From positions 2,776,995-2,840,994 of the forward strand of contig NZ_CP021023.1 in assembly GCF_002117005.1 (NCBI RefSeq): a stretch of 64,000 nt of DNA, in the 5' to 3' direction. The position numbers and the translations under genes are program-made. Below, one piece after another: positions 1 through 64,000 of this stretch. Under the pieces are notes generated by a model. That model was not told the origin of the DNA. It searched no databases and saw nothing but the letters and a program-made list of their open reading frames with translations. Numbering within the stretch: position 1 is the first letter of the stretch; each line of letters opens with the position of its first letter. This DNA is from Sedimentisphaera salicampi. Lineage in GTDB: Bacteria; Planctomycetota; Phycisphaerae; Sedimentisphaerales; Sedimentisphaeraceae.

Positions 1-46
1 GAGGGCTCGGAGGATCACGGAGGAGGATTATATTCTTAAAGAGTAT
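1..46. repeat. Family A repeat half-unit
   Basis: Holds the GAGG-N6-GGAGGATCACGGAGG half of a dispersed intergenic repeat that recurs near 497, 1402, 1527 and 3561. In complete copies this half is followed within about 50 bp by a degenerate inverted half containing CCTCTGTG units. This copy is cut by the window edge. Confidence 0.7.
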
Positions 47-427
47 TTACAGAACAAGGCTTTCCAGCCCATTTCTCAGGTGAGTTACGTTGAAATTCAG
101 CAGCAGCCCCTTATTTATGCCGGCGAGCTTCATATATGACAGCAGCTGCGCTTTATGTATTTCTTTTAGCTCTGAAATGCTTTTTAGCTCAACAATTATC
201 TTATCCTCAACCATAATATCTATCCTGTAGCCGCAGTCGAGCCTGCAATCTTTATATACTACTGGCAGCGGCTTTTCCCTCTCAAAACTGATGCCGTTAA
301 TGTGCAGTTCATGGCAGAGACACTGATTATATGCTGATTCTAAAAGCCCGGGACCTAACACACTATGCACATTCATCGCGCATCTAATAACCTTCTCTGA
401 AAGCTCTCCATGTTTTAAGACACTCAT
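47..427 (-). CDS. GxxExxY family protein
   Basis: A 126-residue protein of the GxxExxY family. The family name-giving motif is visible as GPGLLESAY near residues 25-33. A central segment (DCRLDCGYRIDIMVEDKIIVELKS) resembles a PD-(D/E)xK-like nuclease core with D and E-x-K positions, but a nuclease role is inference because the family has no settled function. The ATG at 427 is preceded by a GAGG-like ribosome site. The gene stands alone between copies of the dispersed CCTCTGTG repeat. Such proteins are common in accessory and repeat-rich regions of Planctomycetota and Bacteroidota genomes. Confidence 0.85.
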   Translation of the reverse strand: MSVLKHGELSEKVIRCAMNVHSVLGPGLLESAYNQCLCHELHINGISFEREKPLPVVYKDCRLDCGYRIDIMVEDKIIVELKSISELKEIHKAQLLSYMKLAGINKGLLLNFNVTHLRNGLESLVL

Positions 428-440
428 AATAACCTCAATT

Positions 441-640
441 AAAAAAAAACCTCTGTGCCCCTCTGTGTTCCTCTGTGGTCAATTTCTTTTTTTTCTACCA
501 CTGAGGGCTCGGAGGATCACGGAGGAGGATTAATATATTATATTTAAAAAACCTCTGTGCCCCTCTGTGTTCCTCTGTGGTCAATATATATCTTTTCTCT
601 CCGTGGTTAATATATATATTTCCCTCTGCGGCGGATGTTT
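441..640. repeat. Family A dispersed repeats (two copies)
   Basis: Contains CCTCTGTGCCCCTCTGTG at 450, then an ACCACTGAGG-type half at 497 paired with a CCTCTGTG-type half at 552-583. The two halves are imperfect reverse complements, so the transcript could fold as a long mismatched hairpin. No coding potential is seen here apart from shadows. Confidence 0.75.
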
Positions 641-647
641 TTTCTGG

Positions 648-1277
648 TTAGCTGAAGTATGCCCTTACTTTGTTTCCTGCTCTTTTGGCCATAACTCCCA
701 GTGCCCCAACCCCGAACATCAAAGCAGTCATTGGTTCCGGGACTACTTCGTATTGGTGCATAGGAGAGTAAAAGTCTCTTCCGAAAGTTCCTCCTTCTTG
801 TCCAACAAAAGCATTCTGAACTGCTGTATCTCCCAGAACTATTCTTGCATCAGTTTCTGGATCGTAACCTTCGATTCCATCTGTTTCTAATAACGATGTT
901 GGAACTGAAACAGTTAATGCTAAATCATTTGTTGCGGAGTCGGATGTCCATTCATCGTAATCAAATCCAGCCCAACCAGCATTATGATTCAAACTTAATC
1001 CGCCTTGGCTGTCCTTAGCTGCATTCCAGCCATTGTAAACTTCTCCAGTTGGGGGATTCATAATAGAAGTTTGTAGTTCATTTACTATATCTTCAACAGT
1101 TTTACCTGAATTACAACCTAATTCACATAGTTGTTGTGCTAAATCTCCAAAAATACCTTTATCAAATGTTGCAGAATTGTATATTGCGCCTGGATCGTTG
1201 TTTGTAGCAGTTAAGTTTAAATAAACATTGCTACCTCCTGCTGGAAAATTCTGTGAGTTTTGATTAACATAAGCCAT
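648..1277 (-). CDS. PEP-CTERM protein, copy 1 of 3, no signal peptide
   Basis: A 209-residue protein ending in a PEP-CTERM sorting tail: VPEP, a hydrophobic stretch (TALMFGVGALGVMA), then basic residues. In known systems exosortase cuts at PEP after Sec export. Unusually there is no N-terminal signal peptide: the protein starts MAYVNQN, and in-frame TAA codons lie 12 and 18 bases upstream, so no longer start is possible. It is the first of three tandem paralogues that share long identical blocks and differ in short windows. A near-consensus promoter precedes it at 1342-1369. Function unknown, possibly a surface or matrix protein. Confidence 0.75.
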   Translation of the reverse strand: MAYVNQNSQNFPAGGSNVYLNLTATNNDPGAIYNSATFDKGIFGDLAQQLCELGCNSGKTVEDIVNELQTSIMNPPTGEVYNGWNAAKDSQGGLSLNHNAGWAGFDYDEWTSDSATNDLALTVSVPTSLLETDGIEGYDPETDARIVLGDTAVQNAFVGQEGGTFGRDFYSPMHQYEVVPEPMTALMFGVGALGVMAKRAGNKVRAYFS

Positions 1278-1341
1278 TGCTGCCCGCCTTTACAATTACT
1301 CTCGCCGCAAAAGTTTTCGGTTAATATACACGTTCCGCTCC

Positions 1342-1369
1342 ATTATATGCTTTTAGTCTTCAACTCCAA
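1342..1369 (-). promoter_or_regulatory. Promoter of PEP-CTERM copy 1
   Basis: On the minus strand, TTGGAG (1369-1364) and TATAAT (1347-1342) are separated by 16 bp. The promoter and about 60 bases of leader are identical upstream of copies 2 and 3, so the whole promoter-leader block was duplicated with the genes. A Shine-Dalgarno-like AAAGG lies about 10 bases before the ATG. Confidence 0.6.
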
Positions 1370-1401
1370 GCTTTTTGTTCCCTCTGCGCAATTTTTTTTC
1401 T

Positions 1402-1636
1402 ACCACTGAGGAATCGGAGGATCACGGAGGAGGATTAATATATTATATTTAAAAAACCTCTGTGCTCCTCTGTGTCCCTCTGTGGTTAATATATATATCT
1501 TTTGTCTGCGTGCTTAATGTTTTTTTACCACTGAGGGCTCGGAGGATCACGGAGGGGGATTTATAATTTTAAATTCATAATTCATATTTTATTACCTCCG
1601 TGCCCCTCTGCGAGCCTCCGTGGTTAATATATATCT
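1402..1636. repeat. Family A repeats between PEP-CTERM copies 1 and 2
   Basis: The 387-base gap between copies 1 and 2 holds two inverted pairs of the family A repeat, 1402-1490 and 1527-1628, plus the shared promoter block. Nothing else is seen. Confidence 0.75.
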
Positions 1637-1664
1637 TTCCCTCTGCGGCGGATGTTTTTTCTGG

Positions 1665-2276
1665 TTAGCTGAAGTATGCCCGTACTTTGTTTCCTGCTCT
1701 TTTGGCCATAACTCCCAGTGCCCCAACCCCGAACATCAAAGCAGTCATTGGTTCCGGGACTACTTCGTATTGGTGCATAGAAGAAGGAATATCAAATCCT
1801 GTTGTAGTAACTCCAACAAAAGCATTCTGAACTGCTGTATCTCCCAGAACTATTCTTGCATCAGTTTCTGGATCGTAACCTTCGATTCCATCTGTTTCTA
1901 ATAACGATGTTGGAACTGAAACAGTTAATGCTAAATCATTTGTTGCGGAGTCGGATGTCCATTCATCCATATTTCTATCCCCATTATGATTCAAACTTAA
2001 TCCGCCTTGGCTGTCCTTAGCTGCACCCCAGCCATTGTAAACTTCTCCAGTTGGATGGCTTCTAACACCCACTCCAATTTCATTTACTATATCTTCAACA
2101 GTCTTGCCGGAATTGCTGCTTAAACTAACTAACTGCTCCGCCAAATCGCCGAGGATTTCATTACTGACTGAAGCAGAATTGTATATTGCGCCTGGATCGT
2201 TGTTTGTAAATTTTAAGTCTATTATATTGTATTCATTACCGTATCCGATATCTGGATTCTGATTAACGTATGCCAT
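1665..2276 (-). CDS. PEP-CTERM protein, copy 2 of 3, no signal peptide
   Basis: A 203-residue paralogue of the flanking genes with the same C-terminal VPEP-hydrophobic-basic tail and the same MAYVNQ start without a signal peptide. Residues 7-60 (PDIGYGNEYN to VSLSSNSGKTVED) match copy 3 rather than copy 1. The segment after SLNHN is unlike both neighbours (GDRN instead of AGWAGFDY). From DEWTSD to NAFVG it is identical to both. The pattern is a patchwork, as expected after duplication with gene conversion or local replacement. Function unknown. Confidence 0.75.
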   Translation of the reverse strand: MAYVNQNPDIGYGNEYNIIDLKFTNNDPGAIYNSASVSNEILGDLAEQLVSLSSNSGKTVEDIVNEIGVGVRSHPTGEVYNGWGAAKDSQGGLSLNHNGDRNMDEWTSDSATNDLALTVSVPTSLLETDGIEGYDPETDARIVLGDTAVQNAFVGVTTTGFDIPSSMHQYEVVPEPMTALMFGVGALGVMAKRAGNKVRAYFS

Positions 2277-2340
2277 TGCTGCCCGCCTTTACAATTACTC
2301 TCGCCGCAAAAGTTTTCGGTTAATATACACGTTCCGCTCC

Positions 2341-2368
2341 ATTATATGCTTTTAGTCTTCAACTCCAA
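2341..2368 (-). promoter_or_regulatory. Promoter of PEP-CTERM copy 2
   Basis: The same minus-strand TTGGAG-16 bp-TATAAT arrangement as at copies 1 and 3, in an identical sequence block. Confidence 0.6.
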
Positions 2369-2394
2369 GCTTTTTGTTCCCTCTGCGCAATTTT

Positions 2395-2810
2395 TCTCTA
2401 CTGAACCTGTCCGCCGAAGGCGGAGAGGACTCGGAGACAGCGGAGAGGATGTGATAAATTAGACAGGATTAACAAGATTGACAGGATGAGATAAAGATAG
2501 TGGCAGAGCTGCAAGTCCGCCTGCGGCAGAGTGGCCAGTGGCAAAATCATTAGTGAAAAATTAGTGCTGATTAGTGGTTAGTAAATCCTTAGTGCTGCTT
2601 AGCGCTGCTTAGTGGCTTATAAATCTCAGCGGGAATTAGCGGCTGAAAAACATCTCCCCGCCTTTTCCTATATTAAATATTTATCCTGTGAATCCTGTAA
2701 ATCCTGTCAAAAAAAATCTCCCCTCTGTGCCCCTCCGTTTCCTCCGTGGTTAATATATCTTTTCTCTCCGTGGTTAATATATATATTTCCCTCTGCGGCG
2801 GATGTTTTTT
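2395..2810. repeat. Composite of dispersed intergenic repeats
   Basis: The 538-base gap between copies 2 and 3 contains a CCGCCGAAGGCGG mini-hairpin (about 2410), a GACAGGATTAACAAGATTGACAGG type repeat (about 2462), a family B unit (TTAGTGCTGCTTAGCGCTG, about 2566-2650), the CCTGTGAATCCTGTAAATCC repeat (about 2684-2712) and family A pieces (2716-2800). Apparent open frames here are translations of repeats, not genes. Confidence 0.7.
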
Positions 2811-2814
2811 CTGG

Positions 2815-3435
2815 TTAGCTGAAGTATGCCCTTACTTTGTTTCCTGCTCTTTTGGCCATAACTCCCAGTGCCCCAACCCCGAACATCAAAGCAGTCATTG
2901 GTTCCGGGACTACTTCGTATTGGTTCATAGAAGATGACCATTGATTATTATGGTTATAAACTCCAACAAAAGCATTCTGAACTGCTGTATCTCCCAGAAC
3001 TATTCTTGCATCAGTTTCTGGATCGTAACCTTCGATTCCATCTGTTTCTAATAACGATGTTGGAACTGAAACAGTTAAAGCTAAATCATTTGTTGCGGAG
3101 TCGGATGTCCATTCATCGTAATCAAATCCAGCCCAACCAGCATTATGATTCAAACTTAATCCGCCTTGGCTGTCCTTACTTACATCCCAGCCGTTGTAAA
3201 CCTCTCCAGTTGGGGGGCTTCTAACTGTTAATTCGAATTCATTTAAGGCATCTTCAACAGTCTTGCCGGAATTGCTGCTTAAACTGACTAACTGCTCCGC
3301 CAAATCGCCGAGGATTTCATTACTGACTGAAGCAGAATTGTATATTGCACCTGGATCGTTGTTTGTGAATTTTAAGTCTATTGTATTGTATTCATTACCG
3401 TATCCGATATCTGGGTATTGATTAACATAAGCCAT
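2815..3435 (-). CDS. PEP-CTERM protein, copy 3 of 3, no signal peptide
   Basis: A 206-residue paralogue with the shared PEP-CTERM tail. Its N-terminal third follows copy 2, while its middle segment (AGWAGFDYDEWTSD) follows copy 1. Two short windows are unique: ALNEFELTV, and YNHNNQW before the tail. Like its sisters it lacks a signal peptide, and in-frame stops immediately upstream rule out a longer start. Promoter and leader are identical to the other two copies. Confidence 0.75.
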   Translation of the reverse strand: MAYVNQYPDIGYGNEYNTIDLKFTNNDPGAIYNSASVSNEILGDLAEQLVSLSSNSGKTVEDALNEFELTVRSPPTGEVYNGWDVSKDSQGGLSLNHNAGWAGFDYDEWTSDSATNDLALTVSVPTSLLETDGIEGYDPETDARIVLGDTAVQNAFVGVYNHNNQWSSSMNQYEVVPEPMTALMFGVGALGVMAKRAGNKVRAYFS

Positions 3436-3499
3436 AGCTGCCCGCCTTTACAATTACTCTCGCCGCAAAAGTTTTCGGTTAATATACACGTTCCGCTCC

Positions 3500-3527
3500 A
3501 TTATATGCTTTTAGTCTTCAACTCCAA
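3500..3527 (-). promoter_or_regulatory. Promoter of PEP-CTERM copy 3
   Basis: Minus-strand TTGGAG, 16 bp spacer, TATAAT, within the block shared with copies 1 and 2. Confidence 0.6.
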
Positions 3528-3560
3528 GCTTTTTGTTCCCTCTGCGCAATTTTTTTTTCT

Positions 3561-3638
3561 ACCACTGAGGAATCGGAGGATCACGGAGGAGGATTAATAT
3601 ATTATATTTAAAAAACCTCTGTGCCCCTCTGTGTGCCT
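3561..3638. repeat. Family A repeat interrupted by the IS110-family element
   Basis: A family A pair begins at 3561 (ACCACTGAGG). Its CCTCTGTG half stops at 3638 in CTGTGTGCCT. The missing end, CTGTGGTTAAT, resumes at 4874 after the transposase. Rejoining the two gives CTGTGTGCCTCTGTGG, matching uninterrupted copies at 1470-1490 and 566-583 apart from one or two bases. This fixes the insertion site to the CT dinucleotide. Confidence 0.8.
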
Positions 3639-3695
3639 TGTATGATTAACTTTATGTTATTTGATGCTATAATAAGCTTAAGTTCTATGGTTCGG

Positions 3696-3860
3696 GTTTC
3701 TTGGTGCGGCAGCTGCCGCACCAAGAAACAGCAGCGGTGAGTTCGATTTGTGCTTTGGGATATATAAGCCCGTACGGAGTGTGATCCGCCGCTGCTATCT
3801 TCGTTAAAATCCGAACAGTCGCATGGGACATTATATAATGAGCCCGAATTGCAAGAAAGG
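3696..3860 (+). ncRNA. Candidate IS110 bridge RNA
   Basis: The non-coding left end can be read as a bridge RNA. It begins with a perfect hairpin (3696-3729, 17-base arms). An 8-bp stem (3730-3737 with 3789-3796) then encloses a loop with TGTGCTTT (3749-3756) and TACGGAG (3773-3779) around a GGG...CCC hairpin. A second region has ACAGTCGC (3815-3822) and TGCAAG (3850-3855) around another GGG...CCC hairpin. By hand, with G-U allowed, the first two pair with the left and right halves of the target (8 and 7 pairs), and the last two with the right and left ends of the element (8 and 6 pairs). Order and strands match the published IS621 scheme. Ends are approximate. Confidence 0.7.
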
Positions 3861-3864
3861 ATAA

Positions 3865-4848
<984 letters not shown>

Positions 4849-4873
4849 ATACTTGACTTTTAACACAGTCACT

Positions 4874-5335
4874 CTGTGGTTAATATGTATATTTTCTCTG
4901 CGTACTGCTGTCCACTTATTCCGTCCCGCCTGCGGCGGGCCTACATGCGTGGCTCGGTTTAAATATCTCGTTTTGTGAAATCGCTGCGAAATACTAATGT
5001 CAATCAGAGCCGTGCGTGGAGTCCGCCGAAGGTGAAGAGCCTGTCCGCCGAAGGCGGAAAACAAGCGGATAGATTCGTAGCTCGTAGCAAAATCATTAGT
5101 GAAAAATTAGCGCTGATTAGCGGTTAGTAAATCCTTAGTGCTGCTTAGCGCTGCTTAGTGGCTTATAAATCTCAGCGGGGATTAGCGGTTAAAAAATTTT
5201 CTCTCCGCCTTTTCCTATATTAAATATTTATCCTGTGAATCCTTGCCCCGCAGCCAAAGCGGTTCGGGGCTGTAAATCCTGTCTAAAAAATATCTCCCCT
5301 CCGTGGTTAATGTATCTTTCCCTCTGCGTACTTTT
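4874..5335. repeat. Composite of dispersed intergenic repeats
   Basis: The gap from the IS element to tRNA-Arg (about 600 bases) carries the right remnant of the interrupted family A repeat, mini-hairpins (CCCGCCTGCGGCGGG near 4925; CCGCCGAAGGCGG near 5045), a family B unit of 65-bp period (about 5090-5190), and the CCTGTGAATCC repeat. That last repeat is itself split at 5243-5270 by a 28-base hairpin segment (GCCCCG...CGGGGC). Bases 5336-5470 show nothing recognisable. Confidence 0.7.
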
Positions 5336-5431
5336 GCCCAAAAGAATTGCCGCACGCCCAAAACCTCCCGAAAGACGAAAAACTCTTGATTATGACAGCG
5401 AATCTAATAAAATTCCCCTTTCTCGCATTGC

Positions 5432-5698
5432 TCAGCGGATATTTATCTCAAGAGTTATGCGTTCAGGGCTGCACCCGTAGCTCAGCAGGATAGAGCAACG
5501 GATTTCTAATCCGTAGGTCGCACGTTCGAGTCGTGCCGGGTGTGTTTGATTTTTAACGCCTCTCAAGCCCTCGAAAACGGGGTTTACGGGGCTCTCAGGG
5601 GCGGTTTCGTGTTTCTGAATATTCGCAGAATTAGCAGTATTGTTTTGTAAATACCCATATTCACGGCTTACACTCTCCTCAATAAAGCAGTCAAGCAT
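5432..5698 (-). pseudogene. Possible integrase C-terminal remnant reading into tRNA-Arg
   Basis: An 88-codon frame whose ATG overlaps the primase stop (ATGCTTGA, 5691-5698). The middle (PVNPVFEGLRGVKN) resembles the tail of tRNA-targeting tyrosine recombinases. The remainder (ARLERATYGLEIRCSILLSYG) is simply antisense tRNA-Arg in translation. No catalytic recombinase motif is present. It may be a relic or chance translation. Confidence 0.3.
5471..5544 (+). tRNA. tRNA-Arg (UCU)
   Basis: A complete cloverleaf: acceptor GCACCCG pairs with CGGGTGT, D-stem GCTC/GAGC, anticodon stem ACGGA/TCCGT with loop TTTCTAA (anticodon TCT), T-stem GCACG/CGTGC around TTCGAGT, discriminator G. CCA is not encoded. 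The 3' end borders an accessory module on the opposite strand, so it is a plausible integration site. Confidence 0.95.
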
Positions 5699-7466
5699 TT
5701 TTCTTTTTCTTTTTCTTTTTTGAAATTATGCCAATTTCTTTCAGGCTCAAGGTTTCGCTGTCGAAATCGCAGGCAAACTCTAAACCGTGCCCTTTGCCGT
5801 TTCTCGCCTTGATAATGTGCATTGTGCGGTTGTGCTGATATTCAGCGCCCCCGCAGCCTGTGATTATCCTGCTCTCTTTCGGTTCGTGAGCTTCAAGCCA
5901 GAATGCTGTTTGAGCAAACCTGCCGTAAGCGGCCCCGCCTGCAAGCTGATTCAAATCCGGCAGGCTCACGGTCTTTGCAGGGTGCGTTACAAGCACAACT
6001 GAGCAGCCGAAATCTGTTGCTGCTGCTTTAATCCTCTGCATAAATGCGGCGTCCTCAATCCAAGGCTTTGACGCCTGAGCAGCAGCAGTTACCGGATCAA
6101 TCGTAATAATCCTGAAGCCCGCCTTTGCCCGCTCCTGCGTCCAAGCTGCCAGCTGCTGAAGGGTTAGCTGCAGCTGCGGGGATGTCCAGAGCTGGCGGCC
6201 AATCGCCTCCAGAGCCTCGCTGCCGGATTCATACGCCTCTCGGGCGAGTTCGCCGTTGTCTTTAATCCACTCGGGATTTGTGAGCTGCGGAAGCTCTGAT
6301 AGCTGAGCAAGCGCCCGCATTAAATGAAATTCCCTGTCCTCCTCCAGCTCGTAAACGCAGGCCTTCACTCCGGACTGAATCCAGTATGAAAGAGCCTGAA
6401 GCAGCACAAAGCTTTTAGAAGCCCCCGGGCTGCCGCAGAGCAGTGTTACCGTTCCCGGGATGAGCGAGTTTGTGAGCCGTGAGAGCAAATCAAACGGCCA
6501 TCTAATCGCTTCAATCTTCCCGCTGATGGTGTCTTCAATCCGTTTCAAAACACCGCTCGAAACGCCCTCGGGCTCTGCGAACTGCACTGCGTGCTGAAGC
6601 GCTTCGGCAGGGCTTGCCTTGCAGCGATTCACGGCCATCTCCAGATAATCGCAAACATCGCCCTTGCCCTCAATGTCCAGCATAAGCGGCTCGATTTTCG
6701 ATATCCTCGGGGCGGGCTCAAGCTTTGCGAGGATCTCCGCAACCTGCTCAGCGTGCTTCCTTCCCTGCTGGTCTGCGTCCGGCCAGAGGATTATGTTCTT
6801 ACCCGCCAGCGGCTGCCAGTCTGCCAAGGCTGCCTTGCCCGCTCCGCCCGGACTCGTGGTTGCGATATATCCGTGCTCTGTGAGCTTATGAACGCACTTC
6901 TCGCCCTCAACAACAATCACAGAATCCGCCTGCCGAATCCTCGTTCGGTTATACAGCGGCCAAGGCTTCGGCGGGGCTTTCAGCTCGAAGCCGCCCTGAG
7001 CAGCCGGCCTCGCCTGCCGGAAAGTCTTTCCCTGCTGAGTTTGAGAACGAATAACTACCATCTCGATTCGCCTTGTCTCGGGGCAGGTGTATTTGTAAAC
7101 CGCCTCAATCGTTCCCGGGCAGGCTGCCTTTAAGCTCTCGATGTCGGGAAATATTTTTACGCCTTTTCCCATTCGCCCATTTTTTGAGCTGTTCGCAGCC
7201 CCTGAGTTTCGCTGTGCAGCCTTAATCAGCTCGGGGGCAGTCTCACCCCTACCCTTCGCTTCAACGTCCCACACAGAGCCGCAGAAGCCGCAGGAATGGC
7301 ATTTGTACATCCAGAAGCCAGCCTCGTTCTGGTAAATGCCCGCTGAGGGGTGCTTGTCTTCGTGAAACGGGCAGCAGCAGGAATCGCCTTTAAGCTGAGC
7401 CCCGGCGGCCTCAAGCTCTGCGGCCAGAGCCGTCCGGTCCCTCTTGCGAAGGTCTGCAAAGCCCAT
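5691..7466 (-). CDS. Primase-helicase (CHC2 zinc finger, Toprim, RecA-like ATPase)
   Basis: A 591-residue protein for element replication. A CHC2-type zinc site is visible as C32-x2-H35 and C56-x2-C59. The Toprim domain shows VVEGEK (E188) and the DxD motif at D230/D232. A RecA/RepA-type ATPase follows, with Walker A GSPGASKS (345-352) and a hydrophobic strand ending IITID (about 450) as Walker B. The architecture resembles phage and plasmid primase-helicases that both prime and unwind. The C-terminus is a run of seven lysines encoded by an A-rich tract (5701-5730), a slippery sequence that could frameshift. The start overlaps the stop of the upstream replication gene by one base. Confidence 0.85.
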   Translation of the reverse strand: MGFADLRKRDRTALAAELEAAGAQLKGDSCCCPFHEDKHPSAGIYQNEAGFWMYKCHSCGFCGSVWDVEAKGRGETAPELIKAAQRNSGAANSSKNGRMGKGVKIFPDIESLKAACPGTIEAVYKYTCPETRRIEMVVIRSQTQQGKTFRQARPAAQGGFELKAPPKPWPLYNRTRIRQADSVIVVEGEKCVHKLTEHGYIATTSPGGAGKAALADWQPLAGKNIILWPDADQQGRKHAEQVAEILAKLEPAPRISKIEPLMLDIEGKGDVCDYLEMAVNRCKASPAEALQHAVQFAEPEGVSSGVLKRIEDTISGKIEAIRWPFDLLSRLTNSLIPGTVTLLCGSPGASKSFVLLQALSYWIQSGVKACVYELEEDREFHLMRALAQLSELPQLTNPEWIKDNGELAREAYESGSEALEAIGRQLWTSPQLQLTLQQLAAWTQERAKAGFRIITIDPVTAAAQASKPWIEDAAFMQRIKAAATDFGCSVVLVTHPAKTVSLPDLNQLAGGAAYGRFAQTAFWLEAHEPKESRIITGCGGAEYQHNRTMHIIKARNGKGHGLEFACDFDSETLSLKEIGIISKKKKKKKNA

Positions 7467-8326
7467 CAGTCCAGCCCTCGCTTTCCGAAGGCAATCTCGA
7501 GATCTTCCGGCGTAGGATCTCGGCGCTGGAAGATTTCGCCGGCAGGCTGAGCTTTTGGCTTCAGGCTGCCTTGAGCTCGTGAAAGCCAGCTGCCGAGGAA
7601 ACGGGGCATCCCCGCTGCGGTCTTCCGTTTGGCAGGATTATCCCGCAGCCACTGCTGAGCCTTGCGAAACTCGCTGTCAATATCCACTTCTGCGAAGGTG
7701 TTTTCATACTCTTCGAGTTTGGCTTTTGGTAGTGAGTAATCCTTCCCTCCCTTCAGCTCAAAAACATATCCGGAAGGCTCGTCCACATTACTCTTTTCTT
7801 TTCTTATTCTTTTATGGTCTAATTTTTGAACCGGTTCCGGTCTATTTTTTAGACCACTGCCGGTACAGTTTTTAGACCGGTCTAATTTTTGAACCGGTCT
7901 ATTTTTTAGACCACTACCGGTACAGTTTTTAGACCAGTCTGGTTTTTGAACCGGTCTATTTTTTAGACCACTACCGGTACAGTTTTTAGACCAGTCCGAT
8001 TTTTGAACCGGTCTATTTTTTAGACCACTACCGGTACAGTTTTTAGACCAGTCCGATTTTTGAACCGGTCTCATTTTTGTACCGGTTTTATATGTGTTAG
8101 ATTTGCCTTTGCCCGTTCGATTTACTTCCAGAAGTCCAGCGGATTCCAGCCGGTTTATGGAGCTGCAAACAGTTCCAGCGGCAAGCCCGCTTTTTTCCTG
8201 AAGCTTCCTCCTGCCCGGCCAAGCCTCGCCCTGATTTTCATAATTTTGGATAATCGCAAGGATTATCTTATCGCTTGCCCGCAGGTCTTTCCGTGCTGCT
8301 GTATCGGCATCCAATTTAAAGAACAT
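7466..8326 (-). CDS. Winged-helix replication protein with internal 19-residue repeats
   Basis: About 287 residues. The N-terminal 75 or so form a winged helix-turn-helix (KIILAIIQNYENQGEAWPGR, then LAAGTVCSSINRLESAGLL), typical of element-borne replication initiators. Residues about 90-170 are four tandem 19-residue repeats (NRPVQKSDWSKNCTGSGLK and variants). The C-terminal region (EFRKAQQWLRDNPAKRKT...FLGSWLSRAQ) looks like the helicase-loader/replisome-organiser tails of phages. The ATG at 8326 has an AAGGAGG site 10 bases upstream; an in-frame TTG at 8332 is possible. The one-base overlap with the primase suggests a replication operon. Its DNA repeats may be an origin (see 7837-8090). Confidence 0.75.
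   Translation of the reverse strand: MFFKLDADTAARKDLRASDKIILAIIQNYENQGEAWPGRRKLQEKSGLAAGTVCSSINRLESAGLLEVNRTGKGKSNTYKTGTKMRPVQKSDWSKNCTGSGLKNRPVQKSDWSKNCTGSGLKNRPVQKPDWSKNCTGSGLKNRPVQKLDRSKNCTGSGLKNRPEPVQKLDHKRIRKEKSNVDEPSGYVFELKGGKDYSLPKAKLEEYENTFAEVDIDSEFRKAQQWLRDNPAKRKTAAGMPRFLGSWLSRAQGSLKPKAQPAGEIFQRRDPTPEDLEIAFGKRGLD
7837..8090 (-). repeat. 57-bp tandem repeats inside the replication gene, candidate origin iterons
   Basis: Units start at 7837, 7894, 7951, 8008 and 8065 (partial), exactly 57 bp apart. Each full unit holds an inverted repeat GGTCTA-TTTTT-TAGACC and a TACCGGTA-type palindrome (GCCGGTA in the first). A pyrimidine- and AT-rich stretch (7788-7815) lies at one side. Iterons inside the initiator gene next to an AT-rich tract is the layout of the phage lambda O gene origin. 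Whether this is an origin or only a coding repeat is not proven. Confidence 0.55.
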
Positions 8327-8486
8327 CTTCAATCCGCCTCCTTTTTATTCTCTGCTGTCTTTGCTGAAGCTCAGCATTTGCAAAACAGAGGTTGAAATCG
8401 TATCTGTCTGGTGTTATCAGCCTGAATCGCTTTTGCCTCGCCTCCGCTGCCGCCTGAGCTCGGGGGCTCTTTTTATTCCGCCTCAT
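8316..8486 (-). CDS. Small basic hypothetical protein
   Basis: A 56-residue, arginine- and lysine-rich protein (MRRNKKSPRAQ...QRIKRRRIEDVL). The chosen ATG at 8486 overlaps the upstream regulator stop as ATGA and has a GAGGTGG ribosome site. Its end overlaps the start of the replication gene. The tight packing argues for a real, translationally coupled gene. Function not recognised; it may bind nucleic acid given its charge. Confidence 0.5.
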   Translation of the reverse strand: MRRNKKSPRAQAAAEARQKRFRLITPDRYDFNLCFANAELQQRQQRIKRRRIEDVL

Positions 8487-8905
8487 TTTCCACCTCGTGA
8501 TTTGTATTGTCTCCACCGGTCGGCTGGGATAAACCCGCCGGCCTCAATGCTTGCCTCAAACCATCTTTCCAGTTCCGCTGCCGGAAAAAGCAGTTTGCGG
8601 CCTGCCCGCAGGGGGCGAACGCCAATCCTGCCGTCTGAGAGCATTTCGTAGAATAGAGTTTTACCAACATTCAATTTGGCCCGCACTTGCCCGCTTGTGA
8701 GCATTGCTGATTCAGCTTGCTTCGGTTTCACCTCCTTTCGCTTTGCTGCCATTTCAGCGAGGCTTGCTTTAACTGCCTCCAGTTCAAATTTGTATTTGCG
8801 TCCAATCCTGAGACAAGGAATCTTCCCCGCCTCCACTTGCTCTTTGATCCAGCTGAGCGGCAAGTCCAGCTCATTTGCAATTTGGTTTATATTTTTCAGT
8901 TTCAT
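8483..8905 (-). CDS. Double AlpA/excisionase-type helix-turn-helix protein
   Basis: About 140 residues with two consecutive MerR/HTH_17-type domains. The first runs from KNINQIANELDLPLSWIKEQ to GRKYKFELEAV. The second runs from LTSGQVRAKLNVGKTLFYEM to AGRKLLFPAAELERWF. Each has the usual helix-turn-helix followed by an IGRKxxF or AGRKLLF wing. Such proteins act as excisionases or transcription regulators of integrated elements. The ATG at 8905 is preferred; a TTG at 8914 falls inside the inverted repeat at 8907-8937, which is probably its operator. It is the first gene of the replication operon. Confidence 0.75.
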   Translation of the reverse strand: MKLKNINQIANELDLPLSWIKEQVEAGKIPCLRIGRKYKFELEAVKASLAEMAAKRKEVKPKQAESAMLTSGQVRAKLNVGKTLFYEMLSDGRIGVRPLRAGRKLLFPAAELERWFEASIEAGGFIPADRWRQYKSRGGK

Positions 8906-8906
8906 A

Positions 8907-8937
8907 ATACCCAAAGTTTAACAACTGCTTTGGGTAT
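8907..8937 (-). promoter_or_regulatory. Perfect inverted repeat, probable autoregulatory operator
   Basis: ATACCCAAAG (8907-8916) and CTTTGGGTAT (8928-8937) are perfect 10-base reverse complements with an 11-base spacer, one base upstream of the regulator ATG. Position and symmetry fit repression of the replication operon by its own HTH protein. Confidence 0.6.
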
Positions 8938-9084
8938 CAAGTGGGGGTGTTAGGTGGGTTTTTTGGTGGGATGGCGGGGTTTTTTATTTTTTCAGCGGAA
9001 TTTTAATAGGGACAGTTACCCATTTATTGATGCGTGGCAGAGTGGCAAGTTGCGAGTGGCAGAGTGGCGAGTAGCTCTTTGCAA

Positions 9085-9250
9085 AATCATTAGTGAAAAA
9101 TCAGCGCTGATTAGCGGTTAGTAAATCCTTAGTGCTGCTTAGCGCTGCTTAGTGGCTTATAAATCTCAGTGCTGATTAGCGGTTAGTAAATCCTTAGTGC
9201 TGCTTAGCGCTGCTTAGTGGCTTATAAATCTCAGTGCTGATTAGCGGTTG
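9085..9250. repeat. Family B repeat, two tandem 65-bp units
   Basis: TTAGCGGTTAGTAAATCC begins at 9111 and 9176, and a third partial unit begins at 9241, an exact 65-bp period. Single units of the same family occur near 2566 and 5117. The 572-base gap 8915-9486 otherwise holds the operator above, an AGAGTGGC repeat fragment and the possible gene relic at 9338-9487. Confidence 0.75.
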
Positions 9251-9337
9251 AAAAACATCCCCCTCCGTTTCCTCCGATATCTCTCCGCTACAGGCGGACT
9301 GGCTCTGTAAAAAAATATCTCCAACATCAGAGCAGGA

Positions 9338-9487
9338 TTATGTATTGCGATGAAGCGTCCTGCCGGCATAGAGCTTTCCCTCATTTATGCGTCTGTCCTC
9401 CTCCAATGTGAATTTGATTTTTACCGAGTCTGTCAGCGTTTCTTCGCAGTTAATATATTTATGGGTAGGTGAAATGCCCAGTGCGGC
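9338..9487 (-). pseudogene. Possible C-terminal gene fragment
   Basis: Minus-strand translation without a start codon reads ...KYINCEETLTDSVKIKF, then TLEEDRRINEGKLYAGRT, and ends HRNT-stop at 9338. The charged, protein-like composition differs from the neighbouring repeats, but it follows a stop and lacks ATG, GTG or TTG. It could be a relic of a gene cut away by repeat activity. Not identified. Confidence 0.25.
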
Positions 9488-10881
9488 TATTCAAGCTGAG
9501 CCCTGAGTTTGTTTACCCTTGTAGAAACGTCTCTGTATGAATAATCCAGCTGGGCGAGTTTTCTGTAAATATTGTAGGCCTGCTGGAATCTTCGGCCGTG
9601 TTCGAGGGCTCTTGCGAGGTTGTACCTGAGCTCTTTGTAGATATCGTCATAATCGCTTGTATGCTGCTTGAGGGCCTCCTCAAATATATCAACAGCATCA
9701 GCATACCACCCCTTGTTGAAAAAGCACATACCGAGCATATTCAGCGAGGAGATTCGCAGGGAAGGCCTGTTTCGAGACTTCTGAAACAGCGGTATCGCCT
9801 CGTCGTATTTCTTTTTCTGCATAAGGCGAACGCCGAGCTCATACTTGTAGTTTGCTTCTGTGGGATAGTTTTCCACGCACCCTGTGTAGTGCTGCAGCTC
9901 TGCTTCTGAGAGCTTCTGCACCAGTTCTTTGAGCCTTGCGGTATTTTTCTCCGTTTTCCCGTGCGTTTCAATATCGCTTTTGGTGTGTCTGATTTTTGCC
10001 TTGAGGTCTCTTATTATTATCTCGCCAAGAGCACGCTGATAGGCGAAGTCTCTGGTCTCCTTGTGCCAGTTATTCAGTTTCTGGCAGACCTCCATAAATA
10101 GCTTCGGGTCTTCAAGCTGTGCGGCCTTCTTTGCATATTCGAGCCTGAGATTCTGTGAATCAGGGGTTTGTTTAAGCCTTTCTTCGAGCTGCTGAACCTC
10201 TTTTACCCTGTAGCTGTCGGTTTTGTGAACAGCATCCTTCTGCTGGAGCTCTTCCTGCTTGTCCATATCCTGAACGGCCTTGCGGTAGTCATCGCCAGTA
10301 TCATAGCGGCCTTTCTGGATTGTCTGCTTGGCCATGAGATTTTTAATCTCGTCGTCCAGATTCATATCCCCTGGCTTTGCCTGTTTGGCAAGCCTGCAGG
10401 CATAAGCTGCTTCCTCGTAATGTTCAATAGAGGAAAAAGCCTCTTTAAGCTGCATAAGCGTTGAGAATGGACGTTTCTCCTTGTTCTTCACAATATAGAG
10501 AAGCAGTTTGCTTATCCATTCCAAAACCTCATTAAAACCGCCTTTGCGAGCGGCCTTTATTATCATCTCTGCGTATCCAACGTTTTCGGGGTCTTTTGAA
10601 AAAAGATACTCAGCGTGAGTGAGCTCTTCAACAGGATCCTTAAAGCTGGTTTTAGAAAAGCGTTCTTTTATCCCGGGCTTTTTGCCCCCGTCGGCCTGCC
10701 TGAGCAGGGCGAGCTTTCTCAGAGGTTTGTGCCCTTCTTCAACTGCTTCCGGCCATCGCCTGATTCCCTCGATATAAAGCTCCACTGCATAATCGTAATT
10801 ATCTACCGATGCCACTTCCTCAGCGCGGTTAAAGAATGCTCTTGCGCTTTCAGCAGTCCTTTTATCGTTGTTTTCAACCAT
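9487..10881 (-). CDS. Tetratricopeptide-repeat protein
   Basis: A 464-residue soluble protein made mostly of TPR-like helical pairs. They are clear at the N-terminus (RAFFNRAEEVASVDNYDYAV) and in the C-terminal third (YKYELGVRLMQKKKYDEAI; LGMCFFNKGWYADAVDIF; YNLARALEHGRRFQQAY). No signal peptide or membrane segment is seen. A central charged region (about 190-330) is probably coiled coil. TPR proteins of this kind act as scaffolds. The gene is alone, divergent from glyA, so context gives no specific role. Confidence 0.75.
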   Translation of the reverse strand: MVENNDKRTAESARAFFNRAEEVASVDNYDYAVELYIEGIRRWPEAVEEGHKPLRKLALLRQADGGKKPGIKERFSKTSFKDPVEELTHAEYLFSKDPENVGYAEMIIKAARKGGFNEVLEWISKLLLYIVKNKEKRPFSTLMQLKEAFSSIEHYEEAAYACRLAKQAKPGDMNLDDEIKNLMAKQTIQKGRYDTGDDYRKAVQDMDKQEELQQKDAVHKTDSYRVKEVQQLEERLKQTPDSQNLRLEYAKKAAQLEDPKLFMEVCQKLNNWHKETRDFAYQRALGEIIIRDLKAKIRHTKSDIETHGKTEKNTARLKELVQKLSEAELQHYTGCVENYPTEANYKYELGVRLMQKKKYDEAIPLFQKSRNRPSLRISSLNMLGMCFFNKGWYADAVDIFEEALKQHTSDYDDIYKELRYNLARALEHGRRFQQAYNIYRKLAQLDYSYRDVSTRVNKLRAQLE

Positions 10882-11061
10882 AAAAACTCTTTTAATAGTA
10901 TAAATAAAGAAATTCCTGCCGGCAGATAATTAAAATTAGAAATATTCGGCCGGTTCAGGCTGATTATTTTCGGTTTCACATTATAGAGTTTTGATTATAA
11001 TGTTGTCAATAAAATACTTGCCCGAAAGCGGCGAGTTTGTTATAAGGTTCGCCCTGGCGAA

Positions 11062-11092
11062 GTTGTTCAGCGGCGAATATAATACGAACAAC
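11062..11092 (+). promoter_or_regulatory. Inverted repeat around a -10-like element upstream of glyA
   Basis: GTTGTTC (11062-11068) and GAACAAC (11086-11092) are perfect 7-base reverse complements flanking TATAAT (11078-11083). TTCGCC (11048) can also pair with GGCGAA at 11056 or 11072. It looks like an operator over a promoter, but no good -35 box is visible. Confidence 0.4.
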
Positions 11093-11155
11093 GGTAAATT
11101 ATTCCGGTTTTCACATTTTCTAATCTTAAATTAAGTTTAATGGAGAGATTTAATA

Positions 11156-12406
11156 ATGCTGAAATATTATGACCCTCAGGTCAATGAACTTATTAAACAG
11201 GAAGAAGCCAGACAGGCATCAACCATACGTCTGATTCCTTCTGAGAATTATGTATCTCAGAATGTTATGCAGGCTACAGGCAGCTGCCTGACAAACAAGT
11301 ATGCAGAAGGCTATCCAAACAAGAGGTATTATGAAGGTCAGCAGGTTACTGATCTGATTGAAGACCTTGCCAAGCAGAGAGCAGGCGATGTTTTCAGGGC
11401 TCCGCACGTAAATGTGCAGTCTTATTCGGGCTCTATAGCAAATATGGCGGCGTATCTCGCCCTTGCCGATCCGGGGGATACGATAATGGGGCTTTCCCTT
11501 CCCGACGGCGGCCATCTCACCCACGGGTGGAAGGTAAGCGCTACCGGCAAGGTGTTTAAGTCTGTTCAGTATCCTGTGAATTATGATACTGATCTGTTTG
11601 ACTACGACCAGATAGCCGAGATTGCAAAAGAAAACAAGCCTAAAATACTCATCGCAGGAACCTCCGCCTATCCGAGAAAGATAGACTTCAAGGCCTTCAG
11701 AAAGATAGCCGATGAGGTTGGTGCGTATCTTGTGTGCGATATCGCCCATATAGCAGGTCTTGTGGCGGGCGGGGCGCACGAGAGCCCGATGGAGGTTGCC
11801 GATGTTGTAACCACTACCACGCACAAATCACTAAGAGGCCCGAGAGGGGCTTTGGTTATGTGCAGGGAAGAGTTTGCAAAGGCGATCGACAAGGCTGTAT
11901 TCCCGGGTATGCAGGGCGGCCCGCATATGCACACTATCTCCGGAATCGCAGTGGCGATGAAAGAGGCAGGAACAGAATCCTTCAAGGAATACGCTCATCA
12001 GGTAGTGAAGAACGCAAAGGCTCTTGGAGAAAAACTTCAGGAATACGGTTTTAAGCTCGTAACAGGCGGAACAGACAACCATCTTCTCCTCCTTGATATG
12101 CGAAGCAAAAATATCTCGGGCAAGAAAATGGCCAAGGCTCTCGACAGGGCGGGCATTGTTACAAACTGCAATACCGTTCCAAACGACCCTGCTCCCCCGT
12201 TTAACCCCAGCGGAGTTAGAATCGGAACTCCCGCTGTTACTACCCGCGGGATGAAGGAATCCGATATGGGCGAAATTGCTGAGATGATAAATGATACCGC
12301 AGATAATCTGGAAGACCTTCAGGCAATAGACAGGATCGGCAAGAGAGTTAGATTTTTCTGCAGCCGATTCCCGCTGCCCAAATCGTTTATTCATTCAGAG
12401 GAATAA
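11156..12406 (+). CDS. glyA: Serine hydroxymethyltransferase
   Basis: A 416-residue PLP enzyme converting serine and tetrahydrofolate to glycine and 5,10-methylene-tetrahydrofolate in the cytoplasm. Family landmarks are IPSENYVS (27-34), the YAEGYPNKRYYEG substrate loop (49-61), and the PLP lysine K224 in TTTTHKSLRGPRG. The length is normal for the family. The ATG has GGAGAG upstream. A strong terminator follows at 12413-12440. It supplies one-carbon units; the next gene is a nucleotide-sanitising enzyme, but the terminator separates their transcripts at least partly. Confidence 0.96.
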   Translation: MLKYYDPQVNELIKQEEARQASTIRLIPSENYVSQNVMQATGSCLTNKYAEGYPNKRYYEGQQVTDLIEDLAKQRAGDVFRAPHVNVQSYSGSIANMAAYLALADPGDTIMGLSLPDGGHLTHGWKVSATGKVFKSVQYPVNYDTDLFDYDQIAEIAKENKPKILIAGTSAYPRKIDFKAFRKIADEVGAYLVCDIAHIAGLVAGGAHESPMEVADVVTTTTHKSLRGPRGALVMCREEFAKAIDKAVFPGMQGGPHMHTISGIAVAMKEAGTESFKEYAHQVVKNAKALGEKLQEYGFKLVTGGTDNHLLLLDMRSKNISGKKMAKALDRAGIVTNCNTVPNDPAPPFNPSGVRIGTPAVTTRGMKESDMGEIAEMINDTADNLEDLQAIDRIGKRVRFFCSRFPLPKSFIHSEE

Positions 12407-12412
12407 GAAGTT

Positions 12413-12440
12413 CAAAGCCCGTCTTCACGGGCGGGCTTTT
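12413..12440 (+). terminator. Intrinsic terminator after glyA
   Basis: AAAGCCCG and CGGGCTTT form a stem around TCTTCACGGG, followed by TTTTCG. Confidence 0.75.
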
Positions 12441-12446
12441 CGTTAT

Positions 12447-12869
12447 ATGGAGAAACAAATGCTAAGGGAACTGTTCGAAAAACAGGCCGAACTCAACAAG
12501 AGAGTCGGCTTTGATGCCGATAAGGTTCGCGAAAATATGGATCTCAAGGAAAGCGGCGAATGGCTCAATAATTACCTTGCTGCTATGTCCAGCGAGATTG
12601 AGGAGCTCAGAGACTGCACCTATTGGAAGCACTGGTGCAAAGAGGCCAGAGAGGGCAGGAGATTTGAAATCCACGACCTGCAGAACGCAAGGGTGGAAGT
12701 TACCGATATGCTGTTCTTCTGGATTAGTCTTTGCCATTGCCTTGGGCTTACAGCAGACGATGTGTACAATCTCTATCAGCAGAAGCTCGGGGTAAACCAT
12801 TCACGTCAGGATAACAACTATTCGATGTCTGAGAAGACCGAAGACGATAATAAAACAGTTAATCTTTGA
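12447..12869 (+). CDS. Dimeric dUTPase / MazG-like nucleotide pyrophosphohydrolase
   Basis: A 140-residue all-alpha NTP-pyrophosphatase. Motifs of dimeric dUTPases are visible: EIEELRDCTYWKHW (metal-binding E-x2-E, about 51-54), VEVTDMLFFW (ExxD, about 85-90) and the C-terminal KLGVNHSRQDNNYS phosphate-binding segment. It would hydrolyse dUTP, or a related NTP, to the monophosphate, keeping uracil out of DNA. dUTPase is the best fit, but other members of the fold cannot be excluded. It starts just after the glyA terminator, and its stop overlaps a possible TTG start of the next gene. Confidence 0.7.
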   Translation: MEKQMLRELFEKQAELNKRVGFDADKVRENMDLKESGEWLNNYLAAMSSEIEELRDCTYWKHWCKEAREGRRFEIHDLQNARVEVTDMLFFWISLCHCLGLTADDVYNLYQQKLGVNHSRQDNNYSMSEKTEDDNKTVNL

Positions 12870-12883
12870 ATCGGAATATCTCG

Positions 12884-13990
12884 ATGATTCAGGATAAAAG
12901 CGGCACTTCCGCCGGAAAGCTCCGTGCAGCGTTCCTTGGAACCTCAAAGCCAGGTTTGAAACTGCTGGAGATTGTAAGCCGGATGCCGGAGTTTGAGATT
13001 GCAGGGCTCGGCGGCAAGAATAAAGAGCTCGCCGAAAACACTGCGGATATGTACGGATGCCGGTATTACGACGACCCAAGACAGATGATCCTCTCCTGCG
13101 GGGCTGAACTGCTGCTTGCCGCTTCACAGCACGCACCGCACGAAGGTATTATTACCCTGGCATTCCAGAAGGGGCTTTCTGTGGTGAGAACGATGCCGCC
13201 GTTTTTCTCTCTTTCACAGGCCGCAAACATTATAAGCGATGCGCAGAAAAATAACGCCTTCTACTTCTCAACAAGCCCTTTCCGGAATTACCCGGGCTAT
13301 CGCAGGCTAATGGAGTTTTTCGAAGAAAACAAAGGCTTGAAGCAAAAGGCTTGTCTTATAGAGGCAAGGGGCTTTTTCCCAACAGGCAGCACTGAGCAGG
13401 AGACCCACTGGCTTAAAGACCCTGAACTTGCAGGCGGGGGAGTGCTTCTGCGAAATTGTTTTTCGATTATAAATATACTTGTGGAGCTTTTCACTCTCCC
13501 CGAAACGGTGTATGCCCTGAAAAGCAATATGGCGGGCGATATCGTGCAGAGGAATATGGTTACAGAAGATTGCATTTCAATGGCAGTTAAATTCAGCGAA
13601 AATCTCGGCTGCACGCTGTGCGCTGCGAGAAACGAGTTTGACCATAAAGAGCGGATTGATATCTATCTGCCGGAGATGAAAATTACTGCAGGCCCTGAGA
13701 TGTTCTGCATTACAGATTTGAAGGGAAGACAGATCGAGATGAAAAGCGAACAAGCCTCTCGAGAAAAGGCAATCGAAGAAAATTTGAGGGTGGTTTATAA
13801 ACTGCTCAAATACGCTGAAATTGATGATGCTGCTGAAAAATCAGCGGCAGTGAACACAAGAGAGAAGGGCCTTATAAACACTATGGCAGTTATAGAGGCT
13901 GCGTATTTATCCTGCAAAACTCAAACCCCTGAGATGCCCGATAAGATGATAGAGCTCAGCGGTTTTGATTATTCTATGCTGGAAACCTGA
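12884..13990 (+). CDS. Gfo/Idh/MocA-type oxidoreductase
   Basis: About 368 residues. The N-terminal Rossmann fold starts LRAAFLGTSKPGLKLLEIV, followed by the usual beta-alpha pattern (FEIAGLGGKN, AELLLAASQHAPHE, GLSVVRTMPPF). In typical members the last segment reads EKP; here it is MPP, so the catalytic lysine of the EKP motif is not evident. The C-terminal half fits a dehydrogenase/dimerisation domain. Start uncertain: a TTG at 12866 overlaps the previous stop; ATG at 12884 was chosen because the Rossmann strand follows soon after. Substrate unknown; the missing lysine may mean a non-catalytic or divergent role. Confidence 0.65.
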   Translation: MIQDKSGTSAGKLRAAFLGTSKPGLKLLEIVSRMPEFEIAGLGGKNKELAENTADMYGCRYYDDPRQMILSCGAELLLAASQHAPHEGIITLAFQKGLSVVRTMPPFFSLSQAANIISDAQKNNAFYFSTSPFRNYPGYRRLMEFFEENKGLKQKACLIEARGFFPTGSTEQETHWLKDPELAGGGVLLRNCFSIINILVELFTLPETVYALKSNMAGDIVQRNMVTEDCISMAVKFSENLGCTLCAARNEFDHKERIDIYLPEMKITAGPEMFCITDLKGRQIEMKSEQASREKAIEENLRVVYKLLKYAEIDDAAEKSAAVNTREKGLINTMAVIEAAYLSCKTQTPEMPDKMIELSGFDYSMLET

Positions 13991-14003
13991 AGAGAATTGA
14001 ATT

Positions 14004-14810
14004 ATGGCTGAGTATCATATAGAGCTTGAAAATATTTTTACCGGCCCGATGGACCTCCTTCTGTATCTTGTAAAGAAGGATGAGGTAGATATCTACGATA
14101 TCCCCATCAGAGAGGTTACAGAGCAGTATCTTCATTACGTGGAGATGCTGGAAAAACTGGATACAGACCTTGCAGGCGATTTTCTCGTTATGGCGGCAAC
14201 ACTGATGGAGATTAAATCCGCTATGCTTCTTCCTAAAACTGTTCCGGAGGAAGAGGGAGGCGAAGAGGAAGACCCGAGAAACAAGCTTGTTAAGCAGCTT
14301 TTGGAGTATAAGAGATTCAAGGATGCCGCAAATATCCTTGAAACAAGAGCCCAAGAGCATCTGGGCAAGCATAAAAGGCCTGATACATTCATAAAGCGGC
14401 TGCAGCCATCAGATGAGGAGCGTGAGCTCGATCTGGAAGAGGTGAGCGTTTGGACGCTTCTGGAAACTTTTGATTCACTGCTCAAGGCTACCGGCCGATA
14501 CAGGGACTACAGCCTTATAAAGGATGAAACCCCGATAGATGAATATGAAGTGGAAATCCTCGGAAGGCTGCAGCAGGAAGGCCCTCTCACCTTTGAACAC
14601 ATATTCGACGGGCGAACCAGCAGGCTGTCAATGGCAGGTATGTTTCTGGCTCTGCTTGAATTGATCCGTGATGCGCTGGTATGGGCGGAGCAGTCTGAGA
14701 GTACGGATATAATCTACATTCGAGCCCTCACAGACGAACCTGCCGAACAGGCGGTGAGTAATATCATCACAGGGACAGAAAATGAAGAAATCCAAGCAGC
14801 AGAGCAGTAG
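14004..14810 (+). CDS. scpA: Segregation and condensation protein A
   Basis: A 268-residue kleisin subunit of the SMC-ScpAB condensin complex, which compacts and segregates the chromosome. Hallmarks are the N-terminal FTGPMDLLLYLVKKDEVDIYDIPI (ScpA signature, about 12-35), the helical MAATLMEIKSAMLLP, the acidic linker (EEEGGEEEDP) and the C-terminal winged helix (FEHIFDGRTSRLSMAGMFLALLELI) that binds the SMC head. No scpB or smc lies in the window. It begins 13 bases after the oxidoreductase, so co-transcription is likely. Confidence 0.93.
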   Translation: MAEYHIELENIFTGPMDLLLYLVKKDEVDIYDIPIREVTEQYLHYVEMLEKLDTDLAGDFLVMAATLMEIKSAMLLPKTVPEEEGGEEEDPRNKLVKQLLEYKRFKDAANILETRAQEHLGKHKRPDTFIKRLQPSDEERELDLEEVSVWTLLETFDSLLKATGRYRDYSLIKDETPIDEYEVEILGRLQQEGPLTFEHIFDGRTSRLSMAGMFLALLELIRDALVWAEQSESTDIIYIRALTDEPAEQAVSNIITGTENEEIQAAEQ

Positions 14811-14837
14811 CTTTATCGTCAGGCGGTAATTCAAAAT

Positions 14838-15665
14838 ATGAAAATATATAACGCCTTATTTCACTTATTGACAGCACTAATTATCTCAGCTGCCCTTGCA
14901 GGATGCAGCACTGCAAATGTCAATCTCGGCAGGGAGGCAGGGTATTATGAGGGACTCAAGATAACAGACTTCTCACGAATGAAAACACCTGCTGATGTTA
15001 AGCCTGATAAGAGAAATGAATCTCAGATTAGATACAGAGTGATAACATACAGCGCACAAAAGAAGAATTTTGCAAAGCTTCGAATACCAGTGAATGAGAT
15101 TGAAGCAGGCCCTGAAACTCAAATCGATAAAAATGCCCAAAGAAACGGCCTGCTTTACAAGGCTGGAGACAGCGGGGATTTAAAGATCCTCTCAGATGCT
15201 GTAAAAGAGGCATCCGCTGATACAGAAAACAGAACGTATTTAGTGGTTTACCAGGAGGGAAGCGACGATGTTTACCTTCGTGAAGTTCACGGTCTTAGAA
15301 CGGTTATTTATGTAGATTCAAGAAATACGGCCAAGGACAGGCAGCTCTGCTCGGGAAGATACGGTATCACCCTTTCAACCATCCGGCGAGGCGGAAGCGA
15401 TATAGCTGTTCTGCTGCCGTTTTTTGATAACGGAGCAGGGCTTGCTGAATCGCTTGAGATTATCCGTCCACGCCTCAAAAACGCCGGCAAAACAAAATTC
15501 GAGAGCTGCGCTCTAAGCTGCAGGATGGAGCGGGGCAGCTTTATCCTTATGATGCCCGAAAGCCTGCCGCTTCAGGATAAAAGCGTTGCAAGAGAGCTCT
15601 TCCAGCACAGCGAAGATGAGTCCAGATTCAGTTTTTATGTTATAGCCTGCACTGCCGTATTATGA
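14838..15665 (+). CDS. Hypothetical lipoprotein
   Basis: A 275-residue protein with a type II signal peptide: hydrophobic segment, then LAGC with the lipid-bearing cysteine at position 23. The mature part is mixed alpha/beta with no recognised domain. Its stop overlaps the DUF362 gene start (ATGA at 15662-15665), so the two are translationally coupled. Probably membrane-anchored; function unknown. Confidence 0.7.
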   Translation: MKIYNALFHLLTALIISAALAGCSTANVNLGREAGYYEGLKITDFSRMKTPADVKPDKRNESQIRYRVITYSAQKKNFAKLRIPVNEIEAGPETQIDKNAQRNGLLYKAGDSGDLKILSDAVKEASADTENRTYLVVYQEGSDDVYLREVHGLRTVIYVDSRNTAKDRQLCSGRYGITLSTIRRGGSDIAVLLPFFDNGAGLAESLEIIRPRLKNAGKTKFESCALSCRMERGSFILMMPESLPLQDKSVARELFQHSEDESRFSFYVIACTAVL

Positions 15666-16603
15666 AACCAGCATCATTTCTATACTGCAAAGATTATCAG
15701 CGGGAGAGGCTCCGCGAAACAATCGCAAAGCACTTCGAACTTGCCGGCGGGCTCGACAAGCTCGTATCCCGCTCAGACAGGTTGATTCTTAAGCCGAACT
15801 TGATTGCCCCTCATCCGCCCGAAAGGCCGAGCCAGACACACCCTGCCTTCATCATCGAAACAGCAAGACTGCTGAAAGATTATGGAGCAAAGGTTACCGT
15901 GGCAGATTCTCCTGCTTGGTCTAATGCTGAGCATTGCCTTGAGGTGCTTGGAGCAGCCGGCGAGCTGAGGGAAATCGGTGCTGAGATCAAAACATTCAGC
16001 AATTCTGTTAAAACCCGCCTGCCCATTGCTGATATAGACGTTAATATCTCAAGGGAGGCTCTTGAAGCAGATGCAATTATAAACCTCCCCAAGCTCAAGG
16101 CCCATCAGCAGCTCACTGCAACAATTGCGTTCAAAAATATGTTTGGAGTTGTATGCGGGAAGCGAAAGGCCTACTGGCATTACAAGCGAGGGAAAAACCC
16201 TGAAGACTTTGCAGCCATTATCCTCGGGATATACGAGAAAACTGCCCCCGTTTTTAATCTCATAGACGGAATAGTATGTATGGAGGGCAGAGGTCCCCTC
16301 AACGGAAACGCAAGGAATCTCGGGATTACGTTAGCGGGAAGTTCTGCATTGAGCTGCGAGCTTGCCTGCGCACGACTGCTTGATTACAGCATAGAAGAAT
16401 TGCCCCTTGTAAAATATTATATCGAACAAAACCCCTCTTTTAAGGGTAAGCAGGCTTATATGATTGGCGATAACCCGGAGCTGGTTGCAGGATGTGATTT
16501 TCAGAAAGCAAGGATTATCCCAATTTCTTTTACTTTTTCTCGAATTGCAAGAAGCGCAGTTAAACAGCTGCTGATTATGCTTAAAATAAAAGCAAAAAGG
16601 TAG
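15662..16603 (+). CDS. DUF362 domain protein
   Basis: A 313-residue DUF362 protein. The family pattern is clear: LILKPNLIAPHPPE near 41-54 (KPN motif), THPAFIIETARLLKDYGA, DSPAW, AIINLPKLKAHQQLTATIAFKNMFGVV, and NLIDGIVCMEGRGPLNG. Related proteins often carry 4Fe-4S ferredoxin domains, but none is seen here. The role of DUF362 is not established. It overlaps the lipoprotein gene by four bases. Confidence 0.85.
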   Translation: MKPASFLYCKDYQRERLRETIAKHFELAGGLDKLVSRSDRLILKPNLIAPHPPERPSQTHPAFIIETARLLKDYGAKVTVADSPAWSNAEHCLEVLGAAGELREIGAEIKTFSNSVKTRLPIADIDVNISREALEADAIINLPKLKAHQQLTATIAFKNMFGVVCGKRKAYWHYKRGKNPEDFAAIILGIYEKTAPVFNLIDGIVCMEGRGPLNGNARNLGITLAGSSALSCELACARLLDYSIEELPLVKYYIEQNPSFKGKQAYMIGDNPELVAGCDFQKARIIPISFTFSRIARSAVKQLLIMLKIKAKR

Positions 16604-16733
16604 ATTATACTTGATAGATTTTTTTAAGTTTTTAACATAATCTTTTTATTGCCTCTTAAGGAAATTTTAGGTAATTAGTACAACATTGTCAGTGCAGCAA
16701 ATGCATTAAATAACAATTAATATCGGGGTAAAT

Positions 16734-17957
16734 ATGGAATTTTCACGAATTTTGATTTTGTCTTTATTCATCAGCTCTTCCTTTGTTTTTGCATCAGCTG
16801 ATGAAGGTTTAGACGGCAAGCAGGAAGTTATCAGGCAGCTTGAAAATCTCTTCAGCGAGGAAATCAAGCCTCAAACCAATATCACTGAGGTTCAGGAAGA
16901 CCCTTATGTCAAGGTTGTTGACGGGAAGGACGGGCTTTCAACGCTTGTTTACAGGTGCCGATATTCAGACTGCAAAGAGGTTTCAGACGGACTTGAAGCA
17001 GCTATAAGCCGAAACGGGCTTATCGAAGAGAGCGAAGAGAAGAATATGGTAATCGTAAGCGATACTACCGACCGGATTGAACAGATCAAGGAGGTGATTA
17101 TTGCGATGGATGTTCCGATACCTCAGATACTCGTTGAAGCTAAGGTTATAGAGGTCTCTGTAAGAGATGATTACCGCCAGCAGCTGAGTTTTGTTTACGA
17201 CGAGGAATCCAAATCTCTCCGTCCGCCGGGAGCAGACCCAGACACAAACTACACACAGAAGCCGGATATGCTGGATTTCTCGCCATATTCGGTAGGCGTG
17301 GAAGGGCAGATTAACACCTTCAACTATCTTGCCAACTGGCTCAAGAAAGCTAATAATGCAGAAATCCTGTCTTCTCCAAATGTGGTTGTATCGCTGAATA
17401 AACGTGGGAATATCGTTACTGGTGAAGACCTTCCGATTCAGTCAACATCCACAACAGGCAGCACCGTTAATACTGATATTAAATACAAAAGAACAGGCAT
17501 ACGCCTTGAGGTTACTCCCACCAGAATCAACGAGAAGACCGTTAAGCTTCAGGTTAACCCAGAGGTGAGCACGGTAACGCGGTACGAAGAATTCAACAAC
17601 ACACAGACGCCTGTGATTACTATCAGGAACGTGGAAACAGAGCTTACCGTTCAGGACGGCGAGATTATTATGCTGGGCGGGCTGTACTCCACAGAAGACC
17701 TCAAGCAGGACAGCAAGGTTCCTTTCCTTGGAGATTTGCCGCTTATTGGCGGGCTTTTCAGGTCGAAGGATGATTCAAAGATAATCAAGCAGCTGATTTT
17801 CGTTATGAAAGTTAAAGTTGTGCAGAATTCCGTAGGAACTTTTGTCGATATCGAAAGACAGGCAGAGGCTATCAGAAAAACCGGAGACCAGATAAGAAAT
17901 TCCAGCGCACTCTTCCCAAACAGGACAAACGAAGAAGATAACGGAGAGAAAAAGTGA
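16734..17957 (+). CDS. Short secretin-family outer membrane channel protein
   Basis: A 407-residue protein with a signal peptide (LILSLFISSSFVFASA). Residues about 70-130 form one secretin N1-like module (LVYRCRYSDCKEVSDGLEAAI ... IEQIKEVIIAMDVP). The secretin domain follows from QILVEAKVIEVSV to the C-terminal signature VPFLGDLPLIGGLFRS. It lacks the multiple N domains of type II secretin GspD. It is first in a four-gene operon with a membrane-fusion protein and a MacB-type ABC transporter, overlapping the next gene by GTGA. The context suggests it is the outer membrane exit of that exporter, which is inference. Confidence 0.85.
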   Translation: MEFSRILILSLFISSSFVFASADEGLDGKQEVIRQLENLFSEEIKPQTNITEVQEDPYVKVVDGKDGLSTLVYRCRYSDCKEVSDGLEAAISRNGLIEESEEKNMVIVSDTTDRIEQIKEVIIAMDVPIPQILVEAKVIEVSVRDDYRQQLSFVYDEESKSLRPPGADPDTNYTQKPDMLDFSPYSVGVEGQINTFNYLANWLKKANNAEILSSPNVVVSLNKRGNIVTGEDLPIQSTSTTGSTVNTDIKYKRTGIRLEVTPTRINEKTVKLQVNPEVSTVTRYEEFNNTQTPVITIRNVETELTVQDGEIIMLGGLYSTEDLKQDSKVPFLGDLPLIGGLFRSKDDSKIIKQLIFVMKVKVVQNSVGTFVDIERQAEAIRKTGDQIRNSSALFPNRTNEEDNGEKK

Positions 17958-19432
17958 ATAGTAAAACCACTGCTTTAATAATTCTTGCAGCTGGTTTGCT
18001 GATTTCAGTGTCTGGCTGCGAGGATGCAAAAAATCACAGCAAGAGCTCCAAAGATTCAAGCCACCTCGACCGATACTTCACCGTTGAGCCCCGTGATATA
18101 GTTATCGGGGTGGAAGAATCCGGCACAGTAAACTCGCTTAAGAACCATAAAATAAGGTACGAGGCATCCTACCGCACTCAGATTAGCTGGGTGATTGATG
18201 AAAACTCTGAGGTGGAGAAAGGCGATGTGCTGGTTAAATTTGATGATGAAGAGCTTGTCTCCCAAGTGGATGAGTTTGAAAATCAGCTTGAGAATGCTAG
18301 GAAGGAGCTGAGCATTGCCAAGGAAGAGCTGGAAATCCAGAAGAGTGAGAACGAGGCAAACCTCAGGCAGGCTCAAGACAGGGTTACTGATGCCGAAGAG
18401 GAGCTTTCGAAGTTTTTGAGGCTTGAAGGCCCAAAACTCAGGGACGAACAGACCGTTGAAGTGGAAAATGCTCGTGAAGCGGTTGATGAAGCTGAGCAGG
18501 CATATGAGGAGGCATACGAAGAGCATCAGTCAACCGTATATGACAATCAGGAAGAAAAGAACGAGGCAGAAGAGCATCTTGAAACGCTGAAAGGCAGAAT
18601 TGAACGTGAGCAGATCAATTATGAAAACGTTCTCATTGATGACAAGATATTCAACAGATACACATACCGCAACAGAATAACTACTTTGGAGAATAACCTT
18701 GAGCAAAGCCGGCTGGACCTGAAAAAAACTCAGGTTCGCGCTGATTCAAGCCTCATACAAAAACAGAATCAGATTCAGAGGCATAAAAACGATATCGAGA
18801 GGCTCGAGAAAGAACTCAAACGCCACAGGGAATACCTCACCATGATGGAACTTAAATCCCCTGTTGATGGAGTGGTTCTCTACGGCGATACAGATGACAG
18901 ATGGCGGGACGAAGAGCCTACCGAAGGTATGGATGTCCGCAGGGGGGAAGTTCTTCTAACGATCCCCGATCTCTCGCAGCTTATGATTGATATGGACCTG
19001 CCGGAGATATACCGTTCAAGGGTGAATATTGGAGATGAGGCAGTGGTTACTGTCGAGTCTATACAGGGGCTCTCTGTTAAGGGTGAAGTTTCCGATATAT
19101 CTCCTCTGCCCGTCAATCAGCTCCGCTGGGATCCCGCATCGCCTAAGATTTACGAAACCAGAATCACCGTGCCGGAAGAGGAAAAAGACGAGAGGATGGT
19201 TACGGGGATGAATGTGCAGGTGAAGATTATCTCTCAGAGGCTCAAGGATGTTCTGGCTGTCCCGATAGAGGCTGTTTTCGAGAAAGACGGCAGGCTCTTT
19301 GTTTATCGAACGAAAAACGGCAGCCCCGAGGTTGTTTATGTTGAGATAGGCCCTGCAGACGATGATTTTGTAAGCATAGAAAAAGGGCTTAATGCCGGCG
19401 ATAAAGTATGCCTGTTTGAGCCTGTTGAATAA
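17954..19432 (+). CDS. HlyD/MacA-type membrane fusion lipoprotein
   Basis: 492 residues with GTG start overlapping the secretin stop. The lipobox VSGC places the lipidated cysteine at 22. A biotinyl-lipoyl half (SYRTQISWVIDENSEVEKGDVLVKFDDEEL) leads into a very long coiled-coil hairpin (about 90-300), followed by the second lipoyl half (ELKSPVDGVVLYG), beta-barrel and membrane-proximal domains (PDLSQLMIDMDLPEIYRSRV; VPIEAVFEKDGRLFVY). In tripartite pumps such proteins bridge the inner membrane transporter and the outer membrane duct. The hairpin is longer than in typical MacA, perhaps to reach a secretin. Confidence 0.88.
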   Translation: MNSKTTALIILAAGLLISVSGCEDAKNHSKSSKDSSHLDRYFTVEPRDIVIGVEESGTVNSLKNHKIRYEASYRTQISWVIDENSEVEKGDVLVKFDDEELVSQVDEFENQLENARKELSIAKEELEIQKSENEANLRQAQDRVTDAEEELSKFLRLEGPKLRDEQTVEVENAREAVDEAEQAYEEAYEEHQSTVYDNQEEKNEAEEHLETLKGRIEREQINYENVLIDDKIFNRYTYRNRITTLENNLEQSRLDLKKTQVRADSSLIQKQNQIQRHKNDIERLEKELKRHREYLTMMELKSPVDGVVLYGDTDDRWRDEEPTEGMDVRRGEVLLTIPDLSQLMIDMDLPEIYRSRVNIGDEAVVTVESIQGLSVKGEVSDISPLPVNQLRWDPASPKIYETRITVPEEEKDERMVTGMNVQVKIISQRLKDVLAVPIEAVFEKDGRLFVYRTKNGSPEVVYVEIGPADDDFVSIEKGLNAGDKVCLFEPVE

Positions 19433-19452
19433 AACCATTTGACTGTGAGAAG

Positions 19453-20145
19453 ATGATGAACTCTGTTATAGAGCTCAGTGAAATTCATAAAAGCTATCAG
19501 ATCTCCAAAACGAGAAACGTCCCCGTGTTAAAAGGGATCAACTTTTCTGTTAACTCAGGGGAGTATCTGGGGATAATGGGCGCCTCAGGGTCAGGCAAAT
19601 CAACCTTGCTGAACCTGCTTGGTCTTCTCGATTTGCCCACAAAAGGGAGCTACTGCCTTGAAGGTTCAAACACAAGCACACTTGGAGACCGAAGGCTCGC
19701 TGAGCTGAGAAACAAAAAAATCGGTTTCATCTTTCAAAGCTTCAACCTTTTCGGCTATCTCAGTGTTGCCCAAAACATTGAGGTTCCTCTTGTTTACGGG
19801 AATATGAATAAAAAGAAACGCCAGACAATCTCAGAACAGCTCGCCGAGCGTTTGGGACTTGGCCACAGGCTCAAACACCGTCCATACGAGCTCTCTGGCG
19901 GCGAGAGACAGAGAGTGGCAATAGCGAGAGCCCTTTCCAACAGCCCCACGTTCATCCTTGCTGATGAGCCTACGGGCAATCTCGATGAGAAAACCGGAAA
20001 CGAGGTTATGGATCTGTTCAGAGAGCTAAATGAAAACGGCACTACTATCATTGCAGTAACCCACAACCCCGAATACGAGAGTTTCTTCGACAGGGTTGTG
20101 TATCTAAGAGACGGGAAGGTGGAAGCGGATTATGAAACTCAGTGA
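19453..20145 (+). CDS. MacB/LolD-type ABC transporter ATPase
   Basis: A 230-residue ATPase. Walker A is GASGSGKS (43-50), the signature LSGGERQ, Walker B ILADEP followed by TGNLDEKTG, then the switch histidine in AVTHNPE. It would power the permease encoded by the next gene, which it overlaps by 14 bases. MacB-type transporters are mechanotransmission machines that drive periplasmic export rather than transport across the inner membrane. ATG at 19453 or 19456. Confidence 0.93.
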   Translation: MMNSVIELSEIHKSYQISKTRNVPVLKGINFSVNSGEYLGIMGASGSGKSTLLNLLGLLDLPTKGSYCLEGSNTSTLGDRRLAELRNKKIGFIFQSFNLFGYLSVAQNIEVPLVYGNMNKKKRQTISEQLAERLGLGHRLKHRPYELSGGERQRVAIARALSNSPTFILADEPTGNLDEKTGNEVMDLFRELNENGTTIIAVTHNPEYESFFDRVVYLRDGKVEADYETQ

Positions 20146-21400
20146 TCTATACGCACTTTCTCTGCACAATCTCTTCAAGCATAAGGTAAGAAGCGGACTC
20201 ACCTCTCTGGGGGTAATCTTCGGAACCGCAAGCGTGATAGCAATGCTCGCAATTTCTGAGGGCGCACGTGAAGAATCACTCGCACAGATTCAGTCTATGG
20301 GGATTGAAAATATCATCGTTTACAGCAAAAAGCCCTCTGATGTAGGCAGTGAAACTTCGAGCCAGAATCAGAGCATGGTTGAGCAGTTCGGAATCACGGA
20401 TAAAGACCTCCAGCATTTTCGTATGATGGATAATGTTGGTAAAATCACCACTGTAACCGATACCAGAATGGAAGTTCTCTCAGGAACAAAACTGCTTGAT
20501 TTGAAGCTGGTGGGAGCGGATAAAACCTTTTTAGATTCCACATCAGCTGAGCTTATCAGAGGCAGATGGCTTTCCCCTGTAGATGCTAAATCGCAGGCGA
20601 GAATTTGCGTTGTCGGCAAAAACGTAAAACGCAAGTATTTTGGCCTTAGCTGCAGGAATGTTATAGGCAGAACGATAAGGGCGAAAAATTCTATCTGGAG
20701 AGTTGTGGGGGAGATTGAAGACCCTTCGGGCTCGGAGCTTGCAAATCTGGGAAGCATAAACGATATGATCATTGCACCTCAGAAAACTGTTTCCGACCTC
20801 TACGATGGATATTCCTATGATATGAAGAGGCGAAGTGTGAACATTACTGTTGTGCATTATGATTTGATAATAGCGAAGGTGAAAGAGCTCAAATTCATAA
20901 ACAACACTGCCAGAAGGCTGAAGAACTATATGGTGAAGGTGCATAAAGAGAAGAAAGACTGGGAGGTTATAGTCCCTTATTCGCTTTTCAAGCAGAGACA
21001 GAAAACCCAGCAGATATTTACCGTAGTTATGGGCTCAATCGCAGGGATTTCTCTCATCGTCGGCGGCGTGGGCATTATGAACATTATGCTTGCAAGCGTT
21101 TATGAAAGACGAAAAGAGATTGGCACAAGAAGAGCCCTTGGGGCGAAAAAGGAAGACATCCTGCTTCAGTTCCTCGTGGAAACAGTTACACTAACTGCCC
21201 TCGGCTCTATTGTGGGTATCGCAACAGGCATAGGGCTTGCGCAGTCTGTGGCATACTATGCCGGCTGGCCGGTGATATATTCTTACTGGATTATGGTAGT
21301 GGCATTTGCTATTGCCTGCTCTATCGGCATTATTTTCGGCACATACCCCGCAATGAAAGCAGCAAAGCAGAATCCTATAGAAGTGCTCAGAGCAGAATAA
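20132..21400 (+). CDS. MacB-type ABC transporter permease
   Basis: A 422-residue FtsX/MacB permease. One N-terminal membrane helix (SGLTSLGVIFGTASVIAMLA) is followed by a periplasmic domain of about 240 residues, then three C-terminal helices (IFTVVMGSIAGISLIVGGVGIMNIM; LVETVTLTALGSIVGIATGIGL; WIMVVAFAIACSIGIIFG). The cytoplasmic coupling segment ASVYERRKEIGTRRALGAKKEDI is typical. The last gene of the secretin-MFP-ATPase-permease operon. Confidence 0.93.
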   Translation: MKLSDLYALSLHNLFKHKVRSGLTSLGVIFGTASVIAMLAISEGAREESLAQIQSMGIENIIVYSKKPSDVGSETSSQNQSMVEQFGITDKDLQHFRMMDNVGKITTVTDTRMEVLSGTKLLDLKLVGADKTFLDSTSAELIRGRWLSPVDAKSQARICVVGKNVKRKYFGLSCRNVIGRTIRAKNSIWRVVGEIEDPSGSELANLGSINDMIIAPQKTVSDLYDGYSYDMKRRSVNITVVHYDLIIAKVKELKFINNTARRLKNYMVKVHKEKKDWEVIVPYSLFKQRQKTQQIFTVVMGSIAGISLIVGGVGIMNIMLASVYERRKEIGTRRALGAKKEDILLQFLVETVTLTALGSIVGIATGIGLAQSVAYYAGWPVIYSYWIMVVAFAIACSIGIIFGTYPAMKAAKQNPIEVLRAE

Positions 21401-21473
21401 TCCGTTTTTACAATATTGCCAAATGGGCATAAAAAGCTAAAATAACCCGCATTGACAGTGATTTTAAGGGTTA

Positions 21474-22442
21474 GTGATGCTCAAAGATGGTTTTAATATA
21501 CTTTTCACCTCCTGCGGAAGGCGTGTGTCCCTTCTAAATTCTTTCAGGCAGGCGGCAGAAAAGGGCGGTTTCAAGGCTGCGATAAACGGAGCAGATATGC
21601 GCGGGCAAGAATGTGCAGCAGGGCAGCAGAGCGATAAGGCATTCAAGGTGAGCCCTGTTTATGCGGATTCTTATCTCGATGAGCTTCTGGAAATCGTGAG
21701 AGCGGAAAATATAAATCTGCTTGTCCCAACTATTGATCTGGATCTGATCCTGCTCGCTGAAAACAGGGCGATATTTAAAAATGCCGGCTGCACGGTTTTT
21801 GTGCCCAATCTGCCTGCTGTTCAAATTGCACGCGATAAACGAAAAACGCTTGCTTTCCTCGAATCCGCAGGGCTGAAGTGCCCCAAAATCTACACGCTTA
21901 AGCAGGCACTCGCATCAGAAGCGAAAGAATTTTTCCTTAAACCTTGGGACGGGTCTGCAAGCACAAACACAGTTCTCGCCTCCGGCAGCGATGAGCTGGA
22001 GTTTTACGCGAATAAAATCCCCAAAAGCATCATTCAGCAGTTCATATCCGGCCAGGAATACACGTGCGATATTTTTACCTCAAAAGATAATGAAGTAAAG
22101 TGCGTTGTTCCTCGAAAAAGGATTGCTGTTCGGGCAGGCGAGGTTAGTATTGGTGAAACAGAGTATGACGAGGATATGATATCCCAGTGCCGGCTTCTTG
22201 CAGAAATGCTTCGTCCGGGCTTGAGCGTTCTCACTGTGCAGCTTATAAAAACTTCCGCCGGCGAGCTGTATTTTATTGAGATAAACGCAAGGTTCGGTGG
22301 CGGCGCACCGCTTACGTTTAAGGCGGGCGCAGATTTTCCGCTCTGGATTATGCAGGAGCTTTCTCAAGGCATCAGCCAGGCCCCTGAGAGTTTTCAGGCA
22401 GGGCTGAAGATGTACAGATACGATTCGGAGATCTGGGGTTGA
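21474..22442 (+). CDS. ATP-grasp domain protein (PylC / carbamoyl-phosphate-synthase-like)
   Basis: A 322-residue enzyme. The N-terminal pre-ATP-grasp Rossmann-like part starts ILFTSCGRRVSLLNSF. The ATP-grasp core is seen in PKIYTLKQAL, FFLKPWDGSAST and the metal-binding YFIEINARFGGGAPL. Such enzymes ligate a carboxylate to an amine or thiol with ATP. The substrate cannot be read from the sequence. It follows the exporter operon at 73 bases on the same strand and could act on the exported product, though no evidence proves this. Confidence 0.8.
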   Translation: MMLKDGFNILFTSCGRRVSLLNSFRQAAEKGGFKAAINGADMRGQECAAGQQSDKAFKVSPVYADSYLDELLEIVRAENINLLVPTIDLDLILLAENRAIFKNAGCTVFVPNLPAVQIARDKRKTLAFLESAGLKCPKIYTLKQALASEAKEFFLKPWDGSASTNTVLASGSDELEFYANKIPKSIIQQFISGQEYTCDIFTSKDNEVKCVVPRKRIAVRAGEVSIGETEYDEDMISQCRLLAEMLRPGLSVLTVQLIKTSAGELYFIEINARFGGGAPLTFKAGADFPLWIMQELSQGISQAPESFQAGLKMYRYDSEIWG

Positions 22443-22518
22443 ACTGTAATTTGTATTTGGCGTATAGAAATAGATTTCTGTTATAGTAAACTGATATAGT
22501 ATTTTAAAAGGCTTATAT

Positions 22519-22896
22519 ATGGAATGTCCGGTATGCAAAGAGCCGATGATTATCCTCGAGCTTGATGAAGTTGAAATAGACTACTGCCCAGAGTGCAGCG
22601 GAATCTGGCTCGACAGCGGCGAGCTTGAGCTTCTGCTTGGCGAGGCGGGCGAATCCCTTGCCCTTGAGAAGGCCGAAGTGAGCGAAAAAAAGCTCCGCTG
22701 CCCGATATGTATGCGCAAAATGGGAAAGGTGTATATCGGCAGCGAAAAGGTGCTTGTAGATTCCTGCCCCTCAGGCCACGGACTGTGGTTTGATGAGGGC
22801 GAGCTTAATCAGGTGATTTGTTCGGCCTCCGGAGCTGAAAGCAGGATTGCCTCGCTTTTGAAAAGTATGTTTGAAAATCTCGAAAAAACAAAATAG
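22519..22896 (+). CDS. Double TFIIB-type zinc-ribbon protein
   Basis: A 125-residue protein with two zf-TFIIB-like ribbons. The first is CPVCKEP...YCPECSGIWLDSGELELLL (residues 3-39), the second CPICMRK...DSCPSGHGLWFDEGELNQV (about 59-95). In the second the last cysteine pair is C-P-S-G-H. The family is common and uncharacterised. It sits 31 bases ahead of lemA and probably belongs to its transcript. Confidence 0.82.
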   Translation: MECPVCKEPMIILELDEVEIDYCPECSGIWLDSGELELLLGEAGESLALEKAEVSEKKLRCPICMRKMGKVYIGSEKVLVDSCPSGHGLWFDEGELNQVICSASGAESRIASLLKSMFENLEKTK

Positions 22897-22927
22897 TTTT
22901 ATAGTTTGATGAATAGGAGTTAATAAG

Positions 22928-23494
22928 ATGAGTACCTCGCAGATTGTTCTTATTGTAGTTGGCGTTGTTCTGGTATTGCTGATTTTCTGGGCGATTGGAA
23001 TGTACAACTCGCTTGTACGTTTCCTCAATCAGGTGAAAAACGCATGGTCTCAGATTGATGTGCAGCTAAAGAGAAGGCACGATCTTATCCCGAATCTTGT
23101 GGAAACAGCCAAGGGATATATGAAACACGAACAGGAAACCCTGCAGGGCGTTGTTGATGCCAGGAGCAGGGCGCTTGGAGCCGGTAATGTTAATGAGAAA
23201 ATAGATGCTGAACAGAAGCTCAACGGTGCTATGAGCCAGTTCCTGCTTACTGTGGAAAACTATCCGGACCTCAAAGCCAATCAGAATTTCCTCGCTCTGC
23301 AGGAAGAGCTTACGAGCACTGAAAACAAAATAGCCTTCGCCAGGCAGGGATATAACGATCAGGCAATGACATACAACAACAAAATTTCGATGTTTCCATC
23401 AAACATTGTGGCAGGGATCTTCAGATTTACTAAATGGAACTACTTCGAGGTGGAAAACGAGCAGGAGCGTCAGGCCCCAGAAGTGAGCTTCTGA
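22928..23494 (+). CDS. lemA: LemA family protein
   Basis: A 188-residue protein with one N-terminal membrane helix (IVLIVVGVVLVLLIFWAIGMY) and the LemA helical bundle (YNSLVRFLNQVKNAWSQIDVQLKRRHDLIPNLVETAKGYMKHE). LemA genes usually stand next to an htpX-like M48 peptidase; here the two are 0.7 kb apart with higBA between. Role in the envelope unclear. Confidence 0.93.
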   Translation: MSTSQIVLIVVGVVLVLLIFWAIGMYNSLVRFLNQVKNAWSQIDVQLKRRHDLIPNLVETAKGYMKHEQETLQGVVDARSRALGAGNVNEKIDAEQKLNGAMSQFLLTVENYPDLKANQNFLALQEELTSTENKIAFARQGYNDQAMTYNNKISMFPSNIVAGIFRFTKWNYFEVENEQERQAPEVSF

Positions 23495-23504
23495 TAAATA
23501 ACAA

Positions 23505-23538
23505 TTGACACTACGTCGTTATACGGTATAATGTAAAT
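23505..23538 (+). promoter_or_regulatory. higBA promoter and operator
   Basis: TTGACA (23505-23510), 16 bp, TATAAT (23527-23532). A perfect inverted repeat TTATAC-G-GTATAA (23519-23531) overlaps the -10 box, placed for repression by the HigA antitoxin. The higB ATG is only seven bases after the -10 box, so the transcript should be leaderless or nearly so. Confidence 0.7.
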
Positions 23539-23820
23539 ATGATAGGCGGTTTCCAAGATAAAAAGCTTGAGCTGTTTTGGCTCGAAGATAAAAGAAGAAA
23601 TATTCCCATAAATATAGTTAATGTTTTAAGAAACAAGTTGAATATGATTGCTTTTGCCGAAGTGATTGAGGATTTGAGGGTTCCGCCTTCAAATCATCTT
23701 GAGGCGCTTAAAGGGAAATTAGAAGGCTTTTATAGTATTCGAGTAAACAAGCAATGGAGATTAGTTTTCAAATGGCATGGTAATTATGCATTTAATCTCA
23801 GACTAACAGACTATCATTAG
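23539..23820 (+). CDS. higB: HigB-type toxin (RelE/ParE superfamily)
   Basis: A 93-residue RelE-fold protein with the HigB-like features LRVPPSNHLEALKGKLEGFYSIRVNKQWRLVFKW and the terminal LRLTDYH. HigB toxins cut mRNA on the ribosome. Toxin precedes antitoxin, the higBA order. The ATG sits right after the -10 box with no ribosome site, so translation probably starts on a leaderless message. Confidence 0.88.
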   Translation: MIGGFQDKKLELFWLEDKRRNIPINIVNVLRNKLNMIAFAEVIEDLRVPPSNHLEALKGKLEGFYSIRVNKQWRLVFKWHGNYAFNLRLTDYH

Positions 23821-23840
23821 TAATTAAACGAGGTGTTAAA

Positions 23841-24146
23841 ATGAAATCATTAAATATACCGGCAGTTCCGGTTCATCCGGGCAGGATTTTGCAGGAAGAG
23901 TTTCTAACTCCGCTGGGTATCACCCAGACGCAGCTGGCAAAACATATTAGCGTACCTCTCCGCAGGGTAAATGAGATTTGCAGAGGCAGGCGGTCTGTGA
24001 GCCCGCAAACTGCATGGCTGCTTTCTCAGGCGTTTGGAACTACGGCTCAGTTCTGGCTCAACGGGCAGATAACTTACGATTTGGCTGTGGCAAAGCAGGA
24101 AAACCGAATCTATGATGTTGGGCCTATTGTGAAATCTACAGGATGA
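23841..24146 (+). CDS. higA: HigA-type antitoxin (HTH)
   Basis: A 101-residue XRE-family antitoxin. The hallmark N-terminus VHPGRILQEEFLTPLGITQTQLAKHISVPLRRVNEICRGRR gives the helix-turn-helix; FGTTAQFWLNGQITYDL completes the domain. It neutralises HigB and likely represses the shared promoter through the 23519-23531 inverted repeat. It has an ACGAGGTG ribosome site and lies 20 bases after higB. Confidence 0.92.
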   Translation: MKSLNIPAVPVHPGRILQEEFLTPLGITQTQLAKHISVPLRRVNEICRGRRSVSPQTAWLLSQAFGTTAQFWLNGQITYDLAVAKQENRIYDVGPIVKSTG

Positions 24147-24200
24147 AAATTAATTTAAACAGGATTGCACGCTTTTGAAGCGGTCTAAGGGATATTTTTG

Positions 24201-25460
24201 ATGTGGGAACTTATCAGAGCGAATAAACGAAAATCAGCCTTTCTAATAACCGTTATGTTTGGTTTTATGCTGTTTCTCGGCTGGTTTATCGGTATGTATA
24301 TTGATCCCGTTTACGGCGGGTATTTCGGCATCCTTGCGGCTTTTGTGATATGGCTGGTTCAGTTTTTGATTGCTGCTGCCTCGGGCGGTAAGGTTTTCCT
24401 TGCCGGCAGCAGGGCGGTTGAGGTTACCAAAGAAAACTACCCCCAGCTCTATAACGTGGTTGAAGAGATGAAGATTGCCTCGGGCCTTCCCGCTATGCCG
24501 AAGGTGTATGTAATACCGGAAAACCATATGAACGCTTTTGCAACAGGCACAAAGCCCGAAAACGCCTGCGTTACGGTAACATCAGGGCTTATGTCCCGTT
24601 TGAACAGGGACGAGCTTCAGGGCGTTGTTGCCCATGAGATGTCTCACATACTCAACCGAGATGTCCTCTATATGACATACTGCGGGATTATGCTTGGAAC
24701 GATTGTTTTCCTCTCTGAGGGGCTGCTCTGGACATTCCGTTTTGGTATGCTCGGCGGCGGCGGGAGATATTCCTCAAGAAGCAAATCTTCCGGCGGAGGA
24801 GGCGGAGGAGCTCAGGTTGCAATGCTTCTGCTGGCTCTCGTGCTTGCGATTCTCGCCCCTATTCTCGCCCAGCTTATGTACTTCTCCATCTCACGCAAAC
24901 GTGAGTATCTCGCTGATGCCTCCGCTGCAAGGCTTACCAGATATCCCGAAGGCCTCGCAAACGCCCTTGAAAAGATCTCAAGGGGCAAGGTTGTGCCGGA
25001 GAAAACAAGCAAGGTGAAAGCACCGATGTATATCTACAACCCCGAAGAAGGCAATGCGATGAAATTCAGCTCGCTCTCAAGCACCCATCCGCCTACCGAG
25101 GAGAGAATTAGAATCCTCCGGAATATGAGCCATGGGGCATCATACAAGGATTATCAGAAATCTTATTCTCAGACGCATGAGGGCAAGAAATCCAACCTAA
25201 TACCAGAGGGAGAGCTCGAAAAAGAACAGAGCGTTTCAAAACGCTCGCCCGCCGAGAGGCTCAATGAAATGAGCGGGAAAGAAAAGGCAAGGGAAATCGG
25301 CGATATGATTATGACCGCAAACAGCTTCCGTTTCCTAACCTGCAATTGCGGGCTGAAGCTGAAAATCCCGCCGGACTACAAACACGAAAAGGTAAAGTGC
25401 CCCAAATGCGGAACTTTGCATAACGTAGCCGCCGCCTCCGCTGCGGCCGCTGCTGTTTAG
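24201..25460 (+). CDS. htpX: HtpX-like M48 zinc metallopeptidase with C-terminal zinc ribbon
   Basis: About 419 residues. Two N-terminal membrane helices, the zinc site HEMSH in VVAHEMSHILNRD (about 143), two more helices separated by a glycine- and serine-rich loop (GGGGRYSSRSKSSGGGGGG), and the third ligand region SRKREYLADASAARL. It would degrade damaged membrane proteins. Unlike typical HtpX it continues with a charged linker and a zinc ribbon (CNCGLKLKIPP...KCPKCGTLHN) ending in an alanine run. The annotated TTG at 24198 directly precedes the ATG used here. Confidence 0.9.
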   Translation: MWELIRANKRKSAFLITVMFGFMLFLGWFIGMYIDPVYGGYFGILAAFVIWLVQFLIAAASGGKVFLAGSRAVEVTKENYPQLYNVVEEMKIASGLPAMPKVYVIPENHMNAFATGTKPENACVTVTSGLMSRLNRDELQGVVAHEMSHILNRDVLYMTYCGIMLGTIVFLSEGLLWTFRFGMLGGGGRYSSRSKSSGGGGGGAQVAMLLLALVLAILAPILAQLMYFSISRKREYLADASAARLTRYPEGLANALEKISRGKVVPEKTSKVKAPMYIYNPEEGNAMKFSSLSSTHPPTEERIRILRNMSHGASYKDYQKSYSQTHEGKKSNLIPEGELEKEQSVSKRSPAERLNEMSGKEKAREIGDMIMTANSFRFLTCNCGLKLKIPPDYKHEKVKCPKCGTLHNVAAASAAAAAV

Positions 25461-25539
25461 CGGATTCATTTCGCTGCTTGATAATAACGTTTGAACGAAA
25501 ATTGTTGCGGCTGCACGCCAAACAATTATTATTTACCTT

Positions 25540-26532
25540 ATGGCAAAAACTCAGAGCAAAACAAAAATACCTCCGGTCTATGCAATTGTGGGCAAGGATT
25601 CTTTCCTTGTGAATAAGGATTGCGAAAAGCTGGTTAATTCTCTTATACCGCCAGAGCAGCAGGAGATGGGGCTTGTTGTTTTAGATCCGGATAAAACTGA
25701 AGCCTCTCACGTTCTCGATGAGCTTAGAACCCCGGCATTCCTTGCCGAGAGGAAGGTGGTGCTGATCAGGCAGGCGGATAATTTTATAAGCTCCAATTCA
25801 GAGCTGCTTATAAAATATCTCGATTCTCCGGCCTCTAAGGGGATTCTCGTTCTCACGGCCTCTGCCCTGAGGAGTAATACGAGGATTGCCAAGAAGATAA
25901 AATCTGCCGGCCGGCTCAAGCAGATAAGCAGGCCTTCGTACAGGGAGATGGCATTTTATCCTGCCGAGTATGCCAAGAATAACTGCGGCAAGAAGCTCAG
26001 CAGCTCCACTGCACGCCTTATTATTGAATTTGCAGGCGAAGAGCCCCAGATGATAGCAAACGAGATTGAAAAGCTCGCTGTTTATGTGGGCGATAGGGAT
26101 AAAATCACAGAGGAGGATGTAGAAGCTCTCTGCGGGGCAAACAGAACCTTCGGCGTGTTTAATGTTATTGATGCGATGTCCAGCGGACAGGCGGGGCAGG
26201 CGGTGAGCAGGCTGAGGAATCTGTTCGCATCAGACAAAGACGCCGAATATACCGCAGTAGGGGCGTTTGCATTTCATTTCAGGCGTATGTTCAAGGCCAA
26301 GGCTATGCTCAGCAAAGGCGAGAGCGAGCAAAGAGCAGGACAAATGCTGGGAATAAGGTATAAGAGCGATCAGTTCTTCAGGGGGCTCAGAAATTGGCCT
26401 TTAGTGAATATCGCAGAGGTTATCCAAGCTCTTAGAAGGATAGACTACCAGAGCAAAACCGGACAGGCAAGGGTGAAGGTTGAGATCGAGCAGCTTGTTG
26501 TTAAGGCGGCAAGCAGAAACAGGAAAAAATAG
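25540..26532 (+). CDS. holA: DNA polymerase III delta subunit
   Basis: A 330-residue clamp-loader delta subunit. The N-terminal AAA+ fold without Walker A (YAIVGKDSFLVNKDCEKLV), DELRTPAFLAERKVVLIRQADNF and the C-terminal region (GANRTFGVFNVIDAMSSGQAGQAVSRLRNLF; QARVKVEIEQLV) match the family. It opens the beta clamp. It converges on the fumarase gene with only six bases between stops. Confidence 0.92.
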   Translation: MAKTQSKTKIPPVYAIVGKDSFLVNKDCEKLVNSLIPPEQQEMGLVVLDPDKTEASHVLDELRTPAFLAERKVVLIRQADNFISSNSELLIKYLDSPASKGILVLTASALRSNTRIAKKIKSAGRLKQISRPSYREMAFYPAEYAKNNCGKKLSSSTARLIIEFAGEEPQMIANEIEKLAVYVGDRDKITEEDVEALCGANRTFGVFNVIDAMSSGQAGQAVSRLRNLFASDKDAEYTAVGAFAFHFRRMFKAKAMLSKGESEQRAGQMLGIRYKSDQFFRGLRNWPLVNIAEVIQALRRIDYQSKTGQARVKVEIEQLVVKAASRNRKK

Positions 26533-26538
26533 CCCGCT

Positions 26539-27405
26539 CTAAAGGTTAGTCATTTTGTGCCTGTGTGCATGGCACTCAATATTCACCGAAACAGGCAGAG
26601 ATGCTATATGGCAGGGAGCGTATTCAATTTTTACGCCAAGGGCTGTAGTTCTTCCTCCGAAGCCCTGAGGCCCAACGTTTGTCTGATTTATCTTTTCTAG
26701 AATGTCATCTTCAAGCCGTGCGTAATTTTCGTTTGGATTTTTGTCTTTAAGGCTTCGAAGAAGTGCCTTTTTGCTCAATATGGCAGACAGCTCAAAATCT
26801 CCGCCAATCCCCACGCCGATCACAAACGGCGGACACGCATTAGCTCCCGCCTCCTGAGTTATTCGGCAGATCCAGTGGCTTATCTCATCGGCTGAGGCGG
26901 TGGGATTGAACATCTTAAACCTGCTTTTGTTTTCGCAGCCCCCGCCCTTTGTTATAACGGATATTTCGAGTTTATCGCCCGAAGTATGGCTGTAATGTAT
27001 TATGGCAGGGGTGTTATCGGTTGTGTTTTCCCTGCTGAAAAGCGGCTCTGCCACAACGCTCTTTCTGAGAAGACCTTCGGTATAACCCAGCTGCACTCCC
27101 TCATTAATTGCGTCTTCAAGTGTTGCCTGAGGGTTATCCCCCGGCGGTTCAATACGTAAATCCGCACCCAGCTCAACGAAAAACACAGCGAGTCCGGTGT
27201 CCTGACATATCGGAATCCGCTCATTTGAGGCGATTTCCGCATTCTGCAGAAGCTGATTCAAAACGCCCTTTGCTGCCGGGGCCGTCTCGCTTTTTTCCGC
27301 CTCACGAAGAGCCTCCAAAACGTCTTCCCCAAGCTCATAGCAGCTGTCTATACAAAGCTGCCTCACTGCCTGCACAATACGGGAATATTGAACTCTCCTG
27401 CTCAT
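26539..27405 (-). CDS. Class I fumarate hydratase / tartrate dehydratase alpha subunit
   Basis: A 288-residue 4Fe-4S hydro-lyase alpha subunit. The three cluster cysteines appear in ERIPICQDTG, KGGGCENKS and GANACPPF; the C-terminal NVGPQGFGGRTTALGV is characteristic. In two-subunit enzymes a beta subunit is needed for fumarate-malate (or tartrate) interconversion. No beta gene lies next to it or elsewhere in this window, so it must be encoded elsewhere. ATGA overlap with the upstream propeller gene points to co-transcription. Confidence 0.88.
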   Translation of the reverse strand: MSRRVQYSRIVQAVRQLCIDSCYELGEDVLEALREAEKSETAPAAKGVLNQLLQNAEIASNERIPICQDTGLAVFFVELGADLRIEPPGDNPQATLEDAINEGVQLGYTEGLLRKSVVAEPLFSRENTTDNTPAIIHYSHTSGDKLEISVITKGGGCENKSRFKMFNPTASADEISHWICRITQEAGANACPPFVIGVGIGGDFELSAILSKKALLRSLKDKNPNENYARLEDDILEKINQTNVGPQGFGGRTTALGVKIEYAPCHIASLPVSVNIECHAHRHKMTNL

Positions 27406-29618
27406 TCGGCTTCCATTACAAAACGTTCATACGCGCTGTTTCCTGCCTCGTCCGCGTATCTTACAGCAAGGATGTTATCGCCTTTTTCAAGTCCGCTCAA
27501 GGTAATAGTGAAAGATTCTCTCTTCGAATCAGCAAGCAGGTCGTCCGGTATAACTGTATTCCAGTCGTCGCTGCTGTTGAGCGTATAGCTTACCTTGCCT
27601 ATGACGGTATATTTGTCTGTGAGGGTGAATTTCACCTTCCCTTCAGTGCCCTTAGTTTCCACATTTTGCCCTGAGCACACAGGCGGGGTGTTGTCAACTA
27701 TGTATTCAGTTTCAGTGCTCACTGATTCCAGAGCATTTTCCGGCCCGTTGCTGAGCCTATCGCTAGCGGTAACCCTGAGCTTGTAGATCCCGTCCGGCAC
27801 AGTTGATGTGTCCCACTTGAATTTCTTTTCCTTGTGGTCTTCTTCGATATTTACCCATCTATCGGAGTCTTCCCCCTGTATGTCAATACTGAATATCAGC
27901 TCGTCATCGTTTTCGTCTTTGGCTGGGATTGCTATAACTGCCTCGGTTTTCTTTTCCTCTGATTTTATCATAGGCGCCGCTACTACCGGCTTTATATTCC
28001 GTACAACGCTTGCAACTGCCGCTGCATTAACCTTAGGCGAACGATTTTCGCTGCCCTTGAGCATCAGCTTGAGCTGAAGGAATCTGTGGCTTCCTTCAAT
28101 TGCAGGCTCCTCGCTTTGGGCTGATAGAGGTTTTGTCCATTCAGTGAAATCTTCTTCTCTTGCGTTCTGAACGTTTGTTCCTCTCGCAGAGAATTCGATT
28201 CTGCAGCCTTCGGGGATTTTGCCGTCAAGCTTTACAGAGCCCCATTTTGAAGGCTGTTTTGCATCAATCGTATCAGACTGCCACCAGCCTTCTGAGCTCA
28301 GGCCGTCGTGAAATTCAATTATGCGGGGCGGGTTTGCTGTGGCCGCATAGATCTTGCCGCCTGCGGTGTAGAGTGAGGTTATTTCAGAGGATATCTTGTC
28401 TCTGTAAACATTTTCAATAACTATCTTGTCTGTATCAATTTGGGAGAGAGAGGCGTCTTTGCCGTCTGCCACCCAGAGCCTTCCTTTATGCATAATCGAA
28501 TCGAGGAAAACGCCGCTGCCCTTGCCGAGAACCGAAACGATCCCGTCCGGAGCTATTTTATATAAAGCGCTTTTAACCTTCTCTTTCTTATCGCCTCCGT
28601 TTTCCTTCCGCTCAAGCATATCCTTCTTTGCAGTGGCTGCGAGCTTCAAACGCAGGCCTCCGTTTTGGAGCGTGAAAAGCTTTTCCTCCTTTTTGTCTTC
28701 GCTTTCCTTGGGGTGCGGGGGCATATAACTGGGCATATCAGAGCCGTTCTTGCTCTCAGCGGACGGGTCTTCAATTGCTGCGGTTATGTAGATGTTGTCT
28801 TCATCATCGAAGTTTATTGAGGTTATATCCATTTCCGGCGAGTCGAAAAGAGCCTTGCCTTTTTTTGTTTCCATATCTATGCAGTAAAGCAGGCCTCTTT
28901 TATCTGTGCCGGCATAGAGTTTGTCTTTGTAAAAAGCCATTACAGTTATGCCGCGGTCTATGCTGTCGAAGAATACTTCAGTCTTGCCGTCAGCGGATAT
29001 CTTGAAAATCTTGCCGTTTGGCCCTGTAGCTGCATAGAGGCTGCCCTTGTGAAATTGCAGGTCGAATATAAAGGCAGCGTCTTCTATCTTGCAGAGAGTT
29101 TCGGGATTGCTCTGGTCTTTCCCGAATTCCAGAATTCTGCACTCTTTCCCGCTGATTCCAGCGGTGAGTTTCCCATTGAAGCCTTTCTCCACAGCGAAGA
29201 TATGCTCGTTAACGATCTCTTCTTTTTCCTCTGATTCGCTGTTTTCAGCCTTATCTTTCTCTTCGCTCTTTTCTTCTTTAACAGGCCCAACGGGCTTGTC
29301 CTCTTTCTTTTCAGAGCGGTAAATATTTTCAGCCTTTTCTTCAGTTATCCTGAAAAGCCCTGCATTAGGACTTGTACCGGCGAAAATTTTGCCGTCAATT
29401 ACAACTATATCGTTCACTGCCCATACATCTTCAAGCTTTTCAGCAAGGAGTTTATGCTTTTTGTTCAGGTGCAGGGTGCCCTCGGAATCTATTGCCACGT
29501 TCTCTGTTTCTCCGGCACTGAAATCCATTGCTGTGTCGTATTTATAGAGTTTTGAGTTTACAGCTAATGCTGAAGCAGCAAAAGCCAAGCAGAATAATAT
29601 TTCTCCGGCGTATTTCAT
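27402..29618 (-). CDS. Secreted beta-propeller protein
   Basis: 738 residues with a signal peptide (ILFCLAFAASALA). Repeated blades are visible (GKIFAGTSPNAGLFRI; GSLYAATGPNGKIFKI; DKLYAGTDKRGLLYCID; GKIYAATANPPRIIEF), the pattern of a propeller sensor or scaffold. An acidic-lysine-rich insertion (EEKSEEKDKAENSESEEKEE) falls after the first blade. The C-terminal 250 residues look like Ig or fibronectin-like beta domains (NTPPVCSGQNVETKGT; TLNSSDDWNTVIP). Located between the S55 peptidase and the fumarase subunit in one transcript. Exact role unknown. Confidence 0.7.
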   Translation of the reverse strand: MKYAGEILFCLAFAASALAVNSKLYKYDTAMDFSAGETENVAIDSEGTLHLNKKHKLLAEKLEDVWAVNDIVVIDGKIFAGTSPNAGLFRITEEKAENIYRSEKKEDKPVGPVKEEKSEEKDKAENSESEEKEEIVNEHIFAVEKGFNGKLTAGISGKECRILEFGKDQSNPETLCKIEDAAFIFDLQFHKGSLYAATGPNGKIFKISADGKTEVFFDSIDRGITVMAFYKDKLYAGTDKRGLLYCIDMETKKGKALFDSPEMDITSINFDDEDNIYITAAIEDPSAESKNGSDMPSYMPPHPKESEDKKEEKLFTLQNGGLRLKLAATAKKDMLERKENGGDKKEKVKSALYKIAPDGIVSVLGKGSGVFLDSIMHKGRLWVADGKDASLSQIDTDKIVIENVYRDKISSEITSLYTAGGKIYAATANPPRIIEFHDGLSSEGWWQSDTIDAKQPSKWGSVKLDGKIPEGCRIEFSARGTNVQNAREEDFTEWTKPLSAQSEEPAIEGSHRFLQLKLMLKGSENRSPKVNAAAVASVVRNIKPVVAAPMIKSEEKKTEAVIAIPAKDENDDELIFSIDIQGEDSDRWVNIEEDHKEKKFKWDTSTVPDGIYKLRVTASDRLSNGPENALESVSTETEYIVDNTPPVCSGQNVETKGTEGKVKFTLTDKYTVIGKVSYTLNSSDDWNTVIPDDLLADSKRESFTITLSGLEKGDNILAVRYADEAGNSAYERFVMEAE

Positions 29619-29630
29619 TAAGGTTCTCCG

Positions 29631-31421
29631 TTACTTTTCGCTCTTGTTTAGTATCTCAATTTTCACTTTTATACTGTTGTCGATGATGTATGGAACATCA
29701 ATTTTGTTCTTAACCCAGTCGTAAACCGGCTGCACTTTATAATTCCGCTTCGGATTAGCTATCACGGCCGCTCTGCTGTCGGGAAGGTTGGCCAGATTGA
29801 ATTTTCCGTAGCTTATCCCGCTGCGCTGAGTTTTCATATAAGCATAGAGCCCGATGCGTTTTCCGAAGCTCATATCTTTTCTGATTGCTTTTACCATTGA
29901 ATCGAAATCATCGTAGAGAGTCCTGTCCGGCTCCATTTTATTCACGAAGGCCTTGTATTGAGAAGTGCCCGATATAAGGATTTCCTTTTCTCCCGGGGCT
30001 GCATCTTCAGGGATCTCCAGAGAAATCTGAGCCCTCTTTTCATTTTCGAATTCCTTTTCAAGGATAAGGTCAATGTTTACCTCATCTCCGGGCCGGATTT
30101 CCAAATCGCTAACCTCCGCAGAGGTGATTTTCGCCTGAATATTTTTATCTTCGATTCGTGATGTAAAATCTATGCTGTGAATTTTGGGTCTGTGGAATTC
30201 GTTGCTTTGAAGCAGGCCAAGTATTCCGCCTACCTCGTAGGCAGCCGTTCTCATTCCAGCCCCGCTGGATATGTTGTCAATAACTATATCATCAATCCCC
30301 TCCACATCCAAAACAGCTTTGTAATAAACTGAGTGAAATTCGGGGGGCTGTGAATTTTTTGAGGCGGTGCTGGTGATAATGCTCTGAGCAAGCATAGGCG
30401 AGAATAACCGATGGTCTGCAAGCAGGCATTCATAAACCTTTGTTTTCGGGGTATCGTATGAAAAGATTTTGGAGGTCATTTTAATTTGCGGAGGCTTTTT
30501 GCCTATCTCCCCGTATATCCCCGTTTCCTCATCCGCTGTGAGTGTACCGACAGGCATAGTTGAAGATGCCAGTTTCATTGATCTCTGCTGACTTGCAACA
30601 ACTGTATGCACAATGCCCGCAGAGAAGGGCAGTTCAACCTTCCCCTCGCCTGTGAAAGGATGGCCGAAAGCGAATATCTTATCGCCTTCAACAGCGGTTA
30701 ATGTGCCCACTACGCTCATTTTTATATCCCCGTCAACAAGCGGGACGCAAATTACAGAACCGGGCTCAAAATTTGGCAGTGCGTTTGAACTGCTGCCCCC
30801 GCCCGCTGCGTTATAAAGCATATTCTCCGCAGAAAGCCCTTCCAAGCCGGAGACAGTGCTGGGTTTGAATGACGAGCATACAAGGCTCTGCTGACCTGCC
30901 AGCAGATTTGAGGCTTTTGTGTTAATTTTGCGGCAGATTGCCTTGTAGTTGAGTTCGCTCTCGGTGAGGTTGGCTATGCTTGATGGGGATTCGATTATTT
31001 GAAGCTGTTTTTTCCGCCTGTCTATAGCGAGCATTTCCTCTATTGGCGTAACGCCGTAAAGGGGGTCTTTCGGGAAGCTCCAGCCAAACGCAAGTGCTCC
31101 GGCTATACGCCCGTCTATTACAACAGGGGAGCCGCTGCAGCCTGCAACAGGACCTGTATGCTTGAATTTCTTGCCTGTGCCCATAATGAGGAAGGCGTCC
31201 TGACCCGGGCGGTAGTCTTCCATTACGCTGATAACCCGTATAGGAAATTTTTCAATCTCCGTGCCCTTGTAAACGCTAAGGGCATAGCCTTCCATGCCCG
31301 CTTTAACTTCTTCAAGAGGCATATATTTTGAAGTGTCTATCTCTGATGCTCCGCTTATGCTTACTGCTGCAGCCAGCAATAAGGCCGGAAAGGCAATAAA
31401 TAAAAATTTTTTTCTGTGCAT
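29631..31421 (-). CDS. SpoIVB-type S55 peptidase domain protein
   Basis: About 596 residues from the ATG before HRKKFLF, with a signal peptide (FLFIAFPALLLAAAVSISGA). The S55 signature is clear: VAGCSGSPVVIDGRIAGALAFGW and GVTPIEEM, followed by a second conserved block (AFGHPFTGEGKVELPFSAGIVHTVV). In Bacillus SpoIVB is a serine peptidase that signals across a membrane in sporulation; a sporulation role is not expected here. First gene of a tightly spaced operon with the propeller protein. The upstream in-frame ATG at 31448 would add nine unlikely residues. Confidence 0.85.
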   Translation of the reverse strand: MHRKKFLFIAFPALLLAAAVSISGASEIDTSKYMPLEEVKAGMEGYALSVYKGTEIEKFPIRVISVMEDYRPGQDAFLIMGTGKKFKHTGPVAGCSGSPVVIDGRIAGALAFGWSFPKDPLYGVTPIEEMLAIDRRKKQLQIIESPSSIANLTESELNYKAICRKINTKASNLLAGQQSLVCSSFKPSTVSGLEGLSAENMLYNAAGGGSSSNALPNFEPGSVICVPLVDGDIKMSVVGTLTAVEGDKIFAFGHPFTGEGKVELPFSAGIVHTVVASQQRSMKLASSTMPVGTLTADEETGIYGEIGKKPPQIKMTSKIFSYDTPKTKVYECLLADHRLFSPMLAQSIITSTASKNSQPPEFHSVYYKAVLDVEGIDDIVIDNISSGAGMRTAAYEVGGILGLLQSNEFHRPKIHSIDFTSRIEDKNIQAKITSAEVSDLEIRPGDEVNIDLILEKEFENEKRAQISLEIPEDAAPGEKEILISGTSQYKAFVNKMEPDRTLYDDFDSMVKAIRKDMSFGKRIGLYAYMKTQRSGISYGKFNLANLPDSRAAVIANPKRNYKVQPVYDWVKNKIDVPYIIDNSIKVKIEILNKSEK

Positions 31422-31622
31422 ATCAATTTCCTGTTGCTTATTCTGCAAATTCCTTTTCCGCCGATTTGTACGAAAAAAGCCTGCAGAGGTTTAGCGTTTT
31501 CGTAATCTGTAATCCAGTTAAATTTTATAAGTGTTAAACAAGTATTGCAAGCCAAAAGCAAAGTTTCTATAATGTCCGTTTTGTAATCTAATTTAAATAT
31601 GTAGTTTAATAAGGGTTGAATA

Positions 31623-32330
31623 ATGGATTCTGAAGAACGCCATGAATTAAAGCGTAACGATTTTGAGGAATTTATCAAAAACGCGCCGGGTTTTATAAAG
31701 AAATATATAAGGGAAATAATAAGCATTTGCCTTATAGTTGCAGCGGGAATTATGTGGCTTGCCAAGGAGGAGCCTGTAAGACCGGAAGTTAAGCAGCAGG
31801 CTGCGGTTAATGACATATTCCAGGAGGTTAATACCAAGCTCGGAGAAATCAGGCAGGGAGAGGCAGAGCCCGCCGCTATAGACCCGCTGATAGAAAAAGC
31901 ATTGTCTAAGGCCGATAACCTCACTTCCCCTGTGCAGAGGGGCTTTGCTTATGTTAAGGCCGCTGATGCGATGCGTGCTTCGATATGGAAGCAGGACGCA
32001 CAAGAAAGCGAAATAAAAGAGGCTCTTCAGATGTATCAGAAGGCCGAGGAAACTGCTTCCGAAGATCCGCTTGTTGACGGGATGGCTAAATTCGGGACTG
32101 CCCTTTGCCGGATAGATCTTGAGCAGTTTGATCAGGCCTCAAACATCCTCGGGAAGCTCGTTACAAGCGAAAAATACTCTAACACCGCTTTACCCGAACT
32201 TGCAGAGAAAAGACTCAAATTCATTTCAGATTTGAAAACTGATTTTAATTTTGCTGAAAACAATTCCGCACAGCAGGAAAATGAGACTGCACAAAAAGAG
32301 CAGAATCAGCAAAATGAACAAAGTTCCTGA
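31623..32330 (+). CDS. Membrane-anchored TPR-like protein
   Basis: 235 residues: a basic/acidic N-terminus, one membrane helix (IISICLIVAAGIMWLA, about 33-48), then TPR-like helices (GFAYVKAADAMRASIWK; EALQMYQKAEETASEDPL; ALCRIDLEQFDQASNILGKL) and a low-complexity Q/E/N tail. The layout resembles YfgM/Tol-Pal-associated tetratrico proteins, but identity is unproven. Divergent from the S55 gene. Confidence 0.6.
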   Translation: MDSEERHELKRNDFEEFIKNAPGFIKKYIREIISICLIVAAGIMWLAKEEPVRPEVKQQAAVNDIFQEVNTKLGEIRQGEAEPAAIDPLIEKALSKADNLTSPVQRGFAYVKAADAMRASIWKQDAQESEIKEALQMYQKAEETASEDPLVDGMAKFGTALCRIDLEQFDQASNILGKLVTSEKYSNTALPELAEKRLKFISDLKTDFNFAENNSAQQENETAQKEQNQQNEQSS

Positions 32331-32412
32331 TTTGAGGTAAGAATTATGCGTGTCTGCGGCATTTGGGAGCCGCTGAGCATTTTATTTACGTTAATTCAAA
32401 CCTCAAACAGTT

Positions 32413-33489
32413 ATGAATATCAGTGAAAAGCAGTACAATCAGGCAGATTTGGATCAAAACCAGATTTGGACACCTGAAGGCAGGTTTGCAAACGCCACTG
32501 AGCTCCAGAATCTTTTGGATAATTATCAGGGCGGCGAGCAGATTTGTATTAAGGTAGGGCCGAATCTGAAGTTCAGGCGTATAGACCAGTATATGACCTC
32601 ACGTTTCAACTGCTTTTCAAGAACTCTCGTTCAAAGGCTGATCCGTTCGGGCGAGATTCTTGTAAACCATGAGCAGGTGAAGATATCTCACCGCCTCAAT
32701 CAGGATGATATAATTCAGATTACCCTTCCTGCCCCTGTGGATCAGGAGGTTGTTCCAGAAGATATCCCTGTTGACATTATTTATGAAGATGATGATATAA
32801 TCGTTTTGAACAAAAAACCGTGGATGGTGGTTCATCCTGCCAGATGCTATAAAACCGGCACTCTCGTCAATGCCCTTGCATACCACTGCAAAACGCTTTC
32901 TTCAGGGAGTGAGAGGATGCGTCCCGGGATTGTTCACAGGCTCGATAAAAACACCACAGGCTGCATTATAGTTGCTAAAAACGACGATGCACAATACAAC
33001 CTTGCCCAGCAGTTCAAAAACCGATCTACAAAGAAAAAATATCTTGCTGTAGTTCATGGCACCCCTGAGCTCGACAGCGATATGATAAAGAATATGTTAG
33101 GCCCCCACCCGACCGTTCGGGAGAAATTTGCAGTTCGTTCAGATGAGGGCAAAAAGGCTATTACGGTGTACAAGGTGCTTGAGCGGTTCAACGGGTATGC
33201 GTATGTGGAGATAGACATCCACACCGGCAGAACGCATCAGATACGCGTTCATATGTCTCATCTGGGCTATCCGATAGTTGCAGACAAAATGTACGGCGGT
33301 AAGGTTGTTTATCCTTGGCAGATTAAAAACGAACTGCCGAGCCCGCAGGACATCCTGATAAACCGCCAGGCACTCCATGCAGGCTGGCTTGAGATAAATC
33401 ATCCCCGTACCGGCGAGAGAATGAGCTTTGAGGCGCCTTTACACCACGATATGGCAAGCCTTCTCGATATGCTCAGAACATACCGCTGA
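32413..33489 (+). CDS. RluD-family 23S rRNA pseudouridine synthase
   Basis: A 358-residue enzyme. An S4 RNA-binding domain (FSRTLVQRLIRSGEILVNHEQVKISHRL) precedes the catalytic domain with the signature GIVHRLDKNTTGCIIVAKND, where D is the catalytic aspartate, and HTGRTHQIRVHMSHLGYPIVAD. It isomerises uridines in rRNA. Assignment to RluD over RluC is by general layout only. A longer N-terminus (about 60 residues) precedes the S4 domain. Confidence 0.9.
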   Translation: MNISEKQYNQADLDQNQIWTPEGRFANATELQNLLDNYQGGEQICIKVGPNLKFRRIDQYMTSRFNCFSRTLVQRLIRSGEILVNHEQVKISHRLNQDDIIQITLPAPVDQEVVPEDIPVDIIYEDDDIIVLNKKPWMVVHPARCYKTGTLVNALAYHCKTLSSGSERMRPGIVHRLDKNTTGCIIVAKNDDAQYNLAQQFKNRSTKKKYLAVVHGTPELDSDMIKNMLGPHPTVREKFAVRSDEGKKAITVYKVLERFNGYAYVEIDIHTGRTHQIRVHMSHLGYPIVADKMYGGKVVYPWQIKNELPSPQDILINRQALHAGWLEINHPRTGERMSFEAPLHHDMASLLDMLRTYR

Positions 33490-33490
33490 T

Positions 33491-34810
33491 TCAGCTTTCC
33501 TCCTGCCCGCTTTGATTATTTTCTTTAGCTAATGTATGTTTTCTGCTTTCTGAGAAGAGGAAGATCTTTTCTATCGGCACACCGTCCGCCTTTTTTCTCA
33601 GCAGGGTATATATAATTGTGGAGCAGCAGTAGTAGAAGCTGACCATAAAGCTTGCGATAACGCTGATAATCAGGAGTATGGCAATGTTCAGAAGCAGGTG
33701 CTCAGAGCCGAAATTTGTCCCGTTTCCCATCGTCCCGCTGAGATTGAAAAATACAGGCCTTGCCCAGTGCTCTCTGAGACCCCAGTCTCCGCTTATTGCT
33801 GAAACTTCAAAGAAGGCGTAAGTGATTCGAAGCATTAAATATGCGCACAGCCTCACGAACATATAGCATACTGCCCCATAGAATACGCTTATTAGCGAAT
33901 AGAACAGCAGATACCATGGTTTTGTATAAGCGTAGCCGTATGAGCGGTTTACCGCCTCGTTGAAATCTGAATTTTCAATTGTAATTGTTGGCGCCATCAT
34001 ATGCACCCCAGCAAGAAAGCCTATAAGAATAAGCGTGATTACAAATCCGATTATGAGCCCGAAAACAGCGCAGAATCCGAAGATAAAATCTCCTACAGCA
34101 GGCAGACGCCCAGCTGCACCTGCAATAAATATTATAAAGCCAAGAAATATCATAAGAACTATCGGTGCAAGAGGAGCGCAGAGAAGATCCCATACCTTCT
34201 CAGATGCAAACCTCAGGCCTGCCCCCGGGCCGGTTTTTGTGCCGGAGCAATGCTCTATCGCAGCGCTTCTGCATACCGCTCCGCCGAAAAAGGCCAGCAC
34301 GCAAACTGAAATAAGATAATAGGGGATTGCGAAGAGCGGATAAAATTTGATAGACCAGAAAATTGTTTTGGCAAGGTTGCCCAGCTCCGTAAAAATGCCG
34401 AGAGCATTTAGTTTTACGCTTTCAAGAGTGATGTAATTTATGCTGCCCGAGATCTTCCAGCCCAGCGCCCTGAAAACTCCTATCTGCCTGCTGAATTCAG
34501 CATTCCTAAATTTATGCAGTTCGTGAGGTTTGTTAAGATAAACATCTATCTCTGTGATTGGGGACTTGCCTTCAGTAATTTCCGCCACTTCAGGGTGAAA
34601 CTTTTCGGCCTCACTTTTGTTAATTATATTCACCCCCTTCTCAAGGTGCTGCAGCAGATAGCCCGAAGCTATAAGCAGTATTACCCCGAGGAAGGCAATA
34701 AAGAGCCTTGAAGGGTTTATGGCAATCCTGAATGCCTTGAAAATCTGGGTGAAATAAAGGTTCTTAAAAAATTCACTGAGACATCTGTTCGTGCCGGATT
34801 CGCTGTTCAT
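33491..34810 (-). CDS. Multispanning membrane protein of unknown function
   Basis: 439 residues with about six to seven hydrophobic helices (LFIAFLGVILLIASGYLL; FYPLFAIPYYLISVCVLAFFGG; LAPIVLMIFLGFIIFIAGAAG; FIFGFCAVFGLIIGFVITLILIGFLAG; LLFYSLISVFYGAVCYMFV; LLLNIAILLIISVIASFMVS). No recognised domain. It overlaps yacG by ATGA, so the two are translationally coupled on the minus strand. Confidence 0.65.
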   Translation of the reverse strand: MNSESGTNRCLSEFFKNLYFTQIFKAFRIAINPSRLFIAFLGVILLIASGYLLQHLEKGVNIINKSEAEKFHPEVAEITEGKSPITEIDVYLNKPHELHKFRNAEFSRQIGVFRALGWKISGSINYITLESVKLNALGIFTELGNLAKTIFWSIKFYPLFAIPYYLISVCVLAFFGGAVCRSAAIEHCSGTKTGPGAGLRFASEKVWDLLCAPLAPIVLMIFLGFIIFIAGAAGRLPAVGDFIFGFCAVFGLIIGFVITLILIGFLAGVHMMAPTITIENSDFNEAVNRSYGYAYTKPWYLLFYSLISVFYGAVCYMFVRLCAYLMLRITYAFFEVSAISGDWGLREHWARPVFFNLSGTMGNGTNFGSEHLLLNIAILLIISVIASFMVSFYYCCSTIIYTLLRKKADGVPIEKIFLFSESRKHTLAKENNQSGQEES

Positions 34811-34995
34811 AATTCTTCTCCGGTATCATAATATTCCTGCTTTTCCATTGTGTATTCCTCGCTGAGCCAGCTGCCAAGATCCATATATCTGCACCTTTTG
34901 CTGCAGAATGGGAAATGAGGGTTTTCCTTAAGGCCGCGAATTTCTTTCCCGCATTTCTTGCAGGAAAACACTTTTTTATTTGCATAACTATTCAT
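34807..34995 (-). CDS. yacG: YacG-like zinc protein (DNA gyrase inhibitor family)
   Basis: A 62-residue treble-clef zinc protein: CKKCGKEI, then FCSKRCRYMDLGSWLSEEYTM, exactly the CxxC...CSxxC-DLGxW pattern of YacG. In E. coli YacG binds GyrB and blocks DNA binding. The ATG at 34995 gives the family's usual length; the longer frame upstream has no support. Confidence 0.88.
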   Translation of the reverse strand: MNSYANKKVFSCKKCGKEIRGLKENPHFPFCSKRCRYMDLGSWLSEEYTMEKQEYYDTGEEL

Positions 34996-35071
34996 TTTAT
35001 ATATTCTCTCATACTCTGTATGTTTTTGGCAAGAAAAAACTGTAAATCCCAATTTTAGAATACTTATTATA

Positions 35072-35485
35072 ATGACTAAGAGAAAATTACAAAATTCAAT
35101 ATGTGAAACGCAAATTATCCCGAGATATTCAGAAACAGATCAGGGAGGGATAGTACACAACAGCGTTTACTCGATATACTTTGAGATAGGCCGTACCGAG
35201 CTTCTGCGTGAGAACGGTATGGCGTATTCATTTTTAGAGGAAAATAACTGCCGGATGGTGGTGGCTGAGATTCAGGTTAAATTCCGCAAACCGGCATACT
35301 ACGACCAGAAGCTAACCTTGAGAACTGAGTGCACTAATGTAACTAAGGCTAAGATTGAACATACATACACCCTTTTCAGGGATGATACAAAGGTAACCGT
35401 TGCTGAGGGCAAAACAATTGTAGCCTGCGTTGACGGCGAAGGAAAGCCTGTGAAAATACCGGATTTCCTCTACCCTGCTGACTAA
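35072..35485 (+). CDS. 4-hydroxybenzoyl-CoA-thioesterase-like (YbgC) hotdog protein
   Basis: A 137-residue single hotdog domain. The YbgC-type active-site region RYSETDQGGIVHNSVYSIYFEIGRTELLRENG carries the catalytic aspartate in the D-x-G-I-V-H-N-x-Y motif context. It probably hydrolyses acyl-CoA thioesters. Divergent from yacG and followed by a bidirectional terminator. Confidence 0.85.
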   Translation: MTKRKLQNSICETQIIPRYSETDQGGIVHNSVYSIYFEIGRTELLRENGMAYSFLEENNCRMVVAEIQVKFRKPAYYDQKLTLRTECTNVTKAKIEHTYTLFRDDTKVTVAEGKTIVACVDGEGKPVKIPDFLYPAD

Positions 35486-35515
35486 TCTCAACCAATATTT
35501 TCGCTCAAGAATAAA

Positions 35516-35541
35516 AAACGGGCGGGAAAATCCGCCCGTTT
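35516..35541. terminator. Bidirectional intrinsic terminator
   Basis: AAACGGGCGG and CCGCCCGTTT form a perfect 10-bp stem with a 6-base loop, flanked by A- and T-runs, between two convergent genes. Confidence 0.8.
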
Positions 35542-35566
35542 GAATTTCGGCTGAAAATCTTGGAGT

Positions 35567-37372
35567 TTAATCTGCTCTGTATATGATATCAAATAAGGCT
35601 CCGTTTTTAGGGGTGAGAGATCTTGTATCCGAGCTGAGCATATTCCAGAAGAAATCACTATCCCCGCTGCCGTAACCCGGCAAAACTCCTTCATCCATAT
35701 CAGCGTTGTAGGTTCCTCTTATCGTAAGCCCTGAGCCCTCTGAGTATAAGCTGCCGTCGTAATCGTAGGTCTTCCATGAGATTGTAATAGCATGATTGTC
35801 CGTTTCGTCGTAATCATCTATTATAAATTTCCCGTATCTGCCTTCGTTGGTCTCGTAGATGAAAAACGAATCAATACCAAACCGATTTCCGTCTGAGGCG
35901 TCTATAGAATCCGATGAAAGCTCACTTGTTCTTTCGTCTATGTCCCGCCAGTTTACATTAACATAGGAAAGAACCTCCCGCAGCCAGTCTTTGGCCATCA
36001 AAGCAACATCCCCGAGGTCAACGAGATAATCTCCGTTCACATCTGCAGCTGGGCGAATATCATCTATATATTGAAGCCTCGAATTGTAATACACATCTGC
36101 TTTTCTGTCCCAAATCTGCATATAAACCGCTTCATGGTCTTCTCTGTTAATTGGGTATTTCAAGTCTCTGAAATCTTCTGCCGAATTAATTGCACAGTTT
36201 CCGTAGATTTGAAGGTCATCCTGATTGTAAAACAGCACCCATGATCTGCTTGAGTTGTAATTAAGTCCGCATGGCGCCAGCTCCGGAGCATCTTCAAACA
36301 TCTGATCTGGGTAGGCTTCTGCGTTCAGCAGCTCAATATTAACCTGCCCGTCAGGGTAGTAGTCTGTTATTCTGAATTCAGGCCGTGGCAGATCCTCGTA
36401 GGATGTCCAACTATCGTAAATGTTGTAAACCTTTGCTGTGATACTATTTGAAGAAGTAGCAAGAACTTTCATTCCGCTGGGAATAGAATCTACAATGTTC
36501 CCGTAATACATATCGCCGTACTGAGCTGCTCTGCCGCCGTATTCTGAATAAAAACACGGATAATCATCAGAGTCGGTAAAATATGTATAGCCGTTAGAAT
36601 CAAGCGATATATATCTGCAGTAGTAGGTGTTCGCTGTGCTCCATTTCTCTGTTCCGTTTATTTGGTACAGCTCATTTCTGTATTCTCCGTCCGGTTCGTT
36701 GTATTGAACTGCAAACATATCTCCTTCAGGGGAAATAGCAGCGCTTGTTATATTATTCCCTTCGACAATATCATAATTTGAAAGCACATTTCCAGCGGTA
36801 TCAGTTATGATAATATCGCTGTTAGTTCGCAGAAGAATCTTGCCTGCTGTTTCGCTTAACGAAATCCCCCAAAGCGTCCAGCCGTCGGTTTCGATGGTCT
36901 TGTCTTGAAGAATTGTACCATCGCTCACCCGCATTTTAATGAATTGGTTAGATATCACTGCGTAGATAGTTGAGCCGTTATTGGTAATGCTCACTTTCCA
37001 GCCTTGACTGCTGGGAGTGGGTACTGAAAAGCTGTTTATTAAACCTCCAGAACTGTTTAGGATGTAAATGTCATCGCTTCCCTGGACACCTACAGCTATA
37101 ATCTGGCCATTAGCAGATAAGGCTATAGATTCGGTTGCACAATCTTCGGGCAGGGTGTATTGCCCGTTAAGCTGCCCTGTATATGCATCGTATATTCTGA
37201 TATTCCTGCTAAACTCGCTGCCCAAAACCGCGATATTGCCCGCCGCCGATATCTTTGCATGATTGATTGGGAAGGTGGCGGTAAATGTACATTGATGTGA
37301 AATTTGAAACGATGCCCAGCTCAAAGATGCTGCAATCAGCATAAGCCAGACAGAAACCTTTAACGTTTTCAT
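35567..37372 (-). CDS. Secreted WD40-like propeller protein with dockerin-type EF-hand segment
   Basis: About 601 residues from the ATG at 37372 (MKTLKVSVWLML signal peptide). The N-terminal half has beta-propeller blades (IAVLGSEFSRNIRIYDAYTGQ; IIAVGVQGSDDIYILNSSGG; MFAVQYNEPDGEYRNELYQI). A single dockerin-like calcium loop appears at ADVNGDYLVDLGDVALMAKDWL (about residues 455-476). A further beta-rich domain follows. Such dockerin tails are frequent in Phycisphaerae secretomes, where a matching cohesin is often not evident. Function not known. Confidence 0.7.
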   Translation of the reverse strand: MKTLKVSVWLMLIAASLSWASFQISHQCTFTATFPINHAKISAAGNIAVLGSEFSRNIRIYDAYTGQLNGQYTLPEDCATESIALSANGQIIAVGVQGSDDIYILNSSGGLINSFSVPTPSSQGWKVSITNNGSTIYAVISNQFIKMRVSDGTILQDKTIETDGWTLWGISLSETAGKILLRTNSDIIITDTAGNVLSNYDIVEGNNITSAAISPEGDMFAVQYNEPDGEYRNELYQINGTEKWSTANTYYCRYISLDSNGYTYFTDSDDYPCFYSEYGGRAAQYGDMYYGNIVDSIPSGMKVLATSSNSITAKVYNIYDSWTSYEDLPRPEFRITDYYPDGQVNIELLNAEAYPDQMFEDAPELAPCGLNYNSSRSWVLFYNQDDLQIYGNCAINSAEDFRDLKYPINREDHEAVYMQIWDRKADVYYNSRLQYIDDIRPAADVNGDYLVDLGDVALMAKDWLREVLSYVNVNWRDIDERTSELSSDSIDASDGNRFGIDSFFIYETNEGRYGKFIIDDYDETDNHAITISWKTYDYDGSLYSEGSGLTIRGTYNADMDEGVLPGYGSGDSDFFWNMLSSDTRSLTPKNGALFDIIYRAD

Positions 37373-37589
37373 AATGTTTCCCCTTATAAAGTTAAGCAAA
37401 TAGTAAACAACTCATATACCTATATTAGCTTGTTGGCTTAAGGGTTTCAATACTTTTCTCTTTTTAAGGGGAAAATGGCGATTAAATTTTAAAATAAACA
37501 GTGTATTTACCTGTTTGAAAAACTGATGGTATTTGGTGCAGAATGGTTAGCAGATTTATGAAGTTTAAAATTTCCGGATTTAAAACTAA

Positions 37590-37613
37590 AAAGGGCGGAT
37601 TATTCCGCCCTTT
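37590..37613 (-). terminator. Terminator after pnp
   Basis: AAAGGGCGGA and TCCGCCCTTT form a perfect 10-bp stem with a 4-base loop, downstream of pnp on the minus strand. The rest of the 270-base gap to the propeller gene shows nothing clear. Confidence 0.7.
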
Positions 37614-37642
37614 GAAGTATCTGTTGAAGAGGTTTTCAGCTG

Positions 37643-39757
37643 CTATTCTTTTTTGCTGCTGTTTTCGCCTTCAATTTCAGCTATGGCCTGTTTCCTTGAG
37701 AATTTCAGCCTTCCCTGTCTGTCTATCTCGGTTAACTTAACCGGCATAATATCACCGATTTTGCAGATGTCTTTGGCGTTTTTAACGAATCCGTCGCTGA
37801 GCTCGCTGATATGGCAGAGGCCTTCAACGCCCGGAGCAATCTCAACAAACACGCCGAATTCTTTGATAGACACAACCACTGCATCCTTGAAAAGGGCGCC
37901 TATTTCAGGTTTTTCGGTGATGGCCCTTATGAGCCTTTCAGCTTCTATCTGTCCATCGCCTTCAGTTGTGCTGATTGTAACTTTTCCGCTGTCGTCAATT
38001 TCAACGTTAGTGTTTGTTCTTTCCTGGATAGCCTTGATTGTAGCTCCGCCCGGGCCGATTATCTTCCCGATTACTTCCGGATCCACCTGCATTGAAGTGA
38101 GCTTCGGTGCATACTTGCTGAGTTCAGGTCTGGCCTCAGCGATTGTAGCTCCCATACTTTCAAGTATCCTGAGCCTTGCTTTCCTTGCCCTCTCCAGCGT
38201 TTCAACGAGAATCTCCTGAGGCAGTTCGTGCTTTTTAAGATCAAGCTGGATTCCAGTGATGCCTTCTGTAGTACCGGCTACCTTGAAGTCCATATCGCCG
38301 AAATGATCTTCTTCTCCAAGGATATCAGTGATAAGCTGATACTTATCATCATCGCTCACCATTCCCACAGAAATACCTGCAACCGGCTTTTTCAGCGGCA
38401 CGCCTGCATCCATAAGGGCTAAAGACCCGCCGCAGATGCTCGCCATCGAGCTTGAACCGTTTGAACCGGTAATATCCGATACCACTTTAATCGTGTAAGG
38501 GAATTCCTCCTCAGACGGTATAACAGACCGCAGAGACTTCTCTGCAAGAGCTCCGTGGCCTATTTCACGTCTTCCGGGGCCTCTTATAAAGCGAACCTCG
38601 CCTACTGAATAAGGCGGGAAGTTGTAGTGCAGCATAAACCTCTGGCCGAATTCTTCGTGAACCCCGTCAACGATCTGTTCATCTTTGCCTGTTCCGAGGA
38701 TCACAGAGATAAGTGCCTGAGTTTCGCCGCGGGTGAATATTGCCGAACCGTGCACCCTCGGGGTTACCCCGACACGGCAGTCCAGCTGCCTGATTGTATC
38801 GTAATCTCTTCCGTCCGGCCTTTTGCCTTCGAGAATCATCTTTCTTGTAACTTCTTTTTCGAGCTTATCGAACAGGTTGTTCACTTCCATCTCTGTGCTC
38901 AGGGGCTCTTCGCCTTCACAGAGCTCAGCGATGAGATCTTCCTGAATCTTATCAAGAGCTTCCTGCCTGTCCTGCTTGCCTTCAATATTTTTCGCTTCAG
39001 CGATCTTGTCTGAGGCGTATTCGCGGATTTTTGCCTCAACATCGGGATTCTCTTCCCTGAGGTTGCAAATCTTCTCTTTTCCGCATTTTTCCTGCAGCTC
39101 ATTTATCATCCTGCAGATCTCGCTGTTGATGCTCTGGCCGAACTTCACGGCTTCAGCCATCTTCTCTTCGCTTATCTCATCAGCCTCAACCTCAATCATA
39201 TTGAGATTGTTTTCTCTGCCTCCGAGCATAAGGTCTAAATCTGAATTCTGCATCTGTGAAACGGTTGGGAAGGCAGCAAGCTTGCCGTCCAGCATACCCA
39301 CTTTGCAGGCTCCTATTGGCCCTTGGAACGGGATAGTGCTTATCGTAAGAGCAGCAGAGGCGGCTATTATAGAAAGTACGTCAGGGTCGTTTTCCTGATC
39401 GGCGCTCAATACGTTAACCATAATCTGCACTTCATCGTAGTAGCCCTCTGGGAAAAGGGGGCGGATTGGCCGGTCGATGCAGCGGGCTGTCAGCATTTCT
39501 CTGTTGGAAGGACGACCTTCTCTTTTCATAAAGCCGCCTGGGAATTTCCCAGCAGCCACCTGACGCTCCCTGTAGTCAACCATCAGGGGGAAGTAGTCAG
39601 CGTCTTCTTTTGCGTCTGCACTGCAGGCTGCTGCAAAAACTACGGTCTCTCCGTAGGTTACTGTAACAGCACCATCGGCCTGATTGGCAAGCAAACCTGT
39701 TTCGATTGAGAGTTTCTTGCCGGCGATTTCTTTTTCAACTTTGTGAATTTCAAACAT
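37643..39757 (-). CDS. pnp: Polyribonucleotide nucleotidyltransferase (PNPase)
   Basis: A 704-residue phosphorolytic 3'-5' exoribonuclease. Two RNase PH cores are visible: the first with FPLMVDYRERQVAAGKFPGGFMKREGRPS, the second with FNFPPYSVGE-like HYNFPPYSVGEVRF, GHGALAEKSL and SDITGSNGSSSMASICGGSLALMDAG. KH (VIGKIIGPGGATIKAIQE) and S1 (GALFKDAVVVSIKEFGVFVEI) domains follow. It takes part in mRNA decay. It follows rpsO, the classical rpsO-pnp order, with a hairpin between. Confidence 0.97.
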   Translation of the reverse strand: MFEIHKVEKEIAGKKLSIETGLLANQADGAVTVTYGETVVFAAACSADAKEDADYFPLMVDYRERQVAAGKFPGGFMKREGRPSNREMLTARCIDRPIRPLFPEGYYDEVQIMVNVLSADQENDPDVLSIIAASAALTISTIPFQGPIGACKVGMLDGKLAAFPTVSQMQNSDLDLMLGGRENNLNMIEVEADEISEEKMAEAVKFGQSINSEICRMINELQEKCGKEKICNLREENPDVEAKIREYASDKIAEAKNIEGKQDRQEALDKIQEDLIAELCEGEEPLSTEMEVNNLFDKLEKEVTRKMILEGKRPDGRDYDTIRQLDCRVGVTPRVHGSAIFTRGETQALISVILGTGKDEQIVDGVHEEFGQRFMLHYNFPPYSVGEVRFIRGPGRREIGHGALAEKSLRSVIPSEEEFPYTIKVVSDITGSNGSSSMASICGGSLALMDAGVPLKKPVAGISVGMVSDDDKYQLITDILGEEDHFGDMDFKVAGTTEGITGIQLDLKKHELPQEILVETLERARKARLRILESMGATIAEARPELSKYAPKLTSMQVDPEVIGKIIGPGGATIKAIQERTNTNVEIDDSGKVTISTTEGDGQIEAERLIRAITEKPEIGALFKDAVVVSIKEFGVFVEIAPGVEGLCHISELSDGFVKNAKDICKIGDIMPVKLTEIDRQGRLKFSRKQAIAEIEGENSSKKE

Positions 39758-39824
39758 TTACTTATTCCTTAATTTACATACATTTTGCAGGACACATCCC
39801 GCACTTAAAAATTTACAAACAGAA

Positions 39825-39862
39825 AAGGCGCCTGCAGCCACATATAACTCTGCACGCGCCTT
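39825..39862 (-). promoter_or_regulatory. rpsO-pnp intergenic hairpin
   Basis: AAGGCGC and GCGCCTT with inner TGCAG/CTGCA form an almost perfect stem (one C-C mismatch) in the pnp leader. It could attenuate, or be an RNase processing site as in the E. coli pnp leader; that parallel is inference. Confidence 0.55.
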
Positions 39863-39892
39863 ATTACATATTTATTTTTTACCAGTCAGACA

Positions 39893-40159
39893 TTACTTTC
39901 TCAGTCCGAGCCTCTTTATCAGCGATCTGTACCTCTCAACATCCTTGTTGGCTATATACTTCAGAAGAGACGCCCTTGTGCCCACCATTTTCAAAAGCCC
40001 GCGTCTTGAAGCGTGATCTTTCTTGTGGGTTTTCAGATGTTCAGTCAGTTCATTGATTCTTTCAGTGAGAATGGCAATCTGAACCTCCGGAGAACCAGTG
40101 TCTTTCTGGTCTGTCTGGTAGTCGTTAATAATTTGACTTTTCTTTTCCTTATCTATCAT
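39893..40159 (-). CDS. rpsO: 30S ribosomal protein S15
   Basis: An 88-residue S15 with the family core [37 protein letters not shown] and the C-terminal [12 protein letters not shown]. It binds the 16S rRNA central domain. Normal length. Its leader contains a GC-rich hairpin (40194-40227). Confidence 0.97.
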
Positions 40160-40193
40160 TTGAAACCTTTCATATATACTTTAAAAACATACG

Positions 40194-40227
40194 CCCCGGC
40201 CGAGCGTTACGCAGGCCCGAGCCGGGC
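40194..40227 (-). promoter_or_regulatory. GC-rich hairpin in the rpsO leader
   Basis: CCCGGC (40195-40200) pairs with GCCGGG (40221-40226), about 35 bases upstream of the rpsO start. S15 leaders in several phyla bind S15 for autoregulation; this structure is a candidate, untested. Confidence 0.35.
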
Positions 40228-40426
40228 TAAGCCTTCAAAGCTTGCTTATCTGTGGGAGAATTATAATTTTTATTCCTTCTAATGCAACAAAAATACGCCA
40301 TTTTCGCCTGAAGAGCCGAGGTTTTTTCTGGATGTAAGCAAAGAATTAAATAAAATATCTTAACAAACAGAGATAAAAGTTGATAATTATAAGCCGGACT
40401 ACCGGAAAATTTTTAAGAGGTAACTG

Positions 40427-41470
40427 ATGTTTAGAAAACTTATTATTCTCCTGCTCGCTGCAGGCTGTTCATTTGCTGTAACAACGAAACAAATTGATGA
40501 TATCCGCGCCGCTTCTTCTCTAAGCGATGAAGATGCTCAAACACTTGCCGCATTTATAGACCAGCAGTTTGATGAGATGCTTAATGCTGACGACCTCTCC
40601 GGAGCAGTGAAGGCTATGGACCAGCTAATTCTGAGAAAGCCCAAAGAGGGGCAGGAGCAGTATAAGAGCCAGTTCGTCCAAACGCTAAAAGAAAATATTG
40701 CTTCAGTGATGAATGTAGCTGACACTTGGGAAGACAAAACATTCGCAGCGGGTTTTCAGGTGATGATGGCGAGGATGGCCTCCCAGCTCGACAGCTCTGA
40801 ATTCTTCCAGTTCGCCCGCTCACTTTCTGAATCTTCCCAGCCCTCATCAAGATACTGGGCAGTTAAAATATGCCTCACTCCAAATAATCTCAGCACTATA
40901 AAGCAGGGCGGCGCGGGTTCAGAAGAGCTTTTAGCCGCTCTGAAAGATATGTCTGCTCAGGAAGATACGGCTCTTGTAGGGAGAAATGTTTCAAAGCTCT
41001 GCTCTGAGCTTAATAACGACGATGCAGATGATATGCTTGAGAGCCTTATGAACCGCAGAATGGAAGTTTACTCCAAGGGCGAGGCGAAGAATGAGTATTG
41101 CGATGCTGAGCTCTTCAAAGCAGCCGCTTCAAGGATTGAGGCAGGAAACGACAGCCTCAAGGCCCCTTTTACGCAGACTTTTGCCTACATTGTTGAAAAA
41201 TATTCCATCGCTTTAAGCCCTGAGAACACCCTTGATAAAAAAAGCAAGGCTCAGCTTGGAGCTCTTATAAGTGAGATAGAGAAAAATATCCTGCCCGGAT
41301 TAGGAGTAAGCGATTCCTCTATAACCTCGGCAATCCAAAAGCAGGATTATCAGGCACTTCAGGAAAGCTACAATAAAGTATTCGGCGGCGAGGATTCAGA
41401 AGGGCTCCTCCCTGAGCAGCTTGGTTTTACTTATCAGGCCGGCCAGACCCCTCAAAGCTTAAGCATCTGA
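40427..41470 (+). CDS. Secreted helical protein of unknown function
   Basis: 347 residues with a signal peptide (IILLLAAGCSFAV; the AGC could be a lipobox but the flanking pattern is weak). The mature protein is predicted helical and acidic, with no recognised domain. It lies 38 bases ahead of the peptide-binding protein on the same strand, so the two may work together. Function unknown. Confidence 0.6.
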   Translation: MFRKLIILLLAAGCSFAVTTKQIDDIRAASSLSDEDAQTLAAFIDQQFDEMLNADDLSGAVKAMDQLILRKPKEGQEQYKSQFVQTLKENIASVMNVADTWEDKTFAAGFQVMMARMASQLDSSEFFQFARSLSESSQPSSRYWAVKICLTPNNLSTIKQGGAGSEELLAALKDMSAQEDTALVGRNVSKLCSELNNDDADDMLESLMNRRMEVYSKGEAKNEYCDAELFKAAASRIEAGNDSLKAPFTQTFAYIVEKYSIALSPENTLDKKSKAQLGALISEIEKNILPGLGVSDSSITSAIQKQDYQALQESYNKVFGGEDSEGLLPEQLGFTYQAGQTPQSLSI

Positions 41471-41507
41471 ATCGGCTCAACTGATTTAATCACAGGAAGG
41501 CTCTCAA

Positions 41508-43235
41508 ATGGCGGGAAAATCCAGCGTCTTTAAGTTCTTTGTAGTATTGATTCTGCTTATCCTTGTATTCCTCCAGGGGCTCGAGATGAAACAGTCCGAC
41601 AGGCTCTTTGAGAGGGTAAATCAGCTTGAGAAAAAGGTCTCAGGAAAAAGCAGCAGGGTATATCGCCCGGCCTCTGATGCAGATTCGGCTGAAGCTGCCG
41701 CTAAGGACGGCGGCTGGCTCATCTGGAGACTAAGCGCAGAACCGCCAACCCTCAACCCCATTACCGCAAAAGATGCCTATGCGGATATGATTGTCGGTTC
41801 GAAGAACTGTTTTGTATTCGAGACCCTCGTAAAGCGCAACCGCGACAGCCTTGAATACGAGCCTCTCCTTGCAGAGAGCTGGGACATATCTGATGACGGG
41901 CTCAGAATAGAATTCCGCCTTAAGGATGATATCTGGTTCTCAGACGGCGAGCCTGTAACAGCCGAGGATGTGAAATTTACCTACGAAACAATTATGGACG
42001 TTGAAATTGACGCTGCGAATATCAGGAATTATTTCGTTGATTTCAAAAGCTGCGAGGTTGTGAACGACAGGACAGTGGTTTTCAATATGAAGCGTCCGTA
42101 CTTCCTCGCATTCGGTATGATCGGAGAAACTCCGATTATCCCCAAGCACGTCTATGAGTATGAAGATGCTCAGGATTTCAACTCGAATATTTCAGACCCT
42201 GTCGGAAGCGGTCCGTTTGTTTTCGGCCAGTGGGATGTAGGGGATAAGATTGTACTCGAGAAGAACGAAAATTACTGGGGCGAGGGTGTTAATTTCGAGA
42301 AGCTTATATATAAATTTATAAGCAATGATATGGCCGCTCTCACTGCCTTGAAATCCGGTCAGATAGATGTGATGGCCCCTCTGCCCGAGCAGTACACAAG
42401 CTATAAGGACAGCGAGCAGTTCAAGGAGAAATTCAATATATACAAATATCTCATCCCTGACAACAGCTACACTTACGTTTCCTGGAACTTTGAATGCGAG
42501 CTTTTCCAAAGCGGCAAAGTTAGAAATGCATTAACCCATCTTATAGACAGAGAAAAGATTAAAGACCACATCTGGGAAGGCCTTGTAAGGATTGTGAGCG
42601 GGCCTTTCAGTCCGGGCAGCCCGCAGTGCAACCCGAACGTTAAGCCGCTTGAATTCAGCCCCGATAAGGCAAGAGAGCTGCTCAGCGAGGCAGGCTGGGA
42701 AGATACAAACGGAAACGGAATCAGAGATAAAAACGGAAGAGAGTTCAAGTTTAAGCTGATGATCGTCAGCGGCTCACCCATTACTGAGCAGACAGCAAAA
42801 GTCCTCAAAGATCAGTTTTCTCAGGCGGGGATCATTATGGAGGTGGATCCGTTCGAATGGTCGGTCTTTCTCGACAGACTCCATAAAAGGGATTTCGAGG
42901 CAACAACCCTCGCTTGGCAGGGGGATGTGGAAACTGATCCATATCAGATTTGGCATTCAAGCCAGATAGCAAAGGGCGGTTCGAATTATATCAGTTACAA
43001 GAATGAAACTGTTGACAACATTCTCGAAGAGGCCAGAAGAACCCTTGATGATGAAAAAAGAAATCGCCTTTATCACCGCTTTCACAAAATCCTTAACGAC
43101 GAGCAGCCTTATACGTTTATGTTTGCGAGGCCCTCAATAGCGTTTATGAACAATCGAATTAAAGGTGTGAAGGTGCATAAACTCGGAGTAAACATTAAAG
43201 AGTGGTATATTCCAAGCGAGCTGCAAAAATACTGA
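41508..43235 (+). CDS. Extracellular solute-binding protein family 5 (peptide-binding)
   Basis: A 575-residue DppA/OppA-like protein. The core starts EPPTLNPITAKDAYADMIVGS and includes PLLAESWDISDDGLRIEFRLKDDIWFSDGEPVTAEDVKFTYE, a cluster-5 signature. Instead of a normal signal or lipobox, the N-terminus has one uncleaved-looking helix (VFKFFVVLILLILVFLQGL) followed by a heptad segment (RLFERVNQLEKKV), suggesting membrane anchoring and oligomerisation. No permease or ATPase genes are adjacent, so it may serve sensing or a distant transporter. Confidence 0.85.
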   Translation: MAGKSSVFKFFVVLILLILVFLQGLEMKQSDRLFERVNQLEKKVSGKSSRVYRPASDADSAEAAAKDGGWLIWRLSAEPPTLNPITAKDAYADMIVGSKNCFVFETLVKRNRDSLEYEPLLAESWDISDDGLRIEFRLKDDIWFSDGEPVTAEDVKFTYETIMDVEIDAANIRNYFVDFKSCEVVNDRTVVFNMKRPYFLAFGMIGETPIIPKHVYEYEDAQDFNSNISDPVGSGPFVFGQWDVGDKIVLEKNENYWGEGVNFEKLIYKFISNDMAALTALKSGQIDVMAPLPEQYTSYKDSEQFKEKFNIYKYLIPDNSYTYVSWNFECELFQSGKVRNALTHLIDREKIKDHIWEGLVRIVSGPFSPGSPQCNPNVKPLEFSPDKARELLSEAGWEDTNGNGIRDKNGREFKFKLMIVSGSPITEQTAKVLKDQFSQAGIIMEVDPFEWSVFLDRLHKRDFEATTLAWQGDVETDPYQIWHSSQIAKGGSNYISYKNETVDNILEEARRTLDDEKRNRLYHRFHKILNDEQPYTFMFARPSIAFMNNRIKGVKVHKLGVNIKEWYIPSELQKY

Positions 43236-43278
43236 GCTGCTTTAACTCCCTGAAACCCGCAAATTAACGCATAAACAA

Positions 43279-43305
43279 CGCCTGATTTCATCGGGGGCGA
43301 TTTTT
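43279..43305 (+). terminator. Possible terminator after the solute-binding protein
   Basis: CGCC-T-GAT, loop TTC, ATC-GG-GGGCG then ATTTTT. The stem is imperfect. Confidence 0.4.
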
Positions 43306-43375
43306 CTCAAAAATCTTCTTGAAAAGATATTGTGAAATTATAGAATTCCTCTTCTCTCAAGAAAAAAGCCGGAAT

Positions 43376-43447
43376 GCCAGCGTAGCTCAGTGGTAGAGCA
43401 CTGGTTTTGTAAACCAGCGGTCGTGGGTTCAAATCCCACCGCTGGCT
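43376..43447 (+). tRNA. tRNA-Thr (UGU)
   Basis: Full cloverleaf: GCCAGCG/CGCTGGC acceptor, GCTC/GAGC D-stem, CTGGT/ACCAG anticodon stem with loop TTTGTAA (anticodon TGT), GTGGG/CCCAC T-stem, discriminator T. CCA is not encoded; a T-run follows. Confidence 0.96.
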
Positions 43448-43521
43448 TTTTTCATTTATGAATAGATTGTACGCAGCCGGATTCAAGCGTGCCGGCAAGA
43501 GGCTTAATCTGGGGAACTTTT

Positions 43522-44394
43522 ATGCAAAATGCTATAAACAAAGCCAAAGCCTTAATTGAAGCGATGGAGTACATTCGCCAGTTCAAAGACAAAATTGTCG
43601 TTATAAAGCTTGGCGGAAGTATTCTCGACGACGAAGTGCTTCAGCGTGAACTGCTCAGAGATGTGGTATTTATGCATACCGTGGGGATAATGCCGCTGCT
43701 CGTGCATGGAGGCGGAAAACACATCTCACGAGCAATGGAAACCTCCGGAATCGAGCCAGAATGGGTTCACGGCCGGCGATACACAGACCGCATTACCCTG
43801 AAAATTGTAGAGCATACGCTCATAAATGAGGTTAATAAACCCCTTTGCGATATTCTCACCGAGCTGGGCTGCGATTCCATGGGGCTGCATTCAATGAGCA
43901 GCTGCGCTGTTACCGGCAAGCCTCTTGTGCTCAGGGAAGACGGCCGGAAGCTGGACCTCGGCTACGTTGGCGAGGTGGAAAGCGTAAACAGCAGGCTTCT
44001 CGAAAAGCTCTGCCGTGCCGGAACAATTCCAGTGCTTGCTCCGCTGGGCATTGATATAGCCGGGCAGAAGCTCAATATCAATGCGGACAGCGTTGCTGGG
44101 GTTGTGGCGTCTGCTGTGGGGGCGGAAAAGTTTGTTCTGCTAAGCGACACCCACGGTATACGCGAGAATATCGATGATCCAGAATCGAGGATTTCATCGA
44201 TAAGCGAGGATGAAATCAAAAGCCTTATAGATAAGGGCGTAATAGCTGGCGGTATGCTGCCAAAGATAGATTCGTGCCTGAAGGCCATAGACGGCGGGGT
44301 GGGCAAAGCCCACATAATTGACGGCCGTCTTCAGCATTCTCTGCTTCTGGAGATATACACGGAAGAAGGAATCGGCACACAGATTACCAAGTAA
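43522..44394 (+). CDS. argB: Acetylglutamate kinase
   Basis: About 290 residues. It phosphorylates N-acetylglutamate in arginine synthesis. Landmarks are IVVIKLGGSILDD (phosphate-binding glycines), PLLVHGGGKHISRAME, LNINADSVAGVVASAVGAEKFVLLSDTHGI and GGMLPKIDSCLKAIDGGV. ATG at 43522 has GGGGAA upstream; a GTG at 43489 would add 11 residues. First of argB-argD-argF, nine bases ahead of argD. Confidence 0.95.
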   Translation: MQNAINKAKALIEAMEYIRQFKDKIVVIKLGGSILDDEVLQRELLRDVVFMHTVGIMPLLVHGGGKHISRAMETSGIEPEWVHGRRYTDRITLKIVEHTLINEVNKPLCDILTELGCDSMGLHSMSSCAVTGKPLVLREDGRKLDLGYVGEVESVNSRLLEKLCRAGTIPVLAPLGIDIAGQKLNINADSVAGVVASAVGAEKFVLLSDTHGIRENIDDPESRISSISEDEIKSLIDKGVIAGGMLPKIDSCLKAIDGGVGKAHIIDGRLQHSLLLEIYTEEGIGTQITK

Positions 44395-44402
44395 GGAATA
44401 TT

Positions 44403-45605
44403 ATGGATACTCAAGAAGTTTTAGAATTATTCGATAAATACGTAATAGCAAATTACGGCCGAGTTCGCAAGGTAATTGTGAAGGGCGAGGGCAACTGGCT
44501 CTACGATTCAGAAGGCAATAAAATACTCGATATGTTCCCGGGCTGGGCAGTAAGCGGGATAGGCCACTGCCACCCTAAAGTTACCAGCGCCATCAAATCG
44601 CAGGCCGATCAGCTCCTGCACATAGACAACACCTTCTACACCGAACAGCAGGGAAGGCTTGCCGAACTTATAAGCACAAAGAGCTTCGGCGGGAAGTGCT
44701 TCTTCTGCAACAGCGGAGCGGAGGCAAACGAGGCTGCTCTCAAGCTTGCACGCCTTGCAACGAGCAAGGATAAATATAAAGTTATAACAACCCTCAACAG
44801 CTTCCACGGAAGAACATTTGCAGCGGTTTCAGCTACAGGACAGCCGAAGCACCACAAGGGTTTCCTCCCGCTTCTTCCAGGGTTCAAGTATGTTCCGTTC
44901 AATGATATTGAATCCCTTGAAGAAACGTTCGATGAGGAAACAGCAGCTATTCTCGTGGAGCCAATACAGGGCGAAGGCGGCATAAACCCTGCCACAGAAG
45001 AATATATGCTCAAAATCCGCGAGCTGTGCACAGCCCATGGGGCGGTAATGATTCTCGATGAAGTGCAAACTGGTATGGGACGCACAGGCGAGTGGTTCGG
45101 CTATCAGCATTACGGCATTGAGCCGGACGTTATTACTCTGGCCAAGGCTCTCGGCGGAGGCGTTGCCATCGGAGCTATAGCAGCTCGAAGCGAAGTAGCG
45201 GCATCTCTTGTGCCCGGCACACACGCCTCAACTTTCGGCGGTAATTCGCTCGCTTGCGCAGCATCAATTGCCGTTTTCGAGGCGATAGAAGAGGAAGGTC
45301 TCCTTGAAAATGCAAGAAAAATGGGCGAATATGCAGCCGAAAAGCTCACCGATATAGCTGAGAAGTATTCGGTGATTCAGGCCGTTCGCGGCAAGGGGCT
45401 TATGATTGGCATTCAGTTTTCCGCCCAGTGCAGCGAGCTTGTGAATATATGCCTTGAGAAGGGGCTAAGGATAAACTGCACTCAGGGAAATGTTATACGG
45501 TTTATGCCTTCAATGACTGCCTCAAAAGAAAATATTGATGAAGCGCTGAAAATTTTCGAACAGGCTCTGGGTGAGTTTATTAAAGATTCTGAGGATGCTG
45601 ATTAG
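44403..45605 (+). CDS. argD: Acetylornithine aminotransferase
   Basis: A 400-residue class III PLP aminotransferase. Substrate and cofactor motifs: FPGWAVSGIGHCHP, FFCNSGAEANEAALKLAR, FHGRTFAAVSATGQ, VMILDEVQTGMGRTGEWFGYQHYGIEPDVITLAKALGGG (PLP lysine in AKALGGG), and HASTFGGNSLACAA. It makes acetylornithine. Member of the arginine operon. Confidence 0.94.
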   Translation: MDTQEVLELFDKYVIANYGRVRKVIVKGEGNWLYDSEGNKILDMFPGWAVSGIGHCHPKVTSAIKSQADQLLHIDNTFYTEQQGRLAELISTKSFGGKCFFCNSGAEANEAALKLARLATSKDKYKVITTLNSFHGRTFAAVSATGQPKHHKGFLPLLPGFKYVPFNDIESLEETFDEETAAILVEPIQGEGGINPATEEYMLKIRELCTAHGAVMILDEVQTGMGRTGEWFGYQHYGIEPDVITLAKALGGGVAIGAIAARSEVAASLVPGTHASTFGGNSLACAASIAVFEAIEEEGLLENARKMGEYAAEKLTDIAEKYSVIQAVRGKGLMIGIQFSAQCSELVNICLEKGLRINCTQGNVIRFMPSMTASKENIDEALKIFEQALGEFIKDSEDAD

Positions 45606-45659
45606 TTTTAGTTTACGATTTAGAACAGTTTCCCAAATGCTTTATACGGAAAATCGATT

Positions 45660-46577
45660 ATGGATCACTTTTTGTCAATTAAAGATTGTTCAGCCGACCA
45701 GCTTGAAGAGCTGCTTGAGCTTGGAATTGATCTGAAAAAACTCTACAAATCCGGCGCTAGAGACCTCTGCCTTGAAGGAAAAATTCTCGCTATGCTCTTT
45801 GAGAAGCCCAGCCTTAGAACGAGAATGAGCTTTCAAACCGCAATGATAGACCTCGGCGGGCAGGCCGTTTACGTTAAAACAGAGGAAGATGCAGGCGGAA
45901 TCGGCAAACGCGAGCCTGTGAAGGATTTTGCAAGAGTTCTCACCGGCTATGTTGACTGCATTATGGCAAGAACTTACGCTCACAGCACCGTTACAGGCCT
46001 CGCAGAATGGGGCGATGTGCCTGTGATAAACGCCTTAACAGACTTCTCGCATCCCTGTCAGGCGATGGCCGATGTGCTGACTGCCCTTGAGGTGTTTGAT
46101 AAGCTTGAGGGGATTAAATTTGCCTATATCGGCGACGGGAACAATGTTGCCCGCTCGCTTGCAAATGCCTGCGCTAAGCTGGGGATGGAGCTTGTGATAG
46201 CAGCCCCGCCTGAGCATATGCTTGATGAGGAATCTGTTCAGCAGGCTAATTCAATTAAGGCTGATTCTGTATCCCAGTGCAGCGATCCGTTTAAGGCCGT
46301 TGAAGGGGCAAATGTGATATATACCGATACGTGGGTAAGTATGGGGCAGGAAAGCGAGAAACAGCAGAGAATCAAAAGATTCAGCGGCTATCAGGTCAAT
46401 GGCAGCCTTCTGGGAAAGGCTCCGAAAGACTGCCGGGTAATGCACTGCCTGCCCGCATACAGAGGTTATGAGATAACAGACGAGGTGATGGAATCGCAGC
46501 AGTCTGTTATCTTCCAGCAGGCAGAAAACCGCCTGCATTTCCAGCGGGCGCTGATTAAATATCTGCTTGCCCGTTAG
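45660..46577 (+). CDS. argF: Ornithine carbamoyltransferase
   Basis: A 305-residue transcarbamoylase producing citrulline. The carbamoyl-phosphate motif is seen as KPSLRTRMSF (SxRTR), with HPCQAMADVLT and the ornithine loop HCLPAYRGYEI. Asp-binding YIGDGNNVARSL also fits. argG/argH are not in the window. Confidence 0.95.
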   Translation: MDHFLSIKDCSADQLEELLELGIDLKKLYKSGARDLCLEGKILAMLFEKPSLRTRMSFQTAMIDLGGQAVYVKTEEDAGGIGKREPVKDFARVLTGYVDCIMARTYAHSTVTGLAEWGDVPVINALTDFSHPCQAMADVLTALEVFDKLEGIKFAYIGDGNNVARSLANACAKLGMELVIAAPPEHMLDEESVQQANSIKADSVSQCSDPFKAVEGANVIYTDTWVSMGQESEKQQRIKRFSGYQVNGSLLGKAPKDCRVMHCLPAYRGYEITDEVMESQQSVIFQQAENRLHFQRALIKYLLAR

Positions 46578-46618
46578 GAAAACGCTTTGTTAATTGTTAT
46601 TTCAAGCCGGGGCGAATT

Positions 46619-47218
46619 ATGAGGATAATTGCAGGCGAAAGACGCGGCATGAAGCTGCTGAGCCCGAAATCTATGAGCACACGCCCGATAACCGATCGAG
46701 TTAAAGAAGCGGTTTTCAGCATACTTGTTAATTCATGCTCTATGCCGGGCGAGTGCAAGGTAGCGGATTTATTCTGCGGGACAGGCTCTCTCGGCCTTGA
46801 AGCCCTAAGCAGAGGGGCAGATTATGTTGCATTTGTTGAGCAGGATAAGCAGGTGGTCGAGATCCTTGAGCAGAATATCGAGAAAGCCCGTTTCGGCGAG
46901 CGATGCGAAGTTATAAGCGCAGACGCTTTCCGCAGCGGCGCGCCCGTGCTCTCAGCAGAGGAGAAGTTTGATTTGGTTTTTGTGGACCCGCCTTACCCAA
47001 CCACTAAAGACATCTCCCAAAACTCAAGGATTGGAAAGCTGATGATTATTCTTGCAGGCCAGATAAAGCAGGACGGCCTCATACTAGTTCGAACCCATAA
47101 AAGAACGGTGATGGATGATGAATACGGCCTGCTCGAAGTATGCCGGCGACGCAGCTGGGGGAATATGACAGAAACCTTCTTCAAGCTCAAGGGTGAGGAA
47201 TCTCAGGAGACAGAATAA
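46619..47218 (+). CDS. rsmD: 16S rRNA (guanine966-N2)-methyltransferase
   Basis: 199 residues. MRIIAGERRGMKLLSPKSMSTRPITDRVKEAVFSIL is a near-perfect RsmD N-terminus. SAM-binding DLFCGTGSLGLEALSRGA and the catalytic DPPYP (D/NPPY) are present. It methylates G966 in the 30S head. Its stop directly abuts the GTG of the next gene. Confidence 0.93.
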   Translation: MRIIAGERRGMKLLSPKSMSTRPITDRVKEAVFSILVNSCSMPGECKVADLFCGTGSLGLEALSRGADYVAFVEQDKQVVEILEQNIEKARFGERCEVISADAFRSGAPVLSAEEKFDLVFVDPPYPTTKDISQNSRIGKLMIILAGQIKQDGLILVRTHKRTVMDDEYGLLEVCRRRSWGNMTETFFKLKGEESQETE

Positions 47219-48433
47219 GTGGGGGAAGGTAAAAACATTACCGCCCGTAAAGCGGCTTTTACAGTTTTGAAAAGGCTCAGAAACAATGGCTACACGGCCT
47301 TCTATGCAGGGGGATGTGTTCGTGATATGCTTATAGGCAGGGAGCCGAAAGACTACGATATCGCTTCTGACGCCCGCCCGGAAGAGGTGGAAAGCCTTTT
47401 CAGAAGAACCGTCTCTGTGGGGGCTCAGTTTGGGGTGGTTCTTGTGATGATCAAGGCACATCAAATAGAAGTTGCAGCATTCCGCAGCGACTGGGGCTAT
47501 ACAGACGGACGCAGACCGGACACAATCACTTTCACCAGCCCTGAGGAAGATGCTAAACGAAGAGATTTTACGATTAACGGTATGTTCTTCGACCCGATAG
47601 AAGACCGAGTTTTTGATTATGTAGGAGGCAGGGAAGACCTTGAAAAGGGTATTATCCGAACCATCGGAAATCCTCAGGAGCGTTTCGAAGAAGATTTTCT
47701 GCGTATGCTTCGGGCGGTGCGTTTTTCTGCGGAGCTGGGCTTTGAAATAGAAGGTCAAACTTTAGAAGCAGTTTCAGAATTTTCTGAAAGGATAAGCAGA
47801 ATAAGCAGTGAGAGGATCGCTGTGGAGCTGGAGAAGATATTTTTAAGCCCGAGCCCTGCTTTAGGCATAAGGCTTCTTATCCAGACAGGTCTTTCAGTCG
47901 GGATATTCCAGCATAATTTCAATGAAAAGAGCCATGGCTTAAGCCTGCTCGATTTTTACGGCCGGTCTGTCAGCCTTGAGATGGGGATTCTGCTGCTTTT
48001 TATAAGCGATTGGCAGGAGGCAGAGCAATTTGCACGCAGGCTCAAACTGAGCAGCAAAAGCCTTGGGCTGATTGAGTGGTGCAGGGATAACTACAGCAAG
48101 CTGGACTGTCCGGATATGGCTCTGCACAAATTCCGCAAGCTGATTGCTGATGAGAGGTTTGGATTTCTTTTCGAGTTAAGAAGGGCTTATCAGGCCTTTA
48201 TCGGCGAGCCTGATGATAATCTGCAAATCATAAAAGAAAGGCAGGCGGGTTTTGCAGGCAAAGAAATCCTCCCCAAACCCTTCATAAACGGCAGAGATGT
48301 CATAAATCTCGGGGCTAATCCGGGGCCTGAAATCGGGGATGTCCTCGAAAAAGTGTATAACGCCCAGCTCGATTTTGAAGTTTCAAGCCCAGAACAGGCA
48401 TTGAAACTTGCAAAAAGCCTTATAGAGCTTTAA
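47219..48433 (+). CDS. CCA-adding enzyme / poly(A) polymerase family nucleotidyltransferase
   Basis: A 404-residue class II nucleotidyltransferase. The head shows AFYAGGCVRDMLIGREPKDYDIASDA with the metal-binding DYD, then EVAAFRSD, RRDFTINGMFFDP and RFEEDFLRMLRAVRFSAELGFEI. It adds CCA to tRNAs or A tails to RNAs; PcnB and Cca cannot be told apart by eye. As both tRNAs in the window lack encoded CCA, at least one such enzyme must be a CCA adder. GTG start directly after rsmD. Confidence 0.88.
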   Translation: MGEGKNITARKAAFTVLKRLRNNGYTAFYAGGCVRDMLIGREPKDYDIASDARPEEVESLFRRTVSVGAQFGVVLVMIKAHQIEVAAFRSDWGYTDGRRPDTITFTSPEEDAKRRDFTINGMFFDPIEDRVFDYVGGREDLEKGIIRTIGNPQERFEEDFLRMLRAVRFSAELGFEIEGQTLEAVSEFSERISRISSERIAVELEKIFLSPSPALGIRLLIQTGLSVGIFQHNFNEKSHGLSLLDFYGRSVSLEMGILLLFISDWQEAEQFARRLKLSSKSLGLIEWCRDNYSKLDCPDMALHKFRKLIADERFGFLFELRRAYQAFIGEPDDNLQIIKERQAGFAGKEILPKPFINGRDVINLGANPGPEIGDVLEKVYNAQLDFEVSSPEQALKLAKSLIEL

Positions 48434-48479
48434 TTTACCTTTAAAACAATTAAAAATGAGCCGAAATTTTAAAAAAAGC

Positions 48480-48573
48480 TTGTAATAGTAATTTTGAGTT
48501 TTATAATCGTATTATGATTTAGATGTTCGAGGCGCGTTGCCTTGAACGATTTTGGGTTTGATCTCGAGGGAGT
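48480..48573 (+). promoter_or_regulatory. Promoter and leader hairpin of the PEP-CTERM gene
   Basis: TTGTAA (48480-48485), 16 bp, TATAAT (48502-48507). The leader then has a stem TTCGAGGC (48526-48533) with GCCTTGAA (48539-48546), one G-U pair, and a GAGGGAG ribosome site near 48567. Confidence 0.6.
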
Positions 48574-48579
48574 TTTCAA

Positions 48580-49119
48580 ATGACGAAAAGTGTTTTGAGG
48601 TTTGCAGCAGTTATTGCATTTACGTTGACTGTTTTTACAGGGCAGGCTGCAGCCGCACAAATTGAGGTTGACCTTTCATGGGAAGGCGATCAGGAATTTT
48701 ATATGCTTGGAACTATGGTCTATGATGACAGCGCTTCCAGCATAACCACCAACGACTTTTCAGCACTGGAAAGTATGACGGTCAGTTTCTATGACCCTTC
48801 TGATGTCCATCTTGGTACCTTTGAACAGGTTACCGGAGGGGTAAAGCAGTACAACTGGTTCACTATCGATTATGATATTGAGTCAATGTCTTTCGTTGAC
48901 GATTCAGACTTTGATTTCGGCAGCGACGGCCATTCCCCTGATGACAAGTATCTATACGGTACTATCGGACAGGACGCTACGCTTTACACCGGCACAGAAA
49001 CCCAGTATGATCAGGCACTTGATACCTCAATGCCTACAGAGATCACAGTTGTTCCAGAGCCGGCCACTATGGGCTTGCTTGGTTTTGGAGCTTTAGGTCT
49101 TATCCGGAGAAAAAAATAA
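48580..49119 (+). CDS. PEP-CTERM protein with signal peptide
   Basis: A 179-residue classical PEP-CTERM protein: signal peptide (FAAVIAFTLTVFTGQAAAA), an acidic beta-rich body rich in D, S, T and Y, and the tail VVPEPATMGLLGFGALGLIRRKK. It should be exported and anchored or released through an exosortase encoded outside this window. In contrast to the three N-terminal-region paralogues it has a normal signal peptide. A strong terminator follows. Confidence 0.9.
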   Translation: MTKSVLRFAAVIAFTLTVFTGQAAAAQIEVDLSWEGDQEFYMLGTMVYDDSASSITTNDFSALESMTVSFYDPSDVHLGTFEQVTGGVKQYNWFTIDYDIESMSFVDDSDFDFGSDGHSPDDKYLYGTIGQDATLYTGTETQYDQALDTSMPTEITVVPEPATMGLLGFGALGLIRRKK

Positions 49120-49145
49120 GACACTTGGTTTGCTTTTAAAACCAG

Positions 49146-49184
49146 AAAAGGCTTGCTTTCAGATTTAGAAAGCAGGCCTTTTTC
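49146..49184 (+). terminator. Terminator after the PEP-CTERM gene
   Basis: AAAGGC-T-TGCTTTC and GAAAGCA-G-GCCTTT form a long stem with one mismatch, followed by TTTTT. Confidence 0.8.
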
Positions 49185-49245
49185 GTGCGCAGAAGTAAAG
49201 AAAATGGGGCTTGCTGCATGTGGATAAGCTGGTTAAGTGAGTGTT

Positions 49246-50022
49246 TTATTTATTCAAAAGTTCCAGAACTTTGCTGTGGAGGCGGTTGTTGGATGCAGCA
49301 ACCTCTGAGTACAGGTTTTCCTCCGTGCCTGAAAAATCTGTCAGTATCCCGCCGGCCTCTTCCAGTATCAGTTTTGCTGCTGCGAGGTCGTAGATATTCA
49401 GAAAGTTCTCCCAGTACAAGTCGAATCTGCCCGCTGCAAGGTAGCAGGTGTCAATTGCAGCAGACCCGTGCCTTCTTATATCACGTACATTCGGCACAAC
49501 ATTGTTGAAAAGCCTCAGCCCGTATTCGGTTTTCCCTTCTCTAAGGCAGGCAAATCCCGTAACAGCCATAGACATCCCGATATCTTTCGTGGAGGAAACG
49601 CTGATTTTCTTATCGTTGAGAAATGCCCCGGCACCCTTAATCCCTATGAAAAATTCATCCAGCACAGGTGCATAAACCCCGCCAAGCTGAACTTCTCCAT
49701 CCCTCTCAAAGGCCACGGAAATGCAGTAGAAAGGAAGCCCGTGCATAAAGCTGTTTGTTCCGTCTATCGGGTCTATTATCCAGCGTTCGCCTGAGCCTTC
49801 TGTGAGTCCCATTTCCTCGCCGAGGATGCTGTGTTCAGGGAATTCAGCCTTTATTCTGCTGGTTATATACTCCTCTGCAGCAACGTCTGTTTCAGTAACG
49901 TAGTCTTTATCCCTTTTGGCGTTGATCTTCAGCCCGGAAAGGCTTTCTCTTGCCTTGAGCGTGAGCCTGCCTGCCCCAAAACATAAATCTTCCAGAAAAT
50001 CCTGCAAAGCTCTTTTCTCCAA
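49246..50022 (-). CDS. suhB: Inositol monophosphatase family protein
   Basis: 258 residues. Metal-binding motifs: GEEMG (E ligand), WIIDPIDGTNSFMHGLP (DPIDGT) and the C-terminal ENFLNIYDLAAAKLILEEAGG (WDxAAG motif, with YD in place of WD). It hydrolyses inositol phosphates or related sugar phosphates. Short spacing to lepB suggests co-transcription. Confidence 0.9.
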   Translation of the reverse strand: MEKRALQDFLEDLCFGAGRLTLKARESLSGLKINAKRDKDYVTETDVAAEEYITSRIKAEFPEHSILGEEMGLTEGSGERWIIDPIDGTNSFMHGLPFYCISVAFERDGEVQLGGVYAPVLDEFFIGIKGAGAFLNDKKISVSSTKDIGMSMAVTGFACLREGKTEYGLRLFNNVVPNVRDIRRHGSAAIDTCYLAAGRFDLYWENFLNIYDLAAAKLILEEAGGILTDFSGTEENLYSEVAASNNRLHSKVLELLNK

Positions 50023-50028
50023 TCTGTT

Positions 50029-51444
50029 TTATCCGCCGTAGATGAGACGCATCTGTCCGATATTGGGAATCGGCAATTTGCCTTCAGGTTTGAATTTCAG
50101 GCTCCCCGGCCAGTAAACCATAAATGCCCTGCCCGATACATACTCCCTCGGCACAACGCCTATGGGGAATCTGTCTCCGTTGTTGCCTATTCCTTCAATG
50201 TCCCAGAGCCTTGAGTCTGCGCTGCTGGGGCTGTTATCCCCGCAAGCGAAAAATTCATCCTCGCCAAGCTCAAAGGGCTCATCCCCGCGCTTAACGCCGT
50301 ACGTAATATAATGCATATCCCGCCAGATGTTTATATGCCTGAATACTGCATCTCCCGAGCTCAGCAGTGATATCTGGGGTTTTCTGTTGTCCCTTGCTTT
50401 GCCTATGTCGCCGATTTTGCTGCCGAGTATATGCTCAAGGCTGCATTCGCCAAAACTGAGGCTCAAACGGTAGTCCGCATTGTTGAAGCTCAGAGGCACT
50501 GATCTTTCCCCTTCAAGCTCCGGTATGTCTCTGCTCGCAAGCACCTGTTCCTTGCCGCTGTAGCTCTTAATGAGAAACATTTTCTGCTTCTCTAAATCCA
50601 CCAGCCCCCTGTAAACCCGTCCGTATTTCCTGATGCTCGCTCCAACTTTGAGCGTATCCCCGCTCACTTGAGCCTGATATTCCATCTTCAAATCGCTGCA
50701 TATTTCCCCCGGGTAGGCGGGTGAAGCGTTATATGCGTAGTATGCGCCGAAGCCGTTGCCCGTATCTGAATCATATTGGAGCTCAGAGATGCCTTCGCTG
50801 GAGCAGGATATTATTCTGCCTTGCCGCGAATAGCTCCAATTTCCGCCTTCCTCTTTAAGCGGCCTTTCCCATTTGGCTCCGTCCTTGCTGAATTTCGGCT
50901 GATCAGGTCTTGCGGGGAGAAAATCGCTGCTGTAAACCGGCATCCACATCTCCTCTAAAACCCTCTCGGGCTTTCTTGCTATCTCCCCGTCAATGAACAG
51001 ATCCCCGTCGTAGAGGTGTATGGTTTCCCCGGGAAGGCCAACAAGCCTTTTGATATAGTTTATATTCGGCTCTGTGGGATTTTTGAATACGAATACGTCC
51101 CATCTCTCCGGCTCGCGGAATTGATAAAGGCTCTTGAGTACGAGAATCCTGTCTCCGCCTGTTCTCCGTGCTGCTACCCGCTGCAGATACCCGCATACCG
51201 GACACTTGGTGAATTTTGCTATATTGGGGTTTCTGTTTCTCCCCGCCTGAAAGCCCACGTCAAACTGCTTTCCGCATTGATGGCAGGTGAGGTGGAAGTG
51301 GTCGCCGCGGAGGGTCGGTGCCATACTGCCGGTAGGGATTTTGAACGCCTCTACAACGAATCCCCTGAAAATAAGGGCAAATACCAGAGCCACTACTATC
51401 CATTCAATGGCGCCTGCAAATGCTGCTAATGGTGTTTTTTTCAA
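50029..51444 (-). CDS. lepB: Signal peptidase I with zinc-ribbon and large insertion
   Basis: A 471-residue S26 peptidase. After one membrane helix comes the catalytic serine S40 (KIPTGSMAPTL). The general base is K104 in GDRILVLKSL. Between them lies an insertion with two CxxC pairs (C54-C57 and C81-C84), a probable zinc ribbon. RWDVFVFKNPTEPNINYIKRLVGLPGE and GDNSPSSADSR are the remaining boxes. Roughly residues 150-400 are extra, beta-rich and laminin-G-like in feel, without a secure match. It cleaves Sec and Tat signal peptides at the membrane. Longer than the usual 200-330 residues. Confidence 0.9.
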   Translation of the reverse strand: MKKTPLAAFAGAIEWIVVALVFALIFRGFVVEAFKIPTGSMAPTLRGDHFHLTCHQCGKQFDVGFQAGRNRNPNIAKFTKCPVCGYLQRVAARRTGGDRILVLKSLYQFREPERWDVFVFKNPTEPNINYIKRLVGLPGETIHLYDGDLFIDGEIARKPERVLEEMWMPVYSSDFLPARPDQPKFSKDGAKWERPLKEEGGNWSYSRQGRIISCSSEGISELQYDSDTGNGFGAYYAYNASPAYPGEICSDLKMEYQAQVSGDTLKVGASIRKYGRVYRGLVDLEKQKMFLIKSYSGKEQVLASRDIPELEGERSVPLSFNNADYRLSLSFGECSLEHILGSKIGDIGKARDNRKPQISLLSSGDAVFRHINIWRDMHYITYGVKRGDEPFELGEDEFFACGDNSPSSADSRLWDIEGIGNNGDRFPIGVVPREYVSGRAFMVYWPGSLKFKPEGKLPIPNIGQMRLIYGG

Positions 51445-51462
51445 GATTACTGCTCCGCAGAA

Positions 51463-53064
51463 CTATTCATATTTCTTCATTATTTCTGCCATAGCGGGCA
51501 TAATATCGATGAGATTCCCGCTGCCGTCGTTGTTTAGATCGAGCCCGCCTTCCTCGCTGGTGAGCCGCGAGAGCATCAGCTCTATATCGCCGAAATCAAG
51601 CAGACCGTCTGAATTAACATCCAGCCAGCCTTTCCAGTTTGCCGGAACTTCCCGCTCTGCCCAGCTGAATGCGAAATTTACCTTCTTATCAGCGGATTCA
51701 ACGGATTCTTCATCGCTGAAAACCACAGCAAACCGGTAGGATTTGTAATTTTGGCTTATAGGGTGGAATATATGTTCAACGTTGGAATGTCTGCTGTCGC
51801 TCTTGGCCGCCAACACCTTCTCTCCGCTGTGTTTAATTCCCCAGAGCTCGAGTTTCAGGTTTGCGTTGCGGGCTTCGTTCGGATCGAAGGGGAATGTTTC
51901 GTTGAAAAACCTCTTCCAGCAAAGGCTCCCTGAGATATACCCGTTTTTCTTTTCAGGTTCGAATATATAAAGATTTTCTCTTTTGCCCGATATCACTCCG
52001 GCATCCCAGCCCGCCGAAGACACCTCGCCCGGGCGCTGCCCGCCCGCTGCAAGCCTTGTTTCGGCGCCGGCCAGATTTATCATCCCTGCTCCCTGCTGCC
52101 AGTCGAAAACAGCCGTACTGTCGTCGGAGGTGTCCCATTGGCCTTTGTGCCAGTAGCTGCCTTTCAGGGCTGTGTCTGTGAGCAGGGCACGTATCAGATT
52201 GCTTTTATTTCCCTTAATTCGGGCATATTCATAATCCTGGAGGCTATCAAGGAGTATGCAGGCCGCAGAAGCTGCCGCCGGTGCGGCAAAGCTCGAATAG
52301 CTGCCGGTATGAACGAATTCCCCATGGAGGTTGGAAACGAGGAAATTCCCGGGAGCAACGAAGTCCGGCTTCACTACCCGCTTATCGCTGCTGTAGGAGG
52401 AATATTCCGCCTTGCCCAGAAACCTTGAATCAAAGTTCGGGAAGTCTTCAGCGGATGCTGCCCCAACGCCGATAAAATTCTGCGATGCGGCGGGGTACAA
52501 GCAGTTGTTGCCCATTTTTTCGCCGTTGCCAATGCTCGCAAAACCCGCAATATCATATTTTTGCAGGAGCCTTTCCGCTCCCTTTGTCCACCAGTTTTCA
52601 ACTGTTGTACCAAAGCTTATGCTCAGCACGTCCGGCGGCTTTTTCATTTCCTGCTCTACCACATTCTCCGCAAGGAAATCCCAGTATTCCTGTATAAAAA
52701 TCGATGTGCTGCTCAGCGGGGCGTTGTATTCTATAAACTCCCCGTTCTCCAAAAAGCTCCCCTCGCCTGCTGTTAATGAGCAGATTGAATTCATATGCTC
52801 TGAAAAGCCCGTTGGCTCTATACTGTCAGACCAGCTCAAGTTTGAGGTGCTGAAGATATCGAGCGTGGTGTTCGGGATGAAATCATCCTTAGACTGCCCG
52901 CTGTTTATATCTGCGCACCTGCCTACAAGGAGCATCCTAACATCCTCAGGCGAGCGGGACCTTTCAAAGCCCATCAGCCCGTATGAACGAGGCTCAATAC
53001 TCTCTCCGAATAACGCTGCGGCAAGTGCAGCGGATAAAATTGTATAGCCGAATATTTTGAGCAT
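51463..53064 (-). CDS. Subtilase-like secreted protein with dockerin domain
   Basis: 533 residues with a signal peptide. S8 features remain: H90 (SEHMNSICSL), a D-x-L-S-I-S-F-G strand (145-152), oxyanion Asn in SIGNGEKMGNN (about 180) and the serine in YSSFAAP (S258; normally GTSMAAP). The catalytic Asp motif near the N-terminus cannot be found, and the glycine before TS is Tyr, so activity is doubtful. The C-terminus has two dockerin EF-hand loops (DVNSDGLLDFGDIELMLSRL; DLNNDGSGNLIDIMPAMAEI). Confidence 0.75.
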   Translation of the reverse strand: MLKIFGYTILSAALAAALFGESIEPRSYGLMGFERSRSPEDVRMLLVGRCADINSGQSKDDFIPNTTLDIFSTSNLSWSDSIEPTGFSEHMNSICSLTAGEGSFLENGEFIEYNAPLSSTSIFIQEYWDFLAENVVEQEMKKPPDVLSISFGTTVENWWTKGAERLLQKYDIAGFASIGNGEKMGNNCLYPAASQNFIGVGAASAEDFPNFDSRFLGKAEYSSYSSDKRVVKPDFVAPGNFLVSNLHGEFVHTGSYSSFAAPAAASAACILLDSLQDYEYARIKGNKSNLIRALLTDTALKGSYWHKGQWDTSDDSTAVFDWQQGAGMINLAGAETRLAAGGQRPGEVSSAGWDAGVISGKRENLYIFEPEKKNGYISGSLCWKRFFNETFPFDPNEARNANLKLELWGIKHSGEKVLAAKSDSRHSNVEHIFHPISQNYKSYRFAVVFSDEESVESADKKVNFAFSWAEREVPANWKGWLDVNSDGLLDFGDIELMLSRLTSEEGGLDLNNDGSGNLIDIMPAMAEIMKKYE

Positions 53065-56461
<3,397 letters not shown>

Positions 56462-56468
56462 TTTCGGC

Positions 56469-56509
56469 TTGCAGGCGAACAAAATGTGCATTACAATGTA
56501 ATTACATTG
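56469..56509 (+). promoter_or_regulatory. relB-yafQ promoter and operator
   Basis: TTGCAG (56469-56474), 17 bp, TACAAT (56492-56497), then a 16-bp perfect palindrome CAATGTAATTACATTG (56494-56509) overlapping the -10 box. It fits autorepression by the antitoxin. Confidence 0.7.
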
Positions 56510-56521
56510 AAAGGGTGCATT

Positions 56522-56782
56522 ATGAGCAAAAATTCAACAATACAAGTCAGAATAGATTCGCAAATCAAGCAGGATGCCAGAGAGGTGCTGGGAGAGCTGA
56601 ATATGTCTATTTCGGAGGCTGTCGGCCTCTTTCTAAAGCAGGTTACGCTTCATAAGGGTATGCCTTTTGAAGTTAGGATACCTAATCAGACTACAATAGA
56701 CGCTATGAACGAAGTTAATTCCGGCAAAGGGCTTACTGCTTCAGATTCTGTTTCAGGGCTTATGAAAGATATCAATGATTAA
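56522..56782 (+). CDS. relB: RelB/DinJ-family antitoxin
   Basis: An 86-residue ribbon-helix-helix antitoxin (IQVRIDSQIKQDAREVLGELNMSISEAVGLFLKQV) with the DinJ-like MPFEVRIPNQTTIDAMNE tail. The ATG at 56522 gives the standard MSKNST start; the longer frame has no support. It binds the toxin and its own promoter. Start follows AAAGGGTG. Confidence 0.88.
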   Translation: MSKNSTIQVRIDSQIKQDAREVLGELNMSISEAVGLFLKQVTLHKGMPFEVRIPNQTTIDAMNEVNSGKGLTASDSVSGLMKDIND

Positions 56783-57048
56783 TGAAAATTTCATTTCATA
56801 ATCAGTTTAAAAATGATTTTAGAAAAGTTTCAAAGCATGGTAAAGATCCTCGAAAGCTTGAGAATGTAATTGAGTTAATTTGCAGTGAAGCCGTTTTGCC
56901 TGATAATTACAAAGACCACAGTTTAAAAGGCAGCTGGGGTGAATTCCGAGAATTACATATACAGCCCGACTGGCTGCTAATATACAAGAAGACTAAAGAC
57001 ACTTTGTTTTTAGTAAGAACCGGTTCACATAGCGATCTGTTCGAATAA
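56782..57048 (+). CDS. yafQ: YafQ-type mRNA interferase toxin
   Basis: An 88-residue RelE-fold toxin: FKNDFRKVSKHGKDPRKLENVIELIC, DHSLKGSWGEFRELHIQPDWLLIYKK and the catalytic-histidine region RTGSHSDLF at the C-terminus. It cuts mRNA in the ribosomal A site. Its ATG shares one base with the relB stop (TAATG), coupling translation. Confidence 0.9.
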   Translation: MKISFHNQFKNDFRKVSKHGKDPRKLENVIELICSEAVLPDNYKDHSLKGSWGEFRELHIQPDWLLIYKKTKDTLFLVRTGSHSDLFE

Positions 57049-57116
57049 ACTTTGCTTGAGTCTATAGGATTTTCCATAGCTATTCAATAGCATCGCAAAC
57101 AGGAATACTATTGCAC

Positions 57117-57152
57117 AAAAAGGCCTCTGGGAGTATAATCTCGGGGCTTTTC
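57117..57152 (+). terminator. Possible terminator after relB-yafQ
   Basis: AAAAAGGCCTC can pair with GGGGCTTTT with mismatches, followed by CTT. A perfect GCTATT-C-AATAGC inverted repeat lies 40 bases upstream. Confidence 0.4.
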
Positions 57153-57212
57153 TTATGAATATTATGTATTATTTTTCTTGGCAGCAATAGCTGCATAAGG
57201 CAGGGTATATCA

Positions 57213-59486
57213 ATGCATCACAAAAAGCTTCTGTGCGACATAGGCGAATTGAACCACCTGTTCAGGGACAGCGTGAGTGTGCAGAATTTCCTTCAGAAGA
57301 TAGTAAGTCTTGTGCAGAAGCACCTCCAAACCGACGTATGCTCCATCTATTTGTATGATGATGCAGAGAAGGTGCTCACCCTCAAAGCTACTGTGGGGCT
57401 CAAGGAAAGCTCTATAAACTCCGTTAAGCTCTCTCTGGGCGAGGGGATTGCCGGCAAGGCCCTGGAGCAAAAGGAGCTTATAAACGTATCAAAGGCCTCA
57501 GAGCACCCTGATTTTCGTTCATTTGAGGGGATAAACGAAGAGTTCTTCGACTGCTTTCTCGCAGTTCCAGTGCTCAGGGGCATAGAGCGGATCGGTGTTT
57601 TAACCCTGCAGAGAAAGCCCGACTGCATATTCGACGAGGCAGACCAGATCGCCTGCACAGCTGTTGCATCACAGATTGGAAATATGATTGAAAATGCCCG
57701 CTTCCTTATGGCAATGGACAGCGGAGCAGACAGCAGCCTGAATTCTGTGGAGGCCGCCCCGAGGCTTGAAGATTCCGGCAAACAGCATTTCATAAAGGGA
57801 AAATCTGCATCCAAGGGGCTTGCCAGGTCTAAGTCTAAGCTTATTGACAAGAAAAGAAGCTTTAAGAGCCTCAAAACCAAAGACTATGCTAAGAATTTTA
57901 CCGTTGATGATTTTCGTCAGGCCATTCAGGCCACAAGTCAGCAGCTTGAAACGCTTCAGAAAAAGGTTGAAGACAGGCTCGATGATGCGGCCTCTCTGAT
58001 TTTCTCCTCGCATCTTTTAATCCTGAAAGACAAGTCTTTTATAAGCAAGGTTGAAAGGCTGATAAGCGAGGACGGCCAAAACGCTCCGGAAGCGGTTGTC
58101 GAGGTATCAAAAAGCTATATCGAAATATTCTCCGGCTCAGAGAACATCTTCATTCGCGAGAAGGCAAATGATGTGGAGGATATAGCTCTTCGCATTATAG
58201 ACAATATGCTCAGTGATTCGGAGTATGAGAGCAATCTGAGCGGTCGTATCGTTATAGCGAGGGATCTTTTCCCCTCCGATCTTCTTCGTCTCAGCGGCGA
58301 GAATGCTGCCGGCGTGGTGCTGGTGAGCGGGGGGGTTACAAGCCATCTTTCGATCCTCGCCAATTCGCTTGGTATGCCGGTGGTTATCGCAAATCGCTCA
58401 GAACTTACCGAACTTCCCGACGGAACCGACATCCTCCTTGATGCTGATGCGGGGAATCTCTACGTAAACCCTGATAAGGAAGTGCTGGAGGAGTTTAATA
58501 AGAGCATCTCTGCGAGAAAGGCTGTAGAAGAGGGCAGGATAGACCTCGGACGCGGGGCTGAAACCCTCGACGGCAAGAGGATCAACCTCTACGCAAACAT
58601 AAACCTGCTCAGCGATGTTAAGCTTGCAGCAAAGATGAACTGTGCGGGGGTAGGTCTGTACAGAACTGAATTCCCGTTCATCGTCCGCAGCAGCTTCCCC
58701 ACAGAGCAGGAGCAGTTCGTGGTTTACAAAAAGCTCGTTGACCAGATGAAGGGAAGGCAGGTAACATTCAGAACGCTTGATGTTGGGGGCGATAAGATGC
58801 TTTCCTACTACCACGATGCAGCGGAGAAAAATCCTGCAATCGGGCTTAGAAGCATTCGCTTTTCTCTCAGAGAGAAGGATATATTTATTCAGCAGATCAG
58901 GGCTATCCTCCGCGCAGGGGCGAGAGCTGATGTCGGGATTATGTTTCCGATGATAAGTTCGCTGGATGAGTTTGATATGTCCCGCAGTATTGTGAATGAA
59001 TGCAGGGAAAAGCTGGAGGCTGAGGGGCTGGAGCATAATCCAAACCCGAAGGTTGGGATAATGGTTGAGCTTCCAAGTGTTGTTGAGCAGATTGATGAAT
59101 TTGCCCAAGAGGCAGACTTCTTCTCCATCGGAACTAATGATTTCGTGCAGTTTATGCTCGGAGTTGACAGGACAAATGAGATGGTGGAAAATTTCTACAT
59201 CCCGCATCACCCATCTGTTCTCAGGGCATTGAAGAGGATTATCGATGCCTGCCGCAGGGCGGATAAGCCTGTGAGCATTTGCGGGATGATGGCCGCAGAA
59301 CCAACCCTGACGGCGTTTCTGGTGGGCATAGGTCTTACTGATATGAGCGTAACGCCGGCTTCCCTCCCGCCGCTCAAACGCAGGATAGCCCAGCTCGACA
59401 GCGAAAAGTGCAGAAAATTTGCAGAAGAAATTCTGAGCAAATCAAGGGCAAGCGAAATAGACAAAATGCTTGAGAAAGGAATATGA
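57213..59486 (+). CDS. ptsP: GAF-domain PEP-protein phosphotransferase (EI-Ntr type)
   Basis: 757 residues. An N-terminal GAF domain (about 15-165), then enzyme I with the phospho-histidine H378 in GGVTSHLSILANSLGMPVVIA and the PEP-binding barrel (GVGLYRTEFPFI; FRTLDVGGDKMLSYY; GIMVELPSVV; SIGTNDFVQFMLGVDRTN; SICGMMAAEP with the catalytic Cys). It takes phosphate from PEP for a phosphocarrier cascade. No HPr or EIIA gene is adjacent. Its GAF domain could sense a small molecule. Confidence 0.92.
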   Translation: MHHKKLLCDIGELNHLFRDSVSVQNFLQKIVSLVQKHLQTDVCSIYLYDDAEKVLTLKATVGLKESSINSVKLSLGEGIAGKALEQKELINVSKASEHPDFRSFEGINEEFFDCFLAVPVLRGIERIGVLTLQRKPDCIFDEADQIACTAVASQIGNMIENARFLMAMDSGADSSLNSVEAAPRLEDSGKQHFIKGKSASKGLARSKSKLIDKKRSFKSLKTKDYAKNFTVDDFRQAIQATSQQLETLQKKVEDRLDDAASLIFSSHLLILKDKSFISKVERLISEDGQNAPEAVVEVSKSYIEIFSGSENIFIREKANDVEDIALRIIDNMLSDSEYESNLSGRIVIARDLFPSDLLRLSGENAAGVVLVSGGVTSHLSILANSLGMPVVIANRSELTELPDGTDILLDADAGNLYVNPDKEVLEEFNKSISARKAVEEGRIDLGRGAETLDGKRINLYANINLLSDVKLAAKMNCAGVGLYRTEFPFIVRSSFPTEQEQFVVYKKLVDQMKGRQVTFRTLDVGGDKMLSYYHDAAEKNPAIGLRSIRFSLREKDIFIQQIRAILRAGARADVGIMFPMISSLDEFDMSRSIVNECREKLEAEGLEHNPNPKVGIMVELPSVVEQIDEFAQEADFFSIGTNDFVQFMLGVDRTNEMVENFYIPHHPSVLRALKRIIDACRRADKPVSICGMMAAEPTLTAFLVGIGLTDMSVTPASLPPLKRRIAQLDSEKCRKFAEEILSKSRASEIDKMLEKGI

Positions 59487-59490
59487 TTTA

Positions 59491-60468
59491 ATGCCCCACG
59501 AGTTTATAAAAGAACTGAAACCAGGCCGAACCCTGAACGACATCTTCATGGTTACCCAGCCTGTGCTTCGAAATACATCGAGAGGCGATTTATACATAGC
59601 GATGTTTCTCTCCGATAAAACCGGAAAGGTAAACTGCAGGATGTGGAACGCATCTGAGGAAACTTACAACTCCCTGCCTAAAGAGGGTTTTATCCGAGTT
59701 AACGGTAAAACAGAGCTCTACAAGGATGCCCTGCAGATAGTTGTTAACAGGGTGGAGGTGATCGATGCCTCTGAGGTGAACGTTGCAGATTTTCTCCCTG
59801 CCACGGAGAAAGATATCGATAAAATGTTTAATGAGGTATGCGAGATTATCTCGAGGATTAAAGAGCCTTATTTGAAGGCTTTGATGGATGAGTATCTCGC
59901 AGATGAGCAGCTTATGGACAATTTCCGCAAGGCCCCTGCGGCTGTGAAGATGCACCACGCCTATCTCGGCGGACTGCTGGAGCATACAAATAATATGCTC
60001 AAATCTGCTGTAGGGATTCTTCCCTATTATCCGCAGGTGCAGGGCGAGCTGGTAGTGGCGGGGATATTCCTGCACGACTTAGCCAAAACAGAGGAGCTCA
60101 GGTACGCCCTCGGATTCGGCTATACAAATACCGGACAGCTTGTCGGGCATATTGTGCAGTCTGCTATATGGCTCGATCAGAAAGCAGACGTGCTGCTCGA
60201 GAAGGGCGTTGAGCCGGATAAGGAAATTGTTGACAGCCTGATGCACATCCTTTTATCGCATCACGGAAAATACGAATTCGGATCGCCTAAGCTGCCCTCA
60301 ACTCTTGAAGCGCTTATGGTGAGCTATCTGGACGATTTAGACGCCAAGCTGAACTTTGCCAACGATGCTATCCAAAACGAACAAACCCCGGACGACTGGA
60401 CCACATGGAAATCATTCAATATGTCTGCGGGTACTAAATTCTACAAGAAAAAGGCCATTGGAAAGTGA
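59491..60468 (+). CDS. YhaM-like 3'-5' exoribonuclease (OB and HD domains)
   Basis: About 325 residues. An OB-fold nucleic acid-binding domain (LYIAMFLSDKTGKVNCRMWNASEETY ... NGKTELYKDALQIVVNRVEVID) is followed by an HD phosphohydrolase domain (KMHHAYLGGLLEHTNNML; AGIFLHDLAKTEEL; ILLSHHGKYEFGSPKLP). Same layout as Bacillus YhaM. ATG at 59491 follows the ptsP stop by four bases with a GAAAGGA site; the longer TTG frame overlaps ptsP. Its end overlaps the peptidase gene GTG (GTGA). Confidence 0.85.
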   Translation: MPHEFIKELKPGRTLNDIFMVTQPVLRNTSRGDLYIAMFLSDKTGKVNCRMWNASEETYNSLPKEGFIRVNGKTELYKDALQIVVNRVEVIDASEVNVADFLPATEKDIDKMFNEVCEIISRIKEPYLKALMDEYLADEQLMDNFRKAPAAVKMHHAYLGGLLEHTNNMLKSAVGILPYYPQVQGELVVAGIFLHDLAKTEELRYALGFGYTNTGQLVGHIVQSAIWLDQKADVLLEKGVEPDKEIVDSLMHILLSHHGKYEFGSPKLPSTLEALMVSYLDDLDAKLNFANDAIQNEQTPDDWTTWKSFNMSAGTKFYKKKAIGK

Positions 60469-62198
60469 GCAGAAGAATGCCTGATTTCAGCAAACTCGGT
60501 TTGTATCGAAAAAGGGAATTTATACCAAACAGCCCTGATTTTTCAAGCAAAGAAGAAACTGAAAATCTATTCAAAAAGCTCCTTGACTATCCCGCCGAAA
60601 GCGGGGAGGATGTTTGGGGGTTTCTGCGGTTTAAGGCAGAGCTGTTCAGCGCTTTGGATCAATACGGCTCAAAGCTGCATATCAAGCTCACCTGCGATAC
60701 AAGCGATAAGGAAGTGGAAAAGCTTTACAGGCATTTCACAACTGCAATCCGCCCGCTCGTGATAGCCTTCAGCAATGAGATAGACAAAAAAACGAGCAGA
60801 CTGCTGAAACAGTACCCGCTTGATAAACGCGCATCTGAAGTTCTCAGCAGGGCTTTGGAAACAGATTTGCAGATATACACCGAGAAGAATGTTCCTCTTT
60901 TTACAGAGGAGTCTCTTCTTGTGCAGAAGTACGAAAAGCTCGCAGGCTCGCAGCTTGTGGAGTTTGGAGGAAAGCAGCAAACCTTCCAGCAGATGGCTAA
61001 ATATCAGCTCAGGCCTGAGAGGAATATTCGGGAGTCTGCTTGGAGGGCCTGCGCGGGCAAGAGATTTACAGACAGGCAAAGCTTCGAATCGCTCTTTGCG
61101 GAGATGGTTGAACTTCGCTCGAAAATTGCAGAAAACGCCGGCTTTTCAAATTATCTTGAATACGTGTTTCAGCAGAAGCACCGCTTTGATTACACCCCCG
61201 AAAACTGCAAAGAATTCCACGAGGCAGTTGAAGAGGTGGTGGTTCCGGCTCTTTCGGAGATTTATGAGGACAGAAAGCTTCGGCTCGGAGTGGATAATCT
61301 CCGCCCGTGGGATCTTGCAGCAGATCCGGAGGGCAATCCGCCCCTGAGGCCTTTCGAGAACACAGAAGAGCTTCTCTCGAAGGTTTCCAGCGTGTTCCAT
61401 CAGCTTGACGGCAGGCTCGCAGGGATATTTGATATGATGCGAATGGAAAACCTGTTCGACCTTGAAAGCAGAAAGAACAAGGCCCCGGGAGGGTATCAGT
61501 CAACTCTGTTCGATTCGGGAGTACCGTTTATATTTGCCAATCTTGTGGGCGTGAATGATGATCTGCGGATAATCTTCCACGAAAGCGGACATGCATTTCA
61601 TACATTCGCCTGCCGAGACGAGCAGATCTTCGAATACCGCCACGCGCCGATGGAATTCTGCGAGGTTGCTTCGATGAGTATGGAGCTGCTGGTAATGCCG
61701 CATCTTTCATTGATTTACGAAAACCCGCAGGAGCGAAGCAGGGCAGAGCGGGTTCAGCTCGAGAAAACCCTCCAGATCCTTGCAAGCGTTGCGATGGTGG
61801 ATGCCTTCCAGCACAAAATTTACGAACAGCGAATCACCGATCCCGAGGAGCTTGCTGAGATTTGGCTCGATTTGAACAAAAGATTCCGTCCAGCTCCGCT
61901 GGATATTTCCTGCTGTGAGCAGCTTGTTGCGAGGCAGTGGCAGAGGATTCTGCACTTCTTCAAGGTGCCGCTGTATTATATCGAATACGGGATCGCCCAG
62001 CTCGGAGCTCTTGGAATATGGCAAAACAGCTTTCAGGACACCGAAAAAGCCCTCTCACACTACTGGAATGCCCTCAGCCTTGGCGGATCCAGGCCTTTGC
62101 CCGAGCTCTTTGAAACAGCAGGGGTGAGGTTTGATATGTCCAGAGATCATATAGCTCCGCTGGTGGAGACAGTGCGAAAAGAGCTATGGAAGAGCTAA
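60465..62198 (+). CDS. M3 family oligoendopeptidase F
   Basis: A 577-residue zinc metallopeptidase with HESGH (H372 onwards, IIFHESGHAFHTFACRDEQ) and the downstream ligand segment APMEFCEVASMSMELL. It cleaves oligopeptides in the cytoplasm. GTG at 60465 overlaps the upstream stop as GTGA; an ATG four codons later is equally possible. It converges on the rhomboid gene with 46 bases between. Confidence 0.9.
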   Translation: MSRRMPDFSKLGLYRKREFIPNSPDFSSKEETENLFKKLLDYPAESGEDVWGFLRFKAELFSALDQYGSKLHIKLTCDTSDKEVEKLYRHFTTAIRPLVIAFSNEIDKKTSRLLKQYPLDKRASEVLSRALETDLQIYTEKNVPLFTEESLLVQKYEKLAGSQLVEFGGKQQTFQQMAKYQLRPERNIRESAWRACAGKRFTDRQSFESLFAEMVELRSKIAENAGFSNYLEYVFQQKHRFDYTPENCKEFHEAVEEVVVPALSEIYEDRKLRLGVDNLRPWDLAADPEGNPPLRPFENTEELLSKVSSVFHQLDGRLAGIFDMMRMENLFDLESRKNKAPGGYQSTLFDSGVPFIFANLVGVNDDLRIIFHESGHAFHTFACRDEQIFEYRHAPMEFCEVASMSMELLVMPHLSLIYENPQERSRAERVQLEKTLQILASVAMVDAFQHKIYEQRITDPEELAEIWLDLNKRFRPAPLDISCCEQLVARQWQRILHFFKVPLYYIEYGIAQLGALGIWQNSFQDTEKALSHYWNALSLGGSRPLPELFETAGVRFDMSRDHIAPLVETVRKELWKS

Positions 62199-62244
62199 CC
62201 GCTTCCGTTTTCTGTTTTTAAGGCCTGCCGAGAGGCCGGGCTTA

Positions 62245-63102
62245 CTAATGTCTGTTTTTTTCACGCTCTTTTTTTGTGGCGTTTTTGAGGATATTCCGCT
62301 CCCTCTGAGACAGCTTATGAATCCCTTCCTCGTGTATCTTCTTGAGGATCCTGTCAATCTCGGCCTGAGTAACCGTATTTGGGTGTTCCGGGTGCGAGTG
62401 GAAGGGCTTATGCGAGGAAAATTCCTTCGTGCTCGATCTTACAAACTGCCCGAATCTGGTTCGCCTTATCTTCGGCCACCAGCAGTAAAGTGCGCCAGCG
62501 AGCATACCGCCAAGGTGAGCTGCATCTCCGCCTGCGTTCTGTCCGCCTGATAAAACGTTCAGACCATACATTATCGTAATTACTATAGCCGCCATCCTTA
62601 TCGGTACGGGGAAAACGAATATAAACACAACAAACTGCGGGGATAGTATTGCAGCAGCAGCAAGCAGGCCCAGCACGCCTCCGGATGCGCCCACAAGGAC
62701 GCCAGGGCCGATAATCCCTGCCATCTTAAACAGGAAGAAAAATATCCCTCCCACGACTCCGCAGGTGAGATAAAAGGCGAGAAACCGCTGGGAGCCCCAT
62801 TTGCTCTCGAAATGCGTGCCGAGGAAATAAAGACCGATCATATTCATCAGTATATGGCCGACGCTTGCGTGCATAAACTGAAACGTTGCAAACCGCCAGA
62901 GCTCAAGCGATCTGGTGAGCGGCTCGTTTATCAGCGCGCAGAGCATACTGATCTGCCCGCCCATTAGCTGGTCTGCTGCGAAAGCCGCAATGTTTGCAAT
63001 CAGCAGTATCTTCACTATCGGCGTAATCGAGGGAAAGCCTGTCGGGCTTGAATGCCTCGGCCGGTAATTGTATTGCACGTAATCTCTATCGTATAAGCCC
63101 AT
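62245..63102 (-). CDS. Rhomboid family intramembrane serine protease
   Basis: 285 residues with six helices. The catalytic serine is in GASGGVLGLLAAA and the histidine in AHLGGMLAGALYCWW; the N-terminal HILMNMIGLYFLGTHFE matches the HxxxN helix. The C-terminus (EIDRILKKIHEEGIHKLSQRERNILKNA) is a helical tail like DUF6576-type tails of such proteins. It overlaps the lgt stop by 17 bases. Confidence 0.93.
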   Translation of the reverse strand: MGLYDRDYVQYNYRPRHSSPTGFPSITPIVKILLIANIAAFAADQLMGGQISMLCALINEPLTRSLELWRFATFQFMHASVGHILMNMIGLYFLGTHFESKWGSQRFLAFYLTCGVVGGIFFFLFKMAGIIGPGVLVGASGGVLGLLAAAAILSPQFVVFIFVFPVPIRMAAIVITIMYGLNVLSGGQNAGGDAAHLGGMLAGALYCWWPKIRRTRFGQFVRSSTKEFSSHKPFHSHPEHPNTVTQAEIDRILKKIHEEGIHKLSQRERNILKNATKKEREKNRH

Positions 63103-64000
63103 TAGCTTTATTCCTTTTCGTGTAGTAGATCAGTCCCGCAACCCCGGCGGCGAACAGCCCGATGCTGATAAGCTGTGAGATCGTCAGCATACCAACTTCG
63201 TATGGGTTGTCGTCTCTGAGAGACTCCACCAGAAAGCGGGATATTGAATACAGTATAAAAACAAGGCTGAACGTGCAGCCTTTGCATCTCATTTTATCAT
63301 TATTTTCTCTGCCTGAGCCGTATCGTCGCCAGAAGATAAAGGCCAGCAGGCAGTTAACAGCATTTGCAGCGCTTGAATAAAGCTGGGTAGGGTGTACGGG
63401 CTTTGCCTGATAAGGCCCGCCTCTGCTGACCAGCTTTCTCTCTGCCTCAGTAAGCATATCTTTTGGCTTTAGAGGGTATTTTTCTTTGTTTTCCTCGCCT
63501 GCCGGCACCCATCCCTTCTGCGTGTTAAGCCCGTAAAAGTTGGCCGGCAGATCAATATACGGTTCTTCTCTTTCTCTAAGAGGGTCTGGATGGGCCTGAG
63601 CGTTGTAAACTATAGACCCATACGGGAAAACCACACCCACAGGCAGCTCTGTAACCTGCCCGTAGCAGCAGCCGTTCAGGAAGCAGCCTATCCGGCCGAT
63701 CGCTATCCCTATAAGCAGAGCCACGGACAGTATATCAAGGCTTGTGAGCATATCGCATTTTTTCTTCCAGAGGTAGTACAGAATAAATGCAATCGCCAGT
63801 ATTACTCCGCCGAGCAGTTCGAGCCCGCCGTTCCATACTGCGAATATCTCCATAAACCCTTCTTCATACACCCTGTAGTGCAAGACATACATTGCCCTTG
63901 CACCGATAATCCCAGCTATCAGCGAGTACATTCCTGCATTTATGAGCGTTTCCGCATTCGCCCCTCTGCCCGTCTTGGCACACATCTTCCTGATCAGCCA
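63086..64000 (-). CDS. lgt: Prolipoprotein diacylglyceryl transferase, 5' partial
   Basis: At least 304 residues; the frame stays open to the window edge (WLIRK before the internal ATG at 63985), so the true start lies beyond 64,000. The Lgt signature appears as GRIGCFLNGCCYG, a variant of GRxGNFxNxExxG, and HPTQLYSS is the second conserved block. Between them is a soluble insertion of about 65 residues. It attaches diacylglycerol to lipobox cysteines, the step needed for the lipoproteins at 14838 and 17954. Confidence 0.92.
   Translation of the reverse strand, partial: WLIRKMCAKTGRGANAETLINAGMYSLIAGIIGARAMYVLHYRVYEEGFMEIFAVWNGGLELLGGVILAIAFILYYLWKKKCDMLTSLDILSVALLIGIAIGRIGCFLNGCCYGQVTELPVGVVFPYGSIVYNAQAHPDPLREREEPYIDLPANFYGLNTQKGWVPAGEENKEKYPLKPKDMLTEAERKLVSRGGPYQAKPVHPTQLYSSAANAVNCLLAFIFWRRYGSGRENNDKMRCKGCTFSLVFILYSISRFLVESLRDDNPYEVGMLTISQLISIGLFAAGVAGLIYYTKRNKANGLIR

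Follow-up and report, generated by a model that had tools for sequence, protein, structure and literature searches.

The window analysed here, a stretch of 64,000 nucleotides from the genome of Sedimentisphaera salicampi (G000; 3.19 Mb, one contig), carries a secretin gene immediately upstream of the genes for a MacAB-type transporter. Secretins, which form wide rings in the outer membrane, are known from type II and type III secretion systems (T2SS, T3SS), pili and filamentous phages. To our knowledge, all well-studied pumps of the MacAB kind use the narrow TolC duct. The locus raises the question of whether a secretin can be the outer-membrane partner of an ABC exporter. In two reviews of tripartite pumps, TolC-like ducts are the shared outer-membrane exit (PMC5985334, PMC8277102). 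A search of open-access journal literature found no earlier description of a secretin-MacAB system. Our reading, to which we assign a probability of about 0.8, is that the operon codes for a trans-envelope exporter of the MacAB type (type VII ABC) in which a dedicated short secretin replaces the TolC-family duct.

The four genes are all located on the forward strand, between positions 16734 and 21400, and overlap or lie no more than 20 bp apart. Both the open reading frames (ORFs) and the family matches agree with the first-pass annotation, which had listed here a secretin, an adaptor, a MacB-type ATPase and a permease, overlapping or nearly so. The first gene (16734..17957) encodes a short secretin of 407 aa (ORF list, Pfam, predicted structure). 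It has a Sec signal peptide, one Secretin_N domain (residues 71-131), a secretin core (residues 203-364) and a short helical C-terminal tail. Pfam reports Secretin (1e-42) and the single Secretin_N, and the PF00263 score of 145.9 bits is above the curated cut-off of 27.5. The predicted structure is of moderate confidence (pLDDT 67) and its top PDB match is GspD (5wq8). The second gene (17954..19432) has a GTG start, overlaps the secretin gene by 4 bp and encodes a lipidated MacA-type periplasmic adaptor of 492 aa (ORF list, Pfam, NCBIfam, predicted structure, PDB fold match). It matches HlyD_D23 (Pfam, 5e-12) and has RND_mfp at the top of its NCBIfam ranking; its lipobox, ISVSGC, can be read directly in the sequence and bears out the lipidation proposed earlier. 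The third gene (19453..20145) encodes the nucleotide-binding subunit (NBD; 230 aa; ORF list, Pfam, NCBIfam, motifs), which matches ABC_tran (1.5e-32) and retains intact Walker A, signature and Walker B motifs, as in MacB. It overlaps by 14 bp the gene of the 422 aa permease (20132..21400; ORF list, Pfam, NCBIfam, TM prediction). The latter matches MacB_PCD (2.8e-26) and FtsX (2.9e-23) and has a MacB-like topology, with four predicted transmembrane segments and a large periplasmic loop between TM1 and TM2. For both proteins the top NCBIfam rank is MacB (PRK10535). Domains, four-TM topology and intact NBD all place the transporter in the MacB superfamily (type VII ABC). A promoter and terminator scan yielded nothing clearly exceeding shuffled background that would fix the operon ends.

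The likeness to MacAB-TolC thus extends to a MacB NBD and permease with four TM segments and a periplasmic domain, co-encoded in one operon with a membrane-anchored adaptor of MacA fold. However, the partner gene in the outer-membrane slot encodes a secretin and not a duct of the TolC/OEP family, and NBD and permease are on separate chains. The Aat/dispersin exporter and PvdRT-type pumps also couple MacB-like ABC units to adaptors and outer-membrane ducts, but their ducts are TolC-like.

The same arrangement recurs elsewhere. A secretin-profile search covering about 85,000 species, which used five such secretins as queries and favours close relatives, gave 18 loci at E<=6e-43 (L138-L155). In each the secretin gene is directly 5' of the adaptor gene, and the MacB genes come next wherever the contig continues. 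Fifteen of these loci were new while the remaining three (L152-L154) are L119, L118 and L125 again. These three, from other families of the window's class, had each shown an adaptor gene 3' of a secretin gene, those of L118 and L119 being among the adaptors most similar to that of the window. The next complete matches (E>=2e-29) are T2SS/T4P secretins without the adaptor. One further secretin-type locus (L188) is found in Planctomycetota. Counting the window and a sister species (G001), the arrangement occurs at no fewer than 20 distinct loci, spread over Lentisphaerota, Kiritimatiellota and Planctomycetota, with secretin-adaptor gaps of -62 to 52 bp (-4 being frequent). The four-gene order is far beyond chance because it is recurrent across three phyla. 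Among 115 Lentisphaerota genomes, the secretin-type adaptor (>380 bits) is present in 25 and the secretin (>300 bits) in 25. These are the same 25 genomes, and a comparison of coordinates places the two genes side by side in every one; a survey for co-occurrence was the check that the first-pass annotation had proposed. The system is present in Lentisphaerota strain zth2, whose genome is complete, as is that of the window. Fisher's test gives 8e-26, a value overstated since the genomes are related. The weaker adaptor matches fetched from this phylum (19) have an adjoining OEP gene in 17 cases and a TolC-type hairpin tip in all 19. In two genomes (G868 and G919) both transporter types occur, and each has the duct that goes with it. 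Secretin and transporter very probably form a dedicated partnership.

The outer-membrane slot is occupied differently in a sister clade. In a comparison of 58 relatives within the window's order, adaptor homologues (~27% identity) are found in OEP-adaptor-ATPase-permease operons. The OEP gene stands where the secretin gene does and usually overlaps the adaptor gene (median -13 bp, 63 pairs). The slot proteins are mostly about 530-650 aa long, and those sampled are assigned to OEP by Pfam. Among the 58, a secretin occupies the slot only in the window genus (G000, G001), and no second adaptor of this family was found in G000. These planctomycetal and Lentisphaerota operons share with the window the transporter family, the gene order and a similar hairpin length, but differ by their TolC-like OEP in the secretin slot and by an L-x6-[S/T] tip that they have kept. 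According to the first-pass annotation, its proposal would fall if a TolC homologue accompanied the transporter in all relatives and the secretin were separable from it. For the secretin-type clade this test did not refute the proposal: secretin and adaptor go together in all 25 Lentisphaerota genomes, and the flanks retrieved contain no TolC-like gene of the sister type. The sister clade of the same transporter does use TolC-like ducts in this slot. Some TolC-type operons (L195, L203 and L206) contain adaptor genes in runs of two or three, which suggests rings of mixed adaptors.

The adaptor carries a trace of this difference. Its closest PDB folds are the MacA chains of MacAB-TolC (9qgy and 5nik). 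In the predicted structure two helices (residues 99-193 and 199-296, 95 and 98 residues) form a long hairpin of ~14 nm, as calculated from ~95-residue helices at 1.5 A per residue, with the turn TVYDN (residues 194-198) at its tip. The coiled coil had been called unusually long. This holds in comparison with E. coli MacA but not with the TolC-type relatives, in which the lipoyl halves are 204 residues apart versus 212 in the secretin type; hairpin length was therefore rejected as an adaptation to the secretin. The tip is more informative. An R-x3-L-x6-S/T motif at the hairpin tip is the TolC-binding site of MacA, AcrA and HlyD, and mutations in it weaken or abolish TolC binding (PMC3391258). 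The window adaptor lacks this RLS/RLT-type docking signature of MacAB-TolC-type pumps. Compared by alignment column, L-x6-[STNAK] occurs in 43/43 adaptors of the TolC type (33 with S/T and 10 with N, A or K) and in 13/13 unlinked adaptors of the same clade. It is absent from all 21 secretin-type adaptors and from the three unlinked adaptors of the secretin clade (0/24); in its place, their tips are longer by 8 residues. A later set, not used to define the motif, gave 19/19 for the TolC type and 0/1 for the secretin type. The strict R-x3-L-x6-S/T pattern separates the two types poorly (1/21 secretin-type versus 14/43 TolC-type) because the arginine is not conserved in either type of this adaptor family. 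The tip lost the TolC-docking signature and gained the 8 residues at the switch of outer-membrane partner. Tip change and partner switch each happened once and count as one correlated event, which limits their weight.

These features suggest how such an exporter may operate. The MacB unit (two NBD and two permease subunits) would bind ATP in the cytoplasm and act mechanically in the periplasm. The lipid-anchored adaptor would form a ring over it, and its hairpins would reach the single N-domain ring of the secretin and transmit MacB motion to the secretin gate, whose opening would release a periplasmic substrate. A continuous duct from inner to outer membrane is fairly probable. We give even odds to a class of ABC exporter in which a secretin ring replaces TolC, a long-hairpin adaptor makes the tip-to-ring connection and the width of the gate allows periplasmic cargo that is folded or bulky to pass. 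We infer physical contact, ring stoichiometry, ATP-driven gating and a Sec-delivered cargo too large or too folded for TolC. A six-fold adaptor ring is mismatched to a 15-fold secretin ring, which counts against a tip-to-ring machine. The substrates that relatives in this transporter class export or extract range from peptides and siderophores to lipids and lipoproteins. The cargo can therefore not be read from the operon, and that it is large or folded is a tentative proposal. MacB itself is described as a mechanotransmission machine that acts on substrates in the periplasm and does not carry them across the inner membrane (PMC5985334; PMC12646458). An alternative is cooperation in two steps and no single duct: the MacAB-like unit would extract or mature a substrate (lipoprotein, lipid or protein) into the periplasm, and the secretin would be a separate exit. 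In its favour, the site of action of type VII ABC transporters is periplasmic, and several of them, such as LolCDE and YbbAP, form no duct (PMC12646458); moreover, contact is not visible in single-chain models. However, an adaptor that retains the full MacA fold, with ~95 residues of helix on each side of the hairpin, is hard to explain without a distal partner, and the change at its tip coincides with the change of partner in the outer membrane. Two-step cooperation is thus unlikely.

Another alternative would reverse the roles: the ABC unit would insert, pilot or gate a secretin that works for another system, for instance a T2SS or a pilus. In favour of this, the operon has no visible pilotin gene, and several orthologous secretins, including that of the window, lack a lipobox. 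The window secretin does share with GspD (T2SS) and PilQ the secretin core and one N-domain. However, it has only one Secretin_N, belongs to a separate clade and has no pseudopilin, Gsp or PilMNO genes nearby. It scores 173.7 bits with the GspD model (cut-off 351) and 143.8 bits with the PilQ model (cut-off 284). The subfamily forms one side of a single branch (SH-aLRT 95) separating it from T2SS and pilus secretins, no T2SS or pilus genes adjoin the inspected secretin-type operons, and the window genome has T2SS- and pilus-type secretins in their own clusters, including a PilQ-like gene with PilMNO-like neighbours. A secretin working for such a system is accordingly quite improbable, and a stray T2SS or pilus gene was rejected on the basis of the same clade and loci. 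The short secretins (about 400-440 aa) of other members of the order were also rejected as orthologues: they fall outside the subfamily and occur in pseudopilin/PilM-like clusters. In L061-L073, their genes come last in clusters that also contain pseudopilin-like, PilM-like and PilO-like genes and resemble a compact T2SS/pilus-like system. The window genome also contains (L110, G000:C1:2141000-2157000, at 6221-11198) overlapping genes for two lipoproteins with secretin domains (510 and 572 aa) and, after them, a gene for a 562-aa lipoprotein-like protein; T2SS, pilus or ABC genes are not evident alongside.

The preferred reading, a transporter with its own secretin, is also consistent with the trees. 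In the permease tree, one branch (support 100/98) parts the secretin-type members, together with the unlinked members of the secretin clade, from the TolC type, and the duct label changes state once. Secretin and adaptor distances are correlated (r 0.87; 0/5000 permutations as high). That the operon is an ordinary MacAB-TolC-like pump with a secretin gene adjacent by chance is most improbable: TolC-family proteins are encoded somewhere in 12/12 secretin-clade genomes tested, but the two genes are adjacent in 25/25 Lentisphaerota genomes, where their co-occurrence is perfect, and the adjacency extends over three phyla, the trees are congruent and the TolC-docking signature is gone. The placement of a secretin in the outer-membrane slot of a MacAB-type system, as first proposed, is strongly supported by co-occurrence, trees and loss of the tip signature. 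The four TolC-like (OEP) proteins of the window genome are all in RND operons. A TolC-like protein encoded elsewhere could nevertheless be shared with the transporter, as TolC is in E. coli. The window permease lies inside a Lentisphaerota/Kiritimatiellota group (100/100), while G002, a member of the same family, is of the TolC type. These positions in the tree make lateral acquisition of the operon by the window genus probable.

Three Planctomycetota genomes (G582, G775 and G688) have adaptor-ATPase-permease units with a secretin-type tip and no duct alongside. In G582 and G775, a solitary secretin of the subfamily (302 and 343 bits) is encoded on a different contig, outside any T2SS/T4P cluster; secretin and transporter are thus co-inherited even when encoded apart. 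These two secretins group with those of L151 and L155 (100), and the permeases of G582 and G688 group with the same two loci (100/98). In G688, whose genome is 81% complete, only a T2SS-like secretin was found and no clear member of the subfamily. L221 (6904-8193) and L222 (6746-8119) each show an isolated secretin of this subfamily that is not linked to its transporter.

The conservation of a MacAB unit alongside a secretin dedicated to it would link two machines thought to be separate, and suggests that an ABC pump can exchange its partner in the outer membrane for an unrelated fold. It also suggests that Lentisphaerota, Kiritimatiellota and some planctomycetes have a dedicated export route, and offers a compact four-gene system for asking how secretin gating works.

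No consistent neighbour gene of the operon was found among the loci inspected. The adjacent ATP-grasp enzyme had been put forward as a modifier of the cargo. This idea loses its ground, as several genes intervene in the sister species and no ATP-grasp homologue is found near the other secretin-type operons fetched. Along with the DUF362 and 275-aa genes, it was rejected as a partner of the system, none of them being found in this context outside the window genus. In the sister species (L076, G001), several genes, one of them Fur-like by eye, lie between permease (4719-6023) and ATP-grasp (255-1223); the two species therefore differ by insertion or loss at this place. Further along the window (23539-24146), RelE/HigB-like and HigA-like genes form, by eye, a toxin-antitoxin-like pair, flanked by a LemA-like gene (22928-23494) and an M48/HtpX-like protease gene (24198-25460).
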